Source: Haladaptatus salinisoli (GTDB taxonomy: Archaea > Halobacteriota > Halobacteria > Halobacteriales > Haladaptataceae). Taken from it: a DNA stretch of 64,000 nt. Both the position numbers and the translations under genes were made by a program. Location: positions 1 to 64,000 of the forward strand of contig NZ_CP085327.1 in the NCBI RefSeq assembly GCF_020614375.1. The letters run 5' to 3'. This document shows positions 1-64,000 of the stretch, piece after piece. The notes below the pieces were generated by a model. It worked only from the letters and a program-made list of their open reading frames with translations, was not told where the DNA came from and did not search any database. Each line of letters starts with the position of its first letter. Within the stretch, counting starts at the first letter, position 1.

Positions 1-52
1 AAAGGCGTTGCCCCGGGAAACCCTGAAGACGGTCGGGCGACGAGTAAGCGAC

Positions 53-2197
53 ATGACGAAAGAACCGACGGTTACGCTCACCGTCAGGGGCGCGGAAAAG
101 CGAGACGGCGGGCGTGGCATCGCCCGCATCGCGGACGCGGCCCGCCAGCGACTCGGCGTGCTCAGCGGGGACACCGTCGCCCTCGACGGCGAGCAGACGA
201 CGGTCGTGAAGGTGTGGCCCGCCGCCAGTACGCTCCCGGAGAACACCGTCCAGATAGACGCCGAAACGCGGGCGAACGCCGGCGTCCGAATCGGGGACGA
301 GGTGTCGGTGCGACCCATCGCCGTCTCGGACGCCGACTCGGTGACGGTCGTTCCGAAGGCGAACTTCTCGCTGGACGACGTCGACACCCTCGAATCCGCC
401 GCGAAGCGCGAACTGTTGGACCGTCCCGTGAGCGCGGGCGAACGCGCTCGAATCGAGCGACTCGGCGACGCGGGCCTCTTCGTCGTCTCGAAGACCGACC
501 CCGACGGAACCGTTCGGGTGACGAGCGAGACCGACGTGAACGTGTCCCTGTCCAACCTCGCGGAGTCGGCGACGCCCGCGAAGTCGGACGACGACGCGTC
601 GCTGACCGAGGTGACCGGCGCGACCTACGAGGACATCGGCGGGCTGGACGAGGAGCTTCGACGGGTTCGGGAGATGGTCGAGCTCCCGCTCTCGAACCCC
701 GAGTTGTTCCGCCGCCTCGGCATCGACCCGCCGAAGGGCGTCCTGCTGTACGGTCCGCCCGGCACCGGGAAGACGCTCATCGCCAAAGCCGTGGCGAACG
801 AGGTGAACGCCCACTTCGTCTCCGTCTCCGGCCCGGAGGTGATGAGCAAGTACAAGGGCGAGAGCGAGGAGCGACTGCGCGAGATATTCAACGAGGCGGA
901 GGAGAACGCGCCCGCCATCGTCTTCTTCGACGAGGTGGACAGCCTCGGCGGCAAGCGCGACGAGGAGAGCGACATGGAGAACCGCCTGGTCGCCCAACTG
1001 CTCTCGCTGATGGACGGGCTCGAATCGCGGGGCGAAGTCGTCGTCATCGGGGCGACCAACCGCGTGGACGCCATCGACCCGGCGCTCCGCCGCGGCGGGC
1101 GCTTCGACCGCGAGATCGAGATCGGCGCGCCGGACGAGGGCGGCCGACGCGAAATCCTCGAAGTCCACACCCGCGGGATGCCGCTCGCCGACGACGTGGC
1201 CGTCGACCGCCTCGCCGCGACCACGCACGGGTTCGTCGGCGCCGACCTCCACGCGCTGGTCACCGAGGCGGCGATGGCCGCGCTCCGCAGGGCGCGGGAC
1301 GCGGGGTCCGACGACGAGGCGCTCCTCTCGGTCGAGGTCACCCGCGAGGACTTCAACACCGCGCTGACGAGCGTCGAACCCTCCGCGATGCGCGAGTTCG
1401 TCGCCGAAGCGCCCGAGATATCATTCGACGACGTGGGCGGACTGGAGGAGGCCAAACGGACGCTTATCGAAGCCGTCGAGTGGCCGCTCTCCTACGCCAA
1501 CCTCTTCGAGGCGACGAACACCGAACCGCCGAGCGGCATCCTGCTTCACGGACCCCCCGGTACCGGGAAGACGCTCCTCGCCAGGGCCCTGGCGGGCGAG
1601 AGCGACGTGAACTTCGTCCACGTCGCCGGACCGGAGCTGCTCGACCGGTACGTCGGCGAGAGCGAGAAATCGGTCCGCGAGGTGTTCGAGCGCGCCCGAC
1701 AGGCCTCCCCCGCCATCGTCTTCTTCGACGAGATAGACGCGCTCGCGTCCCAACGCGGCGAGTCGCACGAGGTGACCGAGCGCGTCGTCTCGCAACTGCT
1801 GACCGAACTCGACGGGCTGACCGAGAACCCGAACCTCGTCGTCCTCGCGGCGACCAATCGCTACGAGGCCATCGACCCCGCGCTCCTCCGCCCCGGCCGA
1901 CTCGAATCGCACGTCGAGATTTCAGCGCCCGACGAGGCCGGACGGCGCAAGATACTGGCCGTCCACGGGAGCGACAAACCCCTCGCGGACGACGTGGACC
2001 TGGACGCGCTCGCCGAGGAACTCGACGGTTACACGGGCGCGGACCTCGAGGCGCTCGTCCGGAACGCCTCGATGCGGGCCATCCGCGAGGCCGCCGACGA
2101 GTGGGGTGCGGAGGAGGCGAACGAGCGGGCGGACGAGATAATCATCGAGAAGCGCCACTTCGACGTGGCGCGCGAGTTCGTCCGGCCGACGACGTAG
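53..2197 (+). CDS. CDC48/VCP-type AAA+ ATPase with two ATPase domains
   Basis: An ATP-driven unfoldase of the CDC48/p97 family, expected to act as a cytoplasmic hexamer that extracts or unfolds proteins, often ahead of the proteasome. The N-terminal ~190 residues match the substrate-binding CDC48 N domain. The D1 Walker A motif GPPGTGKT is at about residue 234, with Walker B FFDEVDSL. The D2 Walker A is at about residue 500, with Walker B FFDEIDAL. The 714-residue length is usual for archaeal CDC48. I start at the ATG at 53, because the frame upstream of it reads as non-coding basic sequence. Haloarchaea carry several cdc48 paralogues, so the exact paralogue is not assigned. Confidence 0.95.
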   Translation: MTKEPTVTLTVRGAEKRDGGRGIARIADAARQRLGVLSGDTVALDGEQTTVVKVWPAASTLPENTVQIDAETRANAGVRIGDEVSVRPIAVSDADSVTVVPKANFSLDDVDTLESAAKRELLDRPVSAGERARIERLGDAGLFVVSKTDPDGTVRVTSETDVNVSLSNLAESATPAKSDDDASLTEVTGATYEDIGGLDEELRRVREMVELPLSNPELFRRLGIDPPKGVLLYGPPGTGKTLIAKAVANEVNAHFVSVSGPEVMSKYKGESEERLREIFNEAEENAPAIVFFDEVDSLGGKRDEESDMENRLVAQLLSLMDGLESRGEVVVIGATNRVDAIDPALRRGGRFDREIEIGAPDEGGRREILEVHTRGMPLADDVAVDRLAATTHGFVGADLHALVTEAAMAALRRARDAGSDDEALLSVEVTREDFNTALTSVEPSAMREFVAEAPEISFDDVGGLEEAKRTLIEAVEWPLSYANLFEATNTEPPSGILLHGPPGTGKTLLARALAGESDVNFVHVAGPELLDRYVGESEKSVREVFERARQASPAIVFFDEIDALASQRGESHEVTERVVSQLLTELDGLTENPNLVVLAATNRYEAIDPALLRPGRLESHVEISAPDEAGRRKILAVHGSDKPLADDVDLDALAEELDGYTGADLEALVRNASMRAIREAADEWGAEEANERADEIIIEKRHFDVAREFVRPTT

Positions 2198-2241
2198 TTA
2201 GCCATCAGACTTAGGCGCTCGACCCGACTAGTGCGTCTGCC

Positions 2242-2769
2242 ATGCGCACGCTCATCGTAACCGGCGACGGAGTAGAGGACGCGGAGTTCACGTACCCGTA
2301 CTACCGACTGCAGGAGCGGGACGTCGACGTCGACGTCGCGACGCCGAACGGGGAGTCGTTCGAGAGCAAGCACGGCCAGTCGTTCGACGCCGCCACCCTC
2401 GCCATCGAGGACGCCGAGGCCGGCGAGTACGACCTGCTCGTGCTCCCCGGCGGGCGCGCGCCGGAGAACCTCCGACTCGAAGCGCCCGGCGTCCCCGACA
2501 TCGTCCGCGAGTTCGACGCCGACGATAAGCCCATCGCGTCCATCTGCCACGGCGCGCAACTGCTCATCAGCGCCGACGTGCTGGAGGGGCGCGACGCGAC
2601 CGGTTACTGGTCGCTCGAAGTCGACATCGAGAACGCGGGCGCGAACTTCGTGGACGAGGAGGTCGTGGTGGACGACAACCTCGTCACGTCGCGCAACCCG
2701 GACGACCTCCCGGCGTTCATGCGCGAGACGCTGACGTTCGTCGGCGAGGAAATCGAATCGCCGGTGTAG
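2242..2769 (+). CDS. DJ-1/PfpI family protein (intracellular protease/glyoxalase-like)
   Basis: A 175-residue protein of the DJ-1/PfpI class I glutamine-amidotransferase-like fold. The nucleophile elbow is visible as ASICHGAQLL, with the Cys at about residue 101. The PGG motif and the C-terminal stretch around VTSRNPDDLPAF are typical of PfpI proteases. Members act as cytosolic peptidases, deglycases or chaperones, and the sequence does not tell these apart. The ATG at 2242 follows the cdc48 stop by about 45 bp on the same strand, so it could be co-transcribed. A short T-run follows the stop. Confidence 0.9.
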   Translation: MRTLIVTGDGVEDAEFTYPYYRLQERDVDVDVATPNGESFESKHGQSFDAATLAIEDAEAGEYDLLVLPGGRAPENLRLEAPGVPDIVREFDADDKPIASICHGAQLLISADVLEGRDATGYWSLEVDIENAGANFVDEEVVVDDNLVTSRNPDDLPAFMRETLTFVGEEIESPV

Positions 2770-2811
2770 AGGGGATTTTTGCGCCGAGACGAGGTTCTCG
2801 TCAAATCGTCG

Positions 2812-4305
2812 TCACGAGCTTCCGCCGGAAGAACACGAGTGTTGGACGAGTTCGACCCTGCTGGTCGATTCGGGGCCGTCGAGTCGCGTGGGTTGCTCGA
2901 CGTAGTAGACCGTGACGTTCACCAGTTTATTTTGGTGGTTGCTGTTCCACTGATGGCAGAGGTATCCGGCGAACCGGTGGTCGAGGTCGTCGTTTCTCGC
3001 ACGTCGCAAGTCGAGCAGATACACCAGCCAGCGATGAGTAGGGTACGTTTGCGCCACCTCTCGCGGTCGCTCCCATCGAACCGCCGACCGATGGAAGGCG
3101 TCGACTCGCTCGCCGGATTCGAGTCGCCCGGGAACCGCGTACCAGCCGTCCGTTCCCCGCGGTTCCGGCGCGAACATATCCCAGCGGCGCTCCTCGGGAT
3201 TCACCGCCGAGTCAGCACCGGTCGGTAGTTCTGCGTAGCCGAGCGACGCGGCGTTCCAGACGAGGACGAACAGCAACAGTGCCGTCACGACCGCCGGGAC
3301 GACTCGTCGTTTCCACCGACCGACTGTTGTCGGAAGTGCTGAGAAAGCGGTTATCGGAACCGCATCGCCGATTCGGTCGCGCCAGCGGTGCAACCGAGTG
3401 GCGTCGAACGGGAACCGTCTTTCCGCCGCGTCCCAGACGACACCGGGGAAAAATGGAATCAGCGCGGCTATCGAAATCAGCGGAAAGAGACCCAGATTCA
3501 TCGTTAGAAACATTCCGAAGTGCATCGCCGCAAACAGCGCGGCGAACAGTGCCCGCGACCACCCCGTCAGTAGCAGCAACAACACCGACGAGAGAACCAT
3601 CGCGAGCCAGATTTTGCTAAAGAATCGAAGCAAGGTCGGGACCTGGGCTACGTAGTCTCCGAGCAGTACGGTCAATTGGTCTAAACTAAACACGTACCGA
3701 ATCGCGTCACCGCGTATCCAAAGGTCGCCTCGAAGTTTGAGGAGGCCGTTCACGGTGTAGATTATCACCACCTGCACCAGCAGCGCGGCGGACGCGACGC
3801 TCGCTGTGCGTCGTTGGGAATTCTCCTCGCAGAGGGAATCGACCGACCAGCGTTCCCCGAGGGGTAAGAACAGTCCCCAGATCAGGAGTCGTCGGAGAAC
3901 CGAGTCCCCAGCGTTCAGCACGAGTGGATTGCGCGCCTGCAGTGACACCAACAGAACGAGCGACGCGAGCGTTGCGAGCGTCGTTCGATAGCCGAGTAGG
4001 AGCGACAGGGCGACCGCGCCGGCTACGAGGAACAGAAGCACTTGCATCCACACGTCACCGGAGAGGGCGTGAATCGAGAGTCGAGAAAATCCGGGAAACT
4101 GCTCGAAGAGAAGCGAACGTGGCAGGACACCCGCGTCGGTATAGTGGGCCACGAGGTCGCGCGAACGAAGGAGCAAATCCGTGAGGAGGAAAACGCCGAG
4201 CGAAATCCGGAGGGCGGCGAGTGCGCGCGTGTCGACATCGAACCGACGAAAGAGCGCGTCTCGACCGCGAATTTGAGCCTTCGCTACGAACGCGCAACCA
4301 TTCAT
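2812..4305 (-). CDS. HTTM-domain polytopic membrane protein
   Basis: A 497-residue integral membrane protein with an HTTM domain, the fold related to vitamin K-dependent gamma-carboxylase. The N-terminal stretch DTRALAALRISLGVFLL is the usual HTTM opening. Many hydrophobic helices follow to about residue 370, then a soluble C-terminal domain of about 120 residues that ends with several Cys residues. Bacterial and archaeal HTTM proteins are mostly uncharacterised; I cannot assign a substrate. It begins at the ATG at 4305, diverges from the Lrp-like gene and converges on the pfpI-like gene. Local GC is slightly lower than its neighbours. Confidence 0.8.
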   Translation of the reverse strand: MNGCAFVAKAQIRGRDALFRRFDVDTRALAALRISLGVFLLTDLLLRSRDLVAHYTDAGVLPRSLLFEQFPGFSRLSIHALSGDVWMQVLLFLVAGAVALSLLLGYRTTLATLASLVLLVSLQARNPLVLNAGDSVLRRLLIWGLFLPLGERWSVDSLCEENSQRRTASVASAALLVQVVIIYTVNGLLKLRGDLWIRGDAIRYVFSLDQLTVLLGDYVAQVPTLLRFFSKIWLAMVLSSVLLLLLTGWSRALFAALFAAMHFGMFLTMNLGLFPLISIAALIPFFPGVVWDAAERRFPFDATRLHRWRDRIGDAVPITAFSALPTTVGRWKRRVVPAVVTALLLFVLVWNAASLGYAELPTGADSAVNPEERRWDMFAPEPRGTDGWYAVPGRLESGERVDAFHRSAVRWERPREVAQTYPTHRWLVYLLDLRRARNDDLDHRFAGYLCHQWNSNHQNKLVNVTVYYVEQPTRLDGPESTSRVELVQHSCSSGGSS

Positions 4306-4398
4306 AACCGGGGGTTGTAACGAATCGGAATAAGTCTTCTATCTTCGACCAATCGGGACGAACGATTCTGCCACAACGTCTACTAGCCGCACCGTAGT

Positions 4399-4650
4399 AT
4401 GGTCCACGTTACCATGACGAACGCCTACGTTCACATCCGCGCCGAACCGACGTCCGTGATGCACGCCGCCCGCGAGGTCGGCGAAATCGACGAGATAACC
4501 GCCGCACACGTCGTGACCGGCGAGTACGACGTCATCGCGCAGGTCGAACTGGACGACCCGAGCGACCTCCCCCGAGTCGTCACCGAGAAGATTCAGGAAG
4601 CGCCGCCGGTCGAAGGAACGAGGACCAGCGTCGCCTACGAAGTCGAGTAG
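4399..4650 (+). CDS. Stand-alone Lrp/AsnC ligand-binding (RAM) domain protein
   Basis: An 83-residue protein consisting only of the Lrp/AsnC effector-binding (RAM/SAM) domain: a beta-alpha-beta-beta-alpha-beta pattern, with VTGEYDVIAQVELDD as the core signature. It lacks a DNA-binding helix-turn-helix. Such proteins are thought to sense amino acids or modulate full-length Lrp regulators by mixed oligomerisation. The ATG at 4399 is listed; a second ATG at 4411 starts MTNAYVHI and is equally plausible. It ends directly against the convergent pcp stop. Confidence 0.88.
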   Translation: MVHVTMTNAYVHIRAEPTSVMHAAREVGEIDEITAAHVVTGEYDVIAQVELDDPSDLPRVVTEKIQEAPPVEGTRTSVAYEVE

Positions 4651-5292
4651 TCACCCGGCCAGCGTCACCTCGAACGTCCGCCGAATCGCCTCGGTCTGCA
4701 ACGCCAACGGGAGACTCGGCTCCACCGACGCGCCGCTCGTCCCGTCACCCTCGCGCGCCCGCCGAGCGGCCTGTTCGGGCGTGCAGGGGAGGTGGACGAA
4801 CCCCATCGACGTATCCCGATTTTCGCGCTCCAAGTACGCCAGCGTCGAGTAGAGGACGTTGTTGCAGAGGTGCGTCCCGGCCGCGTTCGAGACGCGCGCC
4901 GGAATCCCGTCTTCGAGTAAGCGCCGGACGACGGTGACGACGGGCAGCGTGGCGAAGTAGCCCGCCTCGTCGCCGGGGCGGATGCGCTCGTTTCGCGGCT
5001 CCGCGTCGGCGTTGTCGGGCGTGCTCCCGCAGTCGTCGACGTTGATGCCCACGCGCTCGACGCTGATGCCGGCCCGTCCCGCCGCGAGGCCGGTGGCGAC
5101 GACGGCGACCGGGTCGACGGTTTCGACGAGCGCTCGCATCTCGTCCGCGGTTCGTTCGAACTCGACCGGGAGGACGCGGCCCGCGATTTCGTGACCCGCC
5201 ACCTCCTCGCCGTCGAGTTCGCGCGCGATCCGTTCGCTGGGATTCTCGTCGTGGTCGCCGAAGGGTTCGTAGCCCGTCAGGAGGAGCGCCAT
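4651..5292 (-). CDS. pcp: Pyroglutamyl-peptidase I
   Basis: A cysteine peptidase (family C15) that removes N-terminal pyroglutamate from peptides. At 213 residues it is the normal family length. The start region LLTGYEPFGDHDENPSE is the family signature. The catalytic Glu lies in ISVERVGIN, the nucleophilic Cys in GTHLCNNVLY and the His in FVHLPCTPEQ. I chose the ATG at 5292, because the 13 codons before it in frame are basic and precede the conserved beta-strand. It is convergent with the Lrp-domain gene with no gap. Confidence 0.93.
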   Translation of the reverse strand: MALLLTGYEPFGDHDENPSERIARELDGEEVAGHEIAGRVLPVEFERTADEMRALVETVDPVAVVATGLAAGRAGISVERVGINVDDCGSTPDNADAEPRNERIRPGDEAGYFATLPVVTVVRRLLEDGIPARVSNAAGTHLCNNVLYSTLAYLERENRDTSMGFVHLPCTPEQAARRAREGDGTSGASVEPSLPLALQTEAIRRTFEVTLAG

Positions 5293-5798
5293 GGCGGTTC
5301 GTTTTCGGTAAAGCGGCTTAGTTGGTCGCATCGCGGAAGTGCGGATTTTGTCGCCTAGCGCCGTCCGAAGAACGCGGTGACGTAGCGGACGGTTTCGCTG
5401 CTCCGAAAGCCCTCACGCGCACCAGTCCCGCGGACCGCGCTGCGCGCTTCGGTCGCTCCCTGTAGTCGCTCCCCGTTGTGCTCGCGGGTTCGGGGTTCCC
5501 GGAGCGAGTTCGCCCTTTCGGTCCACCAGGGTATCGAAAGTCGGCCAGCACGACTCCCGGTGGTTGGTCGGCCCGTCGAGACCGTCCGTTGGCGGGCGTG
5601 CGAAACGCTTCGGCGAGAGGGTCTTCCGAACCGTACCGAGAAATGTGATAACGGAATGGAACGATACCTCGACCATGCGACCGCTCGTCGGCCCCGGCGG
5701 TTCCGATTTCTCGGCGCGGAAACGGCCGCCATCCCCCTCGGAATCCGGCTCTGCTGGAAGGCTGCTCGCCGGTTGAACAGTCGCGTCGCAGGCCGCAT
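5293..5798. other. Intergenic stretch without a supported gene
   Basis: About 500 bp between the pcp start and the helicase stop. Open frames here read as Arg/Ser-rich shadow sequence without domains, good starts or acidic bias. The stretch 5420-5470 contains GC-rich repeated text common in haloarchaeal intergenic DNA. No RNA gene or mobile-element end was recognised. Confidence 0.4.
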
Positions 5799-8636
5799 CT
5801 AGTCCCAGAACGCCTGCGTTCGGGCGTACTCCCGCTCCCGGGCGAGGATGTCGCGGTAGAAGTCGTCCTCGTCCTCGCGCAGTTTGGCGATGATTCGGGC
5901 GGCGTTCTGCGGGCCGACGCCGCGGGCCGCCAGCGCGACGACCGCCTGCTTTCCGTGGCTCTGGACGAGGTTCGCGGCCTTGTACGCGCGCTCGGTCATC
6001 TTCTCCTGTTCGTCGTCCTTCTCGTTCGCTCGGACGGCTTTCACCACCTCGTCGGCCCACGGGTTGAGCGCGGCGATTCGCGTCGAACCGCACTCCGGAC
6101 ACTTCGGCTTCTCGGCGACGCGCTTCACCTTCGTCTTTCGCTTCCACTCCCGACAGTGCAGGCAGAGCAGGATGGTTCGGTCGTTCCGAATTCGCTCCCG
6201 GACCGTCTCGATAACGCTGGCGTCGGCGTTCTCGGGCGCGAGCAGTTCCCGACCCGAGGAGCGGCCGCCGCTTCCGACCGGGGTTCGCCCGCCGGTCGAG
6301 ACGACCTCGAGGTCGCCCGCTCGAATCGCCCGCAGCACGTCGCCCGCCCGCTCGACTTCGAGGTCGTCGTGGAACACCTCTCGAACCGCCTCGTCGTACA
6401 TGGGGGTGTCCTCCAGCGCGCCGAGCAGGCGACCCATCGACGCCGGATTTCGCCCCTCCCATCGATTCAGCGCGCCGAACTTCGCGGCCACCTGCGCGAG
6501 GGTGAACTTGAGGGTGTCCGATCGCTTGAGCGAGAGTTCGATGAGCGGGCCGACGTGGTCGGGGTCGGTCGTCTCCAGCACCTCGACGACCTCCCGTCCG
6601 TCGACCTTCGGCGGCACGTCCAACTCGATCCGGTAGGGATCGATCTCCATCCCGACCGACGACCCCGTGCGCTGGCCGACGAGCGAGGAGAGCACGCGCC
6701 CGAGCGTCTCGTTCACCTTGTGGCCGAAGCAGGCGTTGACGACGATTTTACGGGGGGCGTGCTCCACGACGATTCGGTCGTTCGTCGGAATCGGCGTCTC
6801 GGCTTCGGCCTGTCGGTCGACCTGTTCGAGCGCCGATTCGGCGGTGTACCGGTCGGTCGGATAGCGGTTCGCGAACTCGCGGGCGACTCCCTCCCGCGGT
6901 GCGCCGCGCTCGAACTGGGGCCCGGCGACGGCGCGCATCTCGCCGACCTCCTGGGCCACCTCGAACGGAACCGGAATCTCCTCGCCGACCCACGACGGAA
7001 CCTCGCCGCCGGGGTCTTCGATGGGCGAGACGTTGACGCGGCCCTCCTCCTCGTCGATTTCGGCGATGCGCCACATCTCGCCGCGCTGGATGAACACCTC
7101 GCCGGGTTCCGCGAAGTTGACGACGAACCGCTCGTCCAGCGTCCCGACCTGCGACCCGCTCGCCATATCGTAGACGCTGTAGGTCTCCTCGTCGGGAATC
7201 ATCGAGAGGTTGGCGTAGAAGTACTGCCACGTCTTGCCCGACTTCTCGATTCGGTCTCGCTCCTCGTCCAGCCACACCAGTCGATTGCCCTTCAGTTCCC
7301 GAACGACCTCCTTGAACTCGCCCTCGTCGAGGTCGCGGAAGGGGTAGGCGCGGGTGACGATTTCGTATGCCCGGCGGGCGTCTATCTCGCCGAAGTCCAT
7401 CGCGAGACCGACGATCTGGTTCGCCACCGTGTCGAGGCTCCCGTGGTGGATGTCCGCCGGTTCCACGTCGCCCTCGGTCGCGCGCCGGGCGATGGCCATC
7501 GCTTCGAGCGCGTCGTCCGGGTTGGCCGTGACGATGGTCCCCTCCGACACCTCGTCCATCCGGTGGCCCGCGCGTCCGACGCGCTGGAGCAGGCGCGCGA
7601 CCTCGCGCGGACTCTGGTACTGCACGACGTGGTCGATTCGGCCCACGTCGATGCCGAGTTCCATCGAGGAGGTGCAGAGCAGGGCGTCGAGTTCGCCCGC
7701 CTTGAACCGGTCCTCCACGTCGATTCGCGTCTCCTTCGAGAGACTCCCGTGGTGGACGCCGATATTCGCGCCGAGTTCCTTGAACCGGGAGCCGAGCGCC
7801 TCGGCGGTCTGGCGCGTGTTGACGAAGACGAGCGTCGAGTCGTGGTCGTCCACGATGTCCCGAATCGCCCTGACGTGACTGGCGATGTCGGGGTTCGTCA
7901 TCAGCTTCCTCGCCAGTCGCTCGTCCTCGTCCCGAATCTCGGGTTCGCGCACCCGGAAGTCGACCTTGCTCCCGACGTCCACCTCGATTATCTCGCAGCC
8001 CCGACTCCCGGTGAGGAACTTTCCAACTTCCTCGGGGTCGCCGACGGTCGCCGACAGCCCGATTCGCTGGAACTCGCCCGCGAGTTCCTGCAGGCGCTCC
8101 AGCCCGACGGTCAACTGCGCCCCGCGTTTCGCGCTGGCGAGTTCGTGCACCTCGTCCACCACGACGTGGCGCACGTCCTCCAACGCGTTCCGCAACTTCG
8201 ACCCGGTGAGCATCGCCTGCAGCGTTTCGGGGGTCGTCACCAGCACGTCCGGCGGGTCGTTCGCCTGTTTCTGTCGTCGGTAGTCCGTCGTATCGCCGTG
8301 GCGCACGTCGATTCGCACGTCGAGCGTCTGGCCCCACCACTCCAACCGCTGGCGCATGTCGCGGTTCAGCGCCCGAAGCGGCGTGATGTAGAGCGCGGAG
8401 ATGCCGAACTGCGGTTCCGCCCGCGCTATCGAATCGAACACCGGCAACATCGCCGTCTCGGTCTTGCCAGTCCCGGTCGGCGCGATGACGAGGCCGTGTT
8501 CGCCCTCCGCGAGCGGCGGAATCGCCCGCTTCTGGGGTTCGGTGGGCGTCGAGAAACCCCGTTCCGAGAGCGCCGACCGCACCTCGGAGCCGAGTCGCGC
8601 GAAAGCCGCAGAATCCGCGGCTTGCTCGTTCTGCAT
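5799..8636 (-). CDS. Lhr-like DEAD/DEAH-box ATP-dependent helicase
   Basis: A 945-residue superfamily 2 helicase of the Lhr group, which unwinds DNA, RNA and hybrids and is linked to archaeal replication-coupled repair. Walker A APTGTGKTE is at residues ~52-60 and the DEVHE box at about 160. SAT follows, then the helicase C-terminal domain with HHGSLSKETR and GRVGRAGHR. The Lhr winged-helix and DUF4145-type core comes next, and a C-terminal Cys pattern (CLHC...CPEC) suggests a zinc ribbon. The ATG at 8636 starts MQNEQAADSA, giving a full-length protein. It is the largest core gene in the window and probably monocistronic. Confidence 0.93.
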   Translation of the reverse strand: MQNEQAADSAAFARLGSEVRSALSERGFSTPTEPQKRAIPPLAEGEHGLVIAPTGTGKTETAMLPVFDSIARAEPQFGISALYITPLRALNRDMRQRLEWWGQTLDVRIDVRHGDTTDYRRQKQANDPPDVLVTTPETLQAMLTGSKLRNALEDVRHVVVDEVHELASAKRGAQLTVGLERLQELAGEFQRIGLSATVGDPEEVGKFLTGSRGCEIIEVDVGSKVDFRVREPEIRDEDERLARKLMTNPDIASHVRAIRDIVDDHDSTLVFVNTRQTAEALGSRFKELGANIGVHHGSLSKETRIDVEDRFKAGELDALLCTSSMELGIDVGRIDHVVQYQSPREVARLLQRVGRAGHRMDEVSEGTIVTANPDDALEAMAIARRATEGDVEPADIHHGSLDTVANQIVGLAMDFGEIDARRAYEIVTRAYPFRDLDEGEFKEVVRELKGNRLVWLDEERDRIEKSGKTWQYFYANLSMIPDEETYSVYDMASGSQVGTLDERFVVNFAEPGEVFIQRGEMWRIAEIDEEEGRVNVSPIEDPGGEVPSWVGEEIPVPFEVAQEVGEMRAVAGPQFERGAPREGVAREFANRYPTDRYTAESALEQVDRQAEAETPIPTNDRIVVEHAPRKIVVNACFGHKVNETLGRVLSSLVGQRTGSSVGMEIDPYRIELDVPPKVDGREVVEVLETTDPDHVGPLIELSLKRSDTLKFTLAQVAAKFGALNRWEGRNPASMGRLLGALEDTPMYDEAVREVFHDDLEVERAGDVLRAIRAGDLEVVSTGGRTPVGSGGRSSGRELLAPENADASVIETVRERIRNDRTILLCLHCREWKRKTKVKRVAEKPKCPECGSTRIAALNPWADEVVKAVRANEKDDEQEKMTERAYKAANLVQSHGKQAVVALAARGVGPQNAARIIAKLREDEDDFYRDILAREREYARTQAFWD

Positions 8637-8744
8637 CGGATTTTCGGATAGGGGTTCGAGCGAATTAAGTCCGTTGCCTTCTCGGGAAGTCGGTGGTTTT
8701 GAACAGGGATTTGGACTTGGTTACGAGAGCATCATTTTCCCTAC

Positions 8745-8924
8745 GTGGGAATCGATGGTTCCGCGGTAGAGCTGTCATCGAAAGTCCGCGAGGGCTTTCT
8801 GAAAGCTCGCGACGATGTTTCGGTCGTCCGAACGGGGGAGGACATTCTGGAACTCGAAATCGGGGGTCCCGGAAGCGAGTACACCATCAAAATTCGCGTC
8901 CGTACACCGTCTCAGATCGTATCG
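8745..8924 (+). pseudogene. Possible gene fragment upstream of rpe
   Basis: From a GTG at 8745 the frame reads about 55 residues that look like a genuine haloarchaeal protein (SSKVREGFLKARDDVSVV then DILELEIGGPGSEYTIKIRV). Beyond about 8920 it runs antisense through the phosphoesterase and becomes shadow sequence. I read it as the 5' part of a gene truncated by rearrangement, or as coincidence. No family is recognised. Confidence 0.25.
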
Positions 8925-9652
8925 TACCGCCCCAACCGAGCGCCGTCCAGCAGGTACGCCTCGCCGTCCGAGATTCCCTCGGGCAGAAACGGCGCGAGAA
9001 AGCCCTGTCCGTCGACGTTCACCCACGTCCCGCCGGTCAGGTCGTTGAACGCGGGAAAGACTATCAGTTCGCCGTCGATGTCCAACTCCTCCCCCGCTCG
9101 CTCCTCGAAGGGGTCCGGATTCAGTCCGCCGCGCAACCAGACGCGCTCCACGCGACTTCCCCCGACCGTGTCCTCGAGTCGCACGCAGGGGTGTTCGTGG
9201 CCGACGCAGACGGCGTCCCCCGAGAGCACCCCCCGAGAGGGCCACGTGTGCCCGTGGACGAATCCGACGTCGCCGAGGCGGATTCCGTCGCCGGGCGTCA
9301 CGTCGCACTCGACCCACGATTCGATGTCGCCGTCGTGGTTGCCCTTCACCAGCGTCGTCGGAACGTCGATGGCTTCGAGCAGGACTTCGATTTCGCCGCG
9401 CTCCGCGCCGCCCGGTCCGGCGATGGAGTGCATCAGATCGCCCAAAAAGACGACGCGGTCGGGGTCGGCGCGGTCGACGAGGGCGCGCATCCGCTCGCGG
9501 CGCGCTTCCGCCCGGCTGTCGAGGTTGATGCCCTGCTCGTACCGCAGCGCGTCCTCGATTCCGGCGTGGTAGTCCGCCACCACCAGCGCGCGCTCGTCGC
9601 CGAGGTCGGCGGTCGCGGCGGGTTCGCCAGGAATCGGTTCGACCAGCGCCAT
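8912..9652 (-). CDS. rpe: RPA-associated metallophosphoesterase
   Basis: A calcineurin-like metallophosphoesterase of about 246 residues. Metal-binding motifs are visible: DYHAGIE near the start, FLGDLMHS, KGNHDGD, then HGHTWPS and GHEHPCV. It is the third gene of the haloarchaeal rpa-rpap-rpe cluster, from which the name is taken. Its natural substrate is unsettled, but the linkage to single-strand-binding proteins suggests DNA repair. The ATG at 9652 overlaps the upstream gene's TGA (TGATGG), showing translational coupling; the in-frame extension upstream lies inside rpap and is not expected to be used. Confidence 0.9.
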   Translation of the reverse strand: MALVEPIPGEPAATADLGDERALVVADYHAGIEDALRYEQGINLDSRAEARRERMRALVDRADPDRVVFLGDLMHSIAGPGGAERGEIEVLLEAIDVPTTLVKGNHDGDIESWVECDVTPGDGIRLGDVGFVHGHTWPSRGVLSGDAVCVGHEHPCVRLEDTVGGSRVERVWLRGGLNPDPFEERAGEELDIDGELIVFPAFNDLTGGTWVNVDGQGFLAPFLPEGISDGEAYLLDGARLGRYDTI

Positions 9653-11295
9653 CAGATGGGCTTCAGGGTGTCCTCGCCGGACTCGTAACACCGCCCGGCC
9701 ATCAGCGCGTCTTGCAGGGCGTCCTCGACGTCCGCGGGCGACACGTCGTACGCATCGACCATCGCGGCCAACAGGCGTTCGCGCTCCACGCCGTCGCCGC
9801 CGTTCAGCTCCTGCATCTTCTCCATCACGGCGTTTTCGAGGTTTTCGGGGGCTTCCGTCTCCGCCCCACCGTCCTCGGCGTCGGGTTCGGACTCGACGGT
9901 CCGCTCCGCCTCCGGTGCCGATTCGGCGCTCGTCTCGGGTTCCGGTTCCGTCTCGGGTTCGGATTCCGGTTCGGGGGTCGGCTCCGGTTCCGGTGCGGTC
10001 TCCGTCTCCGGTTCGACTTCGGGTTCGGACTCCGGCGTTTCGATGTCCGATTCGCCGGGGTCGCCGATCTCCCCGCCGGTCGAGAACTCGGTGCCGTACT
10101 CCTCCTCGATTCGCTCGCGTTCCCCCTCTTCGAACTCGTACATCTCGCCGCCACCGCTCTCGTCCGGCGATTCGGCGTCGAAATCGCCCAGTTCGTCCTC
10201 GGACTCCCCGGCGTCGAAGTCGCCGAGTTCGTCGTCCGCGGCGGGGCCCTCTTCCTCGGCGTCGGTCGCGTCCGGTTCGCCGCCCAGTTCGGGCTCTCGG
10301 GCTTCCGCGGGGGGCGTCGTCGCCTCCGGCCCGGAGTCGGGCGCGGCTTCCGATTGCGTTTCCGACGCGGACGTTTCGACCTCCGAGTCGGGAACTGACT
10401 CGGAGTCGAGCGTCGGCTCAGGTTCCGTCGACTGCGGTTCCGTCGCCTCCGTTTCTGCGTCCGTTGCCGGCTCCGTCTCCGCGTCGAACGCCGGTTGGGA
10501 CTCTCCGCCCGCTTCGACGTCCGCCGCGGGTTCCGACTCGATACCCGCCTCGGGAGCTATCCCGGCGGCGTCGAGCGAGGCGTCGAAATCGACGGTCGCA
10601 TCGCCCGGCTCGTCCGGTTCCGCGTCGAGCGTCCCGACTTCGTCCCGCTTGCCCGCGACGACGCGGGCCGCGTCGAGCGCCACGTCCCTGACCGTCGCGA
10701 GGTACGGCGTCGTCGTGTGGTAGTGGTCGAGCGCGAGGGGGATGCCGGACGCGAGTCCGGCGTCCACGTCGTTCGCTTCGAGCGTCCGCCGGAGGCTCTC
10801 TCCGCGTTCGCCGGAGTCGAGCGCCTGCGCAAACGTTCGCACGCGCGCGAGGGTCTGCTCCGCGGTCTGCACGGTCCAGCGGTCGCGGGTCTCCGCGTCC
10901 ACGGTGTTGACGCTCTCGGGGCGAATCGACGTGTACACCGCGTCCGAGTCCTCCGGCTGGAAGGTTCGCGCCTTGCCCGTCACGGCGACGAACATCGGCG
11001 GCTCGGCGCGTTCGAGGAACGCCAGCGCGTCCGGTTGGTACTGCCCGGCGTAGACGACGAATCCGCCGGTCGGGTCGACGATTCTCGCGCGGAGCACCTC
11101 GTCGCCGACCTGTTCGACCTCGGTCAGCACGCCGACGACGAACAAGCGGTTGATTCGCGCCCCGGTCGGCGTGACGACGTAGTTCGGCGCGCGCTCCTCG
11201 TCGCTGTCCGAGTGTTCGAGGCTCGCGTCGTCGTACTCCGCGGCGAAGATTCGCCACGCGACTTCCCGGCGTCCGGCACCGCCTTGGGAACTCAT
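9652..11295 (-). CDS. rpap: RPA-associated protein (RPAP, OB-fold) with a long acidic linker
   Basis: A 547-residue single-stranded DNA-binding partner of RPA. The first ~200 residues carry the COG3390-type OB fold (VTPTGARINRLFVVGVLTEV, then GGFVVYAGQYQPDALAFL). The middle ~250 residues are a low-complexity Glu/Pro/Asp/Ser linker. A C-terminal ~70-residue helical domain (MEKMQELNGGDGVERERLLA) resembles a winged-helix end module. The ATG at 11295 overlaps the RPA stop by 4 bp (ATGA). The linker is longer than I would expect for typical RPAPs and is likely disordered in high salt. Confidence 0.88.
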   Translation of the reverse strand: MSSQGGAGRREVAWRIFAAEYDDASLEHSDSDEERAPNYVVTPTGARINRLFVVGVLTEVEQVGDEVLRARIVDPTGGFVVYAGQYQPDALAFLERAEPPMFVAVTGKARTFQPEDSDAVYTSIRPESVNTVDAETRDRWTVQTAEQTLARVRTFAQALDSGERGESLRRTLEANDVDAGLASGIPLALDHYHTTTPYLATVRDVALDAARVVAGKRDEVGTLDAEPDEPGDATVDFDASLDAAGIAPEAGIESEPAADVEAGGESQPAFDAETEPATDAETEATEPQSTEPEPTLDSESVPDSEVETSASETQSEAAPDSGPEATTPPAEAREPELGGEPDATDAEEEGPAADDELGDFDAGESEDELGDFDAESPDESGGGEMYEFEEGERERIEEEYGTEFSTGGEIGDPGESDIETPESEPEVEPETETAPEPEPTPEPESEPETEPEPETSAESAPEAERTVESEPDAEDGGAETEAPENLENAVMEKMQELNGGDGVERERLLAAMVDAYDVSPADVEDALQDALMAGRCYESGEDTLKPI

Positions 11296-12563
11296 GCGTC
11301 CACCCCCGAGAGGAGGGATTTCGCGCGCTCCGTCGGGTCGTCGGCGGTTTCGTCGAACTCGCTCGCTTCGAGGTTCGCGCCGTAGTCGTCGACAGAGAGG
11401 TTGCCGCGGACGCGGAACTCGAGTCCGACGATGGTGTCCCGGATGGTGTCCGCGACGACCTCCTGATCCATCGCGTCGCGCGCCTGCTGACGGGCCTTTT
11501 CGAGACCGCCGCCGTACACCTCGGCCGTGAGTTCGTCGTCCAGGATGGCGGTGACGGTGCCGGTTCCGTCGTCCACGATGGCTTTCACGCGCAGGTCGTC
11601 CTGTCCGTCGACCTGTCCGTGACTTCGACACTGACCCTTCTGGATGACGCGCCCGCACTCGGGGCAGCGTTGGATGAGTCCCGACCCGTCGCGAACCGCC
11701 ACGACGTTACCGAGCACCTCCACGTCGAACGCGCCGCCCGTCTCGACGGCCTCTCGAACGGACATTCGGGTCGCCGTGTCGCGCACGTCCACCTCCCGTG
11801 AGAGGGGTTCGACCGTCGTGAACTCGGAGAAGTTGATGGAGGGGACGCCGCGGAACTCGCGGACGTAGACGTTCTCGGCGCGGATGGTCGCGCCTTCCTC
11901 CAGTCCGGCGCGCGCTTCCCAGTCGGTGAACGGAAGCCGGGCCGACTCGTCGGCGACAACGCCGCTCTTGATGGTCGTCTCGCCGTCCCGGCCGTCGATG
12001 ACCTTCTCCTCGACTTCGAGCACGGTCAGTTCGAGCGCGACGCCCCTGTCGCCGGGTTCGACCTCGGCGAGCGTCGAATCGCCGCCGACGTCGTAGGGGA
12101 CGTCGATGTCCGTCTCCTCGCGGGCGACGTTGGTGCTCTCGCCGAGGTTGAGCTCCGGTTCGCCCTCCCACTCGCGGACGTTCGCGTTGCCCGCGGTGAT
12201 AACCTGTCCCGGCGCGAGGCTGAAATCGTTCCACGCGGTGTACGATATCTTCCCGGTTCCGTCGGCGAGTTCGCCTTCGAAGATGACCTGCTCGTTTCCT
12301 TGGTATCGGATCGAGCGTTTGCCGACCGTGAGCACCTTCGCGGTGACGGTGACGTTGCCCATCTCGGTCGTCACGTCGTCTATCTCGACGGTCGACGGCG
12401 CGGCGCTCCCGCCGCTTCCGCCGCCGTACTTCCGGCGGAGGCTCTGTTTGGCTTCCTCGACCGGAACGCTGTACTCGATGAGGTTCTGCAGGTCGGCTTT
12501 GACCTCCTCTTTGTCGACGCCGAGGTCGGAGGCAAGCGCCTCGGCATGGTCGTCTACGTTCAT
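11292..12563 (-). CDS. Replication protein A large subunit (three OB folds plus zinc finger)
   Basis: An archaeal single-stranded DNA-binding protein of about 423 residues, protecting ssDNA in replication and repair. Three OB domains follow one another: VTVTAKVLTVGKR..., then VALELTVLEVEEK..., then FDVEVLGNVVAVRDG. The third contains a zinc-finger motif, CPECGRVIQKGQCRSHG. It heads the rpa-rpap-rpe operon, in the arrangement of Haloferax rpa1. The ATG at 12563 is preferred over an in-frame GTG one codon upstream. Confidence 0.92.
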   Translation of the reverse strand: MNVDDHAEALASDLGVDKEEVKADLQNLIEYSVPVEEAKQSLRRKYGGGSGGSAAPSTVEIDDVTTEMGNVTVTAKVLTVGKRSIRYQGNEQVIFEGELADGTGKISYTAWNDFSLAPGQVITAGNANVREWEGEPELNLGESTNVAREETDIDVPYDVGGDSTLAEVEPGDRGVALELTVLEVEEKVIDGRDGETTIKSGVVADESARLPFTDWEARAGLEEGATIRAENVYVREFRGVPSINFSEFTTVEPLSREVDVRDTATRMSVREAVETGGAFDVEVLGNVVAVRDGSGLIQRCPECGRVIQKGQCRSHGQVDGQDDLRVKAIVDDGTGTVTAILDDELTAEVYGGGLEKARQQARDAMDQEVVADTIRDTIVGLEFRVRGNLSVDDYGANLEASEFDETADDPTERAKSLLSGVDA

Positions 12564-12587
12564 CACCCGGAGTTGGGACGGGATGGA

Positions 12588-13958
12588 TTAAAAGTGTTCG
12601 TCGTCGCTCGTTTCCCGGGAGATTCGAATCGGGAGGTGCGTCTCGATTTCGAGATTCGCGTTCCGAAGTTCGAAGCCGACCCAGACGAGCAGCGTCAACA
12701 GGGCGACGAGCACCGCGACCAGTTCGCCGAGTCCGGCCCACATCGGCAGGACGAACCAGAAGCCGTTCACGAACTTCTTCGAGAAGAGCGCGTGGGCCAG
12801 TCGCTCGTAGATGCCGCGCTCGGCCACGCTCGCGGTGGACGATTCGATTCCCACCCGCTCCGCGCTCGGTCCTCTCGCGCTCTCGTCGCCGGTTCCCAGG
12901 CGCTCGACCTCGTAGGGCGAGTAGAACGGCACCGTCCAGATGACCTCGCCGAACCGGTTCACTTCGACAACGCGGTTCCCGTTGGTGTCGGCGACCAGCG
13001 TGTGACCGTTCGGCAGGCGGTCGGCGTCGCGCGTCCAAACGGTCTCCGAGTCGTTCCACACCCACGACTGTCGCCACTCGCCGTCGACGCGTCGATACTC
13101 CACGACGCGGTCGTTCAGCGAGTCGGCGACGACCACCGCAGGGCCGCCGTGCTCTCGGGGAATGTAGTCGGGATTGTGCTGTTCGTACAGCGTACTGAAG
13201 TTGTCCTCCGCGCCGAGCGTCCACGACTCCATCAGGCCGCTCTCGTTCAGGAAGACGACCTGGTCTTGGTTGCGGAGGCTGACCATGTAGCGTCCGTCCG
13301 GCAGGCGCTCCACGTCGTTCAGGTGCGCCCAATCGACGGGGTACGGACCGCCCTCGGTGATGGGGAAGTCGTCCTGCGCCTCCCACCGCCACGTCGTGAT
13401 GCCGGTGGTCGTGTTGACGACGTACACCTGGTCCTGATGGATGTCGCCGACGAGGAGGCGGTCGTCGTCGATTCTATCCACGTCGTGCCAGTTCGCGCCC
13501 CTATTCTGCGGGATGATCCGCGAGTAGACCCGCGTCTTCTCGCCCGTCGTGAGGTTCGCCCGCTCGACGAACGAGAGGGTGCACTTCGCGTCGCACGCCT
13601 CCGCCCGCGGGCCGGTCAGCGGTTTCTCCGCGACGTACTCGACGGTCATCGACTCCCCGGGGACCGGGTCGACGTCGAAGTAGCCCACGTAGGCGTCGTC
13701 GTGGTAGCGCACCCGACCGTCCGGACCGAACGCGACGAGTGCGGACTTCTCTCCGTCCATCCCGTGCCCCGCGATTACGGTGACGCCCCCGCTCGGCGGG
13801 GCGACCGATTCGCGCTGCTCGAGCGGCGCGCTCGCTTGGTCGCGGTACTCGCCGACCGCCTCCCGAACCGGGGAGGTGGCGTACGTGAAGCTGACCGCGA
13901 CCGAACAAAGGAGGAGCAGGGCGGCGAAAAACGCTCGAAAGGCGTTCCGAGTAACCAT
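12588..13958 (-). CDS. Membrane-anchored arylsulfotransferase (ASST)-like protein
   Basis: A 456-residue protein. A hydrophobic N-terminal helix (residues ~7-28) is followed by a large extracytoplasmic beta-propeller-like region with repeated blade motifs (HDVDRIDDDRLLVGDI, HLNDVERLPDGRYMVS, RDADRLPNGHTLVADT), as in the arylsulfotransferase/PQQ-like propeller family. Two C-terminal hydrophobic helices lie at about 395-435. Known ASST enzymes move sulfate between phenols; here the activity is inferred only from the fold. A similar protein is widespread in haloarchaea. It lies about 25 bp before the RPA gene on the same strand. Confidence 0.75.
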   Translation of the reverse strand: MVTRNAFRAFFAALLLLCSVAVSFTYATSPVREAVGEYRDQASAPLEQRESVAPPSGGVTVIAGHGMDGEKSALVAFGPDGRVRYHDDAYVGYFDVDPVPGESMTVEYVAEKPLTGPRAEACDAKCTLSFVERANLTTGEKTRVYSRIIPQNRGANWHDVDRIDDDRLLVGDIHQDQVYVVNTTTGITTWRWEAQDDFPITEGGPYPVDWAHLNDVERLPDGRYMVSLRNQDQVVFLNESGLMESWTLGAEDNFSTLYEQHNPDYIPREHGGPAVVVADSLNDRVVEYRRVDGEWRQSWVWNDSETVWTRDADRLPNGHTLVADTNGNRVVEVNRFGEVIWTVPFYSPYEVERLGTGDESARGPSAERVGIESSTASVAERGIYERLAHALFSKKFVNGFWFVLPMWAGLGELVAVLVALLTLLVWVGFELRNANLEIETHLPIRISRETSDDEHF

Positions 13959-14039
13959 CGTCAGTCCGGTTCGAGGAGGCCGTATAAAGTTCTTGATAGC
14001 ACCGAAAGCGGTTTTCGCGGGGGGTACCTACCTCGGCGC

Positions 14040-14672
14040 ATGCACGTGGTCGTCAACGCCGCGACGAGCGCCGACGGGAAACTCTCCTCGCGCCGGCGCG
14101 AACAGGTCGCCATCAGCGGGCCGGACGACTTCGCCCGCGTGGACGACCTCCGGGTCGAGAGCGACGCCATCGTCGTCGGCGTCGGGACGGTGCTCGCGGA
14201 CGACCCGTCGCTCACCGCCGACGGGGGGTCGAACCCGCTCCGCGTGGTTGCGGACTCGCGCGCGCGGACGCCGCCCGACGCTCGCGTGCTCGACGACCGG
14301 GCGGACACCCTCGTCTTCGTCGCCGACTCCGCGCCGGCCGACCGGGTCGACGCGCTCCGGGAGGCGGGCGCGGACGTCGCGGTCGCGGGCACCGGTCGCG
14401 TCTCGCTCGACGCCGCCTTCGACGAACTCGAATCGCGCGGCGTCGAGCGGGCGATGGTCGAGGGGGGCGGCGAACTCATCTTCTCGCTGTTCGCCGACGG
14501 ACTGGTGGACGAACTTCGCCTCTACGTCGGGTCGCTAGTCATCGGCGGGCGCGACGCGCCCACCCTCGCCGACGGTGACGGGTTCGTCGACCGCGAGGCG
14601 TTCCCGAGGCTGGAGCTAAACGGCGTCGAGCGGATGGACGACGGCGTGTTGCTCCGCTACTCGGTTCCCTGA
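14040..14672 (+). CDS. arfC: 2,5-diamino-6-(ribosylamino)-pyrimidinone 5'-phosphate reductase
   Basis: A RibD C-terminal-type NADPH reductase (210 residues) of the archaeal riboflavin/F420 pathway, reducing the ribosyl side chain of the pyrimidine intermediate. The N-terminal NAATSADGKLSSRRREQ, the nucleotide-binding VGVGTVLADDPSL and the C-terminal MVEGGGELIFSLF are family signatures. The ATG at 14040 gives the expected N-terminus; the longer open frame upstream is antisense to the ASST-like gene. It is divergent from that gene and convergent with asd. Confidence 0.93.
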   Translation: MHVVVNAATSADGKLSSRRREQVAISGPDDFARVDDLRVESDAIVVGVGTVLADDPSLTADGGSNPLRVVADSRARTPPDARVLDDRADTLVFVADSAPADRVDALREAGADVAVAGTGRVSLDAAFDELESRGVERAMVEGGGELIFSLFADGLVDELRLYVGSLVIGGRDAPTLADGDGFVDREAFPRLELNGVERMDDGVLLRYSVP

Positions 14673-14691
14673 CTTCGGAGGGGTCCGTCCC

Positions 14692-15726
14692 CTACACCCA
14701 GCCTTCCCGCGCGAGCAGTTCGCCGTTCAGCAGGCTCGCTCCGGCGGCCCCGCGGATGGTGTTGTGGGCGAGGCAGTTGTACTGGACACCCGCGGGGGTG
14801 TCCTGCACCCCGCCGACGGCGACCTGCATCCCGCCGCCGAGGGTGCGGTCGAGTCGCGGCTGCGGGCGGTCGTCGTCCTCGAACACCTCGATGAGCGGAT
14901 CGGGGGCGCTCGGCAGGTCGAGCGTCGGCGCGTCGCGGAAGGCGTCGCGGGCGTCCTCGGGGGTGGCGGTCTCCTCCGTATCGGCCCAGACGTTTTCGAG
15001 GTGGCCGTCGAGCGTCGGCACGCGGTTGCAGGAGGCCGACACGTCGACGTCGTGGTGGTCGATTTCGCTCCCGTCGAACGTCCCGAGGAGTTTCCGCGAC
15101 TCGGTCTCCATCTTCGACTCCTCGCCGCCGATGTGGGGGATGACGTTGTCGATTATCTCCATCGACGTGACGCCGGAGTAGCCCGCGCCGGAGACGGCCT
15201 GCAGGGTGGCGACGTGGACGCGGTTCAGCCCGAACCGGTCGAGTGCGGCCAGCGTCGGAACCATCGTGATGGTCGAGCAGTTCGGGTTCTTCACCAGCGC
15301 GCCGTCCCACCCCCGCTCGTCCCGTTGCACCTCGATGAGGTCGAGGTGGTCGCCGTTCACTTCCGGGATGACGAGCGGAACGTCGTCGGCCATCCGCGCG
15401 TTCGAGGAGTTCGAGGAGACGACGTACCCCGCCTCGGTGAACCGCGGTTCGACCTCCGCGGCGATTCCGGACGGGAGCGACGAGAAGAGCAAGTCCACGT
15501 CGTCGGGAACGTCGCTGGGGTCGGTCGCGCGAACCGTGATATCGCCGACGCTCTCCGGAATCGGCGAGTCGATGCGCCACTTCGCCGCCTCGCGGTACGA
15601 CTTGCCCGCGCTCTCGTCGCTCGCCGTTATAACTGCCAGTTCGAACTCGGGGTGGCCGTCGAGCAGTTGGATGAACCGCTGTCCCACCGCCCCCGTTCCG
15701 CCCAGGATACCAACGTCGATGCTCAT
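14692..15726 (-). CDS. asd: Aspartate-semialdehyde dehydrogenase
   Basis: A 344-residue NADP-dependent enzyme reducing aspartyl phosphate to the semialdehyde, the branch point to Thr, Met and Lys. The Rossmann motif GGTGAVGQRF is at residues 9-18. The active-site Cys lies in KNPNCSTITM at about residue 145, and SGAGYSGVTSMEI is the substrate-side loop. Length and motifs indicate an intact gene of the archaeal/fungal branch. It lies downstream of S17e on the same strand, with an opposing zinc-ribbon gene between them. Confidence 0.95.
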   Translation of the reverse strand: MSIDVGILGGTGAVGQRFIQLLDGHPEFELAVITASDESAGKSYREAAKWRIDSPIPESVGDITVRATDPSDVPDDVDLLFSSLPSGIAAEVEPRFTEAGYVVSSNSSNARMADDVPLVIPEVNGDHLDLIEVQRDERGWDGALVKNPNCSTITMVPTLAALDRFGLNRVHVATLQAVSGAGYSGVTSMEIIDNVIPHIGGEESKMETESRKLLGTFDGSEIDHHDVDVSASCNRVPTLDGHLENVWADTEETATPEDARDAFRDAPTLDLPSAPDPLIEVFEDDDRPQPRLDRTLGGGMQVAVGGVQDTPAGVQYNCLAHNTIRGAAGASLLNGELLAREGWV

Positions 15727-15854
15727 GTGCGAGATGGTAACGAAAGCGAGCGCAAGTAGCTTTCGACGGTGTCGGTGCTTGCCGAGATGGTCAGAAATGA
15801 GAGGGTTTCAACCCATCGCTATCCTCATATACCGTCTGTCGCCTCTAAGACTTC

Positions 15855-16016
15855 ATGAGGCGGGAAGTCGTTACGTGCAAAGAGTGCGGACAGCCGTACT
15901 CCGTACGGGTTCGAGACGACGGGTCGTTCGTTCTCCCGACCGAGACGGGGGAGTGTGAGCGGTGCGGTGCAAACCAATTCTCTCAAGTCGCTGACGAGCC
16001 TATCGGCGACGACTGA
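15855..16016 (+). CDS. Small two-CxxC zinc-ribbon protein
   Basis: A 53-residue open frame starting MRREVVTCKECGQPYSV with a second knuckle CERCGANQF, forming a likely zinc ribbon. The acidic C-terminus ends in IGDD. It matches the many tiny Zn-ribbon proteins of haloarchaea, whose roles are mostly unknown. It sits on the opposite strand between S17e and asd. The Cys pairs and haloarchaeal codon use support it despite its small size. Confidence 0.7.
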   Translation: MRREVVTCKECGQPYSVRVRDDGSFVLPTETGECERCGANQFSQVADEPIGDD

Positions 16017-16079
16017 AACGCGGTCGGTTCGATTCTCTGCGGATAATCGCCGTCGACTACCGGAGTCCGGACTGCAGAA

Positions 16080-16256
16080 CTACTCTTTCTTTCGGGTGAC
16101 GTACCCGGCGATTCGGTTGCGGACGCCCTTCGACCCGATGTTGGTCAACTTCTCGACGCTCTCTTTGTTCTGGTCGAAATCCTTCGTGAAAGCGTTCGGA
16201 TATCGTTCCAGCAGGATGCTCCCCGTCTTCTTGACGTAGTCGGGTTTGATTGCCAT
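16080..16256 (-). CDS. rps17e: 30S ribosomal protein S17e
   Basis: A 58-residue archaeal/eukaryotic small-subunit protein. MAIKPDYVKKTG and the core FTKDFDQNKESVEKLTNI followed by GVRNRIAGYVTR are the family signature. It is unusually basic for this proteome, as expected for a ribosomal protein. The ATG at 16256 is unambiguous. Confidence 0.95.
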   Translation of the reverse strand: MAIKPDYVKKTGSILLERYPNAFTKDFDQNKESVEKLTNIGSKGVRNRIAGYVTRKKE

Positions 16257-16340
16257 GTCGAACTGTTTCCGGTTGTAGGTCTTAAAAGCATTCGTTCACG
16301 CCCGGCGAGCGTGAATCTCTCGCACCCCCGAGGTCGCCGC

Positions 16341-16619
16341 TTATCGGCGCACCCGAAAGCCGTCTTCGTCCTCCGGTTCGCCGTACTCGACCGCGACGTC
16401 TTCCACGTCGGCGGCCGGACTGCCCGTGTAACACCACTCGACCATTTCGTTCACCGCCTCCTCGGGACCCTCGAAGACGGCCTCGACGCGTCCGTCAGAG
16501 AGGTTCCGTACCCAGCCGTCGACCCCCTTCTCCTGCGCCGCGTCGCGGGTGTTCGCGCGGTAGTAGACGCCCTGTACCGTGCCCGAGACGAAGACGTGTG
16601 CGCGGGTTCTGTCCGCCAT
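16341..16619 (-). CDS. acyP: Acylphosphatase
   Basis: A 92-residue enzyme hydrolysing acyl phosphates such as acetyl phosphate or 1,3-bisphosphoglycerate. The phosphate-binding loop GTVQGVYYRANT carries the catalytic Arg, and GWVRNLSDGRVEAVFEG carries the catalytic Asn. It is full length for the family. The ATG at 16619 starts MADRTRAHVFVSG; the upstream open frame is shadow sequence. Confidence 0.94.
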   Translation of the reverse strand: MADRTRAHVFVSGTVQGVYYRANTRDAAQEKGVDGWVRNLSDGRVEAVFEGPEEAVNEMVEWCYTGSPAADVEDVAVEYGEPEDEDGFRVRR

Positions 16620-16663
16620 GGTCGGTTCTTCGAATCGGAGGCACAAAATCGTCGGGGCCGGCG

Positions 16664-16837
16664 TCACTCGTCGCCGGGCGCTCGCTCGTAGGAGAGGTGT
16701 TCGACCCCGGTTCGAACCTCGTTCTTCGTGAGGTCGAGTTCGCCGTAGAAGAACGTGCGGAGGGCGAGCAGCGCGCCGATTCCCGACGCGAGCACCAAGC
16801 CGACGAAGGCGGCGAGTCCGAACAGTTCGGTGGCCAT
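16664..16837 (-). CDS. Small conserved single-pass membrane protein
   Basis: A 57-residue open frame. The N-terminal hydrophobic helix (residues ~5-25, FGLAAFVGLVLASGIGALL) is followed by a short charged tail beginning RTFFYGELDLTKNEVRTG. It lies 45 bp upstream of acyP and downstream of ogg on the same strand, so the three may be co-transcribed. I know similar unnamed proteins in haloarchaea; no function is assigned. Confidence 0.7.
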   Translation of the reverse strand: MATELFGLAAFVGLVLASGIGALLALRTFFYGELDLTKNEVRTGVEHLSYERAPGDE

Positions 16838-16880
16838 GTTCAGCGTCCAAACGCTCGGATAAAATACCTTTCGACCGAGG

Positions 16881-17762
16881 TCAGTTCCGCAGATAGTGAA
16901 AGACGTACGTCTGGGTGTAGCCGGCGTACTCGTCGCCGAACTGCTCGCGAATCGCCCGCGAGGTCTTCGCGTACGACCCCCGCTCGCAGTGGGGGTAGTG
17001 GTCTTCGATGGCGCCCCGAATCCACGTGTCGAGCGGAACCGCCTGCAGGTAACCGAGCGAGAACAGCAGGACGCAGTCTGCCACCTTGTCGCCGACGCCC
17101 ACGAACACCTTCGCGGCGTCGCGGGCGTCCTCGTAGGCCCTCCCTCGAACGTCGTTCGGTGACGCTTCCCCCGACGCTATCAGCTCCGCGGTCTTCCGGA
17201 CGTAGGGCGCGCGGTAACCGAGGTTCAGGTCGCGCAGATCGGCTTCCGTCGCGGCGGCCAACCGCTCGGGCGTCGGAAAGTCGCGGTAGGTCTTCCCGTC
17301 GAACTCGATTTCGTCTCCGAATTCGCGGGCCAGCGCGGTCTGCATCCCGTAGATTCGGTCGACGCGCATCTGGGCCGAGCAGATGAACGAGACGAGGCAG
17401 GGGAAGAAGGGGTCGCGGACGATTCGCATCCCGCGGTACGCCTCGTAGGCCTCCTCGACCAGCGGGTCGTCGGGCGTCGCGTCGACGATGGCGTCCAGGT
17501 CGTCGTCGAGGCGGAGGAGGGAGAAGAGCAGGGGTTCGGCGTCGGTCGTCGACTCCCATTCCAGCAGGCCGTCCCGCTGGCGGGCGCGAACCACCTCTCC
17601 CTCGACGACGGTGTAGTACCACGCACCACCGCCGTAGGCGCGGGCCGTCTCGTACATCCGACCGTCCTCGCGCCGCCAGAGGTAGCTCTGGCCGCTCTCG
17701 ACGGTCGCTTGGAGGTCGAACCCACCCGGCAGGTCGGCGACGGGAATCGAACCGGTTTCCAT
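16881..17762 (-). CDS. ogg: 8-oxoguanine DNA glycosylase (OGG1-type, HhH-GPD)
   Basis: A 293-residue base-excision repair enzyme removing 8-oxoguanine. An N-terminal OGG_N-like domain is followed by the helix-hairpin-helix and GPD loop. The motif GVGDKVADCVLLFSLG contains the catalytic Lys, and AVPLDTWIRG carries the catalytic Asp, as in OGG1. The ATG at 17762 (METGSIPVAD) is preferred over an upstream in-frame start ten codons earlier. It heads the ogg / small membrane protein / acyP run. Confidence 0.92.
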   Translation of the reverse strand: METGSIPVADLPGGFDLQATVESGQSYLWRREDGRMYETARAYGGGAWYYTVVEGEVVRARQRDGLLEWESTTDAEPLLFSLLRLDDDLDAIVDATPDDPLVEEAYEAYRGMRIVRDPFFPCLVSFICSAQMRVDRIYGMQTALAREFGDEIEFDGKTYRDFPTPERLAAATEADLRDLNLGYRAPYVRKTAELIASGEASPNDVRGRAYEDARDAAKVFVGVGDKVADCVLLFSLGYLQAVPLDTWIRGAIEDHYPHCERGSYAKTSRAIREQFGDEYAGYTQTYVFHYLRN

Positions 17763-17802
17763 CGTTCCGGGAGAGGGAGCGCGGGGGAGCAAATCTTTCG
17801 GT

Positions 17803-18840
17803 TTACCACGTCTCGGCGAGCACCCGCCGCCAGTTCCCGCGGGCGACCCGCGCGACGTCGTCCTCGTCGAACCCGCGCTCGCGGAGGCGGGAGAAGAGCG
17901 CGGGGAGGCCCGTCACGTCGCCCACCTCGTCGGGGATTCGCGCGCCGTCGAAGTCCGACCCGAGGACGACGTGCCGGACGCCGACGCGGTCTGCGACGTA
18001 CTCGACGTGCTCCGCGATGTCCGCGAGCGACGCGCTCGCGTCGGGGTCGGGGTCGTCGGCGACGCCCGGTTCGTGGAACGAGATTCCGACGACGCCGCCC
18101 GACTCGGCCACCGCGTCTATCTGCTCGTCGGTGAGGTTCCGAGAATGGGGACAGAGCTCGTGGACGCCGGCGTGCGAGACGACGATGGGCGCGTCGCTCA
18201 GTTCGCTGACCTCCCAGAACCCCCGTTCGGTCATGTGGGCGCAGTCGACGACGATGCCCCGTCGCTCGCACGCGCGGACGAGGTCGCGCCCCGCGTCGGT
18301 CAGCCCCGCCCCGGTGTCGGGACCGCCGGGGTAGCGCGAGACGACGCCCTCGCCGAAGGCGTTCGGCCTGCTCCACACCGGGCCGATGGAGCGGACGCCC
18401 GCCGCGTAGAGGAAATCGAGGTTGGCGAGGTCCGACGCGACGCCCGCCGCCCCTTCGAGGTGCGGGACGGCTCCGAGGTCGCCCGATTCGAGGCATGCGT
18501 CGAGGTCGTCGAGCGAGCGGACGACGCGAAACCCGTCCGCGTCGGCGGCGAGCCGGTGGAGCAGTTCGAGGGTTCGGTAGGTGACGCGCCGGGCCTCCCC
18601 GTGGTCGACGGCGTCCGGAAGGGGGTACTCGTAGCCGTCGTCGCTCGGTTCGGGGTCGCGTTCGTCCTCGCTCGGGACGAAGACCGCGAAGAACCCCGCG
18701 CCGAGTCCCGCCTCGCGGGCGCGGGGCAGGTCGACGTGCGCGTCCTCGCATCCGTCGGCGAAGCGCAGTACCGGGTCGGCGGCGCGACTCAATCGAAGGA
18801 GGATGTCGTTGTGGCCGTCGATCGTCGGCACGTCGGTCAT
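17803..18840 (-). CDS. Membrane (renal) dipeptidase family M19 metallopeptidase
   Basis: A zinc dipeptidase of about 345 residues. The N-terminal DGHNDILLRL carries the HxD metal ligands. Further ligand regions are PHLEGAAGV (bridging Glu), VDCAHMTERGF, VVSHAGVHELCPHSRNL and LGSDFDGA. The family cleaves dipeptides, including those with a D-residue. No signal peptide or lipobox is seen, so it is probably cytoplasmic despite the family name. The ATG at 18840 gives the conserved start; an extra ATG lies nine codons upstream. Confidence 0.92.
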   Translation of the reverse strand: MTDVPTIDGHNDILLRLSRAADPVLRFADGCEDAHVDLPRAREAGLGAGFFAVFVPSEDERDPEPSDDGYEYPLPDAVDHGEARRVTYRTLELLHRLAADADGFRVVRSLDDLDACLESGDLGAVPHLEGAAGVASDLANLDFLYAAGVRSIGPVWSRPNAFGEGVVSRYPGGPDTGAGLTDAGRDLVRACERRGIVVDCAHMTERGFWEVSELSDAPIVVSHAGVHELCPHSRNLTDEQIDAVAESGGVVGISFHEPGVADDPDPDASASLADIAEHVEYVADRVGVRHVVLGSDFDGARIPDEVGDVTGLPALFSRLRERGFDEDDVARVARGNWRRVLAETW

Positions 18841-18945
18841 CGTCGGAGGTGTGTTCGACGGCGACATAAGTGCTGGTGTGACCTGTCGCGAAGCTCGTGG
18901 CGTGCGAAAATTCATACCGCTGGCTCTCCAATTGCCCTTGGGATC

Positions 18946-19398
18946 ATGAACTGCAGAGTTGTCGTGGAAGCCGCGATTCCGGTGTACGACGTACAAACAC
19001 CGGACGAGGCGGTGCGAATCGCCATCTCCAAGACTGGCGAGCTGCTGAACCCGGATCTGAACTACGTCGAGATCAGCATGGGTGAGCGGACGTCTCCGTC
19101 CGGCGAGGAGCTCCCGCCGGCGTTCATCGCCGCCGACGAGGCGCTCGTCGCGCTGGAGCTGGAGATGACGGTGTTCAACGTCGAGCGAGAGGAGCACGCC
19201 TCGCGCATCGCGCGGAAGGAAATCGGCCAACGGCTGGAGAACATTCCCCTCGCCGTCCTCGACGTCGAGGTGTTAGAGGAGGACGAAGACGAGGAGGACG
19301 AAGCCGAGAGCACCTCCGAGAGCGACGACGGCGAGGACACGACCGACGAGGACGAAAACGACGACGTACTACCGGAATTCGAAGACCTCATCGAATGA
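18946..19398 (+). CDS. DUF555/UPF0212 family protein with acidic tail
   Basis: A 150-residue protein. The first ~110 residues match the archaeal DUF555 family (NCRVVVEAAIPVYDVQTPDE, then EMTVFNVEREEHASRIAR). The last ~40 residues are an Asp/Glu/Ser tail, probably a salt adaptation. Function is unknown; the conserved Cys near the start and the wide archaeal distribution suggest a housekeeping role. The ATG at 18946 follows a TATA-like region by about 30 bp, consistent with a very short leader. It diverges from the dipeptidase gene. Confidence 0.88.
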   Translation: MNCRVVVEAAIPVYDVQTPDEAVRIAISKTGELLNPDLNYVEISMGERTSPSGEELPPAFIAADEALVALELEMTVFNVEREEHASRIARKEIGQRLENIPLAVLDVEVLEEDEDEEDEAESTSESDDGEDTTDEDENDDVLPEFEDLIE

Positions 19399-19574
19399 GA
19401 TCGACGGTGCGCAGGTCTCGATTCGGGCCGCTCGGGAGACGATTGTAGGTCGTTTCCTTCGACAACTCTCTTTCCGACGAACCTTCGCCGAGACGCGTCG
19501 CCGGCGTCCCCCCACGCCGCGACGCTCGCGCGAACGACGTAAACGATAACCGGCAGGCCGACCAAACGCCTGCC

Positions 19575-19784
19575 ATGACGGAGTACACGACGGTTTCCAT
19601 TCCGAAAGACCTCGCCGACCGCGTCGAAGAGACCATCGAGGGGACGAGTTTTTCCAGCACGAGCGACCTCGTCCGGTTTCTTCTGCGGAGCATCGTCATC
19701 CAGCACCAGAAGGAGGGTCGGCTGACCGAATCGGAGTTCAGCGAGATAACCGACCAGTTGCGCGAACTGGGGTACTTGGAGTAG
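19575..19784 (+). CDS. Ribbon-helix-helix (CopG-like) DNA-binding protein
   Basis: A 69-residue protein. The beta-ribbon TEYTTVSIPKDLADRVEE followed by two helices (SSTSDLVRFLLRSIV) is the CopG/Arc fold. Such dimers bind operators, often of their own gene. No toxin partner is adjacent: the next gene is on the opposite strand, so it is probably a free-standing regulator rather than an antitoxin. Confidence 0.85.
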   Translation: MTEYTTVSIPKDLADRVEETIEGTSFSSTSDLVRFLLRSIVIQHQKEGRLTESEFSEITDQLRELGYLE

Positions 19785-19820
19785 CGGCGATTTCTCGCCG
19801 TCGAGGTGCGCGATCGCCGC

Positions 19821-20234
19821 TCAGAGCAGTTCCGCAGGAGGCTCGGCGTCGAGGACGACCAACCGTTGTTTTCGCCCGGCCCTGTCGAACGCGGCGATGG
19901 AGTCGGAGCGCCACGGCGGAACTGCGACCAGCATCGCTTCGTGCAAGTCGTCCGTCCGAGCGACTTCGAGGTCGCCCTGCGGATGTGAAACGAACCGACC
20001 CTGCGACTGCCCGGCGGGGATGGAGAGGTCCATGCCGAACACGGCGGTTACCGACCCGCCCGTGTCCGGCGGGTAGAAGTGCGTGAAGACGGGCGTCTCC
20101 GGGGGTGGTAAGTCGTCGCCCCCGCGCAGGTCGCCCGCAGGGGTGACCGCGAGCGATACCGTCACCCGCTCGGGTTCGGCGTTCGCGGCCAGTTCCAGAA
20201 GTGCGTCCCTCAGTCCGCGTGTTACGAAGACCAC
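19821..20234 (-). CDS. Conserved haloarchaeal hypothetical protein
   Basis: A 137-residue protein of unknown function. Visible features are PVFTHFYPPDTGGSV, FGMDLSIPAGQSQGRF and VSHPQGDLEVARTDDLHE, ending in a beta-rich segment VLVAVPPW. The conserved His/Asp residues hint at a JAB/MPN-like fold, but the full metal motif is not seen, so I leave it unassigned. The first codon may lie slightly downstream. It converges on the RHH gene. Confidence 0.7.
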   Translation of the reverse strand: MVFVTRGLRDALLELAANAEPERVTVSLAVTPAGDLRGGDDLPPPETPVFTHFYPPDTGGSVTAVFGMDLSIPAGQSQGRFVSHPQGDLEVARTDDLHEAMLVAVPPWRSDSIAAFDRAGRKQRLVVLDAEPPAELL

Positions 20235-20370
20235 GTCCGCCTTTCGTGTCGCCTGATGATAACGTCGTCGCCCGGCGTCGCCTCACTTTGTTGCCTCTAC
20301 GTATTTTTTAGAATACATATTTACAAATAATGTAGGCGGTTCTCGGAATATATTTCGAAATATAATATAG

Positions 20371-20406
20371 AAAAATTAATATAAGTGGTGTGGGTATGTG
20401 TGGGTG
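20371..20406 (+). promoter_or_regulatory. AT-rich promoter of the 44-residue peptide gene
   Basis: A strongly AT-rich block (20300-20385) ends in a TATA-like box TTAATATAAG centred near 20380. It is 27 bp before the ATG at 20407, so the transcript is predicted to be leaderless. Confidence 0.55.
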
Positions 20407-20541
20407 ATGGCAGAAAACGACCTCACCTCGTACCTCGCGGAGAACCCCCGAATGATCGGCGTGCTGTTCACCATCGTGTTGCTACTCTCGCAGGCAGGAA
20501 GCGTTGCGGGCGTGGCTATGACGGGTAGCCTCGGAACGTAA
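20407..20541 (+). CDS. Tiny membrane peptide next to CHAT gene (DUF7503-like)
   Basis: A 44-residue open frame (MAENDLTSYLAENPRMIGVL onward). A short polar N-terminus is followed by one hydrophobic segment (MIGVLFTIVLLLSQ, then GSVAGVAMTGS), probably membrane-inserted. Its stop is 3 bp from the stop of the convergent CHAT protein gene. I recall this tiny family as a frequent neighbour of haloarchaeal CHAT proteins (DUF7503, from memory). It may be the substrate, partner or effector of the CHAT protease; this is inference. Confidence 0.75.
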   Translation: MAENDLTSYLAENPRMIGVLFTIVLLLSQAGSVAGVAMTGSLGT

Positions 20542-20544
20542 AAA

Positions 20545-22611
20545 TCAGCGTTCGTCGGTGTCGATTTCGTAGCTCCACGTAAACCGCCCGTCGAAGTGTA
20601 CGGGAACGTTCTCCAAGAGAAGATACTCTTCGAGTTCACCGTCGGTGAGCGTAACGGTCGGAAGTGATCCTGACGCGAGATACGACGTGCTCTGGCCGGA
20701 GAACTGTGGCGTGACGAATCCACCGATTCCTCCATCGTTGGAATGATACGTGATCGGCGTTAGTTCGAACACGTCCTCTTTCGTTTCGATATCGTAGAGC
20801 AGTGCGACGATACTCTCCGTCTGAACGATATTGACGCACCCATCACCAACGACGATGTACTGCCCGCCGATGATGCTCCGGTCCCGGGCGATGTCCAGCG
20901 CCGCCCAGAGCGGGAAACCGCGATTCAGGAGGCGAATCATCGTCCGTCCGACGCGAACCGCGCCGCTGTTTATCACGTCGTTCAGCGTGACGACCCCGCC
21001 GACGGCCCCCGCCTCGATGAGCGCCATCCCCTGCTCGTAGGACTGACACGCGTTGAGGAAGAACGCCTCGATACCGACCGAGTCGAGTTCCCTCGCGTCG
21101 AGCATCCCGTCGACGCACTCGAATCCCCCCTCGTCGATGTGGCCGATGTAGTGGAGGAACTGCGTCTCCGATTCGAGGACGGCGCGCAGTTCCGCCGTCG
21201 AGAGATCGTTCCGAACCGTCACGTCGAAGGGGAGCTCCTCGCGCGAGCCGTAGACCTCGTCCGCGAGGGTTCGCTCTTCGTCCATCTGTCGGTCGTTACA
21301 GACGACGGTGATGTCGATATCGCCGGACGTGGCCGTCCGTTCGAGACGGTTGCGAAACGCCGCCGCCGTCGCCTTGCTCGCGCCGACCGGCGCGTCTTCG
21401 CCGACCCACATCTGCTCCAGCGAGTCCGTCGCCTCGGGTTCGACGAGCGAGTTCACGCTCGCGGGTGCCTCGACGGCGCTTCGCGTCGAGTCGCCACCCC
21501 TGACGAACTCGTCGACCGCCGGAGTCTGTAGCACGGACGAGGACACTTCCGTCGCTCGCGGCGTCCGAACGACCGCGAGGTCGTCCACGAGGAACGGAAG
21601 CATCTCGACGCTCTCGGACGTCGGTTCGACGTGCGTCGTCAGTTGCCAGTCCGGTACGAACTCCTCGACGACCGCGTACGGAACCGAGAGATACGCTTCG
21701 AGTCGCTCGGCCACCGGCGCGTCGTAGAGCGCCGCGAAGTCGAGGTCGGCCAGCGGTTCGACCCGTTGGCGCTCGTGGAGGTCGATTCTGTAGAAGCCCT
21801 CCGTGCGGGTCACGCAGTCGAGGAGGAACGTCTGTTTCAGCACGCGCTCGACCTCGTTCTCGAAGCCGCGTGCGGTACGTAACGGATGCTCGAAGTCGTC
21901 CGTCACGATTCGCGGGTTCCGCCCCGGCGCCAGTTCCGCGCCGAGGTAGTACGCCAGCGGCGCGACGGGGAATATCGACTCGTACCTCGGAGGTATCTCG
22001 ATTCGGATGCCGGCGTCGGGGGGCGAGAGTTCGTCGGGGATTTCGAGGCGGTCGCCGAGTTCGATCGTCGGCGGGTGGCCGCGCAGCGTTGGAAACGACC
22101 GCTCGGGGCTGGTGGTCTTGAGCGCCGACCCGAACGTCGAAATCGCCGCCATCACGTCGACCGGATCGGCCGTCGTCGTCACCGTCTCCGCCGGGCGGCG
22201 GTGGGAGGATCGCGCGCCGACTCGCACGGTCGTCTCGCCGTCGAAATCGAACGCGACGCTGTCGAACGCACCCGAGACGCGGAGCGACCCCTCGACCCGG
22301 ACGTAGAGTTTGATCGGCGTACAGAGTTCGAGATTGTACGTTCCCTCCGAGAGTTCCTCGTATCCGATACCCTCGACGCTCGCCAACATCTCGCCGCATT
22401 CGTCCCTGACGTACACCGCGGCGGGTGTCGGAAGCCGGAGCCCGTCGGTCGAGATGGTTACCGCATCGTCGACCGGAAAGTGAAACAGCTCGGTGTCGGC
22501 CGAGGTCGGGTGGACCGCGTCGGACGTGTGGAGCGTGCACGTCCGTCGCTCTACCGAATCCCGTATCTCTATTCCCGGTTCGTTCCCGCGGGAGACGAAC
22601 GAGATAGTCAC
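20545..22611 (-). CDS. CHAT-domain (caspase-like) cysteine protease-like protein
   Basis: A 688-residue protein. The C-terminal ~250 residues form a CHAT domain, a caspase-HetF-type cysteine peptidase fold. The catalytic His is in FLHYIGHIDEGG (about residue 485) and the catalytic Cys in FFLNACQSYEQG (about residue 520). A conserved GGVVTLNDVINSG and GGQYIVVGDG follow. The N-terminal ~400 residues have no recognised domain and may be a sensing region. The start is GTG at 22611. It is convergent with the 44-residue peptide gene. Bacterial CHAT proteases act in gasdermin cleavage and CRISPR type III-E, so a regulated protease role is plausible here. Confidence 0.85.
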   Translation of the reverse strand: MTISFVSRGNEPGIEIRDSVERRTCTLHTSDAVHPTSADTELFHFPVDDAVTISTDGLRLPTPAAVYVRDECGEMLASVEGIGYEELSEGTYNLELCTPIKLYVRVEGSLRVSGAFDSVAFDFDGETTVRVGARSSHRRPAETVTTTADPVDVMAAISTFGSALKTTSPERSFPTLRGHPPTIELGDRLEIPDELSPPDAGIRIEIPPRYESIFPVAPLAYYLGAELAPGRNPRIVTDDFEHPLRTARGFENEVERVLKQTFLLDCVTRTEGFYRIDLHERQRVEPLADLDFAALYDAPVAERLEAYLSVPYAVVEEFVPDWQLTTHVEPTSESVEMLPFLVDDLAVVRTPRATEVSSSVLQTPAVDEFVRGGDSTRSAVEAPASVNSLVEPEATDSLEQMWVGEDAPVGASKATAAAFRNRLERTATSGDIDITVVCNDRQMDEERTLADEVYGSREELPFDVTVRNDLSTAELRAVLESETQFLHYIGHIDEGGFECVDGMLDARELDSVGIEAFFLNACQSYEQGMALIEAGAVGGVVTLNDVINSGAVRVGRTMIRLLNRGFPLWAALDIARDRSIIGGQYIVVGDGCVNIVQTESIVALLYDIETKEDVFELTPITYHSNDGGIGGFVTPQFSGQSTSYLASGSLPTVTLTDGELEEYLLLENVPVHFDGRFTWSYEIDTDER

Positions 22612-22719
22612 CGGAACACCCCACGAAACAGAGGGTTACGAATCCGGCGTACAGGGTACATGTGTGCCATGTACCGACCGAACGCCAAAAACCTATCGGA
22701 TGGTAAATATAGCGTCGCG

Positions 22720-23421
22720 TCAGATCGGCGCGAACCGACGCACGGTCGCCGCCAGCAGCGCGGGGTACCGCCGGCGGGAACCGTCGAGCGCGTCGGCGAG
22801 TGCGGCAGGCGCGTCGTCGAACACGCCCGCGCCGTGGCTGACGAGGATACGACGGGGGGTCAGTCCGCGGAGCTCGTCCGGCGGTAGCAGTCGAATCGCG
22901 GGATGGACGCCCAGTCGTTCGCGGGCGGTTCGATAGTAGTCGGCGGTCCCGACCGATTCCGGAACGACGAGCGTTCCGCTCGCCTCGTCGTACAGCGCGG
23001 CCTCCTGCCACGCGGGGTTGTCGAACAGTCGCAGCGCCCGAAAACCGGTATCCGCGAGCGAGGTCTCGAACCTCCGGACCGCGACTTCGCTCGGGCTTCG
23101 TCGGAGCCACGTCGGGAGGTACAGCGGAACGTCGTATCGTCGGGCGAACGCCTCCGCGTCGCGCACGTGGCGGTCGAGGAGAACGACGACGCCTTCCACG
23201 TCGCCGAGTTCGGCGAGCAAGTCGTCGATTCCGGGGGCGTCCAGCGGGTCGACGAGCCACACGCCGTCGTCCACCGCGAGCGCGTGGCTGGCCCGCTGCA
23301 TGCTTTCGTCCGGATGTGCGACCCACCCGACGCCGCCGTCCCATCGGTCTATCTCTCGATACTCGGTCGGCGGGGATGTCTCTTTCACCGGCACGGTTGC
23401 ACTAGCGTCCCGTGAGGCCAT
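22720..23421 (-). CDS. Degenerate metallo-beta-lactamase-fold-like protein
   Basis: A 233-residue protein whose layout resembles the MBL fold (SHALAVDDGVWLVDPLDAPG, then VVVLLDRHVRDAEAFARRY, later TLVVPESVGTADYY and RILVSHGAGV). The expected HxHxDH zinc motif is replaced by DRHVRDA, so zinc hydrolase activity is doubtful. The family is common in haloarchaea and uncharacterised. It is divergent from the VOC gene with a short intergenic region. Confidence 0.65.
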   Translation of the reverse strand: MASRDASATVPVKETSPPTEYREIDRWDGGVGWVAHPDESMQRASHALAVDDGVWLVDPLDAPGIDDLLAELGDVEGVVVLLDRHVRDAEAFARRYDVPLYLPTWLRRSPSEVAVRRFETSLADTGFRALRLFDNPAWQEAALYDEASGTLVVPESVGTADYYRTARERLGVHPAIRLLPPDELRGLTPRRILVSHGAGVFDDAPAALADALDGSRRRYPALLAATVRRFAPI

Positions 23422-23468
23422 AAATCGACGGGCGACGTTTTAAGCGCGGTCGCCGTGTACGACGGATT

Positions 23469-24149
23469 ATGCTCTCGGGGCTTCGTTGGTTAGCGCTGGA
23501 AGTGAAGTATCTCGATCGCGGGCGAGAGTTCTACGAAACGGTCCTCGATCTGCCGGTTCGGGAGGCGAACGACGAGGAGGTCGTCTTCGAAGCCGGCGAC
23601 CACGCGCTCGTTCTCCGGCGGCCCCACGGCGTACCTCGCGGCGGGGTTCACACTCACTACGCCCTCTCCACGCCGAGGGCGCGATACGACGACTGGTACG
23701 ACCGCCTCTCGGCCGACTTCGACCTCGTGGAACACGACTTCGGGGCGTCTCGCTCGCTGTACTTCTACGACCCGGACGGTAACTGCGTCGAAATCGGCGG
23801 CACCGACGCGGACGGGGGCGCTATCGCGGGCATCTTCGAAATCGTGCTCGAAGTCGAAGACGTCGGACGGGCCGAGCGCTTCTACGCCGACCTCGGGTTC
23901 GAGACGCGCGACCGGGGAACGAATCGACCGCGGATTCGGATGAGCGGTCCGTTCGATCTCGAACTCTGGGAACCGCACCTCGGTATCGCGGACGCCCGTG
24001 GCGGCGTCCACGTCGATATCGGCCTCCGCGCCGACGACCCGACGGCGGTTCGGAGAACGGTCGGTGAACACCGCGTCGAGGCGGTCGAGTCGGGCGTTCG
24101 AATCCGCGACCCGGACGGCCACCATCTGACCGTCGTGGCCGACGGTTAA
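23469..24149 (+). CDS. VOC (glyoxalase/dioxygenase superfamily) protein, two modules
   Basis: A 226-residue protein with two vicinal-oxygen-chelate modules. Module 1 (LALEVKYLDRGREFYETVL ... YFYDPDGNCVEIGG) and module 2 (IVLEVEDVGRAERFYADLGF ... GVRIRDPDGHHLTVV) each keep the typical beta-alpha-beta and terminal Glu/His ligand regions. It could be a ring-cleaving dioxygenase, glyoxalase or resistance protein; the substrate cannot be told. Its 3' end overlaps the convergent regulator gene by 4 bp. Confidence 0.88.
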   Translation: MLSGLRWLALEVKYLDRGREFYETVLDLPVREANDEEVVFEAGDHALVLRRPHGVPRGGVHTHYALSTPRARYDDWYDRLSADFDLVEHDFGASRSLYFYDPDGNCVEIGGTDADGGAIAGIFEIVLEVEDVGRAERFYADLGFETRDRGTNRPRIRMSGPFDLELWEPHLGIADARGGVHVDIGLRADDPTAVRRTVGEHRVEAVESGVRIRDPDGHHLTVVADG

Positions 24150-24925
24150 ACGTGCTCGTCGATGGGCGTCCCGTCCGCCCAGACTTGTTCGAACAGCCTC
24201 TCCCCCCAGTAGCACGCGCGCTCCGACTCCGCGACGAACTCGGTTCGACTGTCGTAGGACCCGTCGAGCGTCGGCAGCGAGAGCAACAGACAGCCGTCCA
24301 ATACCCCGAGCGCGAACGACACGTCCGCCACGCGGATGTCGAGGCCATCGTTCTCGTTCCGTTCCACCTCGAATCCGTCGTCGTCGAGCAGGTCAGCGAG
24401 CACGGTCGCATCGAGGACGAGCCGCGAGTCATTGCAACCGTCGTAAAAGGCCTCCGAGTAGCGCTCGTTGTATATCGGCGCGACGACCGCCGCCGAGTCC
24501 GACGCGGCGAGTCGTCGCTCCACCTCGCGCTCGGCCTGCGTCGGTTGCGTGTCGGTCGCACGGATGACCGTTCCGTCGGAGAGGTCGGCGAGATAGTACC
24601 GAAACGGAACGGGAAGTGCGGTTACGTCGTGTCGTTTCCAGTACTCCGTGTCTATCCGGAGGACGTTCTCCGTTTCCCGTTGCCGCCGGATGAGGGTGGC
24701 GACGACCGAACCCATTCCCGTCGGTGCCCAGCGTTTCGTTCGCGGCACGTATATCAGCCCGCATTCGCTGAGTTCGGTCAGGGCGTTGTACACTGCGGAT
24801 TCGCTCGCGAGGTCGAGGTCAAGCAACTCCTGCGTCGAGTTATAGTCGTCGGTGATAGATAGCAGCACGTCCGTGCGCGCCCCTGACCGAAGTACGTACT
24901 CGACGAACGACCGTTGGTTATCCAT
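24146..24925 (-). CDS. HTH transcriptional regulator with FilR1-like sensor domain
   Basis: A 259-residue protein. An N-terminal winged helix-turn-helix (VLLSITDDYNSTQELLDLDL, then AVYNALTELSECGLIYV) is followed by a ~150-residue sensor domain like the FilR1 middle domain of archaeal regulators (GCNDSRLVLDATVLADLLD, then GLDIRVADVSFALGVLDG). Haloarchaea carry many such repressors/activators with unknown ligands. It converges on the VOC gene with a 4-bp overlap. The ATG at 24925 has an AT-rich promoter region upstream. Confidence 0.85.
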   Translation of the reverse strand: MDNQRSFVEYVLRSGARTDVLLSITDDYNSTQELLDLDLASESAVYNALTELSECGLIYVPRTKRWAPTGMGSVVATLIRRQRETENVLRIDTEYWKRHDVTALPVPFRYYLADLSDGTVIRATDTQPTQAEREVERRLAASDSAAVVAPIYNERYSEAFYDGCNDSRLVLDATVLADLLDDDGFEVERNENDGLDIRVADVSFALGVLDGCLLLSLPTLDGSYDSRTEFVAESERACYWGERLFEQVWADGTPIDEHV

Positions 24926-25044
24926 GGCGGTACCGTACCATTCAACCGTCCGGCTCTTTTTCCTATCGTTTTCTGGCTGAATCTATCAAATTCCAATTAC
25001 GACGGAATATTCTACCAACGATAAAGGTTTATGCGTATAAAAAT

Positions 25045-25165
25045 GGAATTTTTATATGGGGTCGAATCGTTATTAACGCTTGGGCCACCCGGTGGTCCCG
25101 CTGACGTACAGCGGTACAGTGCTCGCGCCCTGACACTGTGCCCTCCTCCATCAAGCGCAGGCGTT
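25045..25165 (+). ncRNA. Candidate structured non-coding RNA
   Basis: A 240-bp gap between two minus-strand genes contains a TATA-like run (TTTTTATATGG near 25050) on the plus strand. About 30 bp later come three successive hairpins: GGG/CCC with CCA/TGG around loop CCCGG (25082-25099), CCGCTG-ACGTA-CAGCGG (25098-25114) and ACAGTG/CACTGT (25116-25139). The first two share two bases, so they may alternate. No open frame fits. It matches no family known to me; the minus strand is also possible. Confidence 0.35.
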
Positions 25166-25167
25166 TC

Positions 25168-25458
25168 TCAGAGTTCGCTCGTATCGATTTCGAAATCGGG
25201 CGGTGAGACGATGAGAAACTTCCTGAAATGCACTAGATTACCCCCTCGTTTTTTGATGGCCGGTGCGAGATCGGACGCGAGTTCGTTCAGGTCTCCTTCG
25301 ACGGCGAGGACGAGCACGTTCCCGCGGTCGACGGCCTCGACCCGTTCTTCTATCGGCGTCGTCCCGTCGAGTACTCCTAACACGATACGCTCGCCGTCGG
25401 AGAAATCCATCTCCTTCTCGGCCGACTGCAGGTCGAGGTCGAAGTCCGGGTTGCTCAT
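25168..25458 (-). CDS. DUF5779-like conserved haloarchaeal protein
   Basis: A 96-residue protein. SDGERIVLGVLDGTTPIEER, then NVLVLAVEGDLNELASDLAP and LVHFRKFLIVSPPDFEIDTS fit a small alpha/beta fold that I associate with DUF5779. Function is unknown; it is probably cytoplasmic. It lies about 40 bp downstream of the ferritin-like gene on the same strand and could be co-transcribed. The family number is from memory. Confidence 0.8.
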   Translation of the reverse strand: MSNPDFDLDLQSAEKEMDFSDGERIVLGVLDGTTPIEERVEAVDRGNVLVLAVEGDLNELASDLAPAIKKRGGNLVHFRKFLIVSPPDFEIDTSEL

Positions 25459-25499
25459 GGACGGGTCCTCTCACCCCCCCGAGAAAAACCCTTGCCTTA

Positions 25500-25949
25500 C
25501 TACTCGTACTCGCGCTTGAACCCGCGGAACTCGGTTCGGTGAGCCTCTTCGTCGGCCAGAATCGTCACGCCCAGGTCCTCGGTGACCGGGTCGTCCGTGT
25601 CCCGCGCCGCCGAGATGAGGGAGCGGTACGTTTCGATGGCGTCCTCTTCGGCTTCGAGCACGCCCTCGATGACCGACAGCACGTCCGTGCTGTTCTCCGG
25701 CGGTTGGAGACTCTCCTGGCGCGCCTCAAAGTCGTACGAGGCCGGCGGGCGCTCGTCCAGCTGTTTGAGACGGTGGCCGATCATCTCCGCGTGGCCGAGC
25801 TCCTCCTGGATGTCCGATTCGAGGCTTTCTCTAACCTCTTCTGCGCTGACACCTTCGAGGACGATGGAGTTCGTGAGATAGTTCATCACGGTCTCGATTT
25901 CGTCGCCGTAGGCTTTCTTGAGGAGTTGAGTGACTTCTTGGTTCGTCAT
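25500..25949 (-). CDS. Ferritin-like di-iron four-helix-bundle protein
   Basis: A 149-residue ferritin-like/rubrerythrin-type protein. Ligand motifs are DEIETVMNYL (helix 1), EELGHAEMIGH (helix 2), EAEEDAIETYR (helix 3) and DEEAHRTEF (helix 4), giving the ExxH pairs for a di-iron site. Such proteins store iron or detoxify peroxide. The ATG at 25949 is preceded by a strong Shine-Dalgarno AGGAGGTG one base upstream, uncommon in this mostly leaderless proteome. It diverges from the small leader-like gene at 26070. Confidence 0.88.
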   Translation of the reverse strand: MTNQEVTQLLKKAYGDEIETVMNYLTNSIVLEGVSAEEVRESLESDIQEELGHAEMIGHRLKQLDERPPASYDFEARQESLQPPENSTDVLSVIEGVLEAEEDAIETYRSLISAARDTDDPVTEDLGVTILADEEAHRTEFRGFKREYE

Positions 25950-26030
25950 GCACCTCCTAATTCGTCGTGAATCCCCCTTATCCTTGTGGCAAACATCTAT
26001 ATCGCCCCGACCGCGACCCGTCCGCTGCGC

Positions 26031-26066
26031 AAAACTTATATCTTACTACCATCTGAGTAACACAGT
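26031..26066 (+). promoter_or_regulatory. Promoter of the 26-residue open frame
   Basis: The TATA-like box ACTTATATCTT is centred near 26040. A start point about 27 bp downstream would fall just before the ATG at 26070, so the peptide would be translated from a near-leaderless mRNA. Confidence 0.5.
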
Positions 26067-26069
26067 ACG

Positions 26070-26150
26070 ATGAGACAGCTAGACACTCGCTCGCACACCC
26101 GTGCCGCGAGCGGCGTCGCTGTCGGTTCGATTCGCATCGTAGGGGTGTAA
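26070..26150 (+). CDS. 26-residue peptide, possible leader ORF with terminal hairpin
   Basis: An open frame of 26 residues, basic and Ser/Val-rich (MRQLDTRSHTRAASGVAV, ending RIVGV). It follows a TATA box by a leaderless distance. Its stop codon TAA forms the loop of a hairpin (26141-26157: AGGGGTG/CGCCCCT with one G-T pair). The next gene is 79 bp further on. This could be a regulatory leader peptide with an attenuator-type hairpin or a tiny functional peptide; both are inference. Confidence 0.4.
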   Translation: MRQLDTRSHTRAASGVAVGSIRIVGV

Positions 26151-26228
26151 CGCCCCTACTCACTCCACTTCCGACCCGACGAATCGACATCCTACGAGAG
26201 GCGAACGAGCGTCCCGAAAAGACACACG

Positions 26229-26414
26229 ATGACGAACGACCGACAGACGACGCAGGACACGAACCACTCACCCCCGCACGACGACCGCCGACCGCGACCG
26301 GCGGCCGACGAGGGGCGAATCAACGAGACGATGGCGGACGTCGCCCACACGCCGCCGCACGAAGCGCTCGGAGCGAACCGAGCGTTCGAACGCGGAAACG
26401 AAGGCCGACGCTAA
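26229..26414 (+). CDS. Small hydrophilic hypothetical protein
   Basis: A 61-residue highly polar protein without Cys or hydrophobic stretches, rich in Asp, Arg, Thr and His (TTQDTNHSPPHDDRRPRP then RINETMADVAHTPPHEALG). It is probably intrinsically disordered. I recognise no family. It lies downstream of the 26-residue peptide on the same strand and may share its transcript. Confidence 0.5.
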   Translation: MTNDRQTTQDTNHSPPHDDRRPRPAADEGRINETMADVAHTPPHEALGANRAFERGNEGRR

Positions 26415-26471
26415 GGGCGTCGAATTAGAAAAAGATCGGTGTCACTTATTTCTCGTCCCCCACCTCCGTTC

Positions 26472-26705
26472 TCAGCGAAGCGGCTCTCGGCCGCCGATGA
26501 GTTTCGACGTGTCCACGTGCTCCGCCCGCGCACCGCCCTTTTTCACTTCCGTGGCAGTCATACATTCGAGGCAGCCGAAGACTTCGTTCTCGTTGTTCCC
26601 GAACACGCGCGCGAAATCGCGGGTCACGAACGAGCCACAGCTTCGGCATCGGTTTTCAGAGACGGTGTCGTTTCGACTGGTGATCCTGCTGTCTGTCGTT
26701 GTCAT
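26472..26705 (-). CDS. Small zinc-finger protein (DUF7563-like)
   Basis: A 77-residue protein with two CxxC knuckles (NRCRSCGSFVTRDFARVFG, then EVFGCLECMTATEVKKGGA), typical of haloarchaeal treble-clef-like zinc proteins. The role is unknown; DNA or protein binding is plausible. The ATG at 26705 starts MTTTDSRI. The family number is from memory. Confidence 0.78.
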   Translation of the reverse strand: MTTTDSRITSRNDTVSENRCRSCGSFVTRDFARVFGNNENEVFGCLECMTATEVKKGGARAEHVDTSKLIGGREPLR

Positions 26706-26931
26706 AGTGAGCCTCGGCGATACTGTAACAAGAGCGCGGGTACTTTGTTATCCGGTCACTTCACGCGAGAAAGCAACCCCTGTCTTCTCGCAAGACGGGT
26801 CTACGAGGTCAGTAACGGGCGCTTACTCGGTCGGGGTATCGAAAACGCCGACTCCGTCGTTTACCGGGTCCGACGCGAAAACCGACCGCTGGCCTATGCT
26901 TTAAAGACCTTCGCGGCCATCGATTAATGTG

Positions 26932-27087
26932 ATGCCCAAGATAACGCTCGACGAGGAGACCGTATCGCGCCTCGACAACCTCCGGGTCGAAGACGAGTCC
27001 TACGACGAGATAATCACCGAACTCATCAACATCTACGAGGCGGAAGAGCTGACCCTGTTCCACGGCGGGGACTACTCGAGCGACTGA
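26932..27087 (+). CDS. Small antitoxin-like protein (DUF7557-like)
   Basis: A 51-residue acidic protein (MPKITLDEETVSRLDNLRVE, then YDEIITELINIYEAEELTLF) that resembles the N-terminal part of VapB/RHH-type antitoxins, with a ribbon and two helices. A TATA-like TTTAAAG near 26903 lies 27 bp before the ATG, predicting a leaderless mRNA. No toxin gene is adjacent. The stop overlaps the convergent decarboxylase end by 16 bp. Confidence 0.7.
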   Translation: MPKITLDEETVSRLDNLRVEDESYDEIITELINIYEAEELTLFHGGDYSSD

Positions 27088-27668
27088 GCGGCGATGACCG
27101 TCTCGCCCGCCCGGACTCGTTCTCCTTTCGCCACCGAGACGTCCGTCACGTCGAACGTCGGCGGGAGGAGTACGTCCGCCCGGCTCCCGAACGCGATGTG
27201 GCCGAGGCGTTCGCCTCGCTCCACCGCGTCGCCGACCTCGACGTAGGGGTGAATCCGGCGAGCGAACGCGCCGGCGATGAGCGTCAGGTCGTGCTCCGGA
27301 AAGCCGACGCGGACCCTCTCGTTTCTGTCCGACTCCTTGCTGAACGCGGGCCGGTGCGCGCCGGGTTCGTGTTCGACCGACTCGACCCGCCCGGCCAGCG
27401 GCGCGCGGTTTACGTGCACGTCGGTCACGTTCATGAACACGCCGACGCGAACCCGACCGTCCTCCTCCCGGATGACGGACACCCGACCGTCGGCGGGCGA
27501 GAGGACTCCCTCCGCGGGGGACGTGCGCTCCGGGTCGCGAAAGAAGAGCAGGACTGCGCCGCCCAGCGCGAGGGCGGCGAGCGTGGCGACCGGCGAGAGG
27601 AATCCGACCGGCCCGGCGAGGAGGAACGGGGGGGCGGCGTACCGCCACGCGCCGGGTGCGAGACGCAT
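27072..27668 (-). CDS. Archaetidylserine decarboxylase (phosphatidylserine decarboxylase family)
   Basis: A 198-residue membrane enzyme forming archaetidylethanolamine from archaetidylserine. Two N-terminal hydrophobic helices are followed by LFFRDPERTSPAEGVLSPADG and the pair GVFMNVTDVHVNRAPLAG. The self-cleavage site that makes the pyruvoyl cofactor is the GS of IAFGSRADVLLP. This is the short archaeal type. The ATG at 27668 overlaps the upstream gene's TGA, indicating coupling; the 11 in-frame codons upstream belong to that gene. Confidence 0.88.
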   Translation of the reverse strand: MRLAPGAWRYAAPPFLLAGPVGFLSPVATLAALALGGAVLLFFRDPERTSPAEGVLSPADGRVSVIREEDGRVRVGVFMNVTDVHVNRAPLAGRVESVEHEPGAHRPAFSKESDRNERVRVGFPEHDLTLIAGAFARRIHPYVEVGDAVERGERLGHIAFGSRADVLLPPTFDVTDVSVAKGERVRAGETVIAAQSLE

Positions 27669-28114
27669 CACTCTTGAACCGCCCTGCGGGCGCGATCCCA
27701 CCGGTCGTTCGCTTCCAGTCGAGTTTGCAGTTCGTCGGCGTACTCCTGGGCCAGTCGCTCGGCCGCGGCGAGCCGATCTTCGTCGATTCCACCGCCGCTA
27801 CCGCCCAGTCCGAGGGCCTCTTTGACCGATGTGAAGATACCTTTGCTCTCCCGGTTCGAGGATTTACCCGCCATCGCGTTCATCTGCGATTGGATGTTCT
27901 CCATCTCGGGCATCACCTGCCGCACCTTGCTCGTGTCGGCGACGAGCCTCGCGCGTTCGTCGTCCTCGGGGTGTTCGATGTCGAGTTCGACGGCGGTCAT
28001 TATCAGTCCCCACTCCTGACGGGAGAACTGCGAGTCGGCCACGCGCTGGGTGAACTCCTGGTCGACCGCCATCCTGTCTCCCACTATCATATCCGTCCAC
28101 TGGTGACCGGTCAT
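27668..28114 (-). CDS. Conserved haloarchaeal protein (DUF5799-like)
   Basis: A 148-residue protein. The N-terminus WTDMIVGDRMAVDQEFTQRV and FSRQEWGLIMTAVELDIEH matches a haloarchaeal family I recall as DUF5799. A Gly-rich break at about residues 100-110 precedes a C-terminal helix. It contributes the first gene of a coupled pair with archaetidylserine decarboxylase, hinting at a membrane-lipid link, though no function is known. Confidence 0.75.
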   Translation of the reverse strand: MTGHQWTDMIVGDRMAVDQEFTQRVADSQFSRQEWGLIMTAVELDIEHPEDDERARLVADTSKVRQVMPEMENIQSQMNAMAGKSSNRESKGIFTSVKEALGLGGSGGGIDEDRLAAAERLAQEYADELQTRLEANDRWDRARRAVQE

Positions 28115-28343
28115 ACTACAGATTGGCGGCGCGCGAGACTTGGTGTTTTCGTCTGCGAAAGAACCGTTCGGACGCGGGCGAGCGAGCGGCGCGCTTCGAC
28201 ACCGAAGGCGTCAGCGCAGAAGGGTGAGAGTCAGAATCGGGCACCGGTACGCGCTCGATACGACCCCGAAATAGTGCGTAACGGCTCCTTTCCGGAGGAA
28301 ACGCGGTCGGATGCGAGCGTCCGCCGGTTCGCCCGCTCTCTCG

Positions 28344-28619
28344 CTACTCGTAGGGGTAGCGTTTCTGATGGCCGCAGTCGCAGGTGACGACGACGTGGTC
28401 GTCCCGCAGTCGGACGCGGGCGTTCTTGCCGGGACGGAGGTACGCGTCGCAGGCGTCGCAGGTGAATCGCTTGAACCGGCGAGGGAGGCGGAGGCGATTT
28501 CGCTCGGCGATTCGCCTGGCAAGGCGAACGTACTCTCGCGCACGGTCGTCGTGGCACTCGGCGGCGGCGTCCCTCGCAAGTGCGGCGAGACGCGCTATGC
28601 GCTCTTCAGCTACTGTCAT
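28344..28619 (-). CDS. rnp4: Ribonuclease P protein component 4 (Rpp21/Rpr2)
   Basis: A 91-residue RNase P subunit that helps process tRNA 5' ends. An N-terminal helical region (ARDAAAECHDDRAREYVRLA) is followed by the zinc ribbon RRFKRFTCDACDAYLRPG and VVTCDCGHQKRYPY, with four Cys ligands. The ATG at 28619 is preferred to one 14 codons upstream. The proteins usually linked to it, such as YhbY, are not found adjacent. Confidence 0.92.
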   Translation of the reverse strand: MTVAEERIARLAALARDAAAECHDDRAREYVRLARRIAERNRLRLPRRFKRFTCDACDAYLRPGKNARVRLRDDHVVVTCDCGHQKRYPYE

Positions 28620-28736
28620 TCGGAATGGGGGGGTGGGGGTTTCCGGGGCGAGACAGGACAAGGATAGAAGTGTTCCTGTATTGCCCCATGCGGCTCATTC
28701 TCCCGCTTCAACAAATACTTTTCGGTCCTTCAACGA

Positions 28737-28753
28737 CCGCTTTCCGAAAGCGG
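28737..28753 (+). promoter_or_regulatory. Perfect 8-bp inverted repeat before the first glycosyltransferase
   Basis: CCGCTTTC-C-GAAAGCGG, a perfect inverted repeat with a single central base, ends three bases before the ATG at 28756. It overlaps the predicted start of transcription (TATA-like CAAATACTTTT near 28716). This is a good position for a repressor operator or an mRNA hairpin. Confidence 0.45.
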
Positions 28754-28755
28754 TA

Positions 28756-29829
28756 ATGGGCGGCTACGCCATCACACGGCCAGTGCGCGCACTCAACTAT
28801 CTCGAACTGGAATCCCGACTACACCGAAGCGGCATCGGAACCGCCGCGAAGCACCAGCGAAAGGCGCTCGCCGGAACCGACGTGGACGTCGTCACCTCGC
28901 CGTGGCGGGGCGGAACGCCGGGTCGCGCGCTGGCCTCGCGGGCGGTAGGGCGTCGTTTCTTCGCCGAGTTCGACGTGGCTCACTGCAACCTCATCGGGCC
29001 GGGGTCGGCGTCGGTCGCTCGCCGCGCGAAGCGCGCCGGGATTCCGCTCGTCCTCCACGCGCACGTTACGCGCGAGGACTTCGCGGAGAGCTTTCGCGGC
29101 TCGACGCTCGTCGGTCCGGCGCTCGGACGCTACCTGAGGTGGTTCTACTCGCAGGCCGACCTCGTGCTCTGCCCGAGTCGGTACACGAAGGGAGTGCTCG
29201 AATCGTATCCGGTGGACGCGCCGATTCGCCCGATGACGAACGGCGTGGACGCGGAATCGCTGGCGGGCTTCGAGGCGTTCCGCGAGGAGTACCGCGACCG
29301 CTACGACTTGGATGGGATGGTCGTCTTCTCCGTCGGCAACGTCTTCGAGCGCAAGGGCGTCACGACGTTCTGCCGACTCGCGCGGGCGACCGACTTCGAC
29401 TTCGCGTGGTTCGGCACGTACGACACCGGTCCCCACGCCAGTTCGACGGTCAGACGGTGGACGCGCGACCCGCCGGAGAACGTCACGTTCACCGGATGGG
29501 TCGAGGATAAGCGCGGCGCGTTCGCCGCGGGCGACGTGTTCTGCTTCCCGGCGAAGGTCGAGAATCAGGGTATCGTGGTGCTGGAGGCGATGGCCTGCGG
29601 GAAGGCGGTCGTCCTGCGGGATATCCCCGTCTTCGACGAGTTCTACACCCACGGCGAGGACTGTCTGAAGTGCGAGACGGAAGCGGAGTTCCGCCGGGCG
29701 CTGGAACTGCTCGCCCGGAACCCCGACCTGCGCGAGCGACTCGGGGAGAACGCCCGCGAGACGGCGAGAGAACACAGTCTGGAGCGCGTCGGCGAGCGAC
29801 TCGCGGAGACGTACCGCGAGCTTGCCTGA
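28756..29829 (+). CDS. GT4-family glycosyltransferase
   Basis: A 357-residue retaining glycosyltransferase with GT-B fold. The start LNYLELESRLHRSGIGTAAK is the acceptor-side loop. The C-terminal donor domain holds VFSVGNVFERKGVTTFCRLA and the E-x7-E segment around FPAKVENQGIVVLEAMACGKAVV. It is likely cytoplasmic and acts on a lipid or polysaccharide intermediate. The ATG at 28756 is listed; a GTG at 28783 starts directly at the conserved RALNYLELES and is a strong alternative. It is followed 41 bp later by a second GT4 gene, making an operon. Confidence 0.88.
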   Translation: MGGYAITRPVRALNYLELESRLHRSGIGTAAKHQRKALAGTDVDVVTSPWRGGTPGRALASRAVGRRFFAEFDVAHCNLIGPGSASVARRAKRAGIPLVLHAHVTREDFAESFRGSTLVGPALGRYLRWFYSQADLVLCPSRYTKGVLESYPVDAPIRPMTNGVDAESLAGFEAFREEYRDRYDLDGMVVFSVGNVFERKGVTTFCRLARATDFDFAWFGTYDTGPHASSTVRRWTRDPPENVTFTGWVEDKRGAFAAGDVFCFPAKVENQGIVVLEAMACGKAVVLRDIPVFDEFYTHGEDCLKCETEAEFRRALELLARNPDLRERLGENARETAREHSLERVGERLAETYRELA

Positions 29830-29870
29830 AGTCACAAGCCCTTAACACCCCCTACCCGAATCACGGAACA

Positions 29871-31001
29871 ATGAGTCGATGGGTCGCCGCGTTCACGGAT
29901 ACGTACTTGCCGACGATAAACGGCGTCACCTACACGATACGGTCGTGGCGCGACTGCTGGGAGCGGAACGGGGGTCGGATGGACGTGGTCTACCCCCGGT
30001 CGGACGACTACGTGCCGGAGAAGGGCGAACACCCCGTCGGGAGCCTCCCGTTCCCGTTCTACGACGGCTATCGGCTGGGAACGCCGCGCGTTCCGAAGGC
30101 GGTTCGAGACGCCGACATCGTCCACTCTCACACGCCGTTCGCCATCGGACTCGGCGGCCTCCGACTGGCTCGGAAGCACGACCGAGCCTTCGTGACCTCG
30201 TACCACACCCCGACCGGCGAGTACGCGGATTACCTCGTCTCGAACGACGCCGTCGCCGAGTACGTCGAACGCGCGTCGGTGGCCTACGAACGCTGGTTCT
30301 TCGACCACTCCGACGCCGTGCTGACGCCGAGCGAGGCGACGAAACGACACATCGTCGAGACCGTGGGCGTGGACGCTCCGGTTCACGTCGTCTCGAACGG
30401 GGTCGATATCGAGCGATTTCACCCCGTCGAAATCGCGGAGTTCGTCCGCAAGTACGACCTCGACGCGGACCGACCGCTCGTCGGCTACACCGGCCGCCAC
30501 GGGTTCGAAAAGCGCCTCTCGGAGCTCGTCGCCGCGGCGGACGGGATGGACGTGACGCTCGTCCTCGGCGGCGACGGACCCGCCCGCGAATCGCTCGAAA
30601 AACAGGCCCGCGAGAGCGACGTGGACGCGCGATTCCTCGGCTTTCTGGACCGCGACGAGATGGCGGCGTTCTACTCCGCGCTGGACGTGTTCGCGTTCCC
30701 CAGCCCGGTCGAAACGCAGGGGTTGGTCGCGCTGGAGGCGAACGCCTGCGGAACCCCCGTCGTCGGCGCGAACGCCGGCGCGCTGGCGAACACCATCGTC
30801 GACGGCGAGACGGGCTACCACTTCGAGAGCGGCGACGTCGACGGGTTTCGGGAGGCCATTCGGCGCGCGCTCTCGGAATTGGATCAGCTTCGGGAGGCGT
30901 GTCTGGCCCGGCGCGAGGAGATAAGCGTCGAGCGGGCGGTCGAAGCGCTGCGTCGGGTGTACGAGAGCGTCGCCTACAGCTCCACTCTCTCGACGATGTG
31001 A
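29871..31001 (+). CDS. GT4-family glycosyltransferase
   Basis: A 376-residue GT-B retaining glycosyltransferase. The N-terminal FTDTYLPTINGVTYTIRSW and HSHTPFAIGLGGLRLARKH are typical of the GT4 group that includes lipid alpha-glycosyltransferases. The donor site is VGYTGRHGFEKRLSELVAAA and FPSPVETQGLVALEANACGT. Its pairing with the previous GT4 suggests sequential sugar addition, for example to a glycolipid; the acceptor cannot be determined. The 3' end overlaps the convergent HD-domain gene by 28 bp. Confidence 0.9.
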   Translation: MSRWVAAFTDTYLPTINGVTYTIRSWRDCWERNGGRMDVVYPRSDDYVPEKGEHPVGSLPFPFYDGYRLGTPRVPKAVRDADIVHSHTPFAIGLGGLRLARKHDRAFVTSYHTPTGEYADYLVSNDAVAEYVERASVAYERWFFDHSDAVLTPSEATKRHIVETVGVDAPVHVVSNGVDIERFHPVEIAEFVRKYDLDADRPLVGYTGRHGFEKRLSELVAAADGMDVTLVLGGDGPARESLEKQARESDVDARFLGFLDRDEMAAFYSALDVFAFPSPVETQGLVALEANACGTPVVGANAGALANTIVDGETGYHFESGDVDGFREAIRRALSELDQLREACLARREEISVERAVEALRRVYESVAYSSTLSTM

Positions 31002-31798
31002 TCCGTTCCCTCGCGGACGTTCAGGGCGACGATTCGAATATCGTCTTCCAGTCCCGACTTGTGGAGTTTCGCCTTGAGCAGGTTGTCCACCTGATAGACG
31101 CCCGCCGCATTTAGCATCTTGATCTCGACGAGGACGGGGACGGTGTCGCCCCGCCTGAGACTCACCTTCTTGATGGCCTGGCTGGAAACGGTGTTGATGC
31201 CGCGACCGCCCTTCTCGTACGGGATGCGCGACCGACCGTGTTCCATGTCCAGCGCGTCCGCGACGCGAATCACGCCCGCCTCGGTGGTAAGCGGGTCTTC
31301 CTCGGTGTGGTGACAGAGGATTGCGTGAAGCACCTCGCCTTTCATCCGCACCGCGTTCGCGGTGTCGTAGAAGTTCGGCAGTATCCTATCTAGCAGGTCC
31401 GCGGCGAGCGGTATCGAGTAGTAGGAGTGCGAGTCGCGGTGGACGACGTGGCCGATGTCGTGTATGGTCGCGGCGAGCGCGATGATGACGCTCTCGTCCG
31501 CCTCGTCCAGCCCTTGATCCGCCGCCCCGTTGAACTCGACGTCGCCGCGTTTCAACAGGTCGTAGAGGAGGAGGGCGCGATTGCGGACGATCTCGATGTG
31601 CTTCGTGCCGTGATCGTTGTACCCCTTTCGAGCGACGGCGTTGACGTTCTGGGCTTCGAGGTACGTCTGGATCTCGACGTCGTTTTCGATGAACGCCAAC
31701 ATCTCGTTCAGCCGCTCGTCCGGAAAGGCGTGTTCCGCCTCCGGGTCGTATGCCATCCGACCGTTTTCCGTCTCTCCTTCCGGTTCACTCTCGTCCAT
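30974..31798 (-). CDS. HD-domain metal-dependent phosphohydrolase
   Basis: A 274-residue protein. The HD metal motif runs H (DHGTKHIEIVRNRA), HD (AATIHDIGHVVHRD), H (AILCHHTEEDP) and D (IRVADALDMEHG), as in HD phosphohydrolases of nucleotides. The acidic N-terminal 15 residues (MDESEPEGETENG) may not be part of the fold; an internal ATG starts MAYDPEAE. The C-terminal ~90 residues form an unknown alpha/beta region. The substrate is unknown. Confidence 0.87.
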   Translation of the reverse strand: MDESEPEGETENGRMAYDPEAEHAFPDERLNEMLAFIENDVEIQTYLEAQNVNAVARKGYNDHGTKHIEIVRNRALLLYDLLKRGDVEFNGAADQGLDEADESVIIALAATIHDIGHVVHRDSHSYYSIPLAADLLDRILPNFYDTANAVRMKGEVLHAILCHHTEEDPLTTEAGVIRVADALDMEHGRSRIPYEKGGRGINTVSSQAIKKVSLRRGDTVPVLVEIKMLNAAGVYQVDNLLKAKLHKSGLEDDIRIVALNVREGTDHIVERVEL

Positions 31799-31936
31799 GG
31801 TGGACCCTATCGTTCCGGCGCAAAAAGCGCTCGGGCGGTCGGATTCCCGGCCCGTTTCTCCAACCCCGTCGACGAGTTGTACGCCAGCGATACCGACGCT
31901 GTGCCCCCTCGAAGGGACCTGCGGCTCAGCGTCGTA

Positions 31937-32176
31937 TCACTCCTCGAATCCCTCTTCTTTCGTTTCGTACACGACCGTAAACCGGCCTGGGTTCGGGCTT
32001 CGAGCGGCGTCTCGGATGGCCTTGAACTCCCCTAACATCTGCGTCGAATCCTCCGTTCCTTCGCGGGTCGTCCGTGACTCCTCTCGAACCGAATCGTACA
32101 CGTGAGTCATCAATCGTTCGATCGCGTACGCGTCCGACTTCGACTCGATCGTGAAAGTGGCTTCGTACTCCTCCAT
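31937..32176 (-). CDS. Small conserved haloarchaeal protein
   Basis: A 79-residue acidic protein (MEEYEATFTIESKSDAYAIE, then LMTHVYDSVREESRTTREG, ending NPGRFTVVYETKEEGFEE) with a predicted beta-alpha-beta pattern and no Cys. I know it only as a hypothetical family. It lies 140 bp beyond the HD gene on the same strand, with its own AT-rich upstream region. Confidence 0.65.
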   Translation of the reverse strand: MEEYEATFTIESKSDAYAIERLMTHVYDSVREESRTTREGTEDSTQMLGEFKAIRDAARSPNPGRFTVVYETKEEGFEE

Positions 32177-32568
32177 AGAGTCGAATACTACTCCCTGAAG
32201 GATAGGGTTGTCCTCAAACGGAGGTGGCGTCGACGTTTGTGCGAAGTTCGGGCCGTTCCCCGGAGCGATACACTCGACTCCGGTTGGTCGAACCGAGGAC
32301 TCCCTGTATGGAACGGGATCGAATACGTCCGCTGTTCAAAGTGCGCCCCGTCTCTTACACGGTCACTCCCAACTTGCTCAACTGCGATTCGCGGTAACAC
32401 TCGATTTCTGCGCGCCGAAGGAGTCGCGTCGCCGCGGTGAGAGGTACTCGTCACGCGCCGCGTTCGGGGTGTTTCCGTCCCCAACCCATCTTGTTCTAAT
32501 CGCCGATTTTGGCGACCTATGAAATGCAAAAAGCCTATAATTGCCAGTGGGTAAGCAACGTGTAGAGG
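32177..32568. other. Intergenic stretch, possible relic
   Basis: About 390 bp between the 79-residue gene and tatA. No convincing gene is seen. Near 32187-32210 the text CTACTCCCTGAAGGATAGGG contains a CCCT/AGGG hairpin, reminiscent of the right ends of haloarchaeal IS200/IS605 elements, but no transposase is present. The tatA promoter (TATA-like CCTATAATTG near 32537) lies at the right end. Confidence 0.35.
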
Positions 32569-32856
32569 ATGTTCGAAATGATACCACTGTTCGGGCCGCT
32601 TCCCGGCGGGATGGAGCTCGCGGTGATTCTGCTCATCGCGGTGCTCCTCTTCGGTGCAAACAAGATTCCGAAACTCGCGCGCTCGACCGGTGAGGCCATG
32701 GGCGAGTTCAAGAAAGGACGACAGGAAGTCGAAAACGAACTCCGCGAGATGCAGGAGTCCGGGTCGTCCACGGAGACCCAATTCGACGAGTCGGAATCGC
32801 GTACGGACACCGACACCGACACCGGCACCGCGACCGAGACGGAATCCGAAAGATAA
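32569..32856 (+). CDS. tatA: Twin-arginine translocase subunit TatA
   Basis: A 95-residue Tat component. One N-terminal membrane helix (LAVILLIAVLLFGANKIPKL) precedes an amphipathic helix (ARSTGEAMGEFKKGRQEVE) and a Glu/Asp/Thr-rich tail. The FG motif at the end of the membrane helix is diagnostic. Haloarchaea export most proteins by Tat, so this is a key gene. The start at 32569 is near a GAGG Shine-Dalgarno-like stretch and about 30 bp after a TATA-like box; an ATG at 32578 is possible. Confidence 0.9.
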   Translation: MFEMIPLFGPLPGGMELAVILLIAVLLFGANKIPKLARSTGEAMGEFKKGRQEVENELREMQESGSSTETQFDESESRTDTDTDTGTATETESER

Positions 32857-32882
32857 CCCGTTTTTCTGATCCACCTCGTGGC

Positions 32883-32955
32883 GAGCGTGTGGCCTAGCGG
32901 ATAGGGCGAGAGGTTCCTAACCTCTCGACCGCGGGTTCGAATCCCGCCACGCTCG
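32883..32955 (+). tRNA. tRNA-Arg (anticodon CCT)
   Basis: The acceptor stem GAGCGTG pairs with CACGCTC, with discriminator G. The anticodon stem AGAGG/CCTCT encloses the loop TTCCTAA with anticodon CCT. The T arm is GCGGG-TTCGAAT-CCCGC. It has no intron, and the CCA is not encoded. It sits between tatA and the pilus operon. Confidence 0.95.
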
Positions 32956-33151
32956 TATTCGTCGCTCGCGGAATCGAACGGTCGAGCGCCGAGTCTCCCC
33001 CCGCATCTTTCGTGTCTGGAATCGATATATTACTCCGAAGTGTCCGATGAAAATCGCGGTACCCGAAGACGATACTCGCGAACGTGAATGTTTACACATG
33101 TATATTAATTTTAACAAGGTTTTTTAATGGATTAGTGATTGACGGTACTCA

Positions 33152-36100
33152 ATGGCTAGTGAGGAATCCGAAGCGCTCGGGGGCGGGGGACCCGAGGCCG
33201 GCCCCGACGGAGTCGATTTCTCCGGCGGGGTCCCCGCTCGCGTCGCCCTCGGGACGTACACGTGGGAGGATTTCAAGGAGGAGTTCTTCTACGAGGACGG
33301 TCGCCCGCCGACCAACTGGCGGGGGAAATCTCGACCGTTCCCGGCCGAGGAGTTCCTCGGCTTCGACCCGGACGAGACCGAATCGCGCGTCGGGGAGGCG
33401 GCGAGGCGAGCGAACGCCCTCGGCGCGCGATTCGAAGCGTTCCTCGACCCCGAGGAGACACCCGTCACGGTCGGCGAGTACCTCTGGGAGCACTTCCGCT
33501 ACGAGTACTACTACGACCCCGACCGGGAGAAACCGCACGAGAAACCCCGCGACGAGGACGGGAACGTCGTCGAATTCGAGAAGTCCGACTGGCTCGGTTT
33601 CGAGGAGGACGACCTCCCGAACTTGCTCGCGGAAGGCGCGGCGAAGGCCGAGAGGCTCCTCGAAATCGAGGACGAACGGACGCTGGACGTGCCCGACGAC
33701 CTGGACGAGGACGCCTTCTTCTCGACCGTCGAGGGCTACACGACGGTGGTCAATCGCTACGACCTCGAAAAGGCGGTCGCCCTGCCGAAGAAGACGCACT
33801 TTCGCGAAATCGACCGCTACTGGGTGAACAAGCCGTACTCGTTCGTCGTCGTCTTCCACTCCGAGAAGGAAAACGAGCAGAAGTACTACCTCGTGGAGCC
33901 GTACTGCACGCGAATCGAGGACGACCTGCGGGAGTTTCTGACCGGGAAGCTCCGCACGTCCATCAAGTACTCGAGCGACGACGTGGTCGTGGACGCCGAC
34001 GAGGAGGACCGCGAGGCGGTCATCGAGCGCGAAACGCTCCGCCTGCTCTCGCGCTACGACCTCCACCTCCCCGGCGACGCCCAGATCGCCGAACTGCTGC
34101 GAGGGACGCTCTCCGGCTACGACGACGCGCGCGATACGTGGAACCGCTACGCCGCCGAGACGCGCGCGCAGACCGGCGAGGCGATTCGAACCCTCCGCGA
34201 GCGGACCGCTCCGTACCTCGAACGCTTCGGCGAGGACGAGAAGGAACCGGAGCGGGACGAGGCCGACGACGGTGCGGACGCGAGCGAATCGGTCGAAGAA
34301 TCGGACGCGAACGACGTCGACGAGGAGAGCGGTGAGCAGGAACGTGATTCGACGTCGGAAGCCGACGAGCCGAGGGAACCCGCGACCGAACTGGACGAAT
34401 CGGCGGAACCGACCCCGGAACCCGACGGGGCGGAACGATCGACTCCGGAGACCGACGAGACGGGGACCGTCGCGGCCGCGCCGAGCCGTTTCGACGGTCT
34501 TCGAGCGCGGTGGGACGACCTGCTCGCGGAGCGCGTCGGCGACGAGAGCCTCCGCCGGGCGGTTCGCACGCGCGTCGAGGAGGCCATCGCGGAACACGAG
34601 GCGGACGACGAGGGCGGCGAACTCGACGGCATCATGGCCCGCCCGGAGCCGGCTCTGCTGGAGGAGGACGCCGACACGCTCACCGAGTATCAGGTCGAGA
34701 AGCTGCTCTACCTGCTGAAGCGCGACTTCATCGGCTACGAGCGGATCGACGGCATCAAACACGACATCAACGTGGAGGACATCTCCTGCGACGGCTACAA
34801 CTCGCCCGTCTTCGTCTACCACACCGACTACGAGCAGGTCATCACGAACGTCCACCACGGCGAGTCGGAGTTAGACGACTTCGTCGTCAAACTCGCCCAA
34901 CGCTCCGGAAAGGGTATCAGCAAGCGCCAGCCGCAGGTTGACGCCACGCTCCCCGACGGCTCCCGCGCCCAGCTGACGCTCGGGCGCGAGGTGTCCGACC
35001 ACGGGACGAACTACACCGTCCGGCAGTTCAAGGACGTGCCGTTCACGCCCATCGACCTCGTGAACTGGAACACGTTCTCGCTGGACGAGATGGCGTTCCT
35101 CTGGCTGGCCATCGAAAACCACCGGTCGCTCATCTTCGCCGGGGGAACGGCGTCCGGGAAGACGACCAGCCTCAACGCGGTCTCGCTGTTCATCCCGAGC
35201 AACACGAAGATCGTCTCCATCGAGGACACGCGCGAGGTCGAACTGCCGCAGCGCAACTGGATAGCGAGCGTCACCCGGCCGTCGTTCTCCGACGACGACA
35301 AGGGCGACGTGGACGAGTTCGACCTGCTGGAGGCCGCGCTCCGCCAGCGCCCGGACTACATCGTGATGGGCGAGATTCGCGGCGAGGAAGGTCGCACCCT
35401 CTTTCAGGTCATGTCCACCGGGCACACGACCTACACGACCTTCCACGCCGACACCGTGGGCGAGGTGCTGAAGCGGTTCACGACCGAACCCATCAACGTC
35501 TCGAAGACGCTGTTCACTGCGCTCGACCTCGTCTCCGTGCAGACGCAGACGCGGGTGAAAGGGAGCAAGGTTCGCAGGACCAAATCCATCACCGAGATAA
35601 ACCACTACGACACGGAGAACGACGAAATCAACGTCAAGGACGTGTTCCAGTGGCGGGCCGAGACTGACGAGCACGAACACCTCACCGGGTCGAACACGCT
35701 GGAGGAGATCAAGTTCGACCGCGGGTGGGACCAGGCGCGCCTCGAAGAGGAACTCCTGAAGCGCCGGACCATTCTCGCCTACCTCATCCACAACGGGCTG
35801 AACGAGTACACGCAGGTCGCCGCGACCGTGCAGGCGTTCATCAACGACCCGGACACCATCCTCGCGCTGGTCGCCAACGAAAAACTCGAAGACAGCCTCG
35901 CCGACCTCCGCGAGATGGAGAGCGTCCTCATCGACATCGACCCCGAGAAGGAGGAGATGGTGCCGCGACCCGACCCCGACGGGGAAGTTGCGGACCTCTC
36001 GAAGGACATCCTCGCGGAGGCGGACGACGAACTGCTCGACCGGTACCGCGGCGTGACCGTCTCGGAGGACGAACTGGCCGTCGCGCTGGCCGAGACGGCG

Positions 36101-36256
36101 AACCCCACCGACGACCGCGCCGGCGGGGTCGAGCGAAACTCCGCGCTCGACGCCGACCCGTTCGGCGAGTTCGAGGAAGCGACGTTCGCCGAGGACGACG
36201 GGGGAGCGACGCCGACCGGGGACGAGGCGACGGGGGCCGGGGAGGACGACGAATGA
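33152..36256 (+). CDS. pilB: Type IV pilus/archaellum-type secretion ATPase (PilB/GspE family)
   Basis: A 1034-residue hexameric ATPase that powers assembly of type IV pilus-like filaments. The N-terminal ~330 residues and an acidic Glu/Asp linker (residues ~350-430) precede the core. Walker A is GGTASGKTT at about residue 662, then the Asp box SIEDTREVELP, Walker B DYIVMGEIRG and the His box TGHTTYTTFHADT. An acidic tail follows. The gene's TGA overlaps the ATG of the next gene. It is longer than bacterial PilB because of the acidic inserts, as is usual in haloarchaea. Confidence 0.92.
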   Translation: MASEESEALGGGGPEAGPDGVDFSGGVPARVALGTYTWEDFKEEFFYEDGRPPTNWRGKSRPFPAEEFLGFDPDETESRVGEAARRANALGARFEAFLDPEETPVTVGEYLWEHFRYEYYYDPDREKPHEKPRDEDGNVVEFEKSDWLGFEEDDLPNLLAEGAAKAERLLEIEDERTLDVPDDLDEDAFFSTVEGYTTVVNRYDLEKAVALPKKTHFREIDRYWVNKPYSFVVVFHSEKENEQKYYLVEPYCTRIEDDLREFLTGKLRTSIKYSSDDVVVDADEEDREAVIERETLRLLSRYDLHLPGDAQIAELLRGTLSGYDDARDTWNRYAAETRAQTGEAIRTLRERTAPYLERFGEDEKEPERDEADDGADASESVEESDANDVDEESGEQERDSTSEADEPREPATELDESAEPTPEPDGAERSTPETDETGTVAAAPSRFDGLRARWDDLLAERVGDESLRRAVRTRVEEAIAEHEADDEGGELDGIMARPEPALLEEDADTLTEYQVEKLLYLLKRDFIGYERIDGIKHDINVEDISCDGYNSPVFVYHTDYEQVITNVHHGESELDDFVVKLAQRSGKGISKRQPQVDATLPDGSRAQLTLGREVSDHGTNYTVRQFKDVPFTPIDLVNWNTFSLDEMAFLWLAIENHRSLIFAGGTASGKTTSLNAVSLFIPSNTKIVSIEDTREVELPQRNWIASVTRPSFSDDDKGDVDEFDLLEAALRQRPDYIVMGEIRGEEGRTLFQVMSTGHTTYTTFHADTVGEVLKRFTTEPINVSKTLFTALDLVSVQTQTRVKGSKVRRTKSITEINHYDTENDEINVKDVFQWRAETDEHEHLTGSNTLEEIKFDRGWDQARLEEELLKRRTILAYLIHNGLNEYTQVAATVQAFINDPDTILALVANEKLEDSLADLREMESVLIDIDPEKEEMVPRPDPDGEVADLSKDILAEADDELLDRYRGVTVSEDELAVALAETANPTDDRAGGVERNSALDADPFGEFEEATFAEDDGGATPTGDEATGAGEDDE

Positions 36257-38271
36257 GCCTCGGCTCCGCCACCGGCGGGACGAGCGCCGACGCCCTCGCG
36301 GACGCGTTCTACCCGCTCTACGCCCGACTCTTCGACGAGGACAGCGATTTCGCCGCCGACTTCGAACGCAAACTCGCCGAGGCGCGGATGCCCGAGACGG
36401 CGGAACTGTACCTCTCTCGGGGGCTGGCGGTCGGGACGCTCGCCGGACTCGTCCTGTGGCTGGTCGGACTCCTGCTCGGCTACCTGCTCGTCGCGGCGGG
36501 GGTCGCGGGCGGGGAGGTCTGGCTCGGCGTGCCGGTGTCCGGCGCGGCGGCCGACCTGCTGAACGCGCTCAAGGTTCCCGCGCTGGTGCTCGGCACCGGC
36601 GTCGTCCTCGGAACGCTCGGCTTCGCGGGCGGGTTCGGCACCGTCGTCGCCGTTCCGTACAGTCGGGCGTCGTCGCGGAAGCGCGAGATAAACATGCTCC
36701 TGCCGGACGCCATCTCGTTCATGTACGCCCTCTCCATCGGCGGACTGAACCAACTGGAGATTTTAGAGGCGATGGCGAAAGCCGACGACACCTACGGCGA
36801 GGTCTCCCGCGAGTTCCAGAGCATCGTCCAGGAGACGGACTACTTCGACACGGACTACCGAACCGCCATCCGAAAGCGGGCGCTCGAAACCCCGAGCGAC
36901 GAACTGTCGCAGTTCTTCACGGACATGCTCTCCATCGTCAACAGCGGCGGGAACATGACCCGGTTTCTCGACGACAAGAAGGACAAGCACATGCGGACGG
37001 CGAAGCAGGAACAGGAACTGACGCTCGAAACGCTGGAGCTGTTCGGCGAGATGTACATGACGCTCTCGCTGTTCCCGCTCCTGCTCATCATCATCCTCGT
37101 CATCATGAGCATGCTCGGCGAGGCGCAGCAGTTTCTGCTGTACGCGACGGTGTACGCGCTGATTCCGCTAGTCGGCGTCGGTTTCCTCGTCCTCGTCTCG
37201 ACCGTGAAACAGGACGAAGTGGGCGACGGATACCTCGACGCCGGCGACGGCGGCGACCGACTGGAGACCGTCTCGGGCGCGGGACTGCTACGCCTCGGAC
37301 TCGTCGAGGAGTTCGTCGGCGAGTTCTCGGTGTTCGACCGAATCAAGAGCCGGGAGGGAACCCACACGACGGTCGAGCTTCTGAAACGCCCGCACATTTT
37401 CTTCCGGGACAATCCGCTCTACGTCCTCGGAATCACGATTCCGGCGTCGATGGTGCTCGTCGCCAGCGCGGTGTGGACCGGCGCGGTCTCGTCGTCGCTC
37501 GACGGGTTCGTGACGAATCCCATCTGGACGACGTTCGTCTACGTCTACCTCCCGCTGTACGTGAACGGCGTGCCGCTCGCGGTCTTCCGGGAGTGGAACG
37601 TTCGCTCGCGCCGGAAGGTGATACGGAAGCTCTCCGACAACCTCCGGAAGCTGTCGAGCGCGAACGACACCGGACTCACCCTGCTCGAATCCATCAAGAC
37701 CGTCGCCGACACCTCCTCGGGCAAACTCGCGGAGGAGTTCGACCGAATCCACGCCAAGGTGGAGTACGGCATGAGCATGAAGTCGGCGTTCGTCGAGTTC
37801 AACAACCGCTATCACCTGCCTCGACTCGCCCGGACGGTGAAGCTCATCAGCAAAGCGCAGGAGGCGTCGAGCCAGATAACCGCCGTCCTGTCGACCGCGG
37901 CGCAAGCGAGCGAGAACCAGGACGACATCGCGCGGGAACGACGCTCCCGCGCCCGGATGCAGGTCGTCATCATCGTCATGACCTTCCTCACGCTGCTCGC
38001 GGTGATGGCCATCCTGAAGGTGCGGTTCCTCGACGTGATGTCCGGGCTGGCCGGGCAGGCGTCGAGCGCGGAGGACGCGCCGAGCGCGATAAACTTCGGC
38101 GGAGCCGTCGACACGACCACGCTGTCGATGCTCTTCTTCCACGCCGTGACGATACAGGCCGTCCTCTCGGGGTTCATCGCGGGCTACATCCGCGACGCCG
38201 ACCTGCTCTCGGGCGTGAAGTTCGCCGTCGCCCTGTCGACCACCGCCCTGCTCACGTTCGCGTTCATCTAA
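36253..38271 (+). CDS. pilC: Type IV pilus platform protein (PilC/TadC, T2SF family)
   Basis: A 672-residue inner-membrane platform protein. Two T2SSF domains are visible: AISFMYALSIGGLNQLEILE at about residue 155 and RKLSDNLRKLSSANDTGLTL at about 460. Several hydrophobic helices occur, including SLFPLLLIIILVIMSM and a C-terminal pair. It works with the PilB ATPase to push pilins into the fibre. The ATG at 36253 overlaps the ATPase stop by 4 bp; the ORF upstream of it is a shadow frame. Confidence 0.9.
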   Translation: MSLGSATGGTSADALADAFYPLYARLFDEDSDFAADFERKLAEARMPETAELYLSRGLAVGTLAGLVLWLVGLLLGYLLVAAGVAGGEVWLGVPVSGAAADLLNALKVPALVLGTGVVLGTLGFAGGFGTVVAVPYSRASSRKREINMLLPDAISFMYALSIGGLNQLEILEAMAKADDTYGEVSREFQSIVQETDYFDTDYRTAIRKRALETPSDELSQFFTDMLSIVNSGGNMTRFLDDKKDKHMRTAKQEQELTLETLELFGEMYMTLSLFPLLLIIILVIMSMLGEAQQFLLYATVYALIPLVGVGFLVLVSTVKQDEVGDGYLDAGDGGDRLETVSGAGLLRLGLVEEFVGEFSVFDRIKSREGTHTTVELLKRPHIFFRDNPLYVLGITIPASMVLVASAVWTGAVSSSLDGFVTNPIWTTFVYVYLPLYVNGVPLAVFREWNVRSRRKVIRKLSDNLRKLSSANDTGLTLLESIKTVADTSSGKLAEEFDRIHAKVEYGMSMKSAFVEFNNRYHLPRLARTVKLISKAQEASSQITAVLSTAAQASENQDDIARERRSRARMQVVIIVMTFLTLLAVMAILKVRFLDVMSGLAGQASSAEDAPSAINFGGAVDTTTLSMLFFHAVTIQAVLSGFIAGYIRDADLLSGVKFAVALSTTALLTFAFI

Positions 38272-38273
38272 CC

Positions 38274-38711
38274 ATGCGGGGCCAAACGAGCATCGACTTT
38301 CTGGTCGGGATGAGCGTCTTCCTGCTCACGGTGGCGTTCGTGTTCGCCGCGCTTCCGAACACGTTCGCGCCGTTCGCGGGCGACGACGGCGCGGACGTCC
38401 TCGCCGCGGACCGGGTCGCCGCCCACCTCGCGGAAGGAACGCTCGCCCGCGAGGGTCGGCCGAACGTCCTGAACGCGACCTGCACCGAGCAGTTCTTCGA
38501 CGAGGACGTTCCCGGGCCGTGCCACCAGTCGAACCTCAACGACGCGCTCGGCGTCGGGCCGACTCGCCGGGTGAACGTCACCATCGAGTCGGACGAGGCG
38601 CTCGTGTACGCCGCGGGACCGCCGGTGCCGACCCGCGGCTCCGTCGTCGTCGCGTCACGCCTCGTCTCGCTCGGCGGCGAGGAACGCACGCTCTCGGTGA
38701 GGGTCTGGTAG
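38274..38711 (+). CDS. Pilin-like small surface protein (DUF7287-like)
   Basis: A 145-residue protein with a short polar N-terminus, GQTSIDFLVGMSVFLLTVAF, then a mostly extracellular beta-rich domain. The pattern resembles archaeal type III signal peptides/pilins cut by a prepilin peptidase, with the hydrophobic helix N-terminal. One Cys pair (NATCTEQFF, VPGPCHQSN) may form a disulfide. It starts 2 bp after pilC, so it belongs to the operon. The domain number is from memory. Confidence 0.78.
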   Translation: MRGQTSIDFLVGMSVFLLTVAFVFAALPNTFAPFAGDDGADVLAADRVAAHLAEGTLAREGRPNVLNATCTEQFFDEDVPGPCHQSNLNDALGVGPTRRVNVTIESDEALVYAAGPPVPTRGSVVVASRLVSLGGEERTLSVRVW

Positions 38712-38712
38712 C

Positions 38713-39300
38713 ATGGGAAGGGCACAAGCGCACACGTTGGAAGCGTTCACCGCGGCGCTGCTGGTCGTCAGCGCGGTGGTCTTCGCGCTACAGGCGACGG
38801 CGGTGACGCCGCTCACCGCGAGCACGTCGAACCAGCACATCGAGAACCAGGAGGAAGCGACCGCCGACGGCCTGCTTTCGGCCACCGCGGCCGACGGACG
38901 ACTCCGCGAGGCGGTGTTGTACTGGAACGCGACGGGCGAGCGGTTCGCCGGGTCGAGCGACGAGGGCATCTACGCGAACGGCGGCCCGCCGAACGCCTTC
39001 GGCGACGCGCTGAACGAGACGTTCGGCAACCTCACGACGGGCGGCGGTCGCATCGCCTACGACGTGTTCGTCGTGTACCGACTTCCGAGCGGCGAGACCC
39101 GCCGGCAGACGATGGTGTACATGGGGTCGCCGAGCGACAACGCCGTGGTCGCGACCCGGACCGTGACGCTCTTCGACGGCGACGAATTCACCGCCCCGAG
39201 CGGCGGCGCGGTCGGGCAGTCGTTCTACGCCCCGGACGCCGCCCCGAACGCGACGCTCTACAACGTCATGGAGGTGCGAATCGTCGTATGGAAGATGTGA
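38713..39300 (+). CDS. Pilin-like surface protein (DUF7288-like)
   Basis: A 195-residue protein. RAQAHTLEAFTAALLVVSAV is a short charged N-terminus plus hydrophobic helix typical of pilin-like proteins. The remaining ~150 residues are an extracellular domain with Asn-rich potential N-glycosylation sequons (WNATGE, LNETFGNLT, PNATLYN). Its ATG is 1 bp after the preceding stop. Confidence 0.78.
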   Translation: MGRAQAHTLEAFTAALLVVSAVVFALQATAVTPLTASTSNQHIENQEEATADGLLSATAADGRLREAVLYWNATGERFAGSSDEGIYANGGPPNAFGDALNETFGNLTTGGGRIAYDVFVVYRLPSGETRRQTMVYMGSPSDNAVVATRTVTLFDGDEFTAPSGGAVGQSFYAPDAAPNATLYNVMEVRIVVWKM

Positions 39301-40235
39301 CCTCCCTCCGCCGACCGGACGACCGGGGACAACTCATCCTCGTGACGGGGCTCGCCGTCGCCGTCGTCCTCGTCGCCCTCGTCCTCCTGCTCAACACCGT
39401 CATCTACACCGAGAACCTCGCCACGCGGGGTGCGGACGTGGGCGGCCGCGACGCCGTCGAGTTCGAAAACGCCGCGCTCTCGGGGGTCGGCGGCGTCGTC
39501 GTCACCGAGAACGCCGCCGACCACGGAACCGCGGAAGCCGCGACGGAGAACGTCTCCGAGGGAGTCGGTCGATACGCCGACCTGCTGGAGCGGGGCTATC
39601 TCGAACGGGCGACGGTCGCCGAGCTCTCGAACCTCTCGGTCGCGGAGGGCGTCACTCTGCGTCACGGGAACGAGACGCGGACGTTCACCAGCGCGAGCGA
39701 CGCGGAGAACTGGACGCTGTCGACGACCGTCGGCGAGGGCGAACTTCGACGGTTTCGGGTCGACGCCGCCCGCGACCGACTCGCGTCGTCCTCCTCGCGG
39801 TCCTTCCGAATCGTACTGAACGACGGCGACGACGTTTGGCGGGTCTTCGTCTATCGGGAAGGCGAGGACATCGTCGTCGCCGCTGACGCCGGGGGAACGC
39901 CGACGAAAGCCTGCTCGGTGACGGGCGACCGCGCGACGTTCGACCTCACCGACGAGTCGCTCGACGGCGGCGCGTGCTCGTTCGACTTCGCCGAGGGAAT
40001 CGACGACCCCTACTCGGTCGAGTATCGGTACGGCGGGGCGGTGAACGGAACGTACTCGCTCGTCGTGAACACGTCGGGCGGCGCGAACGTTGCGGATTCG
40101 AACTTCGCTCCCGGTCCCGATTCGTCCCCGTACGCCAGCGCCGCCGTCTACAGCGCGACGTTCGACCTCCACTACCGGACGCCGCGACTGACCTACGCCG
40201 AACGTCTCCGGGTCGCCCCGGGTGAGAGCGAATGA
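39288..40235 (+). CDS. Pilin-like surface protein (DUF7261-like)
   Basis: A 315-residue protein. The N-terminal PDDRGQLILVTGLAVAVVLV is the polar stretch and long hydrophobic helix. A large extracellular domain follows, with one Cys pair (KACSVTGD, GGACSFDF) and many Asn sequons. It overlaps the upstream gene by 13 bp, marking translational coupling. Confidence 0.78.
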   Translation: MEDVTSLRRPDDRGQLILVTGLAVAVVLVALVLLLNTVIYTENLATRGADVGGRDAVEFENAALSGVGGVVVTENAADHGTAEAATENVSEGVGRYADLLERGYLERATVAELSNLSVAEGVTLRHGNETRTFTSASDAENWTLSTTVGEGELRRFRVDAARDRLASSSSRSFRIVLNDGDDVWRVFVYREGEDIVVAADAGGTPTKACSVTGDRATFDLTDESLDGGACSFDFAEGIDDPYSVEYRYGGAVNGTYSLVVNTSGGANVADSNFAPGPDSSPYASAAVYSATFDLHYRTPRLTYAERLRVAPGESE

Positions 40236-40663
40236 CCGACCGCGCGGTGTCGGCGACGGTGAACTACGCGCTCAACCTCGCCGTGGCGACGCTGCTCATC
40301 GCGGGCTTGCTGACGGCGACGGGCGGACTGGTCGAAGATCAGCGCCGGGAGGCGGCGCGAACGGAACTGAGCGTCGTCGGCCAGCGCCTCGCGTCCGACC
40401 TGCAGACCGCCGACAGACTGGTGCGGGCGGGCGGGGAGACGGTCGCGGTCGAGTCGCCGCTTCCCGAGCGCGTGGCGGGCGTCTCCTACACCGTGACGGT
40501 CGGGTCGAACGAACTCGTGCTGGAGACGACGCACCCGGAGGTGACCGTGCGGGTCTCCTTCGCCGCCGCGACCGCGGTGGAGGAGACGACCGTTTCCGGC
40601 GGGGCGGTGACCATCGTTCGCGTCGACGGCGGGACGGGCGACCGCTTGGAGGTGCGACCGTGA
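40232..40663 (+). CDS. Pilin-like surface protein (DUF7266-like)
   Basis: A 143-residue protein with N-terminus TDRAVSATVNYALNLAVATL and a following hydrophobic helix, then a compact beta-rich extracellular domain (RVAGVSYTVTVGSNELVLET). The AVSATV-type motif resembles the prepilin cleavage region of archaeal pilins. It overlaps the previous stop by 4 bp. Confidence 0.78.
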   Translation: MTDRAVSATVNYALNLAVATLLIAGLLTATGGLVEDQRREAARTELSVVGQRLASDLQTADRLVRAGGETVAVESPLPERVAGVSYTVTVGSNELVLETTHPEVTVRVSFAAATAVEETTVSGGAVTIVRVDGGTGDRLEVRP

Positions 40664-41415
40664 ACGACCGCGCGGCGAGCGAGACGGTGGGGTTCGTCCT
40701 CGCGTTCGTCCTCGTGACGGCCACCGTCGGCGTCGTCTACGCGACCGGCATCGGCGGACTGTACGACGCCCAGCGGTTCGAGCAGGTGAACAACGCGGAG
40801 CGCGCGTTCGACGTGCTGGCCGACAACGTCGCGGACGTCCACCGCGAGGGTGCGCCGAGTCGGGCGACCGAACTCCGTCTCGGCGGCGCGACGCTGAGCC
40901 ACGGCGACCCCGTGACGATTCGCGTGCAGGTGAACGACACGCAGTCCGCGCGGAACGCGACGTACGCGATGAACGCCAGACCGCTCGTCTACTCCGGCGT
41001 CGGGGATAGCGAGCTCGCCTACGCTTCGGGTGCCGTGTTCCGGAGCGACGGCGACGCCAGCGTGATGCGTCGAGAACCGGGGTTCGTGTTCGACTCGCGC
41101 CGCGTCGTCGTCCCGTTTCTCGTCACGTACCCTCGCGGCGACGCGCGCTCGCTCTCCGGCGACGCGACCGCGCTGGTCGTCGCGTACCGCCAAAGCGCCG
41201 ACCTCGGCGGGGAGTTCGACACCGATTCGAGTTCCGACGCGAGGGTGAACGTGACCGTCGAATCGCCGCGCGCGGCGGCGTGGAAGCGGTACTTCGAACG
41301 GGAGGGATTGACGGCCGTCGACGGGGACGCGAGCGACGGCGGCGTGACTTACCAGTTCGTCACCGACCGACTCGTCGTTCCCGAGACCGTCGTCGAGTTC
41401 GAACTGAAGCGTTAG
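40660..41415 (+). CDS. Pilin-like surface protein (DUF7289-like)
   Basis: A 251-residue protein beginning at a GTG (40660), NDRAASETVGFVLAFVLVTA, the strongest archaeal-pilin-like N-terminus of the operon. The extracellular part is beta-rich (ELRLGGATLSHGDPVTIRVQ). The GTG start overlaps the upstream stop, so start-stop coupling decides it. It ends in a 4-bp overlap with the convergent surface-protein gene. Confidence 0.78.
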   Translation: MNDRAASETVGFVLAFVLVTATVGVVYATGIGGLYDAQRFEQVNNAERAFDVLADNVADVHREGAPSRATELRLGGATLSHGDPVTIRVQVNDTQSARNATYAMNARPLVYSGVGDSELAYASGAVFRSDGDASVMRREPGFVFDSRRVVVPFLVTYPRGDARSLSGDATALVVAYRQSADLGGEFDTDSSSDARVNVTVESPRAAAWKRYFEREGLTAVDGDASDGGVTYQFVTDRLVVPETVVEFELKR

Positions 41416-43118
41416 ACCGCCGTGACGTTCACCCGATTGACCGAGACGTGCATGTAGGTGACGCGCGGCACGCTGGTGAACTCCGCCGGTAGGGTCTTCG
41501 TCGTGACGAGCGCCTGGTCGTAGTGAACCCTGCCGCCGGATTTGAGGGTCGTCTTCCCGCCGACTATCGCGCCGTACACCCGAGCGTGAGAGGTGACGGA
41601 GACGTCGCCGTACTGGCTCTTGGAGTCCGGCGCGTAGAGGACGCCGACGAACCGCGTCTCCTCGCCGGAGAACGTCGCGCTCGTTCCCGGCGGCGCGTAG
41701 ATGCGGAGCGCCGGGGATTCGTCTCCGGAAACCGAAACGCTCGCCGCGTTCGTGACGCTCACCGACCGCCCGGTCGCGTAGAGGTTCGCCGTTCCGTTGT
41801 CCGGATTTTGAACCGTTATCTTTCCCCCGGAGAGCGTCACGTCGTCGTCTATTACGAGGTCGATATCCCCCCCGTTCAGGTCGAGGACGAGCGTTTCGCC
41901 GGAGGCGATGTCGAGGTCGTCGAGGTAGTAATTACCGCTCGTGAGCGTCCACGTGGATTTCGTCGCGTTCAGGCTCCGTCCGTCTATCGCCTCCGTCGCG
42001 CCGTTGTCGTTGTCGGCCGCGAGCGAGGCGGCTTGGTTCTCGATCATGGAACCTATCGGGTCTATCTGCTCGACCGAACCGTTGTCCGCCGTCCACCCTC
42101 CGATCGTCGCTTTCTTGTGGAGAGCGGTACTGCCGCCGTACGAAAGGTTGCCGACTATCTCCGTGTTCGCGCTCTCCATCTTCACGACGCCGCCGCCGGT
42201 CACGAGGTCGCCTTCGATCACCGCCCCGCCGCTCAACGACACGCCGCCGACGGTCTTTATCGTCCCGTTCGTCCCCTCGGTCTCGCTGTACGGTCCGACC
42301 GAGGAGTTGTAGCTGTCCGTGAACGACGAACCGCCGGAGCCCTGGATGACCAGTTCGCTCGGCGAGGTGGACGCCAACCCCTGTTCGATTTTCGGTGCCT
42401 TGGTCGGCGTGACGAGGGTGAGCGTCACGGACTCCGCCGAGTGGTCGTACTCCACCTCGCCGCCGGTTCGCTGTTCGAAGAAACTCCCCCACGCCCGGTA
42501 GTAGTCGCTTCGGACGGTGACGTTCACCGTCGCCTCGCTGAGCGGGTTCGTCTTCTCCGGTTCCGCGAGCGGGAACTTCGACTCGGCGGTGCCGTTCTTG
42601 GTTATCTCGAGTCGCGGTTCGAGCGCCCCTTCGCCACCGACGACGACCAGCGGGAGCGTGAGCGTCGTCTCACGGTAGTGGAACTCCGGCGGGGAGACCA
42701 TCGTCGCGCCGTCGCCGGTCCGTTTCCAGACGCCGCCGCCTTGGTAGGCGACGGTCGTTTCGCCGTTTCGGTAGACGACCGCGCCGAGCGTCTGGTTCAT
42801 CACTTCCACCTCGCCCCCGTCGTCGGGATGAACCTCGACGCGCATCCATCCGCCGTCCGTGCGGGCGAGCGTCCGCCCGTCGTTCTCGACGCCGAGGTTC
42901 ACCCGTTGGGTGTCGGTGTCGCCGATACCGACGAGGCTGGCTTTCGAGTCGAGTTGCGTCATCGCGTGTTCCGCGCTGTCGAGTTCGGCCGCGCGCTTCG
43001 AATCGTCCAGCATCGACGACCCGAACGCGACGACGAGTCCCGTCCCCGCGAGCGTAACCGCGAGCAGGAGGACGACGCCCAGCGTCTCGGTCTGGGCGCG
43101 GGCGGAGGCAGTTGTCAT
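41412..43118 (-). CDS. Large surface protein with pilin-like N-terminus (DUF7289/DUF7305-like)
   Basis: A 568-residue protein. TASARAQTETLGVVLLLAVT is a pilin-like N-terminus, followed by an extracellular region with long Asn/Gly/Ser-rich beta-helix-like repeats (GAVIEGDLVTGGGVVKMESA, then TLSGGKITVQNPDNGTANLY) resembling polymer-forming surface proteins. The C-terminal segment AHARVYGAIVGG-like repeats suggest a stacked beta-helix. It converges on the pilus operon and is likely linked to its function. The start is ATG 43118, 13 codons inside the longest frame. Confidence 0.75.
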   Translation of the reverse strand: MTTASARAQTETLGVVLLLAVTLAGTGLVVAFGSSMLDDSKRAAELDSAEHAMTQLDSKASLVGIGDTDTQRVNLGVENDGRTLARTDGGWMRVEVHPDDGGEVEVMNQTLGAVVYRNGETTVAYQGGGVWKRTGDGATMVSPPEFHYRETTLTLPLVVVGGEGALEPRLEITKNGTAESKFPLAEPEKTNPLSEATVNVTVRSDYYRAWGSFFEQRTGGEVEYDHSAESVTLTLVTPTKAPKIEQGLASTSPSELVIQGSGGSSFTDSYNSSVGPYSETEGTNGTIKTVGGVSLSGGAVIEGDLVTGGGVVKMESANTEIVGNLSYGGSTALHKKATIGGWTADNGSVEQIDPIGSMIENQAASLAADNDNGATEAIDGRSLNATKSTWTLTSGNYYLDDLDIASGETLVLDLNGGDIDLVIDDDVTLSGGKITVQNPDNGTANLYATGRSVSVTNAASVSVSGDESPALRIYAPPGTSATFSGEETRFVGVLYAPDSKSQYGDVSVTSHARVYGAIVGGKTTLKSGGRVHYDQALVTTKTLPAEFTSVPRVTYMHVSVNRVNVTAV

Positions 43119-43296
43119 GTCGCCCCATCTTTCGTCATGCGTAATAAACGTCCGCACTACTTTCTGAAAGTTGTCCTGTTTTTCCGCGGCGCAACCCCCG
43201 TATTTTCGATCGACCTCCCCCGTCGATGAACAGTTTTCTCGGTTCGTCTATCGCACGAAGACGCATCGGTACTCGGACCGTCGACGAGCGTCGACC

Positions 43297-43890
43297 GTGG
43301 CTCGCGCTTCGACGCTCGTCGCGCTCATCGGTGCCGCGTCGTTCTTCGTCCCGACGCCGATACCGTCCGAACTCGCCGTTCTCGTCGTTCTAGCGGTCGC
43401 GGTGATGCACCCGCTCGGTGGTTCGTGGTGCGAGGATTCGACGGTTCGTTCCCGGGCCATCGGCGTTCTCGTTCGAATCACAAGAAAAGTTGATAATTCC
43501 CCTCCGCGAATCGTCGCTGTGTTCGAATCCGACGGAGCGTTCGTCAGCGCCCTACGGTCGCACCTCGGCCCCGCGTTACAGGCGGTCGCGGATTCGCGCG
43601 ACGGTGACTACGAACTGCTCTACGTTCGAGACGACGTCGCGGGCAAATTCCGGTCGGAGGACTTCGACCGTATTCACCGCGAGTCGCTGCTCGCCGGTCG
43701 GGAGCGCGAGAACGCGGAGAACGCGTTCCGGATGGGGAACCTGAACTTCGCCATCTACACCTTCGACGTGGGCGTGGCGTTGCAGTTCGTCGATGGGGAG
43801 CGGACGTTGTTCGTCGTGTTCGACGACGCCGACGTGGAGTTGCTCCGCGTCGTCGAAACGTGTTCGAACTGGATTCGGTCGAACGTGTGA
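43297..43890 (+). CDS. Conserved haloarchaeal protein (DUF7522-like) with N-terminal hydrophobic segment
   Basis: About 190 residues. The C-terminal part (DYELLYVRDDVAGKFRSEDF, then AIYTFDVGVALQFVDGERTL, ending with a helix) matches a haloarchaeal protein family I recall as DUF7522. Before it lies a hydrophobic stretch (SELAVLVVLAVAVMHPLGG). The start is unclear: the GTG at 43297 includes the hydrophobic stretch, while an ATG at 43405 would omit most of it. An upstream TTG at 43171 is unlikely. Confidence 0.6.
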   Translation: MARASTLVALIGAASFFVPTPIPSELAVLVVLAVAVMHPLGGSWCEDSTVRSRAIGVLVRITRKVDNSPPRIVAVFESDGAFVSALRSHLGPALQAVADSRDGDYELLYVRDDVAGKFRSEDFDRIHRESLLAGRERENAENAFRMGNLNFAIYTFDVGVALQFVDGERTLFVVFDDADVELLRVVETCSNWIRSNV

Positions 43891-43954
43891 GCCGTCCGCC
43901 GGAATCGAACGAGCCAATGCAACGACTTAATCGTGGTCGCGGCGAACTCCGCTC

Positions 43955-44239
43955 GTGAGTGACGAATCCGGGCGGCGGAACCTCCGCATGCCCAACGACG
44001 ACGAAGTTTTCGCTGTCGTGACCGACATGCTCGGGAAGAACCGAGTTCGGCTTCGCTGTAACGACGGCGAAGAACGGATGGGCCGCATCCCCGGACGAAT
44101 GCGAAAGCGCGTCTGGATTCGCGAGGACGACGTCGTCCTCGCGGAGCCCTGGGACTGGCAGGACGAGAAGGCCGACGTGACGTGGCGCTACACGCGGCAG
44201 GACGCCGACCAACTTCGGCGCGAAGGCCACATCGAGTGA
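43955..44239 (+). CDS. eif1A: Translation initiation factor eIF-1A (aIF-1A)
   Basis: A 94-residue OB-fold factor that helps load Met-tRNA on the small ribosomal subunit. [20 protein letters not shown] and [20 protein letters not shown] are the signatures, with C-terminal [19 protein letters not shown]. It starts at GTG 43955. Haloarchaea often carry more than one copy; I cannot tell which this is. Confidence 0.93.
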
Positions 44240-44325
44240 AGGAGAACGAGAGTCCGCCCCCGGACGGGCGTCCGGCGACTTTCTCAAACTGATATCGAAC
44301 CGTCGAGAGCTACGGCCATCAGCAG

Positions 44326-44832
44326 TTACGACCTCCTCGGTGACGTTTCGTTCGAGTCCCCGACTTCGACTCCGCGACCTCCCGACTCTCCGACGCGCCG
44401 AACCGCGACCCCGTAGAACGGTTTGCGCGCGCAGTACCCGCTCGGAGCGTCGTCGCAGACGAAGATGGTGGCGATGCGGTACACGCCCCGCGGAAGTCGC
44501 TTCCGGGTCGCCCACGCGATGCCTTCGCGCCCGCGCTGGTCCCGCTGGAGGTCTGCGAACAGGTAGCGGTGGATCGTCGTCTCCTCCTCGAAGCAGGTCG
44601 GCTTCGCCGGGGCGAAGGTCCCCTCGACTCGTCGGAGGCTTATTCGGTCGTTCACGTCCGGCGTGGGGTCGTCCTCAGTGGTGATGTCGCAGGAGTAGAG
44701 GAGCCGAACCGGACCGTCGCTCTCGTCGCTGGACTCGCTCGAAGCCGGGTCGGCCGCGGTCGCTCCGGCGGTCGCGAGGGTGGCCCCTGCGGCGATTCGG
44801 CGGAGCAGGGTGCGTCTCGTTTGTTCGTCCAT
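44326..44832 (-). CDS. Tat-exported hypothetical protein
   Basis: A 168-residue protein with a twin-arginine signal (MDEQTRRTLLRRIAAGATLA), then the Ala-rich hydrophobic region. The mature domain has four Cys (YSCDITTED, KPTCFEEET, IFVCDDAPS, SGYCARKPF) and an Arg/Gly-rich tail. It has no recognised family. I choose the ATG at 44832, three codons inside the longest frame, because it directly gives the signal. Confidence 0.7.
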   Translation of the reverse strand: MDEQTRRTLLRRIAAGATLATAGATAADPASSESSDESDGPVRLLYSCDITTEDDPTPDVNDRISLRRVEGTFAPAKPTCFEEETTIHRYLFADLQRDQRGREGIAWATRKRLPRGVYRIATIFVCDDAPSGYCARKPFYGVAVRRVGESGGRGVEVGDSNETSPRRS

Positions 44833-44926
44833 TGTTATCACTACTCACTCCGATTCGTCGGGGGTACTACGGAGGAGTGATTAGGTGTTTCGGCGGTCGC
44901 AAGATCGCTATTCGAGCGGAACGAAG

Positions 44927-44980
44927 TGGGCTCGCTGGAATTCGAACGCCGGAGCCTGCGCTCGCTTCGCTCGCGCAACC
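44927..44980 (-). repeat. Left direct repeat, degraded tRNA-Ala-like 3' end
   Basis: TGGGCTCGCTGGAATTCGAA begins a ~50-bp block that continues into CGGAGCCTGCGCTCGCTTCG. It is about 85% identical to the block at 47274-47325 in the same orientation. On the minus strand it resembles the T arm and acceptor end of a haloarchaeal tRNA-Ala, but the T stem is no longer complementary. It is a probable old attachment-site half. Confidence 0.55.
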
Positions 44981-45171
44981 GCTCGCTCCGTTCGATTCCA
45001 AGACTCCGCTCCAAGGCGAGTCCTCGGTGCTGCTTGATTCGCGGCCGCTAACTTTCGGTACGACAGTTTCGAATAGTACACAAACGGGACTCGTTACGCG
45101 TCGTAGCGCGTTACCCGCCTTCCCTGCATCGTCTTTTAACAGCACGGCGCACAAAAAATGACCGCGGTCGG

Positions 45172-45813
45172 CTAGCAATCCGTCGTGCTCGTCGTCCCAC
45201 CACCTGCTCCGTCACTATTACCGCCGTCACTCGTCGTCGTGGTTGTCGTTGTGCTGCCACCGTCGCCGTCCTCGGTCGGTGTAGTGGTCGTCGTCTCGTC
45301 ACCGTCATCACCATCGTCGGTCGTCTCCGTGGTGGTCGTCTCCTCGGTCGTAGTGGGTTGGGAGTTTTTGCTCGTGCAAACCACGTTGCCGTCGGGATCC
45401 AGTAGCGCGATGACGTCGTTGCCGTCGTTGTTGAAGACTTCGCTCTCGTACTCCAATATTAGATCGATGCCGTTCACGTCGGAGACGTCTTTCACGCCAC
45501 TCGCCACGCCGTAGGTTTCGCCCTCTTCCACGATGGTACGGTACTCGGGGCCGCCGTGTTCGGCTTTCGAGGGAATTTCGCGGCGTTGGTCGTAGTCTTC
45601 GTTGCCGTATTCGAAGGCGACGGTGTAGCCAGCGAGGTTCGCACTGCCGCTTACGCATTTGAAAATGACGTATTCGCGTTCAGCGTTGACCTCTTCGACT
45701 TCCATTTCGACGTCGGCGTCTTGGGCGAGAACGTGTTGTGCGCCCACTCCGGCGACGGCGAGTCCGGCCATGCTTGTCAGTACGTTCCGTCGTGTCCGCT
45801 TACTTGGTGCCAT
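45172..45813 (-). CDS. Tat-exported lamin-tail-like protein with Thr-rich C-terminus
   Basis: A 213-residue secreted protein. TRRNVLTSMAGLAVAGVGAQ is a twin-arginine signal ending near AQ. The next ~110 residues resemble a lamin-tail domain (NAEREYVIFKCVSGSANLAG, then GNDVIALLDPDGNVVCTSKN) with two Cys that may bond. The last ~65 residues are Thr/Asp/Gly low-complexity (TTTTETTDDGDDGDETTTT), probably O-glycosylated spacer. It sits between the two direct repeats, so it may be cargo. Confidence 0.75.
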   Translation of the reverse strand: MAPSKRTRRNVLTSMAGLAVAGVGAQHVLAQDADVEMEVEEVNAEREYVIFKCVSGSANLAGYTVAFEYGNEDYDQRREIPSKAEHGGPEYRTIVEEGETYGVASGVKDVSDVNGIDLILEYESEVFNNDGNDVIALLDPDGNVVCTSKNSQPTTTEETTTTETTDDGDDGDETTTTTPTEDGDGGSTTTTTTTSDGGNSDGAGGGTTSTTDC

Positions 45814-45958
45814 TAGACGACTAAGTAATGCTAAGCTAGAATATTAAAATGAGTGCACTGTCACGCGGTATTTTCATAATAAGTAACAGAAATAAGCTGA
45901 TCGGGGGAGATTTCAACACGCGCTTGCCCACCACTCTCCATCCGTTCTACGGATAGTC

Positions 45959-46252
45959 ATGCCGCAAACGACGATGCGGCCCTGCTATCAGACGAACGAG
46001 TGTCCGCACGATCGCGACCTCAATGAGTGCGAGGCTGTCGGCCAGTACAATACGGCCTCAAAGTGTCCGTCGTCACGGTCACCGCACGCACTCCGTCGAG
46101 GAGCAGCAACGAAGAACCTCAACGATGGGATGCCAGAGGAGATGGCGAGCGACAGGATGGACATGACTCCCGAAGTGCTTCGGGACCACTACAACGCACA
46201 GACTGAAGAAGACAAAAGACGATTACAACGGAGATTCTTCGAGGAAGAATAG
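45959..46252 (+). pseudogene. Integrase C-terminal remnant (tyrosine recombinase)
   Basis: A 97-residue fragment, paralogous to the C-terminal third of the intact integrase at 47431. It keeps the Cys-rich insert (CYQTNECPHDRDLNECEAVG), the HxLR box (SPHALRRG) and the Tyr (DHYNAQTEED), but lacks the first ~240 residues including the first catalytic Arg. It is a decayed integrase gene rather than an active one, matching the decayed element between the repeats at 44927 and 47274. Confidence 0.75.
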
Positions 46253-46271
46253 AACGGGTTGTCTAAGGAAA

Positions 46272-46973
46272 TCAAGCGATTAAATCTCCAAACCGGTGCT
46301 TCAGGGCGATTCCATGTAATCGCTCGTGGAGTGTGTCCACGGCGTCCAAAGCCCTGCTAACATCACTCGGTATCTCCACCTCATCTAAGAAGTCATTTTC
46401 ATCATCCGAATGATGGACAATAGAACTCCTCATGTCGTAGACTCTACGGATTTTACCCTTCTCTCCATCCGTGATGACTCCCGTAACATAGAGCAACCAC
46501 TCTCGCTCATACTGCGACATTCGCTCTACTCTCTGTCTGACAGAATTACTCCTTCGAGACGGTTCTACCACATCTTCAAGAAAGAGGTCAATAGTTAGAG
46601 TTTCAACCATCTGTCCAGCAAGCATGAAGAACTCCTCTAGTTCATCCTTTCTTACAAAGTGGTTCAGTTCCTCGGGAGTCACTTTCGGATTTTCGGGCAG
46701 TTCATCCTCCTTCTCGTATTCAAAAACAGGACCAGATTGGATTTCACTTCTCAAGCGAAAGAGCCGGAATACCTGAGCATCAAATTCGTCTGCTTCCTCT
46801 GAAATTAGGGGTGCTAAATACTCGAAAGCCTCGGCCATTCCGATGGTATCTTCATCGCCATCTATGGTCTGTCTGTCGAGAATTTGTCTATCGAACTCAC
46901 CGGCCCATTCTACAAAATCAACAATCAGTTCGGATTCTTCCGATGATAGGTCTTCAGCAGTCCATTCACTCAT
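46272..46973 (-). CDS. Possible HEPN-like protein
   Basis: A 233-residue all-helical acidic protein. The segment VYDMRSSIVHHSDDENDF fits the R-x4-H pattern (RSSIVH) of HEPN ribonucleases, lying in a helix late in the protein as expected. No other domain is recognised. HEPN proteins are common in defence and toxin-antitoxin systems, but no partner nucleotidyltransferase is seen here. Function is inferred only from the motif. Confidence 0.55.
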   Translation of the reverse strand: MSEWTAEDLSSEESELIVDFVEWAGEFDRQILDRQTIDGDEDTIGMAEAFEYLAPLISEEADEFDAQVFRLFRLRSEIQSGPVFEYEKEDELPENPKVTPEELNHFVRKDELEEFFMLAGQMVETLTIDLFLEDVVEPSRRSNSVRQRVERMSQYEREWLLYVTGVITDGEKGKIRRVYDMRSSIVHHSDDENDFLDEVEIPSDVSRALDAVDTLHERLHGIALKHRFGDLIA

Positions 46974-47128
46974 AGTCGGTTTCTATGATGTCTTCACTCC
47001 GTAAATGCACCCCTTAGAGTTTGATTGGTGCTGATACACTCCTGTACTTCGCGTATCAACCCGATGAGGCCGGGGGAGGGAAGAACTGTTAATGTCATCC
47101 GACGCAACTCCCTGCGTGAAACCGACGT

Positions 47129-47273
47129 ATGGCTAAGGGGCCACAGCGGAGACGGGTTCAAATCACCTCGGACGCGATTGCCGGGTTTGCGATGGAAATC
47201 GCCCTCAACAAGACGTGGTTGGTTAAGAAGACCGACCGCCGTCTGTTCAATTGGGGTAAAGAGGAACGCGCTA
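47129..47273 (+). pseudogene. Gene fragment fused to the attachment repeat
   Basis: From ATG 47129 about 48 residues read like protein (VQITSDAIAGFAMEIALNKT, then WLVKKTDRRLFNWGKEERAM), then the frame enters the repeat at 47274, where translation makes no sense. It may be a gene whose 3' part was lost on insertion, or simple coincidence. Confidence 0.25.
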
Positions 47274-47325
47274 TGGACTCGCCGGGATTTGAACCCGGGG
47301 CCTGCGCTCGCTTCGCTCACGCCAC
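47274..47325 (-). repeat. Right direct repeat / likely attachment site from tRNA-Ala 3' end
   Basis: On the minus strand, GGCCCCGGGTTCAAATCC followed by CGGCGAGTCCA is the T arm (CCGGG-TTCAAAT-CCCGG) and acceptor 3' strand of a haloarchaeal tRNA-Ala gene. It continues on the plus strand as CCTGCGCTCGCTTCGCTC instead of the anticodon arm, so only the 3' third is present. It lies about 105 bp before the intact integrase start, the classic position of attL. Confidence 0.7.
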
Positions 47326-47430
47326 CGCACCGCCTGTTCCGAGTCTCCAACTGTAAGGGAGTAATTGGGTTCTGAAACTGAACTCCTCGTTTGGAGCGTC
47401 GTTCTTCGGAGTTCTACATGGAAAGAAAAC

Positions 47431-48432
47431 ATGCTGGAACCGATTTCGCCCCAAGAAGCGGTGAACTACTACCTCCGCGACCGAGCGGATGAAATAGCCC
47501 ACGAAACACACCGAAAGCACGACGACCGACTCAAGCAGTTTGTCGCTTGGTGTGACGAGACGAACCGTACGAATCTGAACGAGCTGACTGGACGTGACCT
47601 GCTAACGTTCAAAGAGTGGCGCTCAGAGGGTATCAAGCAGATTACGCTCAAGAACAACCTGTGGACGGTCAAGAAGTTCCTCCGGTTCTGTGAGAACATT
47701 GACGCCGTGCCACCGGGAATCAGCGAGAAGGTACTAATCCCTAAGACCGACCCGGAACAGGAAGCCCGAGACGTCTACGTGACGAAGGAGGAAGCCAACG
47801 CCATTCTTGACTTTCTCAAGAAGTATGAGTACGCTTCTCTCCGGCATGCCTTGTTCATTACCTTGTGGAAGACAGGTATCCGGTCGGGAACACTTCGAGG
47901 ACTCGACTTAGATGATTTCAAGCCCAAAATCCCGGCATTAGAGATTAAGCATCGCTCTACCTCAGGAACACCACTCAAGAACAAGAAACGTGGTGAGCGA
48001 GAGATTCATCTGACCGATGAGACGGCACGAGTTCTCACAGATTACATTGAACACACTCGCTCGGACGTGACCGACGACTACAATCGACGACCATTGTTTA
48101 CTGGCCGAACTACTCGCGCCGGAAAGACCGTGATTCAGCGGAACATCTACACGGCAACTCGTCCCTGCTTCTATACCGGAGAGTGCCCCCACGACCGGGA
48201 TTTACAGGAGTGCGAAGCGAACTCGTATAGCGGGGCAAGTAAGTGTCCGTCTTCAAAGAGTCCCCATACGCTTCGACGTGGCTACATCACGGCGGCATTG
48301 AACGCAGGGCAACCTGTAGACGTGACTGCAGAACGGACGAACGTAAGTCGGGATGTTCTGGATAGGAACTATGACGCCAGAACGAATAGTGAGAAAAGAC
48401 AGATACGGAGACAGTTTTTAGAGGAAATTTAA
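47431..48432 (+). CDS. Tyrosine recombinase (integrase)
   Basis: A 333-residue phage/plasmid-type integrase. The N-terminal SAM-like domain (EPISPQEAVNYYLRDRADE onward) binds arm sites. The catalytic domain has Arg in KTGIRSGTLRGLD, the HxxR box SPHTLRRGY and the nucleophile Tyr in DRNYDARTNSEKRQ. An extra Cys-rich insert (CFYTGECPHDRDLQECEANS) precedes the HxxR. I start at ATG 47431, 22 codons inside the longest frame. Its stop overlaps the convergent gene by 4 bp. It sits beside the attachment repeat at 47274 and is the likely driver of the accessory region. Confidence 0.9.
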   Translation: MLEPISPQEAVNYYLRDRADEIAHETHRKHDDRLKQFVAWCDETNRTNLNELTGRDLLTFKEWRSEGIKQITLKNNLWTVKKFLRFCENIDAVPPGISEKVLIPKTDPEQEARDVYVTKEEANAILDFLKKYEYASLRHALFITLWKTGIRSGTLRGLDLDDFKPKIPALEIKHRSTSGTPLKNKKRGEREIHLTDETARVLTDYIEHTRSDVTDDYNRRPLFTGRTTRAGKTVIQRNIYTATRPCFYTGECPHDRDLQECEANSYSGASKCPSSKSPHTLRRGYITAALNAGQPVDVTAERTNVSRDVLDRNYDARTNSEKRQIRRQFLEEI

Positions 48433-49544
48433 TTTTCTACTTCTGATATTTCTTGGAGTTCAATTATTATTGCGGAAACTTCATCTGTTACGTAACGCAA
48501 ATCAGATTTGTAGATATCTTTTTTGTCCTCTAAATCCTTAATCTGCCTCTTTACTCTTTGTTTCCGGTTGCGAAGCTCAGCAAGTTGCTGTTCAATTGTG
48601 TCTGAATCTATAGCATCTGTATTTGAGTTAGCACTAGTATTCTGGAGCTCACCCTCAGTTGTTAAATTGTCAATACATTCGGTGGTCCGTTCAAACTTGT
48701 TTGTGAGAGCATCCATCTTCGTTATAATATCTATATATTTGTGGCTTTCTTCTTCCAGATATGCTAACAGCGAATCTATCCTTCTTAAATGTTCTCGTTC
48801 CATAAATTCTATTTCGTCTGGATACGAGTTGATTAAGTTATCTAATCTACTACGGATTCTATCAATTTCATCATGGAAGTTCCTAATGTCTTCGTCATCA
48901 TCCGGGTTTAGCGAATTAATATCGACTAAGTCATTTATATCATTGGCTAATTCAAGAGTTTGTTTACGCCATTGTTTTTGGCGTTCCTTGCCCCGTCTTA
49001 TATTGAGATAGTGTACAAAAACCACCATTGAACCAATAACTGAAATTAAGGAAGAAGAAAGTAAAGTGGCAAATGTGATAAAATTCGATATTTTCAATCC
49101 CGTTATTCCCAGTCCATCAATATTTGGTGGTACTAAATACCCTATTCCTCCTATCATAGCAGTAACTATGACATACTTGCCGTATTTCCATGTTTTCTGC
49201 TTGAGTGCTGATTCGACTGTTACGTCATCTTCTAAGTAAAGCGGCCTTCGGAAGGCAACTAATATCGCGATTCCCAGAATTATTAATGAGAGTGATAATA
49301 ATATAACTCCTCCTTGGATAATCCAAGAATTGCTTCCAATTACAATTTTCGCACTGAATAACAATCCGCTAAAAACTAGTAATGCAAATCCCCATTCAAT
49401 AAATTGGAATTCTGTTTTAAATCCTAACACATCCCCGTCAGAATGGTATTTATCTTGATAGCTAAGGACTGCTTGTAACAAAATAGCTACTGCAGGGAGA
49501 GTCAGAGCTACGAACTGTAGAAGAGCCATTTCAGCTTTGGGCAT
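48429..49544 (-). CDS. Polytopic membrane protein with C-terminal coiled coil
   Basis: A 371-residue protein, visibly AT-rich compared with the chromosome. The first ~185 residues hold about six hydrophobic helices. The cytoplasmic ~185 residues are charged and heptad-like (ELANDINDLVDINSLNPDDD, then NRKQRVKRQIKDLEDKKDI), a probable coiled coil. I do not recognise the family. Position next to integrase and defence-type genes suggests cargo such as a membrane effector, but this is inference. Confidence 0.7.
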   Translation of the reverse strand: MPKAEMALLQFVALTLPAVAILLQAVLSYQDKYHSDGDVLGFKTEFQFIEWGFALLVFSGLLFSAKIVIGSNSWIIQGGVILLSLSLIILGIAILVAFRRPLYLEDDVTVESALKQKTWKYGKYVIVTAMIGGIGYLVPPNIDGLGITGLKISNFITFATLLSSSLISVIGSMVVFVHYLNIRRGKERQKQWRKQTLELANDINDLVDINSLNPDDDEDIRNFHDEIDRIRSRLDNLINSYPDEIEFMEREHLRRIDSLLAYLEEESHKYIDIITKMDALTNKFERTTECIDNLTTEGELQNTSANSNTDAIDSDTIEQQLAELRNRKQRVKRQIKDLEDKKDIYKSDLRYVTDEVSAIIIELQEISEVEN

Positions 49545-49716
49545 ATCTCATAAGAGTGGACAAACCCATATTAAATCATGTCTCTCGCACTAGGGTGAAT
49601 GTGCTGGGTGAAATCTCCAAGAATCCATGCAGCGTTTTCCCCCACATATGATTCGGCCATGTGCCATTATGAACTGTTTACACCGGGCATGCTATCGTAG
49701 GTGGTTCTCACAAGCG

Positions 49717-49795
49717 GTCATCGACGAGCACTACGACCGGCGAACGGAGCACGAGAAAAATGGGGCAACGGTGACAGTTCCTCGACGAGATTTAG
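49717..49795 (+). pseudogene. Integrase 3'-end remnant
   Basis: Reads DEHYDRRTEHEK and then, after a frameshift, MGQR-stop-QFLDEI-stop. This is the conserved end of haloarchaeal integrases (catalytic HYD...REK...QFL). Only about 80 bp remain, so it is a decayed relic upstream of the DUF262 gene. Confidence 0.6.
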
Positions 49796-49904
49796 TACCG
49801 TAGACACTACGTCAGGCTGGCTTTTCGTTTCCCCTTATTAATTCCAATTCAAGCGTGAAGAAGTGGCAAACAATTTTTGGTGATTGGTTTAGTATAGTCC
49901 TCGT

Positions 49905-52007
49905 ATGAAGATTGAAAAATTACTGGACAGGGTTGAGTCCAATGCTATCGTTCTCCCGGAATTCCAGCGCGAATTTGTCTGGAAACGCCAGCAGGCAAAA
50001 GCACTGATGGATTCATTATATAAGGGGTATCCAATTGGCGGTCTCCTCACCTGGGAAACCGAGAATCCTCCTGAAATCAAGAACGACGCGATTGATGAGG
50101 AAAAACAGGCGCTCTTTGAGATTCTTCTTGATGGTCAACAACGATTGACGGTTCTCTATATGCTCCTTATGGACGAGATACCACCTTACTACGATGAGTC
50201 CGACATTGAAAATGACCCTCGCAAACTGTATTTCAACGTCGAAACTGCTGAATTTCACTTCGAAAATAAGCGAGTCCGCGAGGGGACGGTATGGGTAAAG
50301 GTCACTGACTGCTTCACCGACGAAATCAGTGCCATCTCCATTGCTCGGAGTGTAGTGGGAGACGATGACCCGGAAGAAGTGCTTCAAATCTCGGAGCAGT
50401 ACGAAAAGCAGTTGAAACAGCTTCAGAACGTCGGTACCAATGACATCCCAGTCGAGACCCTTCCGAAATCCGCTGATATCCATCAGGCCATCGAACTCTT
50501 CGACAAAATCAACTCGCAAGGGACGCACCTGAGTGATGCGGAATTGGCACTTGCACACATGAGTGCGGAGTGGCCGCATATCCGACGACACATGAAGGAA
50601 AAGCAGGCGAAACTCGCCGAGCGAGGGTTCGATTTTGACCTCAACTTCTACGTGAAGTGCATGATTGGTACTATCACACAGACGATGACCTATGAGCAGG
50701 TCTATGATACTCCCCGAGAGATATTGGAAGCAAAGTGGCGCAGTCTCGCGAAGGATGATGGTGTCCTCGATTACCTCGTGAACGTTCTTCGAAATGAGGC
50801 TCACATTCCAAACTCAGACTACATCAATACCCGCGACGTTCTCATCCCCTTCATCGTCTACCTCGACAAGACGAACCGGCAAATTACTCAGCAGGAGAAG
50901 AAGGAATTTATCCGGTGGTTGTATGCCGCGATGATGTGGACCCGGTACAGTGGCTCGTCCGATTCCACTGTCGAACATGACCTTTCGCTGCTCGATAATC
51001 CGTCACCGACGAAGGACCTGATGCAAGAAATCAAAAACGACCGAGGCCGGATTGAGGTCCAAGCCTCCGACCTCCGGGGACGAGGGAAACGAACGCGACG
51101 ATTCTACAATATGGTTCGAATGGTTACCCGTGCAAACAAGCCGGTTGACTGGAAAACAGGTGAGCCGCTCGTCGGGAGTTTCCGTCTTGAGTCACACCAT
51201 ATCTTCCCGAAATCCCGTCTGTATGAGGAGTACGATGCCGGACAGTCAGAACACCGAAAGCTCGTCAACGAAATCGCCAACCGAGCGTTCCTTACCCCCG
51301 AGACAAACAAGAAGCTAGGCGACACGCTGCCAGAAGCGTATCTCCCAGAGGTCAAAGAGAGTCACCCCGATGCACTCAAGTCGCAGTTCATCCCTGACAA
51401 TCCTGAACTGTGGAAGGTCGAAAATTATGAAGACTTCCTCGCGAAGCGGCGTGAAAAACTTGCGACAGCCATCAACGACTACATGGAGAGTCTCATCACT
51501 GATGGCGGTGGAAAGAAGCGAGAATCTATCGAGGACCTCCTCGCACAAGGCGAGAATGCTCGCGTCGAATTCAAGGAAACGTTCCTCTACGATGTGTACC
51601 GTGACCAACCGAATAAAGAGTTAAAGGCGGAAGTCGTCAAGGAAATCGCTTCATTTGCGAATTCCGATGGTGGTGTCGTCATCATCGGTGTTGAGGATGA
51701 GACACATGAACCAGTCGGTATCGACCGCGACCTCAAGTTGATGAAGAAGGGAAAGGACTCGTTTGAACTGCAACTCAACCGCGAAATTTCGAACCGCCTC
51801 GGAAAGATGATGGCAGCGGCCTATACACACCTCTCCTTCGAAGAAGTGGATGGGAAGACGGTGTGTGTCGTTTGGGTCGATGATAGTCCTGACCCTGTCT
51901 ACTTTGAGGATGGAGACGAGGAGAAATTCTATGCTCGGGCAGGGAGTTCGTCAGAACCCTTGGGAATTCAGGACGCGAATCGGTATATTCAGCGGAATTG
52001 GAACTGA
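49905..52007 (+). CDS. DUF262-HNH nuclease fused to Schlafen AlbA_2 domain
   Basis: A 700-residue protein. Residues ~1-200 form the GmrSD-type DUF262 domain with DGQQRL at 76-81 (ParB-like NTP site). An HNH motif lies at about 429 (ESHHIFPKSRLYEEY, then NRAFLTPETNKKLGDTLPEA). From about 545 to the end is a Schlafen AlbA_2 module (NARVEFKETFLYDVYRDQP, then IASFANSDGGVVIIGVEDE). GmrSD enzymes cut modified DNA. It is a likely type IV-like restriction protein; the AlbA_2 fusion is unusual. AT-rich spacer upstream, ATG 49905. Confidence 0.85.
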   Translation: MKIEKLLDRVESNAIVLPEFQREFVWKRQQAKALMDSLYKGYPIGGLLTWETENPPEIKNDAIDEEKQALFEILLDGQQRLTVLYMLLMDEIPPYYDESDIENDPRKLYFNVETAEFHFENKRVREGTVWVKVTDCFTDEISAISIARSVVGDDDPEEVLQISEQYEKQLKQLQNVGTNDIPVETLPKSADIHQAIELFDKINSQGTHLSDAELALAHMSAEWPHIRRHMKEKQAKLAERGFDFDLNFYVKCMIGTITQTMTYEQVYDTPREILEAKWRSLAKDDGVLDYLVNVLRNEAHIPNSDYINTRDVLIPFIVYLDKTNRQITQQEKKEFIRWLYAAMMWTRYSGSSDSTVEHDLSLLDNPSPTKDLMQEIKNDRGRIEVQASDLRGRGKRTRRFYNMVRMVTRANKPVDWKTGEPLVGSFRLESHHIFPKSRLYEEYDAGQSEHRKLVNEIANRAFLTPETNKKLGDTLPEAYLPEVKESHPDALKSQFIPDNPELWKVENYEDFLAKRREKLATAINDYMESLITDGGGKKRESIEDLLAQGENARVEFKETFLYDVYRDQPNKELKAEVVKEIASFANSDGGVVIIGVEDETHEPVGIDRDLKLMKKGKDSFELQLNREISNRLGKMMAAAYTHLSFEEVDGKTVCVVWVDDSPDPVYFEDGDEEKFYARAGSSSEPLGIQDANRYIQRNWN

Positions 52008-52216
52008 TTGAGCCTGTCTTACTGGCTGTACCGGGCCGTTCCCCCACGGGTGATGAGCAACCAAACAAACATCTTACAGGGGGGGCCTTGATGAGTACTG
52101 CGACCAAGGGACGGAACACGATAAGATGTAGCGACAATTTCTAGACACCGTCTGACAGTCGGGGCTACTCCATCAACGAATAAGAATCGAAGTGCCGTAC
52201 TGGAATCGCTGACTGC

Positions 52217-52993
52217 TTATCGAGCGCCAGCATCGGGTGCCAGCGATAGTTGGGCACGCGATGGTTCATCTACACTAATGGGGATGGGGTCATCGTGCAC
52301 CGTGATGGTGCTGAAAACCCAGCTAGCCACCTCCTCCCAGGTGTACTCGCCAGTCGCAATGCCCCGTGCCCACGATTCCTCAACGTAGTAGTAACCAAGC
52401 TCGTAATGCGTTCGCCCTTGTGTTTTGACGATGGTCGCAACGAGGCGGTCGGGAGGGTTGTCAGTCGAGCTGACGACGCCGGCGTACGCCCCCGTAATCG
52501 TCCCCATTTCGCTAGCCAGTTGGACTTCATCGGTGCCCTTCGTCTCGTAGACAACATACAGTACGTCATCGCGTTCGGTCACGGAGTAGACGGAGATGCC
52601 TTTCGAGATAAGTGCCGCTTCGACAATGGCGGCCGTGGTATCCGGGTCGCTACTGTCCTGGCTCGTAGTCGGGCGTCTTGTCGTCGTTGCTCGCATCGTG
52701 GTTCGTGTGGTCGTAGGTATCAATCTCGTCGTAGTCTGTTGTGGCATTGTCGTGGTTTGCTGTGGCGTTGTGGTAGCAACGATTGGCTCGGCTTCCGCGG
52801 GGGACGCCGTGGGTTCCGCTGTTGGTTCAGCACCGCTGAACAGTAACAGCAGAAGTGTCATCACGACGAAGAGGGACAGCACCACGTACGCATACCCAAG
52901 CGCGAGGTTTCGCACCGTCCGTCCCGGTTGCATTAGCGGAAGTGCGTTAACGATTGGCGACGCCCATCTGCGAAGGGTGGCGATGACCCCCAT
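52217..52993 (-). CDS. Membrane-anchored Thr-rich hypothetical protein (DUF8159-like)
   Basis: A 258-residue protein with an N-terminal hydrophobic helix (NLALGYAYVVLSLFVVMTLL), a Thr/Pro/Ala-rich linker (TTTPQQTTTMPQQTTTRLI), and a ~140-residue C-terminal domain (AALISKGISVYSVTERDDVL, then LGYYYVEESWARGIATGEYT). The domain has a family I recall as DUF8159; function unknown. Its ATG overlaps the stop of the next minus-strand gene by 1 bp, so the two are coupled. Confidence 0.7.
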   Translation of the reverse strand: MGVIATLRRWASPIVNALPLMQPGRTVRNLALGYAYVVLSLFVVMTLLLLLFSGAEPTAEPTASPAEAEPIVATTTPQQTTTMPQQTTTRLIPTTTRTTMRATTTRRPTTSQDSSDPDTTAAIVEAALISKGISVYSVTERDDVLYVVYETKGTDEVQLASEMGTITGAYAGVVSSTDNPPDRLVATIVKTQGRTHYELGYYYVEESWARGIATGEYTWEEVASWVFSTITVHDDPIPISVDEPSRAQLSLAPDAGAR

Positions 52994-53709
52994 CAGCGAC
53001 GGTCCCGCGTTCGGGCTTTGATGTGGGCGTCCACATCACCCTGCTTCACATCGATACAGACCAGTTGGCCCGTAAAGGGAATGACCGTCGCATTCTCGCC
53101 TCCGTTTACGACCACACGCACTGACTGGTGTGTAGTTGTGGTGTGGTGTAACTGCCCCTGAACTTGGATGTCCACAATCGCTGTTTGCGTCTGTTCCGTC
53201 GGTTCCAAGATAAGTTTTGAGCGTCGTTGCTGGGTCTGTCCGGCACAGTCGGTATTGGTGTCGCTGTTAGGTGGTGTTCCGCGCTGGAATTCTATAGGGT
53301 CAACAGACCGCCCATCGAGATACACTTCGACGGAGCCCTCCTGAAACCCGAGGCCGCTGAAGTTGACGTATGATAACTGGCCGGTGAACCGATAGACGTC
53401 TGCTCCACCGTTCGTTGCACCATGGACAAGACAGCTCTTGATGTCGTCCTCACCGTCGACGGTAACGGCACTGGCGGGGACGTTCCTATACGGGTCACGC
53501 CCGAGCTTTTGGACGCTGTCCGTCGGTACGAACTGATAGAAGGTTTCGTGGCCATACGGGGCCGTAATCGTCAAGATGTGAGTGCTGGTCTGGCCAACGA
53601 CACTCCCAATCCCGAGAAGGCCGATGACGCCGCCGAACGTTTGAAGCAGTGTCCGGCGAAGTGATACTGTTGATGTTGCTGGTGATGGTTTTGCGTTGGA
53701 GTGTCCCAT
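52993..53709 (-). CDS. Exported hypothetical protein coupled to the DUF8159-like gene
   Basis: A 238-residue protein with N-terminal SLRRTLLQTFGGVIGLLGIG, a Tat-like signal followed by a hydrophobic core, then a beta-rich domain (ITAPYGHETFYQFVPTDSVQ, then VYRFTGQLSYVNFSGLGFQE) and a His/Thr-rich region. It has two Cys in the mature part (KSCLVHGAT, NTDCAGQTQ). No family is recognised. It is the upstream partner of the membrane-anchored gene at 52217. Confidence 0.65.
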   Translation of the reverse strand: MGHSNAKPSPATSTVSLRRTLLQTFGGVIGLLGIGSVVGQTSTHILTITAPYGHETFYQFVPTDSVQKLGRDPYRNVPASAVTVDGEDDIKSCLVHGATNGGADVYRFTGQLSYVNFSGLGFQEGSVEVYLDGRSVDPIEFQRGTPPNSDTNTDCAGQTQQRRSKLILEPTEQTQTAIVDIQVQGQLHHTTTTHQSVRVVVNGGENATVIPFTGQLVCIDVKQGDVDAHIKARTRDRR

Positions 53710-54680
53710 TGTATTCCCTGCTGCGTGTGTGTTCCGCGATGTAACCGCTGGGAACGCACCAGGATAAGAGAGAATTGTTGTGATGATAACATATTAGGAT
53801 TGTTCAGGAGGGCGAGAACCAGTTTTGACCAATACGAGGAGATAGGCTGGCCCTACGAGACACAAACTGAAGCGAGACATCTTACCGGCCGTTCCCGACG
53901 AACCATACGACCAATGTACAGAGCATGAGAAGATGGAGTAGCGGGAGGCAGTTCCTTAACGTGATATAATTTCTCGGCTATCCACCTTGTGATATACGGT
54001 GCGTCTCTCGGTCACGCCTGTTCATGAGGCTGTAGAAGTTGGAATTGAACTCGGACCACGAAGGAGAGAATCACTCATGTTAGCGAAGAATATCGAAGGC
54101 CAGCGACACCTCGAACGAATCCAAACGAACCGTGAAGAAGTGAGAGAACTGAGTATCTCGGTCTAATTGGCTCAAAGAGGAAAGATGGGGTAAAAAGACA
54201 CGTTACTCAGAAATTGTTCAAAGGTCGCCGACGTATTAAGGAATCAGCCATAGGCACTGCCATTGGACTGAAAGACCTAGCTAGGGATGCATCCTTCCCT
54301 CCATTGAATGGGAACGTCGACCCTGAGTCAGTCACGGTTGGTTCTTTGACTGACCACATTCGACTCCAGTGGTATTGAGAAAGACCTAAAATCGCTTCCG
54401 GACATCTCAGAGGGACATCAAAAAGAGTCCTACTTTGTTCTCGCAACGATGTATGACCCTCTATGTCGTGGCGAACACGCCAAGTACCACTTATCTAATG
54501 CACAAGCAAAACAGAAGACGGGTGACGCTTTCGTTTAATTGGTTCGCGATGAATACCCGTTGGTCAACTTTCTCTACCTGTATCCCGATGGTGGAGAATA
54601 TCTAAACGAATTTTCATCTCGCAACCATCTAATTGTTAATTCAATCCAATTTAAGTTTCAGCCTCTACTTCCCTGCTAGT
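53710..54680. other. Low-coding accessory stretch with gene relics
   Basis: Almost 1 kb with no intact gene. It holds the integrase end at 53915-53969 and a 55-codon open frame at 53999-54166 (VHEAVEVGIELGPRRRESLM then LAKNIEGQRHLERIQTNREE) with no recognised domain. A further short readable stretch near 54417-54538 (HQKESYFVLATMYDPLCRGE) also lacks a family. The DNA is AT-rich and appears to be decayed cargo. Confidence 0.4.
53915..53969 (+). pseudogene. Integrase 3'-end remnant
   Basis: Reads TEHEKME, a stop and frameshift, then GRQFLNVI and a stop at 53967-53969. This matches the conserved integrase C-terminal EREKMExRRQFLDDI pattern. Only about 55 bp survive. Confidence 0.5.
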
Positions 54681-55157
54681 ATGAGCGTCTTCCTCGTTCA
54701 GACAAATGGCCACGAAATTAGTGAAGATGCCGCCCCCGAGTACATTTGGGGTGCTCAAGGGCCCACCTTCGTTGATGAACCGCTCCGACATCACCGGTAT
54801 TTCAATGCAAACCCTTATTGGAAACGTGAGGGGTACGGACGGCGAGATGCTTGGGAAAGTGCAACCGAAGGTGACACTGCGCTTCTGTATTGCTCCTCCT
54901 CCGTCGACCAGTACCCAACCTGTATCAGCCACATCCTTCTCATTGAAGATAAACAAATCGACACTGAGGGTGCGCTACTGGAATTTGAGACACCGGTAGA
55001 GATTGAACCCAAAATAACCTACCAAGAGATTCAGCGGCTCGTTGACCAAGGAGAGTTCTCAGAGAAGATGAACTATTGTGGGCAGCAAGGGTTTAATTTC
55101 ACCCAGGTTGCAAACTCAGACCTTGACAAAGTTAACGAACTGACCACCCGAGTATGA
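54681..55157 (+). CDS. EVE/PUA-like domain protein (putative modified-base reader)
   Basis: A 158-residue protein. The start SVFLVQTNGHEISEDAAPEY, the middle GDTALLYCSSSVDQYPTCIS and the end YCGQQGFNFTQVANSDLDKV resemble EVE/PUA-type domains that bind modified bases, though similarity is weak. The ATG at 54681 is preferred. Its stop overlaps the ATG of the following nuclease (ATGA), so the two proteins are made together. EVE-nuclease pairs are known in modification-dependent restriction. Confidence 0.55.
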   Translation: MSVFLVQTNGHEISEDAAPEYIWGAQGPTFVDEPLRHHRYFNANPYWKREGYGRRDAWESATEGDTALLYCSSSVDQYPTCISHILLIEDKQIDTEGALLEFETPVEIEPKITYQEIQRLVDQGEFSEKMNYCGQQGFNFTQVANSDLDKVNELTTRV

Positions 55158-55609
55158 ACGAAGATGAGGTACGTCAGGCAGTAATTAGCGCTCTTGAGAG
55201 AATTATCAAAAAAGACACTGACTTACTAAGGTACGATGTTAACGAGAGGAGTATCACCCACCGGCTCGGAATGTATCTTCAGGAGGTAGTCAGTACTCCT
55301 TGGGATGTGGATGTCGAATATAATCGAATAGGCGAGGATGACGTGACTAAGCGACTCCCAGCTGAGATGTTGCGTGACGAGAGTCAGGGGGCAGTGTATC
55401 CCGACGTAATAATTCATCAGCGAGGGTCGGAGGACGACAATCTTCTCGTGATTGAGGCCAAGAAATCGGGGAATCCCAGCGACGGTGACCGGCAGAAGGT
55501 ACGAGCATACATGCAGCACCTAGATTACGACTATGGGTTGTTCGTGCGGTTCGATACAGGGCAGAATTTTGAGGAGTATGATTACTCCTGCGAGTGGCAA
55601 TCCATCTAA
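55154..55609 (+). CDS. PD-(D/E)XK nuclease-like protein
   Basis: A 151-residue protein with the restriction-endonuclease-like fold. An N-terminal Glu helix (NERSITHRLGMYLQEVVSTP) precedes D84 in AVYPDVIIHQRG and the E101-x-K103 pair in NLLVIEAKKSGNP. A helix and strand (DRQKVRAYMQHLDYDYGLF) complete it. It is translationally coupled to the EVE-like gene upstream, suggesting a two-gene type IV restriction module. Whether it cuts DNA, RNA or is a small accessory is unknown. Confidence 0.7.
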   Translation: MNEDEVRQAVISALERIIKKDTDLLRYDVNERSITHRLGMYLQEVVSTPWDVDVEYNRIGEDDVTKRLPAEMLRDESQGAVYPDVIIHQRGSEDDNLLVIEAKKSGNPSDGDRQKVRAYMQHLDYDYGLFVRFDTGQNFEEYDYSCEWQSI

Positions 55610-55807
55610 AGAGATAATCGGCTATAGGAAATCACGGAACGAGGGTCTCAACAGGCGCTATATGCACATTTACTATGGGCAGATTGTGAGTTGTGAGAAT
55701 ACTCCCGTGGCCCTACGCCAATCGAATTCGAGAAAGAGGAAGGGCGACTCATCGAAACAAATGAGTACGACTGCGTCTGCGCCTTCCTTGACATGGTCGT
55801 AAAAGGA

Positions 55808-55864
55808 CGCTATCAAGGGCGGGAGAAGATGGAGCTACGGCAGCAGTTCTTGGACGATATCTAA
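55808..55864 (+). pseudogene. Integrase 3'-end remnant
   Basis: Reads RYQGREKMELRQQFLDDI and a stop at 55862-55864, in frame. This is a clean copy of the conserved C-terminal end of haloarchaeal integrases, without the rest of the gene. The same frame continues upstream to about 55696 (PTPIEFEKEEGRLIETNEYD) with no integrase similarity, so an unrelated gene end was joined to it. Confidence 0.55.
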
Positions 55865-56080
55865 TTGATTCTAAAACGTAGATATTTTCTATACTAGGCT
55901 ATTTTCCACCGCTGATGGTGAAAATTACACTTCTACTTTCGTAATCAGGTTTGGTTTTGACGTATTTGGAAATTTGTGTCCGATTATTTCTGGATTAGAA
56001 GTAACCGTCAAGGTCCACGACCATATCTGTCAATTCGTAACTCCGTCATGATTAATACTAATCTGTCTCCACTATCCAAT

Positions 56081-56581
56081 ATGGTATCTGATGCAATTTG
56101 GGCCGCTGCCATTGCTGGCACTGCAGGTGTTGCCGGTTCCGTTTTAACTGCTATTGTAGGCTACTACCGCACCAAGAAACGGTTAGACGACGAACGAACT
56201 CGCTGGAGGGCAGACCATTGGATGGACAAAAAAGTCGAGGTGTTAACTGAATTGGCCGTAGCGGAACTAGAGTGCTATCGTGCAGTAAGGAATGCGGGGA
56301 ACGACACTCATGATTCGTATGACGAAATGGACGAAAGCGTGAGGCCCGCCCTCTCTCGGTTCACGGATGCGCTAACGACCGCTCGAATCTATCTAACTGA
56401 AGATGAAATTGGAATAATTGAAAGTACTATTGGAAAATATAAAATTTTCCTGAATGACTTGGCGCGACGTGTTAACGGGGAAATTATAAATCTGCCGTGG
56501 GACGACACTGAAGAAGCCCACAACGAAGCTTATTCCGTGTTGAGCAGCATCGTAAATCCCGACGAAGACCGCGAATCGTAG
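56081..56581 (+). CDS. Membrane-anchored helical protein
   Basis: A 166-residue protein. One N-terminal hydrophobic helix (AIWAAAIAGTAGVAGSVLTA) precedes a charged helical cytoplasmic part (RTKKRLDDERTRWRADHWMD, then LTEDEIGIIESTIGKYKIFL). There is no recognised family. I start at ATG 56081; the frame extends 35 codons upstream to a GTG at 55976 with less convincing sequence. It resembles the membrane-helical proteins in defence islands. Confidence 0.6.
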   Translation: MVSDAIWAAAIAGTAGVAGSVLTAIVGYYRTKKRLDDERTRWRADHWMDKKVEVLTELAVAELECYRAVRNAGNDTHDSYDEMDESVRPALSRFTDALTTARIYLTEDEIGIIESTIGKYKIFLNDLARRVNGEIINLPWDDTEEAHNEAYSVLSSIVNPDEDRES

Positions 56582-56916
56582 GAACTTCCAGTCGATTCGC
56601 AAACCAGTACGAATCACCAGTATCTAATCGGCTTGCGCAGTGTTCGCGTCTGTGCTCACCCTCGACAGTAAGTTGGCAAGTGCGCTTGACGCTAGTTGAC
56701 CGAGTCGTCGTTGCTGCTCCACTCACCCCAATAGTGTGCGCGGAGTGACGAAGGGACACTCCTGAGAGCAGCAATATGGGGCAACGGCGTCGTGGATGGA
56801 CCGGTCGAAGATGTCGGTGAACATGCCGGAATGTGCCGTCGGAAAAAGATTCTGCAGGCTACACGTACATCGAACGGAGCGCGAGAAAAGTCGGAAGAGA
56901 TGAATAGAATGGGGGG
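56582..56916. other. Intergenic accessory stretch with a faint integrase-like end
   Basis: About 335 bp without a supported gene. Near 56860-56900 the plus frame reads HVHRTEREKS..., similar to the integrase end HYDRRTEREK, but too short and altered to be certain. GC-poor and probably decayed. Confidence 0.3.
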
Positions 56917-57543
56917 TCAATTACCAAAGTCTTCGGATTCTTCTTCGATTCTTTTAATCAATTCATCCAAGCTATCTTTCGCGTCATGATTCTTCGGTAA
57001 ATAGGTCCAATCACCTCCAGCACGGCTAAAGTACCAATCAGAATAAATTTGATAGAGTGAAATTCGAATATCATCGGGAATTTCGCCAGGACAAGAACCA
57101 TATAATTCAAGTAGTGATTCGACCCGTTCGGTCATGTCGTTTAATGTTCCCTCTTCTACTCCATAGCCATTCTCAGACAGGGGATAATGCTCGGATTGTA
57201 TGATATTCTCCCATGTCTTATGTAGTATCCTCGCTTCTGTGAAAACTTCACGATACCAACCTTCAACTTGCTCAATGTGACGCATCTCCTTTTGGACGTT
57301 TACCATGCGCCTCGTTTCAAGAGTGTACCAGCCTGTCAATCCCACTAGTAAAAGTGTGGCCACGGAAGACGTAATAGAGGCGAGATTTGCAGGGAAAACC
57401 AAGTGTGCAGATGTTTCGAATGAATCAATAGACGAGAGAATGATGAATACAATGGATGCAACAGCGGTCGCTAATAGAATTAGAATTATAAACTCCGAAG
57501 AGCTGAAACCGATTTCCGATTTTCTTCTTGAGTTATTGGACAT
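56917..57543 (-). CDS. Two-helix membrane protein with cytoplasmic helical domain
   Basis: A 208-residue protein. Two N-terminal hydrophobic helices (EFIILILLATAVASIVFIIL and LASITSSVATLLLVGLTGWY) are followed by about 125 residues of charged helices (TRRMVNVQKEMRHIEQVEGW). Similar layout to the gene at 56081 but not an evident paralogue. No family is recognised. ATG 57543 is preferred to one 13 codons upstream. Confidence 0.65.
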   Translation of the reverse strand: MSNNSRRKSEIGFSSSEFIILILLATAVASIVFIILSSIDSFETSAHLVFPANLASITSSVATLLLVGLTGWYTLETRRMVNVQKEMRHIEQVEGWYREVFTEARILHKTWENIIQSEHYPLSENGYGVEEGTLNDMTERVESLLELYGSCPGEIPDDIRISLYQIYSDWYFSRAGGDWTYLPKNHDAKDSLDELIKRIEEESEDFGN

Positions 57544-57667
57544 ACTTACCACTTGCTGATAAGGTATAATATCCCTGTGCATTAATTTCCCTCATTTCAG
57601 TAGGATGAACAGTTACTACCAATCGGCATTTAAGGGGTGGGCTTCGCTCTGAATCGGCGTACGCCTC

Positions 57668-57826
57668 ATGACAGCAGAGCCGGAGCGCATCCACAAAGTC
57701 GTCGGGCTGGCCAGTCGGGACACTATAGTGGACGTTCCCGGCTTGGGTGACCTCGTACTAGAACGCCGGCAGGTCCTGCCCCAAAACCGAGATATCTGGC
57801 AGTATCAGTTCATTCAAGTTGAGTAA
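57668..57826 (+). CDS. Small hypothetical protein or gene end
   Basis: A 52-residue open frame (MTAEPERIHKVVGLASRDTI, then VDVPGLGDLVLERRQVLPQN) with haloarchaeal-like codon use. It lies between two minus-strand genes in a low-coding stretch. It may be the tail of a larger lost gene rather than a functional peptide. Confidence 0.35.
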   Translation: MTAEPERIHKVVGLASRDTIVDVPGLGDLVLERRQVLPQNRDIWQYQFIQVE

Positions 57827-57968
57827 CCAGATTCTCGATAAGCGCCTGTTTCTTCTGGGACGAGAAGGTTATCAACTTGACCGAAACGCTCATCCATTCC
57901 AAGTTAGACAGAAAAGCATTGATAAACAACTGGGTCACAGATACCGCGAGCAACAGAACCATCGGGAC

Positions 57969-60900
57969 TTAGAAGACCTCTAAGTAGTCCTCGATGACTT
58001 CGCGCTCGCCCTCAGTAAGCTTGAACAGGTTGTACACAGCCTCGTCTATCTCAGCTTCCAATTCCTCGATGCTCGTTTCTTCGACTGTCGCTCGGTCCCG
58101 CTCAAGTGCGTCGAGGAGTTCTTGCACGCCGTCATCAGTTTCTGGAATCGGGATGGCCTGTTCTTCTCCCTTTTTTACGTTGCGGCCATCGACGGCGGCG
58201 TGAACGTACTTCGCTTTGCGTTTGCGTTCCTCGCGGTCACCAGTATCCATTTGTGGTGCAGTAATTTCATCGGAACGCCCTGCAGTAACCACATAGCGAC
58301 CATCGTCAAGTTCTTCAATATCGGCATTAACGGGATAGCGGCGGGTCTGCCACTCATAGTCAATGTAGCTGATAGTTCCGCCATAGTTGTCCATATATTT
58401 GTTCGGGAAGCTTCTAACTCTATTTTCTACATCGATTATTTTTCGTATCGTTTCCACCAGTTCACCAATTTTAGTTTCCTGCTCTCCACCGGTTTTGACT
58501 GGAAGACGTTCTTGATAACGAGTAAGGAATTGATAGTAGCCATTCTGTAGTGGCGAACTGGTTTGTTTAATGAAGAATTCAAGGGTTGATGAATTCAGTA
58601 AACCAAGTAGGAACTCAAGTTTAGGGCCAAATTCATCTATAATTTGTAAGAAGAATACTTTATTGAGGATGAATCTGCCATCTTTGTCTAGAGCGTAGTT
58701 ATTCCGCTGAGACATTTCTGGGCAAATTATCTTTTCTACCTCCATAACTTCTTCAGAATGAGGTATGTTTAGCTCATACCATTTTTTGTCCTTGTTCTTG
58801 AACGTCGCGTCCTTGCGGCTCTCAAGCGCCTCTTTATGTTGTCGTAGATATTGATGTGCGTTTGGATATTCTTCAATTTCGACACCCTCAGTATATATTA
58901 AATATTCATCTGGATAGCCCATTTGGTATCTTTTGATATCACTTCCTCTGTAAATTGGCTTTAAAATACTCTGTTCGATGTTCCACTGTTTTACTTCTTT
59001 AGCACTCAATATGAAAACGGTATTTTTACCAGTCTTGATTCCAGCCGAAATTCGCTTGGTAATTTCACTTAAGCTATTCTCGGATTTCGACTGTAGACCT
59101 CGGAACAATTCATTAGCTTCCTCAGGCGTAAATCTCCATTCTCGCTCATCCAAGTCAGAGAACGGAGTTTTATATGTCGTATAGTATTCGGAGGTGTGGC
59201 GACCGTTCTTACGGATAACATCACGGATTTCTTCAAGCACACTCTCTACTTCGGAATCATCAGGTTTCTTCCTTCCATATACTACATTTATATCATAGTC
59301 TTCTTCAGGAGTAATATTCTCTAACACAAGAATACAAGGGTAGGCAGTTGCGTCTTCGAAGAAGTTACTCATCTCATAATTTGAAAACTCATCTATTTTT
59401 ACGGTGTTTGCTAATGTCTTTCTCAATCCAGAACCATACGCTGTACTTGTGAATCGAGATGAAGTAATATAACCGAGTTTACCTCCCTCGTTTAGAAGCT
59501 CTGTTCCACGTTTAATGAAGTATATAGAGAGGTCTGCGTTACCGGAGTACACGTCCTCATAGAGTGATTGAAGAACTCTTTCCTTGTAATTCGAAAGAAT
59601 AGACTCTTTACGAACATACGGTGGATTCCCAACAACGTAGTCGTATTCCATGTAGTTCTTGACGACGAGCGAGAGAACCGTGTCCTCAAACATCTTGAAC
59701 AGGCGTCCATCACCGTGTTCGACGCGGAGATACCGAACGGTATCAAGAATGTCGTTCACGTACTCCTCGAAGAACTCCTCGACGCCCTCGTACTCACGGG
59801 TTGTATAGCGATGGATACCTTCTTCCAGTCCACCATAGTACTCCCACATCCCTTCATGCATGTGGTATTTCACCACGTCGAGGACGCCCTGTAACGCCGC
59901 ATAGTATTCTCCGAAGTTTCGAATCTCGGCGTTCATCTTAGCGGTCTGGTGCTTCGGCATTCGAACACGCTGAACGAGGAACTCTCCTTCGCGCTCCGAT
60001 TCATCCACCTCGTCCTCGTCAACTTCGACCGGGAGCGGAACGGGAATCAGCACATCCTGATTATCCTCAGTCATCGCGTCGAACGTCATCTGGGTCGTGT
60101 CGTCGTCCCCGAGGTCGATGCCCGTCAGTTCCCGTTCGTTCCGAAGCGTGTCAGTGCGGAAAATGGGCAGGCGTCGAATCGTGAAATCAGCGTTGCTTCG
60201 CTTCGCTTCCCGATACTTTGGCAGGATGGCGACCATGAACCGAATCTGAGCCATCAGCACTGCGAACGGGTGAATGTCCAACCCGACGATATGCGGGCGG
60301 GTACAGAGTTCGGTGAGGTGTTTCACCCAGTCCGGGTCGTCGTTGTATCGCTCCACGTCCTCGATGTACCGCTTCACAGCTTCCACGAGGAACGTCCCAG
60401 ACCCACAGGACGGGTCGATAATTCGCTCGCTGGAAACACCCACGTCGTAGCCAACGCCGTCCATGATGTAGTCGATGACTGGCTGTGGCGTGTAGAACTC
60501 GCCGAGGGCCTTACGCGTTTCTGGGTCGAAGTATCGCTGGTAGAGGTTCCCGAGCGGGTCGCCTTCGATGCGGGAGAAGTCGAATTTCAGCACTGAGAAG
60601 ACGACGTGGGCCACTGCGCGACTGAACCGCTCTCGCGTTGCCCGACTCACGCGAGATACTTCACTCCCGTCCTTCGCCACGTCACGGAACCGATTGTATG
60701 GATTCTTGTGTTGACTGGCGGTCTCCTCGGCGTAGCCGTCAGTCCACCAGATGAAAATGTCGTCCTCGAATAAGCTCTCGACGAGTTGGTTCCGCATGTC
60801 CTCAATCATTCCGTTCGCCGCGACCGGATATGCATCGAGGCTAATTTCGCCATCGAATCCACCGAGCGCGTCGAAGTACCGCCGGAGCCCTTTATTAGTT

Positions 60901-61721
60901 GGGAAGAACGCGTGGTCTACAGTAGCTTTCGATAGGAGGAGTCGTGCGAGGAGTGCGTGACCGCTCTCCAGACAAAACATGAAATCCCGAAGCGATTGCT
61001 TGCCGTCAACAAATGCATCCCACGACTTCGGTATCTCATCAGGCTCGCTGGCGTAACTCGCTTCCCAGAAATCGTAGGCCCCTTTCACGAACTTCGCTTC
61101 GTTCTCGTCACGGAGTTCCCGAAGTAGGTCAACCATCGCAGTCACGAGGTCGGCGAACGGACTATCCTCTTCCAATCGGAATGTGTCGAAGAAGTGTTCG
61201 CGCCCAAGTTCGCTGTCCAATTCCACTGCGTCGAGATTGTCGAGGTATTCGTTGACGCTTTCGGGATTCGTGATGTCCCACTCCGGTTTTTCGAGAGCAG
61301 CGACAATGTCTGCGGCATGGCTTTCGGTCGCTTCTTCGAGAGAGATTGCAAGCATCTCCGTGTGACCGTCACGGCTGTAGAGTTGGAGTTTTTCGCCGTT
61401 TGTTAGAACTCCGTAGTCGGCTTTCAACTCGTCCACGTAGTGAAAGAGTTGGTCAGTGTGAGCGTCGAGGTCGTGTCCCGATGTTTTGAACTCGTAGATT
61501 GCAGTAACGGCTTCATTAGCGTCCAGTGTCACGTAGTCCGGTCGTCGGTTATCTGGAAGTGTCCACTCGCTCCGCAAGTCGTGTCCTGCACCGGAATAGC
61601 CAAGGAGTGTGTAGAAATTCTCGTTCATAAATGCATTCTCCACGTCCTTCTCGCTCATATCATCGCCAATGCGGGCTGCAATGCTGTGGAGCGCATTATG
61701 AACTGACGACGTTTGGGTCAT
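57969..61721 (-). CDS. Single-chain restriction-modification enzyme (type IIG, Eco57I-like)
   Basis: A 1250-residue protein. The N-terminal nuclease region has D62 and E77-x-K79 (RRPDYVTLDANEAVTAIYEF then KTSG), a PD-(D/E)XK site. The methyltransferase follows with SAM motif DPSCGSGTFL at about 435 and catalytic NPPY at about 697. The remainder (residues ~850-1150) is a target-recognition domain. Both activities in one chain mark type IIG/IIL enzymes. I start at ATG 61721; 62 upstream in-frame codons read as non-coding. No separate specificity subunit is seen nearby. Confidence 0.88.
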   Translation of the reverse strand: MTQTSSVHNALHSIAARIGDDMSEKDVENAFMNENFYTLLGYSGAGHDLRSEWTLPDNRRPDYVTLDANEAVTAIYEFKTSGHDLDAHTDQLFHYVDELKADYGVLTNGEKLQLYSRDGHTEMLAISLEEATESHAADIVAALEKPEWDITNPESVNEYLDNLDAVELDSELGREHFFDTFRLEEDSPFADLVTAMVDLLRELRDENEAKFVKGAYDFWEASYASEPDEIPKSWDAFVDGKQSLRDFMFCLESGHALLARLLLSKATVDHAFFPTNKGLRRYFDALGGFDGEISLDAYPVAANGMIEDMRNQLVESLFEDDIFIWWTDGYAEETASQHKNPYNRFRDVAKDGSEVSRVSRATRERFSRAVAHVVFSVLKFDFSRIEGDPLGNLYQRYFDPETRKALGEFYTPQPVIDYIMDGVGYDVGVSSERIIDPSCGSGTFLVEAVKRYIEDVERYNDDPDWVKHLTELCTRPHIVGLDIHPFAVLMAQIRFMVAILPKYREAKRSNADFTIRRLPIFRTDTLRNERELTGIDLGDDDTTQMTFDAMTEDNQDVLIPVPLPVEVDEDEVDESEREGEFLVQRVRMPKHQTAKMNAEIRNFGEYYAALQGVLDVVKYHMHEGMWEYYGGLEEGIHRYTTREYEGVEEFFEEYVNDILDTVRYLRVEHGDGRLFKMFEDTVLSLVVKNYMEYDYVVGNPPYVRKESILSNYKERVLQSLYEDVYSGNADLSIYFIKRGTELLNEGGKLGYITSSRFTSTAYGSGLRKTLANTVKIDEFSNYEMSNFFEDATAYPCILVLENITPEEDYDINVVYGRKKPDDSEVESVLEEIRDVIRKNGRHTSEYYTTYKTPFSDLDEREWRFTPEEANELFRGLQSKSENSLSEITKRISAGIKTGKNTVFILSAKEVKQWNIEQSILKPIYRGSDIKRYQMGYPDEYLIYTEGVEIEEYPNAHQYLRQHKEALESRKDATFKNKDKKWYELNIPHSEEVMEVEKIICPEMSQRNNYALDKDGRFILNKVFFLQIIDEFGPKLEFLLGLLNSSTLEFFIKQTSSPLQNGYYQFLTRYQERLPVKTGGEQETKIGELVETIRKIIDVENRVRSFPNKYMDNYGGTISYIDYEWQTRRYPVNADIEELDDGRYVVTAGRSDEITAPQMDTGDREERKRKAKYVHAAVDGRNVKKGEEQAIPIPETDDGVQELLDALERDRATVEETSIEELEAEIDEAVYNLFKLTEGEREVIEDYLEVF

Positions 61722-61953
61722 ATCTTGCTGGAGACAGTGATACATTAAAAATCTCGTGTTTGAATTACAGATGACCCTCACGTAGATGGAGTTCGGGCGG
61801 TACACTTCGACTCTGAACCTACAAATGGTTCGCAGGTCATCGCACCGGTTTTGCCGAGAGTACACATCCGTGGAAGAGGCGAGAAGAGAGGAGAACGCCG
61901 CTATCAAAGACCCACACTGTTAGATGGTGTTAAGTCCCTGTTTCGGGGGTATT

Positions 61954-62036
61954 CTCGTGGTTACTCTCGAACTGAACGACACAAACAGTAGCCGCTGTTT
62001 AACTGTGAACTGATTGTCGTATTGCCGGAGGTAGCC
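61954..62036 (+). promoter_or_regulatory. Conserved upstream block of first secreted-protein pair
   Basis: Starts TCGTGGTTACTCTCGA and ends CGGAGGTAGCC directly before the ATG. It is about 70% identical to the block at 62817-62898 and of nearly the same length (83 and 82 bp). A TATA-like GTTTAA near 61999 and an SD GGAGGT 4 bp before the ATG predict a short leadered mRNA, unusual here. Confidence 0.65.
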
Positions 62037-62372
62037 ATGAAAGCACTCAAATTACTCGTGGCATTCGCCGTCATCACCAGTATTGCCGTCGGTGGCGTTG
62101 CCGCGCAAGAACAAGAAAACGAATTCGAGCAAGGCGCTGACGCCGACGTTGACCAAGAACAGTACGTCTCGCAGACGAACGTGAACGTCCAAGACGATAA
62201 CACCGCCGTGGCGCTTGGCAAGTGGAGTGATGCGACGGCAGTGCAGGCAAGTGAGCAGTCCAACAGCAACTCGCAGACTGGTGTCGCAATCGCCTCGAAC
62301 TACGCTAAAGATGTCGAGCAGGAGAATGAGGTTGAGGACGGTGGGGGCCGTGGTATTGGTGGTGGCAGATAA
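62037..62372 (+). CDS. Secreted Q/N-rich curlin-like repeat protein A1
   Basis: A 111-residue secreted protein. The signal MKALKLLVAFAVITSIAVGG ends in VAA-Q, then QENEFEQ and the curlin-like repeats QTNVNVQDDNTAVA and AVQASEQSNSNSQTGVAIAS-N-YAKDVEQENE. The composition is Gln/Asn/Glu/Asp/Ser-rich, without Cys. The last residues are Gly-rich. It is the first of five tandem paralogues. Curli-type fibres are the closest known analogue; function is inferred. Confidence 0.8.
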   Translation: MKALKLLVAFAVITSIAVGGVAAQEQENEFEQGADADVDQEQYVSQTNVNVQDDNTAVALGKWSDATAVQASEQSNSNSQTGVAIASNYAKDVEQENEVEDGGGRGIGGGR

Positions 62373-62387
62373 TCACGGAGAGCAGCA

Positions 62388-62639
62388 ATGAGATTGAAAC
62401 CATTCCTAACGGTCGCACTCGCAGTGGCACTCCTCTCAACAGTGTTCGCCGGTGGTGCTCTGGCACAAGATGGCGGTGACGCGGTTGCCATTCAGACGAA
62501 CGACCAGAGTAATTCGAACGCACAGACAGGAATCGCCATCGCCGAGAATACCGCTGAGGACATCGAGCAGGAAAATGAACTAGACGACAGCATACCGGTT
62601 CCACCACCACCCCAACCCAGTGACCCAGGCGAAACCTAA
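62388..62639 (+). CDS. Secreted Q/N-rich curlin-like repeat protein B1 (short)
   Basis: An 83-residue secreted paralogue, 15 bp after A1 and with an SD-like GGAG. The signal MRLKPFLTVALAVALLSTVF ends GALA-Q. Only one repeat unit follows (AVAIQTNDQSNSNAQTGIAI then ENTAEDIEQENE), lacking the N-terminal QENEFEQ of the others, and a Pro-rich tail (PVPPPPQPSDPGE). It may be a capping or nucleator-type partner, by analogy with CsgB. Confidence 0.75.
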   Translation: MRLKPFLTVALAVALLSTVFAGGALAQDGGDAVAIQTNDQSNSNAQTGIAIAENTAEDIEQENELDDSIPVPPPPQPSDPGET

Positions 62640-62816
62640 TCAAACCGCGGAGCGACAGTGACGCCGCTACCCATATTTTCCTCCGACCCACCTACACTAT
62701 TGTCCAGTAGACGCCTTTCCAGAGTGACTGTTTCAGCAGTTAGTATATCATACTAACCCGCTGACCATAGCGGTGCTCAACGACTGGAGTCTCAACCACG
62801 GATTTCGGCGGTGCTA

Positions 62817-62898
62817 TCGTGGTTACTCTCGATGTGAAGAAGATGAACGGTTGGGGCTGTTTAACAGTGCTCTGCGTGTCGTGGAGTCGGAGGTAGCC
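62817..62898 (+). promoter_or_regulatory. Duplicated upstream block of second secreted-protein group
   Basis: Copy of the block at 61954-62036: TCGTGGTTACTCTCGAT at the left, CTGTTTAACAGTG (TATA-like, near 62862) and CGGAGGTAGCC at the right, next to the ATG. Its duplication with the gene implies the group arose by tandem copying of promoter plus gene. Confidence 0.65.
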
Positions 62899-63234
62899 AT
62901 GAAAGCACTCAAATTACTCGTAGTATTTGCAGTGATGACCAGCATCGCTGTTGGCGGAGTAGCCGCGCAAGAACAAGAAAATGAGTTCGAACAGGACGCT
63001 GAGGCCGAGGTGGAGCAATACCAAGACGTCGAGCAGACAAACGTGAATGTGCAGGACGATAACCTCGCCGTGGCGGCCTGGGGTGGCGATGCAACTGCCG
63101 TGCAGGCAAGTAACCAGGCTAACGAGAACTCACAGACTGGAGTCGCGGTCGCCTCGAACTCCGCTGAAGACGTCGAGCAGGAAAACGAGATAGAAGATAG
63201 GAGTGGTGACAACAATGTTGGTGGCAGAGGGTAA
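62899..63234 (+). CDS. Secreted Q/N-rich curlin-like repeat protein A2
   Basis: A 111-residue close paralogue of A1. The signal MKALKLLVVFAVMTSIAVGG differs at only two positions from A1. The mature part has QENEFEQDAEAEVEQYQDVE, then QTNVNVQDDNLAVAAW and AVQASNQANENSQTGVAVAS-N-SAEDVEQENE. An SD GGAGGT precedes the ATG. The in-frame upstream codons to 62773 are part of the control block, not coding. Confidence 0.8.
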   Translation: MKALKLLVVFAVMTSIAVGGVAAQEQENEFEQDAEAEVEQYQDVEQTNVNVQDDNLAVAAWGGDATAVQASNQANENSQTGVAVASNSAEDVEQENEIEDRSGDNNVGGRG

Positions 63235-63243
63235 CCCCAACGG

Positions 63244-63612
63244 ATGACAATGAAACTGAAAGCACTCTTAACGGTCACACTTGCGATAGCACTTCTCTCG
63301 ACAGTACTCGTTGGCAGCTCGATGGCCCAAGAGCAAGCAAACGAATTCGAGCAGGAGGCTGACGCTGAGGTCGAGCAATACCAGGATGTTGAGCAGCTCA
63401 ACGTAAACGAACAGTCAGACAACGTCGCAGCAAGCAGTGGCGGTGATGCAACTGCCGTACAGGCGAGCGAGCAGTTCAATAGCAACTCGCAGACCGGCGT
63501 TGCAGTCGCGTCGAACACTGCCGAGGACATTGAGCAGGAGAACGAGGCGGATGATGAATGTGATGGTATTCTACTACCGGACGGCACTTGCCGACCACCA
63601 GCGCCCAGCTAA
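63244..63612 (+). CDS. Secreted Q/N-rich curlin-like repeat protein B2
   Basis: A 122-residue secreted paralogue, 9 bp after A2. The signal MTMKLKALLTVTLAIALLST ends SMA-Q. The mature part carries QEQANEFEQEADAEVEQYQD, QLNVNEQSDNVAASS and AVQASEQFNSNSQTGVAVAS-N-TAEDIEQENE. The C-terminus has two Cys (DECDGILLPDGTCRPPAPS), unlike its siblings. An internal ATG at 63250 is an alternative start. Confidence 0.78.
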   Translation: MTMKLKALLTVTLAIALLSTVLVGSSMAQEQANEFEQEADAEVEQYQDVEQLNVNEQSDNVAASSGGDATAVQASEQFNSNSQTGVAVASNTAEDIEQENEADDECDGILLPDGTCRPPAPS

Positions 63613-63627
63613 TTACGGAGTAAACCA

Positions 63628-63978
63628 ATGAGACTGAAACAACTTCTCACCCTTGGCATTGCACTGGTACTCGTGACGACGGTTTTTGCTGGCAATGTCG
63701 CTGCGCAAGAACAAGAAAATGAGTTCGAGCAGGACGCCGAGGCCGAAGTAGACCAGTATCAAGATGTATCGCAGACGAACGTGAACATCCAGGAAGACAA
63801 CACTGCTATAGCAGCGTGGGGCGGTGACGCCACTGCTGTGCAAGCGGGTGAACAGAGTAACGAAAATTCGCAGACCGGCATCGCAGTCGCGTCAAACTAT
63901 GCTGAAGATATTAGTCAGGAGAATGAAATCGACTTCGAAGACAACAGCCCGCCACCCCCGCCACCGATTGACGTCTAA
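63628..63978 (+). CDS. Secreted Q/N-rich curlin-like repeat protein B3
   Basis: A 116-residue secreted paralogue with an SD-like GGAG upstream. The signal MRLKQLLTLGIALVLVTTVF ends NVAA-Q. The mature part carries QENEFEQDAEAEVDQYQDVS, QTNVNIQEDNTAIAAW and AVQAGEQSNENSQTGIAVAS-N-YAEDISQENE, ending in a poly-Pro tail (PPPPPPIDV). The array reaches within 22 bp of the window edge and may continue. Confidence 0.78.
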   Translation: MRLKQLLTLGIALVLVTTVFAGNVAAQEQENEFEQDAEAEVDQYQDVSQTNVNIQEDNTAIAAWGGDATAVQAGEQSNENSQTGIAVASNYAEDISQENEIDFEDNSPPPPPPIDV

Positions 63979-64000
63979 TCACACTAAAGGGCGGCAGTGA

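Follow-up and report, generated by a model that had tools for sequence, protein, structure and literature searches.

The window, a 64,000-nucleotide stretch of the Haladaptatus salinisoli genome, carries an array of five genes for secreted-type proteins that, together with long relatives elsewhere, practically certainly form a single haloarchaeal family. The repeat shared by this family probably makes one beta layer that stacks, and we lean toward the view that the family builds a haloarchaeal extracellular polymer of the functional-amyloid type, in which the short proteins would be single layers and the long ones their seed or anchor.

An array of five secreted-type paralogues

The five paralogous genes lie side by side on the + strand at 62037-63978, as seen from ORF translations, their alignment and signal-like starts read by eye, confirming the sequence-only reading that had picked them out as adjacent secreted paralogues. 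The features are listed below; arms s1 and s3, the conserved segments of the repeat described in a later section, were placed in gene 5 by column entropy and in the other genes by alignment to gene 5.

61941..62036, +, promoter-like region upstream of the unit of genes 1-2, with a copy also before gene 3 (non-coding part of direct repeat D3)
62037..62372, +, gene 1, one-repeat secreted-type protein, 111 aa (ORF, alignment; hmmsearch E 7.4e-52 against a model built from the five window proteins themselves)
62130..62192, +, gene 1 arm s1
62232..62300, +, gene 1 arm s3
62388..62639, +, gene 2, half-repeat secreted-type protein with the second arm only, 83 aa (ORF, alignment)
62481..62549, +, gene 2 sole arm, s3
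62803..62898, +, promoter-like region upstream of the unit of genes 3-5 (non-coding part of direct repeat D3)
62899..63234, +, gene 3, one-repeat secreted-type protein, 111 aa (ORF, alignment, profile search)
62992..63054, +, gene 3 arm s1
63091..63159, +, gene 3 arm s3
63250..63612, +, gene 4, one-repeat secreted-type protein with two Cys, 120 aa (ORF, alignment, composition)
63352..63414, +, gene 4 arm s1
63448..63516, +, gene 4 arm s3
63628..63978, +, gene 5, one-repeat secreted-type protein, 116 aa (ORF, alignment; AF2 model)
63730..63792, +, gene 5 arm s1, residues 35-55, QxAxAxVxQxQxVxQxNxNxQ
63829..63897, +, gene 5 arm s3, residues 68-90, AxAxQxSxQxNxNxQxGxAxAxN

An alternative ATG at 63244 would lengthen the gene 4 product to 122 aa, and the best hmmsearch match of gene 2 is restricted to model positions 60-116. 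Intergenic gaps are 15 bases within units and 259 bases between genes 2 and 3, and one copy of direct repeat D3 (61941-62213 and 62803-63075, 79% over 273 bases) heads each unit. Because of this gap pattern and the upstream stretch repeated before gene 3, the five genes would seem to form two transcription-like units (genes 1-2 and genes 3-5) that arose by duplication.

All five proteins begin, when read by eye, with what looks like a signal peptide and carry an A-Q junction, and Cys is confined to gene 4 (two residues), so that the earlier description of the junction and of four Cys-free proteins holds. Judged from these starts, the proteins are very likely exported from the cell. Their mature parts contain 19-25% Q+N (6.7% in a neighbouring methyltransferase ORF taken for comparison) and 20-25% D+E, with 0-5 aromatic residues per protein. 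Identity to gene 1 is 50% for gene 2, 77% for gene 3, 61% for gene 4 and 65% for gene 5. By the Nei-Gojobori method the paralogue pairs gave dS of 1.02-2.10 or saturated and dN of 0.15-0.41, with pN/pS of 0.25-0.46 in 10 of 10 pairs; the window paralogues are, practically certainly on these values, old duplicates kept by purifying selection.

The array is flanked by a type IIG-like restriction-methylase on one side and by a 1288-aa protein without Pfam match on the other, while an ORF that we take to be ribosomal protein S15 lies about 7.7 kb beyond it. Given the restriction-methylase neighbour and the S15-like ORF, its earlier placement at the end of a mobile, defence-rich region was a fair one. 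A long family gene was not found in the array flanks examined.

A family of short and long proteins

Matches of the five window proteins to Pfam and NCBIfam were all far below cut-off. The family comes in two forms, a short one of ~110 aa with one repeat and a long one of ~500-660 aa with five. A profile of the five window proteins matched 9 of 9 Haladaptatus genomes at E 1e-10, and 31 of 146 relatives' genomes at E 0.01. Six of those 31 (G029, G043, G062, G078, G111 and G122) gave single weak matches, E 3e-4 to 1e-2, that are probably false, and we count 25 to 28 of the 146 as true matches. For three of these six (L027, L029 and L031) the translations have no such repeat. The corresponding profile for the long proteins matched 84 of 391 class genomes, 78 of them in the Natrialbaceae (f8) and the others in families f1 (3), f15 (2) and f4 (1).

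Two peptide patterns were run against 84,980 species genomes of bacteria and archaea, a search limited to sequences that fit them; this produced 128 stretches, of which 61 were confirmed, representing 58 loci. All 58 were haloarchaeal (Haladaptatus, Halomicrococcus, Natrinema, Natrialba, Natronococcus, Natronorubrum, Halegenticoccus, Halogranum, Halalkalicoccus and others), with none in Haloferax. A viral origin of the family was considered and is without support, as none of the 110 and 40 pattern-matching stretches in viral contigs encodes a relative. The window genome itself has three long genes and, beyond the window, more short genes or remnants of them: two short genes diverge from a long gene on C4, one divergent short gene is present on C1, and C7 has one intact and two degraded short genes. 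In a literature search that lay mostly outside subscription journals we recognised no description of this family and found no experimental data on these proteins.

Repeat architecture and residue alternation

Alignment A4 has 84 rows, the five window proteins and 79 other rows, with members picked by eye (10 of 34 shorts, with window-like arm order, and 69 of 84 repeats). In gene 5 numbering, the conserved positions of arm s1 are Q35, A37, A39, V41, Q43, Q45, V47, Q49, N51, N53 and Q55; after a two-residue break come A58, A60 and A62 (58 is N in gene 5) and a Gly turn at 65-66, and then arm s3 with A68, A70, Q72, S74, Q76, N78, N80, Q82, G84, A86, A88 and N90 (74 is G in gene 5 and S in the A4 consensus). 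Between the two arm patterns given above the middle segment reads AxAxA, and the alternation throughout is almost strict. Mean column entropy by parity was 0.61 vs 2.89 bits over residues 35-55 and 0.61 vs 3.18 bits over residues 68-90, differences reached by 0 of 100,000 column shuffles for either arm. We infer that one face of the repeat is fixed and the other free, as in buried stacked strands.

Window proteins 1, 3, 4 and 5 have one repeat each and gene 2 only the second half of one; nothing speaks for the suggestion that this half-repeat protein acts as a nucleator, for which the five-repeat long proteins are better candidates. Exactly five repeats were found in 53 of 54 distinct long proteins, the exception (L140) being a 405-aa ORF with two. 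Repeats have a median of 58 residues and are joined by linkers with medians of 42, 8, 40 and 44 residues (linkers 1-4), linkers 1, 3 and 4 spanning 31-77 residues and linker 2 spanning 4-34. Repeats at the same position in different proteins match at a mean of 58%, against 46% for different repeats within one protein, which suggests that layers hold fixed identities. Alignment A3 covers 52 of the 58 loci; L106, L140, L141, L143 and L144 were omitted for their interrupted, short or oddly bounded ORFs, and L115 for its identity to L114.

Arm order was read in 82 of 87 distinct ORFs collected by an HMM that may recruit by signal peptide. Both arms were found in 73 of the 82, with 45 in the window order and 28 reversed. 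The arm models were built from the A4 rows minus the window's five and both contain QxNxNxQ, and permuted ORFs score lower, so that some of these orders may be wrong. Reversed order in 28 of 73 shorts fits two arms packed in one layer.

Long genes and their divergent short partners

A long ORF of at least 400 aa is present at 55 of the 58 loci, 20 with an RR[GDNS][YF] signal and 35 without; the RR (twin-arginine) type is a motif reading, the sole NCBIfam match of that kind being below cut-off. We called a long gene paired when a divergent short secreted-type gene with the family motif lay within 2.5 kb, considering those with at least 1.5 kb of upstream sequence. Such a short gene lies upstream of 29 of the 34 long genes without the RR signal vs 1 of the 18 with it, and 14 of the 29 have two (those with neither RR signal nor divergent short are L116, L127, L129, L140 and L141). 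As a control, flanking sequence at distances above 5 kb (484 kb in all) was put to the same criterion, and 0 of 79 signal-bearing ORFs passed. One species contributes both L114 and L115, which are identical, and the tree shows the counts to span related species, so the pairing is conservation among related species, not 29 independent events. The sequence-only reading had named wide haloarchaeal homologues with the same kind of clustering as support for its proposal and isolated single genes as a sign against it; with 58 loci and the short/long pairing, the former were found and the homologues are not merely isolated genes.

Neighbour clustering, in which many clusters are shadow frames, gave no gene besides the long one in more than 23 of the 58 loci, except a frame antisense to it, and neither the clustering nor the annotated regions pointed to a dedicated chaperone or export partner. 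PGF-CTERM scored above cut-off in two of six long proteins scanned (L018 and L026), the six being without any other family match above cut-off. Long genes carried on plasmids in Halomicrococcus (this one being L018) and Natrononativus are also annotated with it, and a PGFG end occurs in 2 of 54 long proteins of named loci. With PGF-CTERM or PGFG in so few long proteins, surface anchoring, as read from these ends, is a minority trait. Outside the repeats, long proteins have an N-terminal motif, LYLVFGAD...W, and a similar second motif between repeats 1 and 2.

Structure prediction

For the long protein L103 of H. litoreus (52-row alignment) the best of five AF2 models had mean pLDDT 57.5 and pTM 0.48, the other four having mean pLDDT of 50.1 to 31.4. 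Inside the repeats pLDDT was mostly 70-90; two strands of 23-27 residues were predicted in each of repeats 2-5, and strands of 18, 6 and 25 in repeat 1. Window gene 5, modelled with A4 (84 rows), showed the signal helix only and no strand, with pTM 0.25. Hairpins inside a repeat should appear in a single repeat as well, and gene 5 was strandless; these two low-confidence models thus suggest that beta strands may pair between repeats. The strands in the L103 model may nonetheless be hairpins inside a repeat, and at a pTM of 0.25 the absent strands of gene 5 may carry little information. Structure prediction, which had been put forward as a check, gave at low confidence a beta-rich model for the long relative, in support of the sequence-only reading, and a strandless one for the single repeat. 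The confident, unrelated globular fold named as a refutation did not appear, and repeat-to-repeat stacking, whose absence was another, is deduced from the models rather than observed in them.

Foldseek matched the long model to seven PDB entries at E up to 10, none of them significant. The top three were FapC (9u4u), FapC (9nqd) and curli CsgA (8c50), at a non-significant E of 1.5-1.6 with probability 0.01-0.03, query TM 0.07-0.08 and rmsd 21-33 Å, and the remaining four were unrelated proteins (E 3.2-4.0). Against viral structures there were 79 matches, none at E 0.001. PDB sequence searches, among them those with profiles A3 and A4 (E up to 1 and 10), gave one weak chance match each; for A3 and A4 this was one unrelated chain, with no FapC.

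Proposed mechanism and alternatives

Under the polymer reading, the repeat would be a flat beta layer composed of arm s1, a two-residue arc, a short strand s2, the Gly turn and arm s3, with the invariant Q/N/A residues sharing one face. Layers would stack through backbone hydrogen bonds, so that a five-repeat long protein would stack its own layers into a seed, which PGF-CTERM would sometimes tether to the cell surface. The window's short proteins, of Sec type, would be single layers, probably unable to fold alone, that are added outside the cell onto the seed or onto one another to form a fibre or matrix. The alternation, the constant number of five repeats, their fixed identities, the pairing of long with short genes, the two arm orders, PGF-CTERM on some long proteins and the AF2 contrast between long and single-repeat proteins speak for this reading; the weakness of the models, the non-significant Foldseek matches, the lack of a recognised chaperone or export partner and of a long gene beside the window array, and the absence of Haloferax from the 58 loci speak against it. 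Secreted imperfect repeats, one criterion for functional amyloids, are present here (signal peptides by eye and motif), and the system would operate like FapC or curli without detectable homology to either. More tentatively, and with some doubt, we propose a division of labour by layer number: the five-layer protein would template Sec-exported single layers that fold on docking, arm orders would be interchangeable, and a biofilm matrix amyloid of Natrialbaceae and Haladaptataceae would have evolved separately under multimolar salt. The five-layer protein might take any of three routes, a twin-arginine-type signal, a Sec-type signal with divergent subunit genes, or a PGF-CTERM anchor; twin-arginine-type export would mean that it folds inside the cell.

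The repeats could instead be non-polymerising beta modules of surface adhesins or S-layer-associated proteins, the longs being adhesins and the shorts decoys or coat components, which we consider unlikely but worth serious weight. PGF-CTERM on some long proteins, the LYLVFGAD...W motif with its second version, and linkers 1, 3 and 4, whose 31-77 residues could part independent modules, are in keeping with this. Scanning six long proteins, however, gave no domain family match besides PGF-CTERM, the invariant Q/N/A face is in our judgement not ligand-like, linker 2 is short (median 8, range 4-34), and the single repeat was strandless in AF2, at low confidence. That same strandless short model, with the high D+E content and few aromatic residues of the mature proteins, would also suit soluble, acidic, low-complexity secreted proteins without a fixed fold that serve in hydration or in ion or metal buffering; this is improbable in view of the strict alternation with near-invariant Q/N positions, the repeat count fixed at five, and the pairing of long with short genes.

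Least probable by far is that the proteins are true curlins, CsgA/CsgB homologues of bacterial origin, a membership already contradicted. They share with curlins Q/N/A/G-rich imperfect repeats, small secreted subunits and a divergent gene layout, and the relaxed motif [NAGS]-x-psi-x-psi-x-Q is enriched both in the other A4 rows (165 vs a shuffled mean of 71.4, maximum 93) and in the window proteins (9 vs a shuffled mean of 2.7, maximum 10). Yet the profile search for curlin PF07012 that the sequence-only reading had proposed gave no match across 97 class genomes, the window's own among them, with a positive E. coli control, and a search for CsgG, positive in 4 of 14 control genomes, found none in the window's own. 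An outer membrane is not expected in archaea. The comparison of the family with CsgA/CsgB by hhalign, a weak test with just 2 rows on the CsgA/B side, gave a probability of 0.7% over 12 signal-peptide columns only. The curlin motifs that we tested were those quoted in the available portions of PMC10192328 and PMC3521004: QxGxxN, QX10Q and N-x-psi-x-psi-x-Q are each absent from the five window proteins and not above the shuffle range in the 79 other A4 rows (QxGxxN 7, shuffled mean 4.4, maximum 9; QX10Q 48, shuffled mean 85.4), while the E. coli CsgA+B control has 10 of QxGxxN and 17 of QX10Q. A bacterial origin also sits poorly with a bacterial and archaeal scan whose 58 loci are all haloarchaeal. 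The Q/N patterning noted earlier thus stands, but it is not curlin-like in the strict sense, QxNxNxQ and QxQxVxQxN being found instead. The TasA/camelysin family PF12389 likewise had 0 matches in the own genome, with a positive B. subtilis control.

Comparison with known amyloid systems

For the favoured polymer, FapC appears to be the closest mechanical analogue, which the family resembles without sequence homology and more nearly in architecture than it does curli. FapC and FapB of Pseudomonas (PDB 9u4u and 9nqd) have imperfect repeats of ~50-60 residues with linkers, as here, and each imperfect FapC repeat is described as one cross-beta layer with conserved Asn/Gln on its inner face, the arrangement that we propose for the layer (PMC12392863). 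The FapC described in the available part of that source has three repeats, whereas five or one are found here; there is no detectable sequence match, and the present family is archaeal and acidic. The curli subunits CsgA and CsgB are also secreted, with imperfect repeats and a conserved Q/N ladder (PMC10192328, PMC3521004, from the portions available); CsgA has five repeats, like the long family proteins, and the curli locus is two-part and divergent, like the short/long gene pairs. Curli differ in their 7-residue motifs and ~23-residue repeats, vs 58 residues here, and the family is without curlin motif, kernel spacing, CsgG or PF07012. The MspA sheath amyloids of Methanospirillum and Methanosaeta, compared by description only, are archaeal and secreted, with imperfect repeats and paralogues as here, but they form a filament sheath and have amyloidogenic segments ~25 residues apart (PMC6242892, in its available part).

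In Natrialbaceae, Haladaptataceae and some others the family offers specific genes, together with a mechanism that can be tested (single layers and a five-layer seed). Should the mechanism be true, these high-salt organisms would make an archaeal functional amyloid whose sequence differs from those of curli and FapC and in which 20-25% of the residues are acidic. A haloarchaeal precedent comes from Haloferax volcanii, a genus not seen among the 58 loci: its biofilm matrix binds Congo red and thioflavin T, and the only potential determinant of this amyloid-dye-positive matrix named in the available part of the source is HVO_1403 (PMC4180959). One archaeal protein is described in the available text of PMC3521004 as having "regularly spaced curli-like repeats" and may be a member of the family described here.

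Genes around the array

The array of short secreted-type genes is immediately preceded by a methylase gene and followed by a gene for a large protein, and the mobile, defence-rich region at whose end it lies also encodes a domain fusion:

32882-32956, tRNA-Arg (cct)
49905-52007, GmrSD_N (DUF262-like) and Schlafen AlbA_2 domains fused in one protein of 700 aa
57969-61907, Eco57I-like methylase with a TaqI_C specificity domain, a type II methyltransferase, directly upstream of the array
about 65004-68870 of contig C1 (3105-6971 of locus L001), 1288-aa protein, downstream of the array

PADLOC classed the methylase as type IIG or PglX-like and gave HEC-05 as the top match of the fusion protein. 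The 1288-aa protein matched nothing in Pfam (E 0.001) or PADLOC (E 1e-5). The tRNA gene was the only one detected in the window; speculatively, the mobile region may have integrated there.

Long proteins and their loci

Outside their repeats, the long proteins carry two mutually similar motifs, which may represent a small domain or cap present in duplicate and are placed as follows in the Haladaptatus litoreus protein (L103):

residues about 46-60, LYLVFGAD..LESW, ahead of repeat 1
residues about 139-161, VYIVFAG..FSGW, between repeats 1 and 2

On chromosome 2 of Haladaptatus halobius (L106 10001-11029), the relative of the long gene of contig C4 has no intact long ORF, even though it has a divergent short gene upstream. 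In Natrinema gelatinilyticum (L110 4767-9401), four consecutive same-strand short secreted-type genes lie upstream of the long gene, a multiplication resembling the array of the window.
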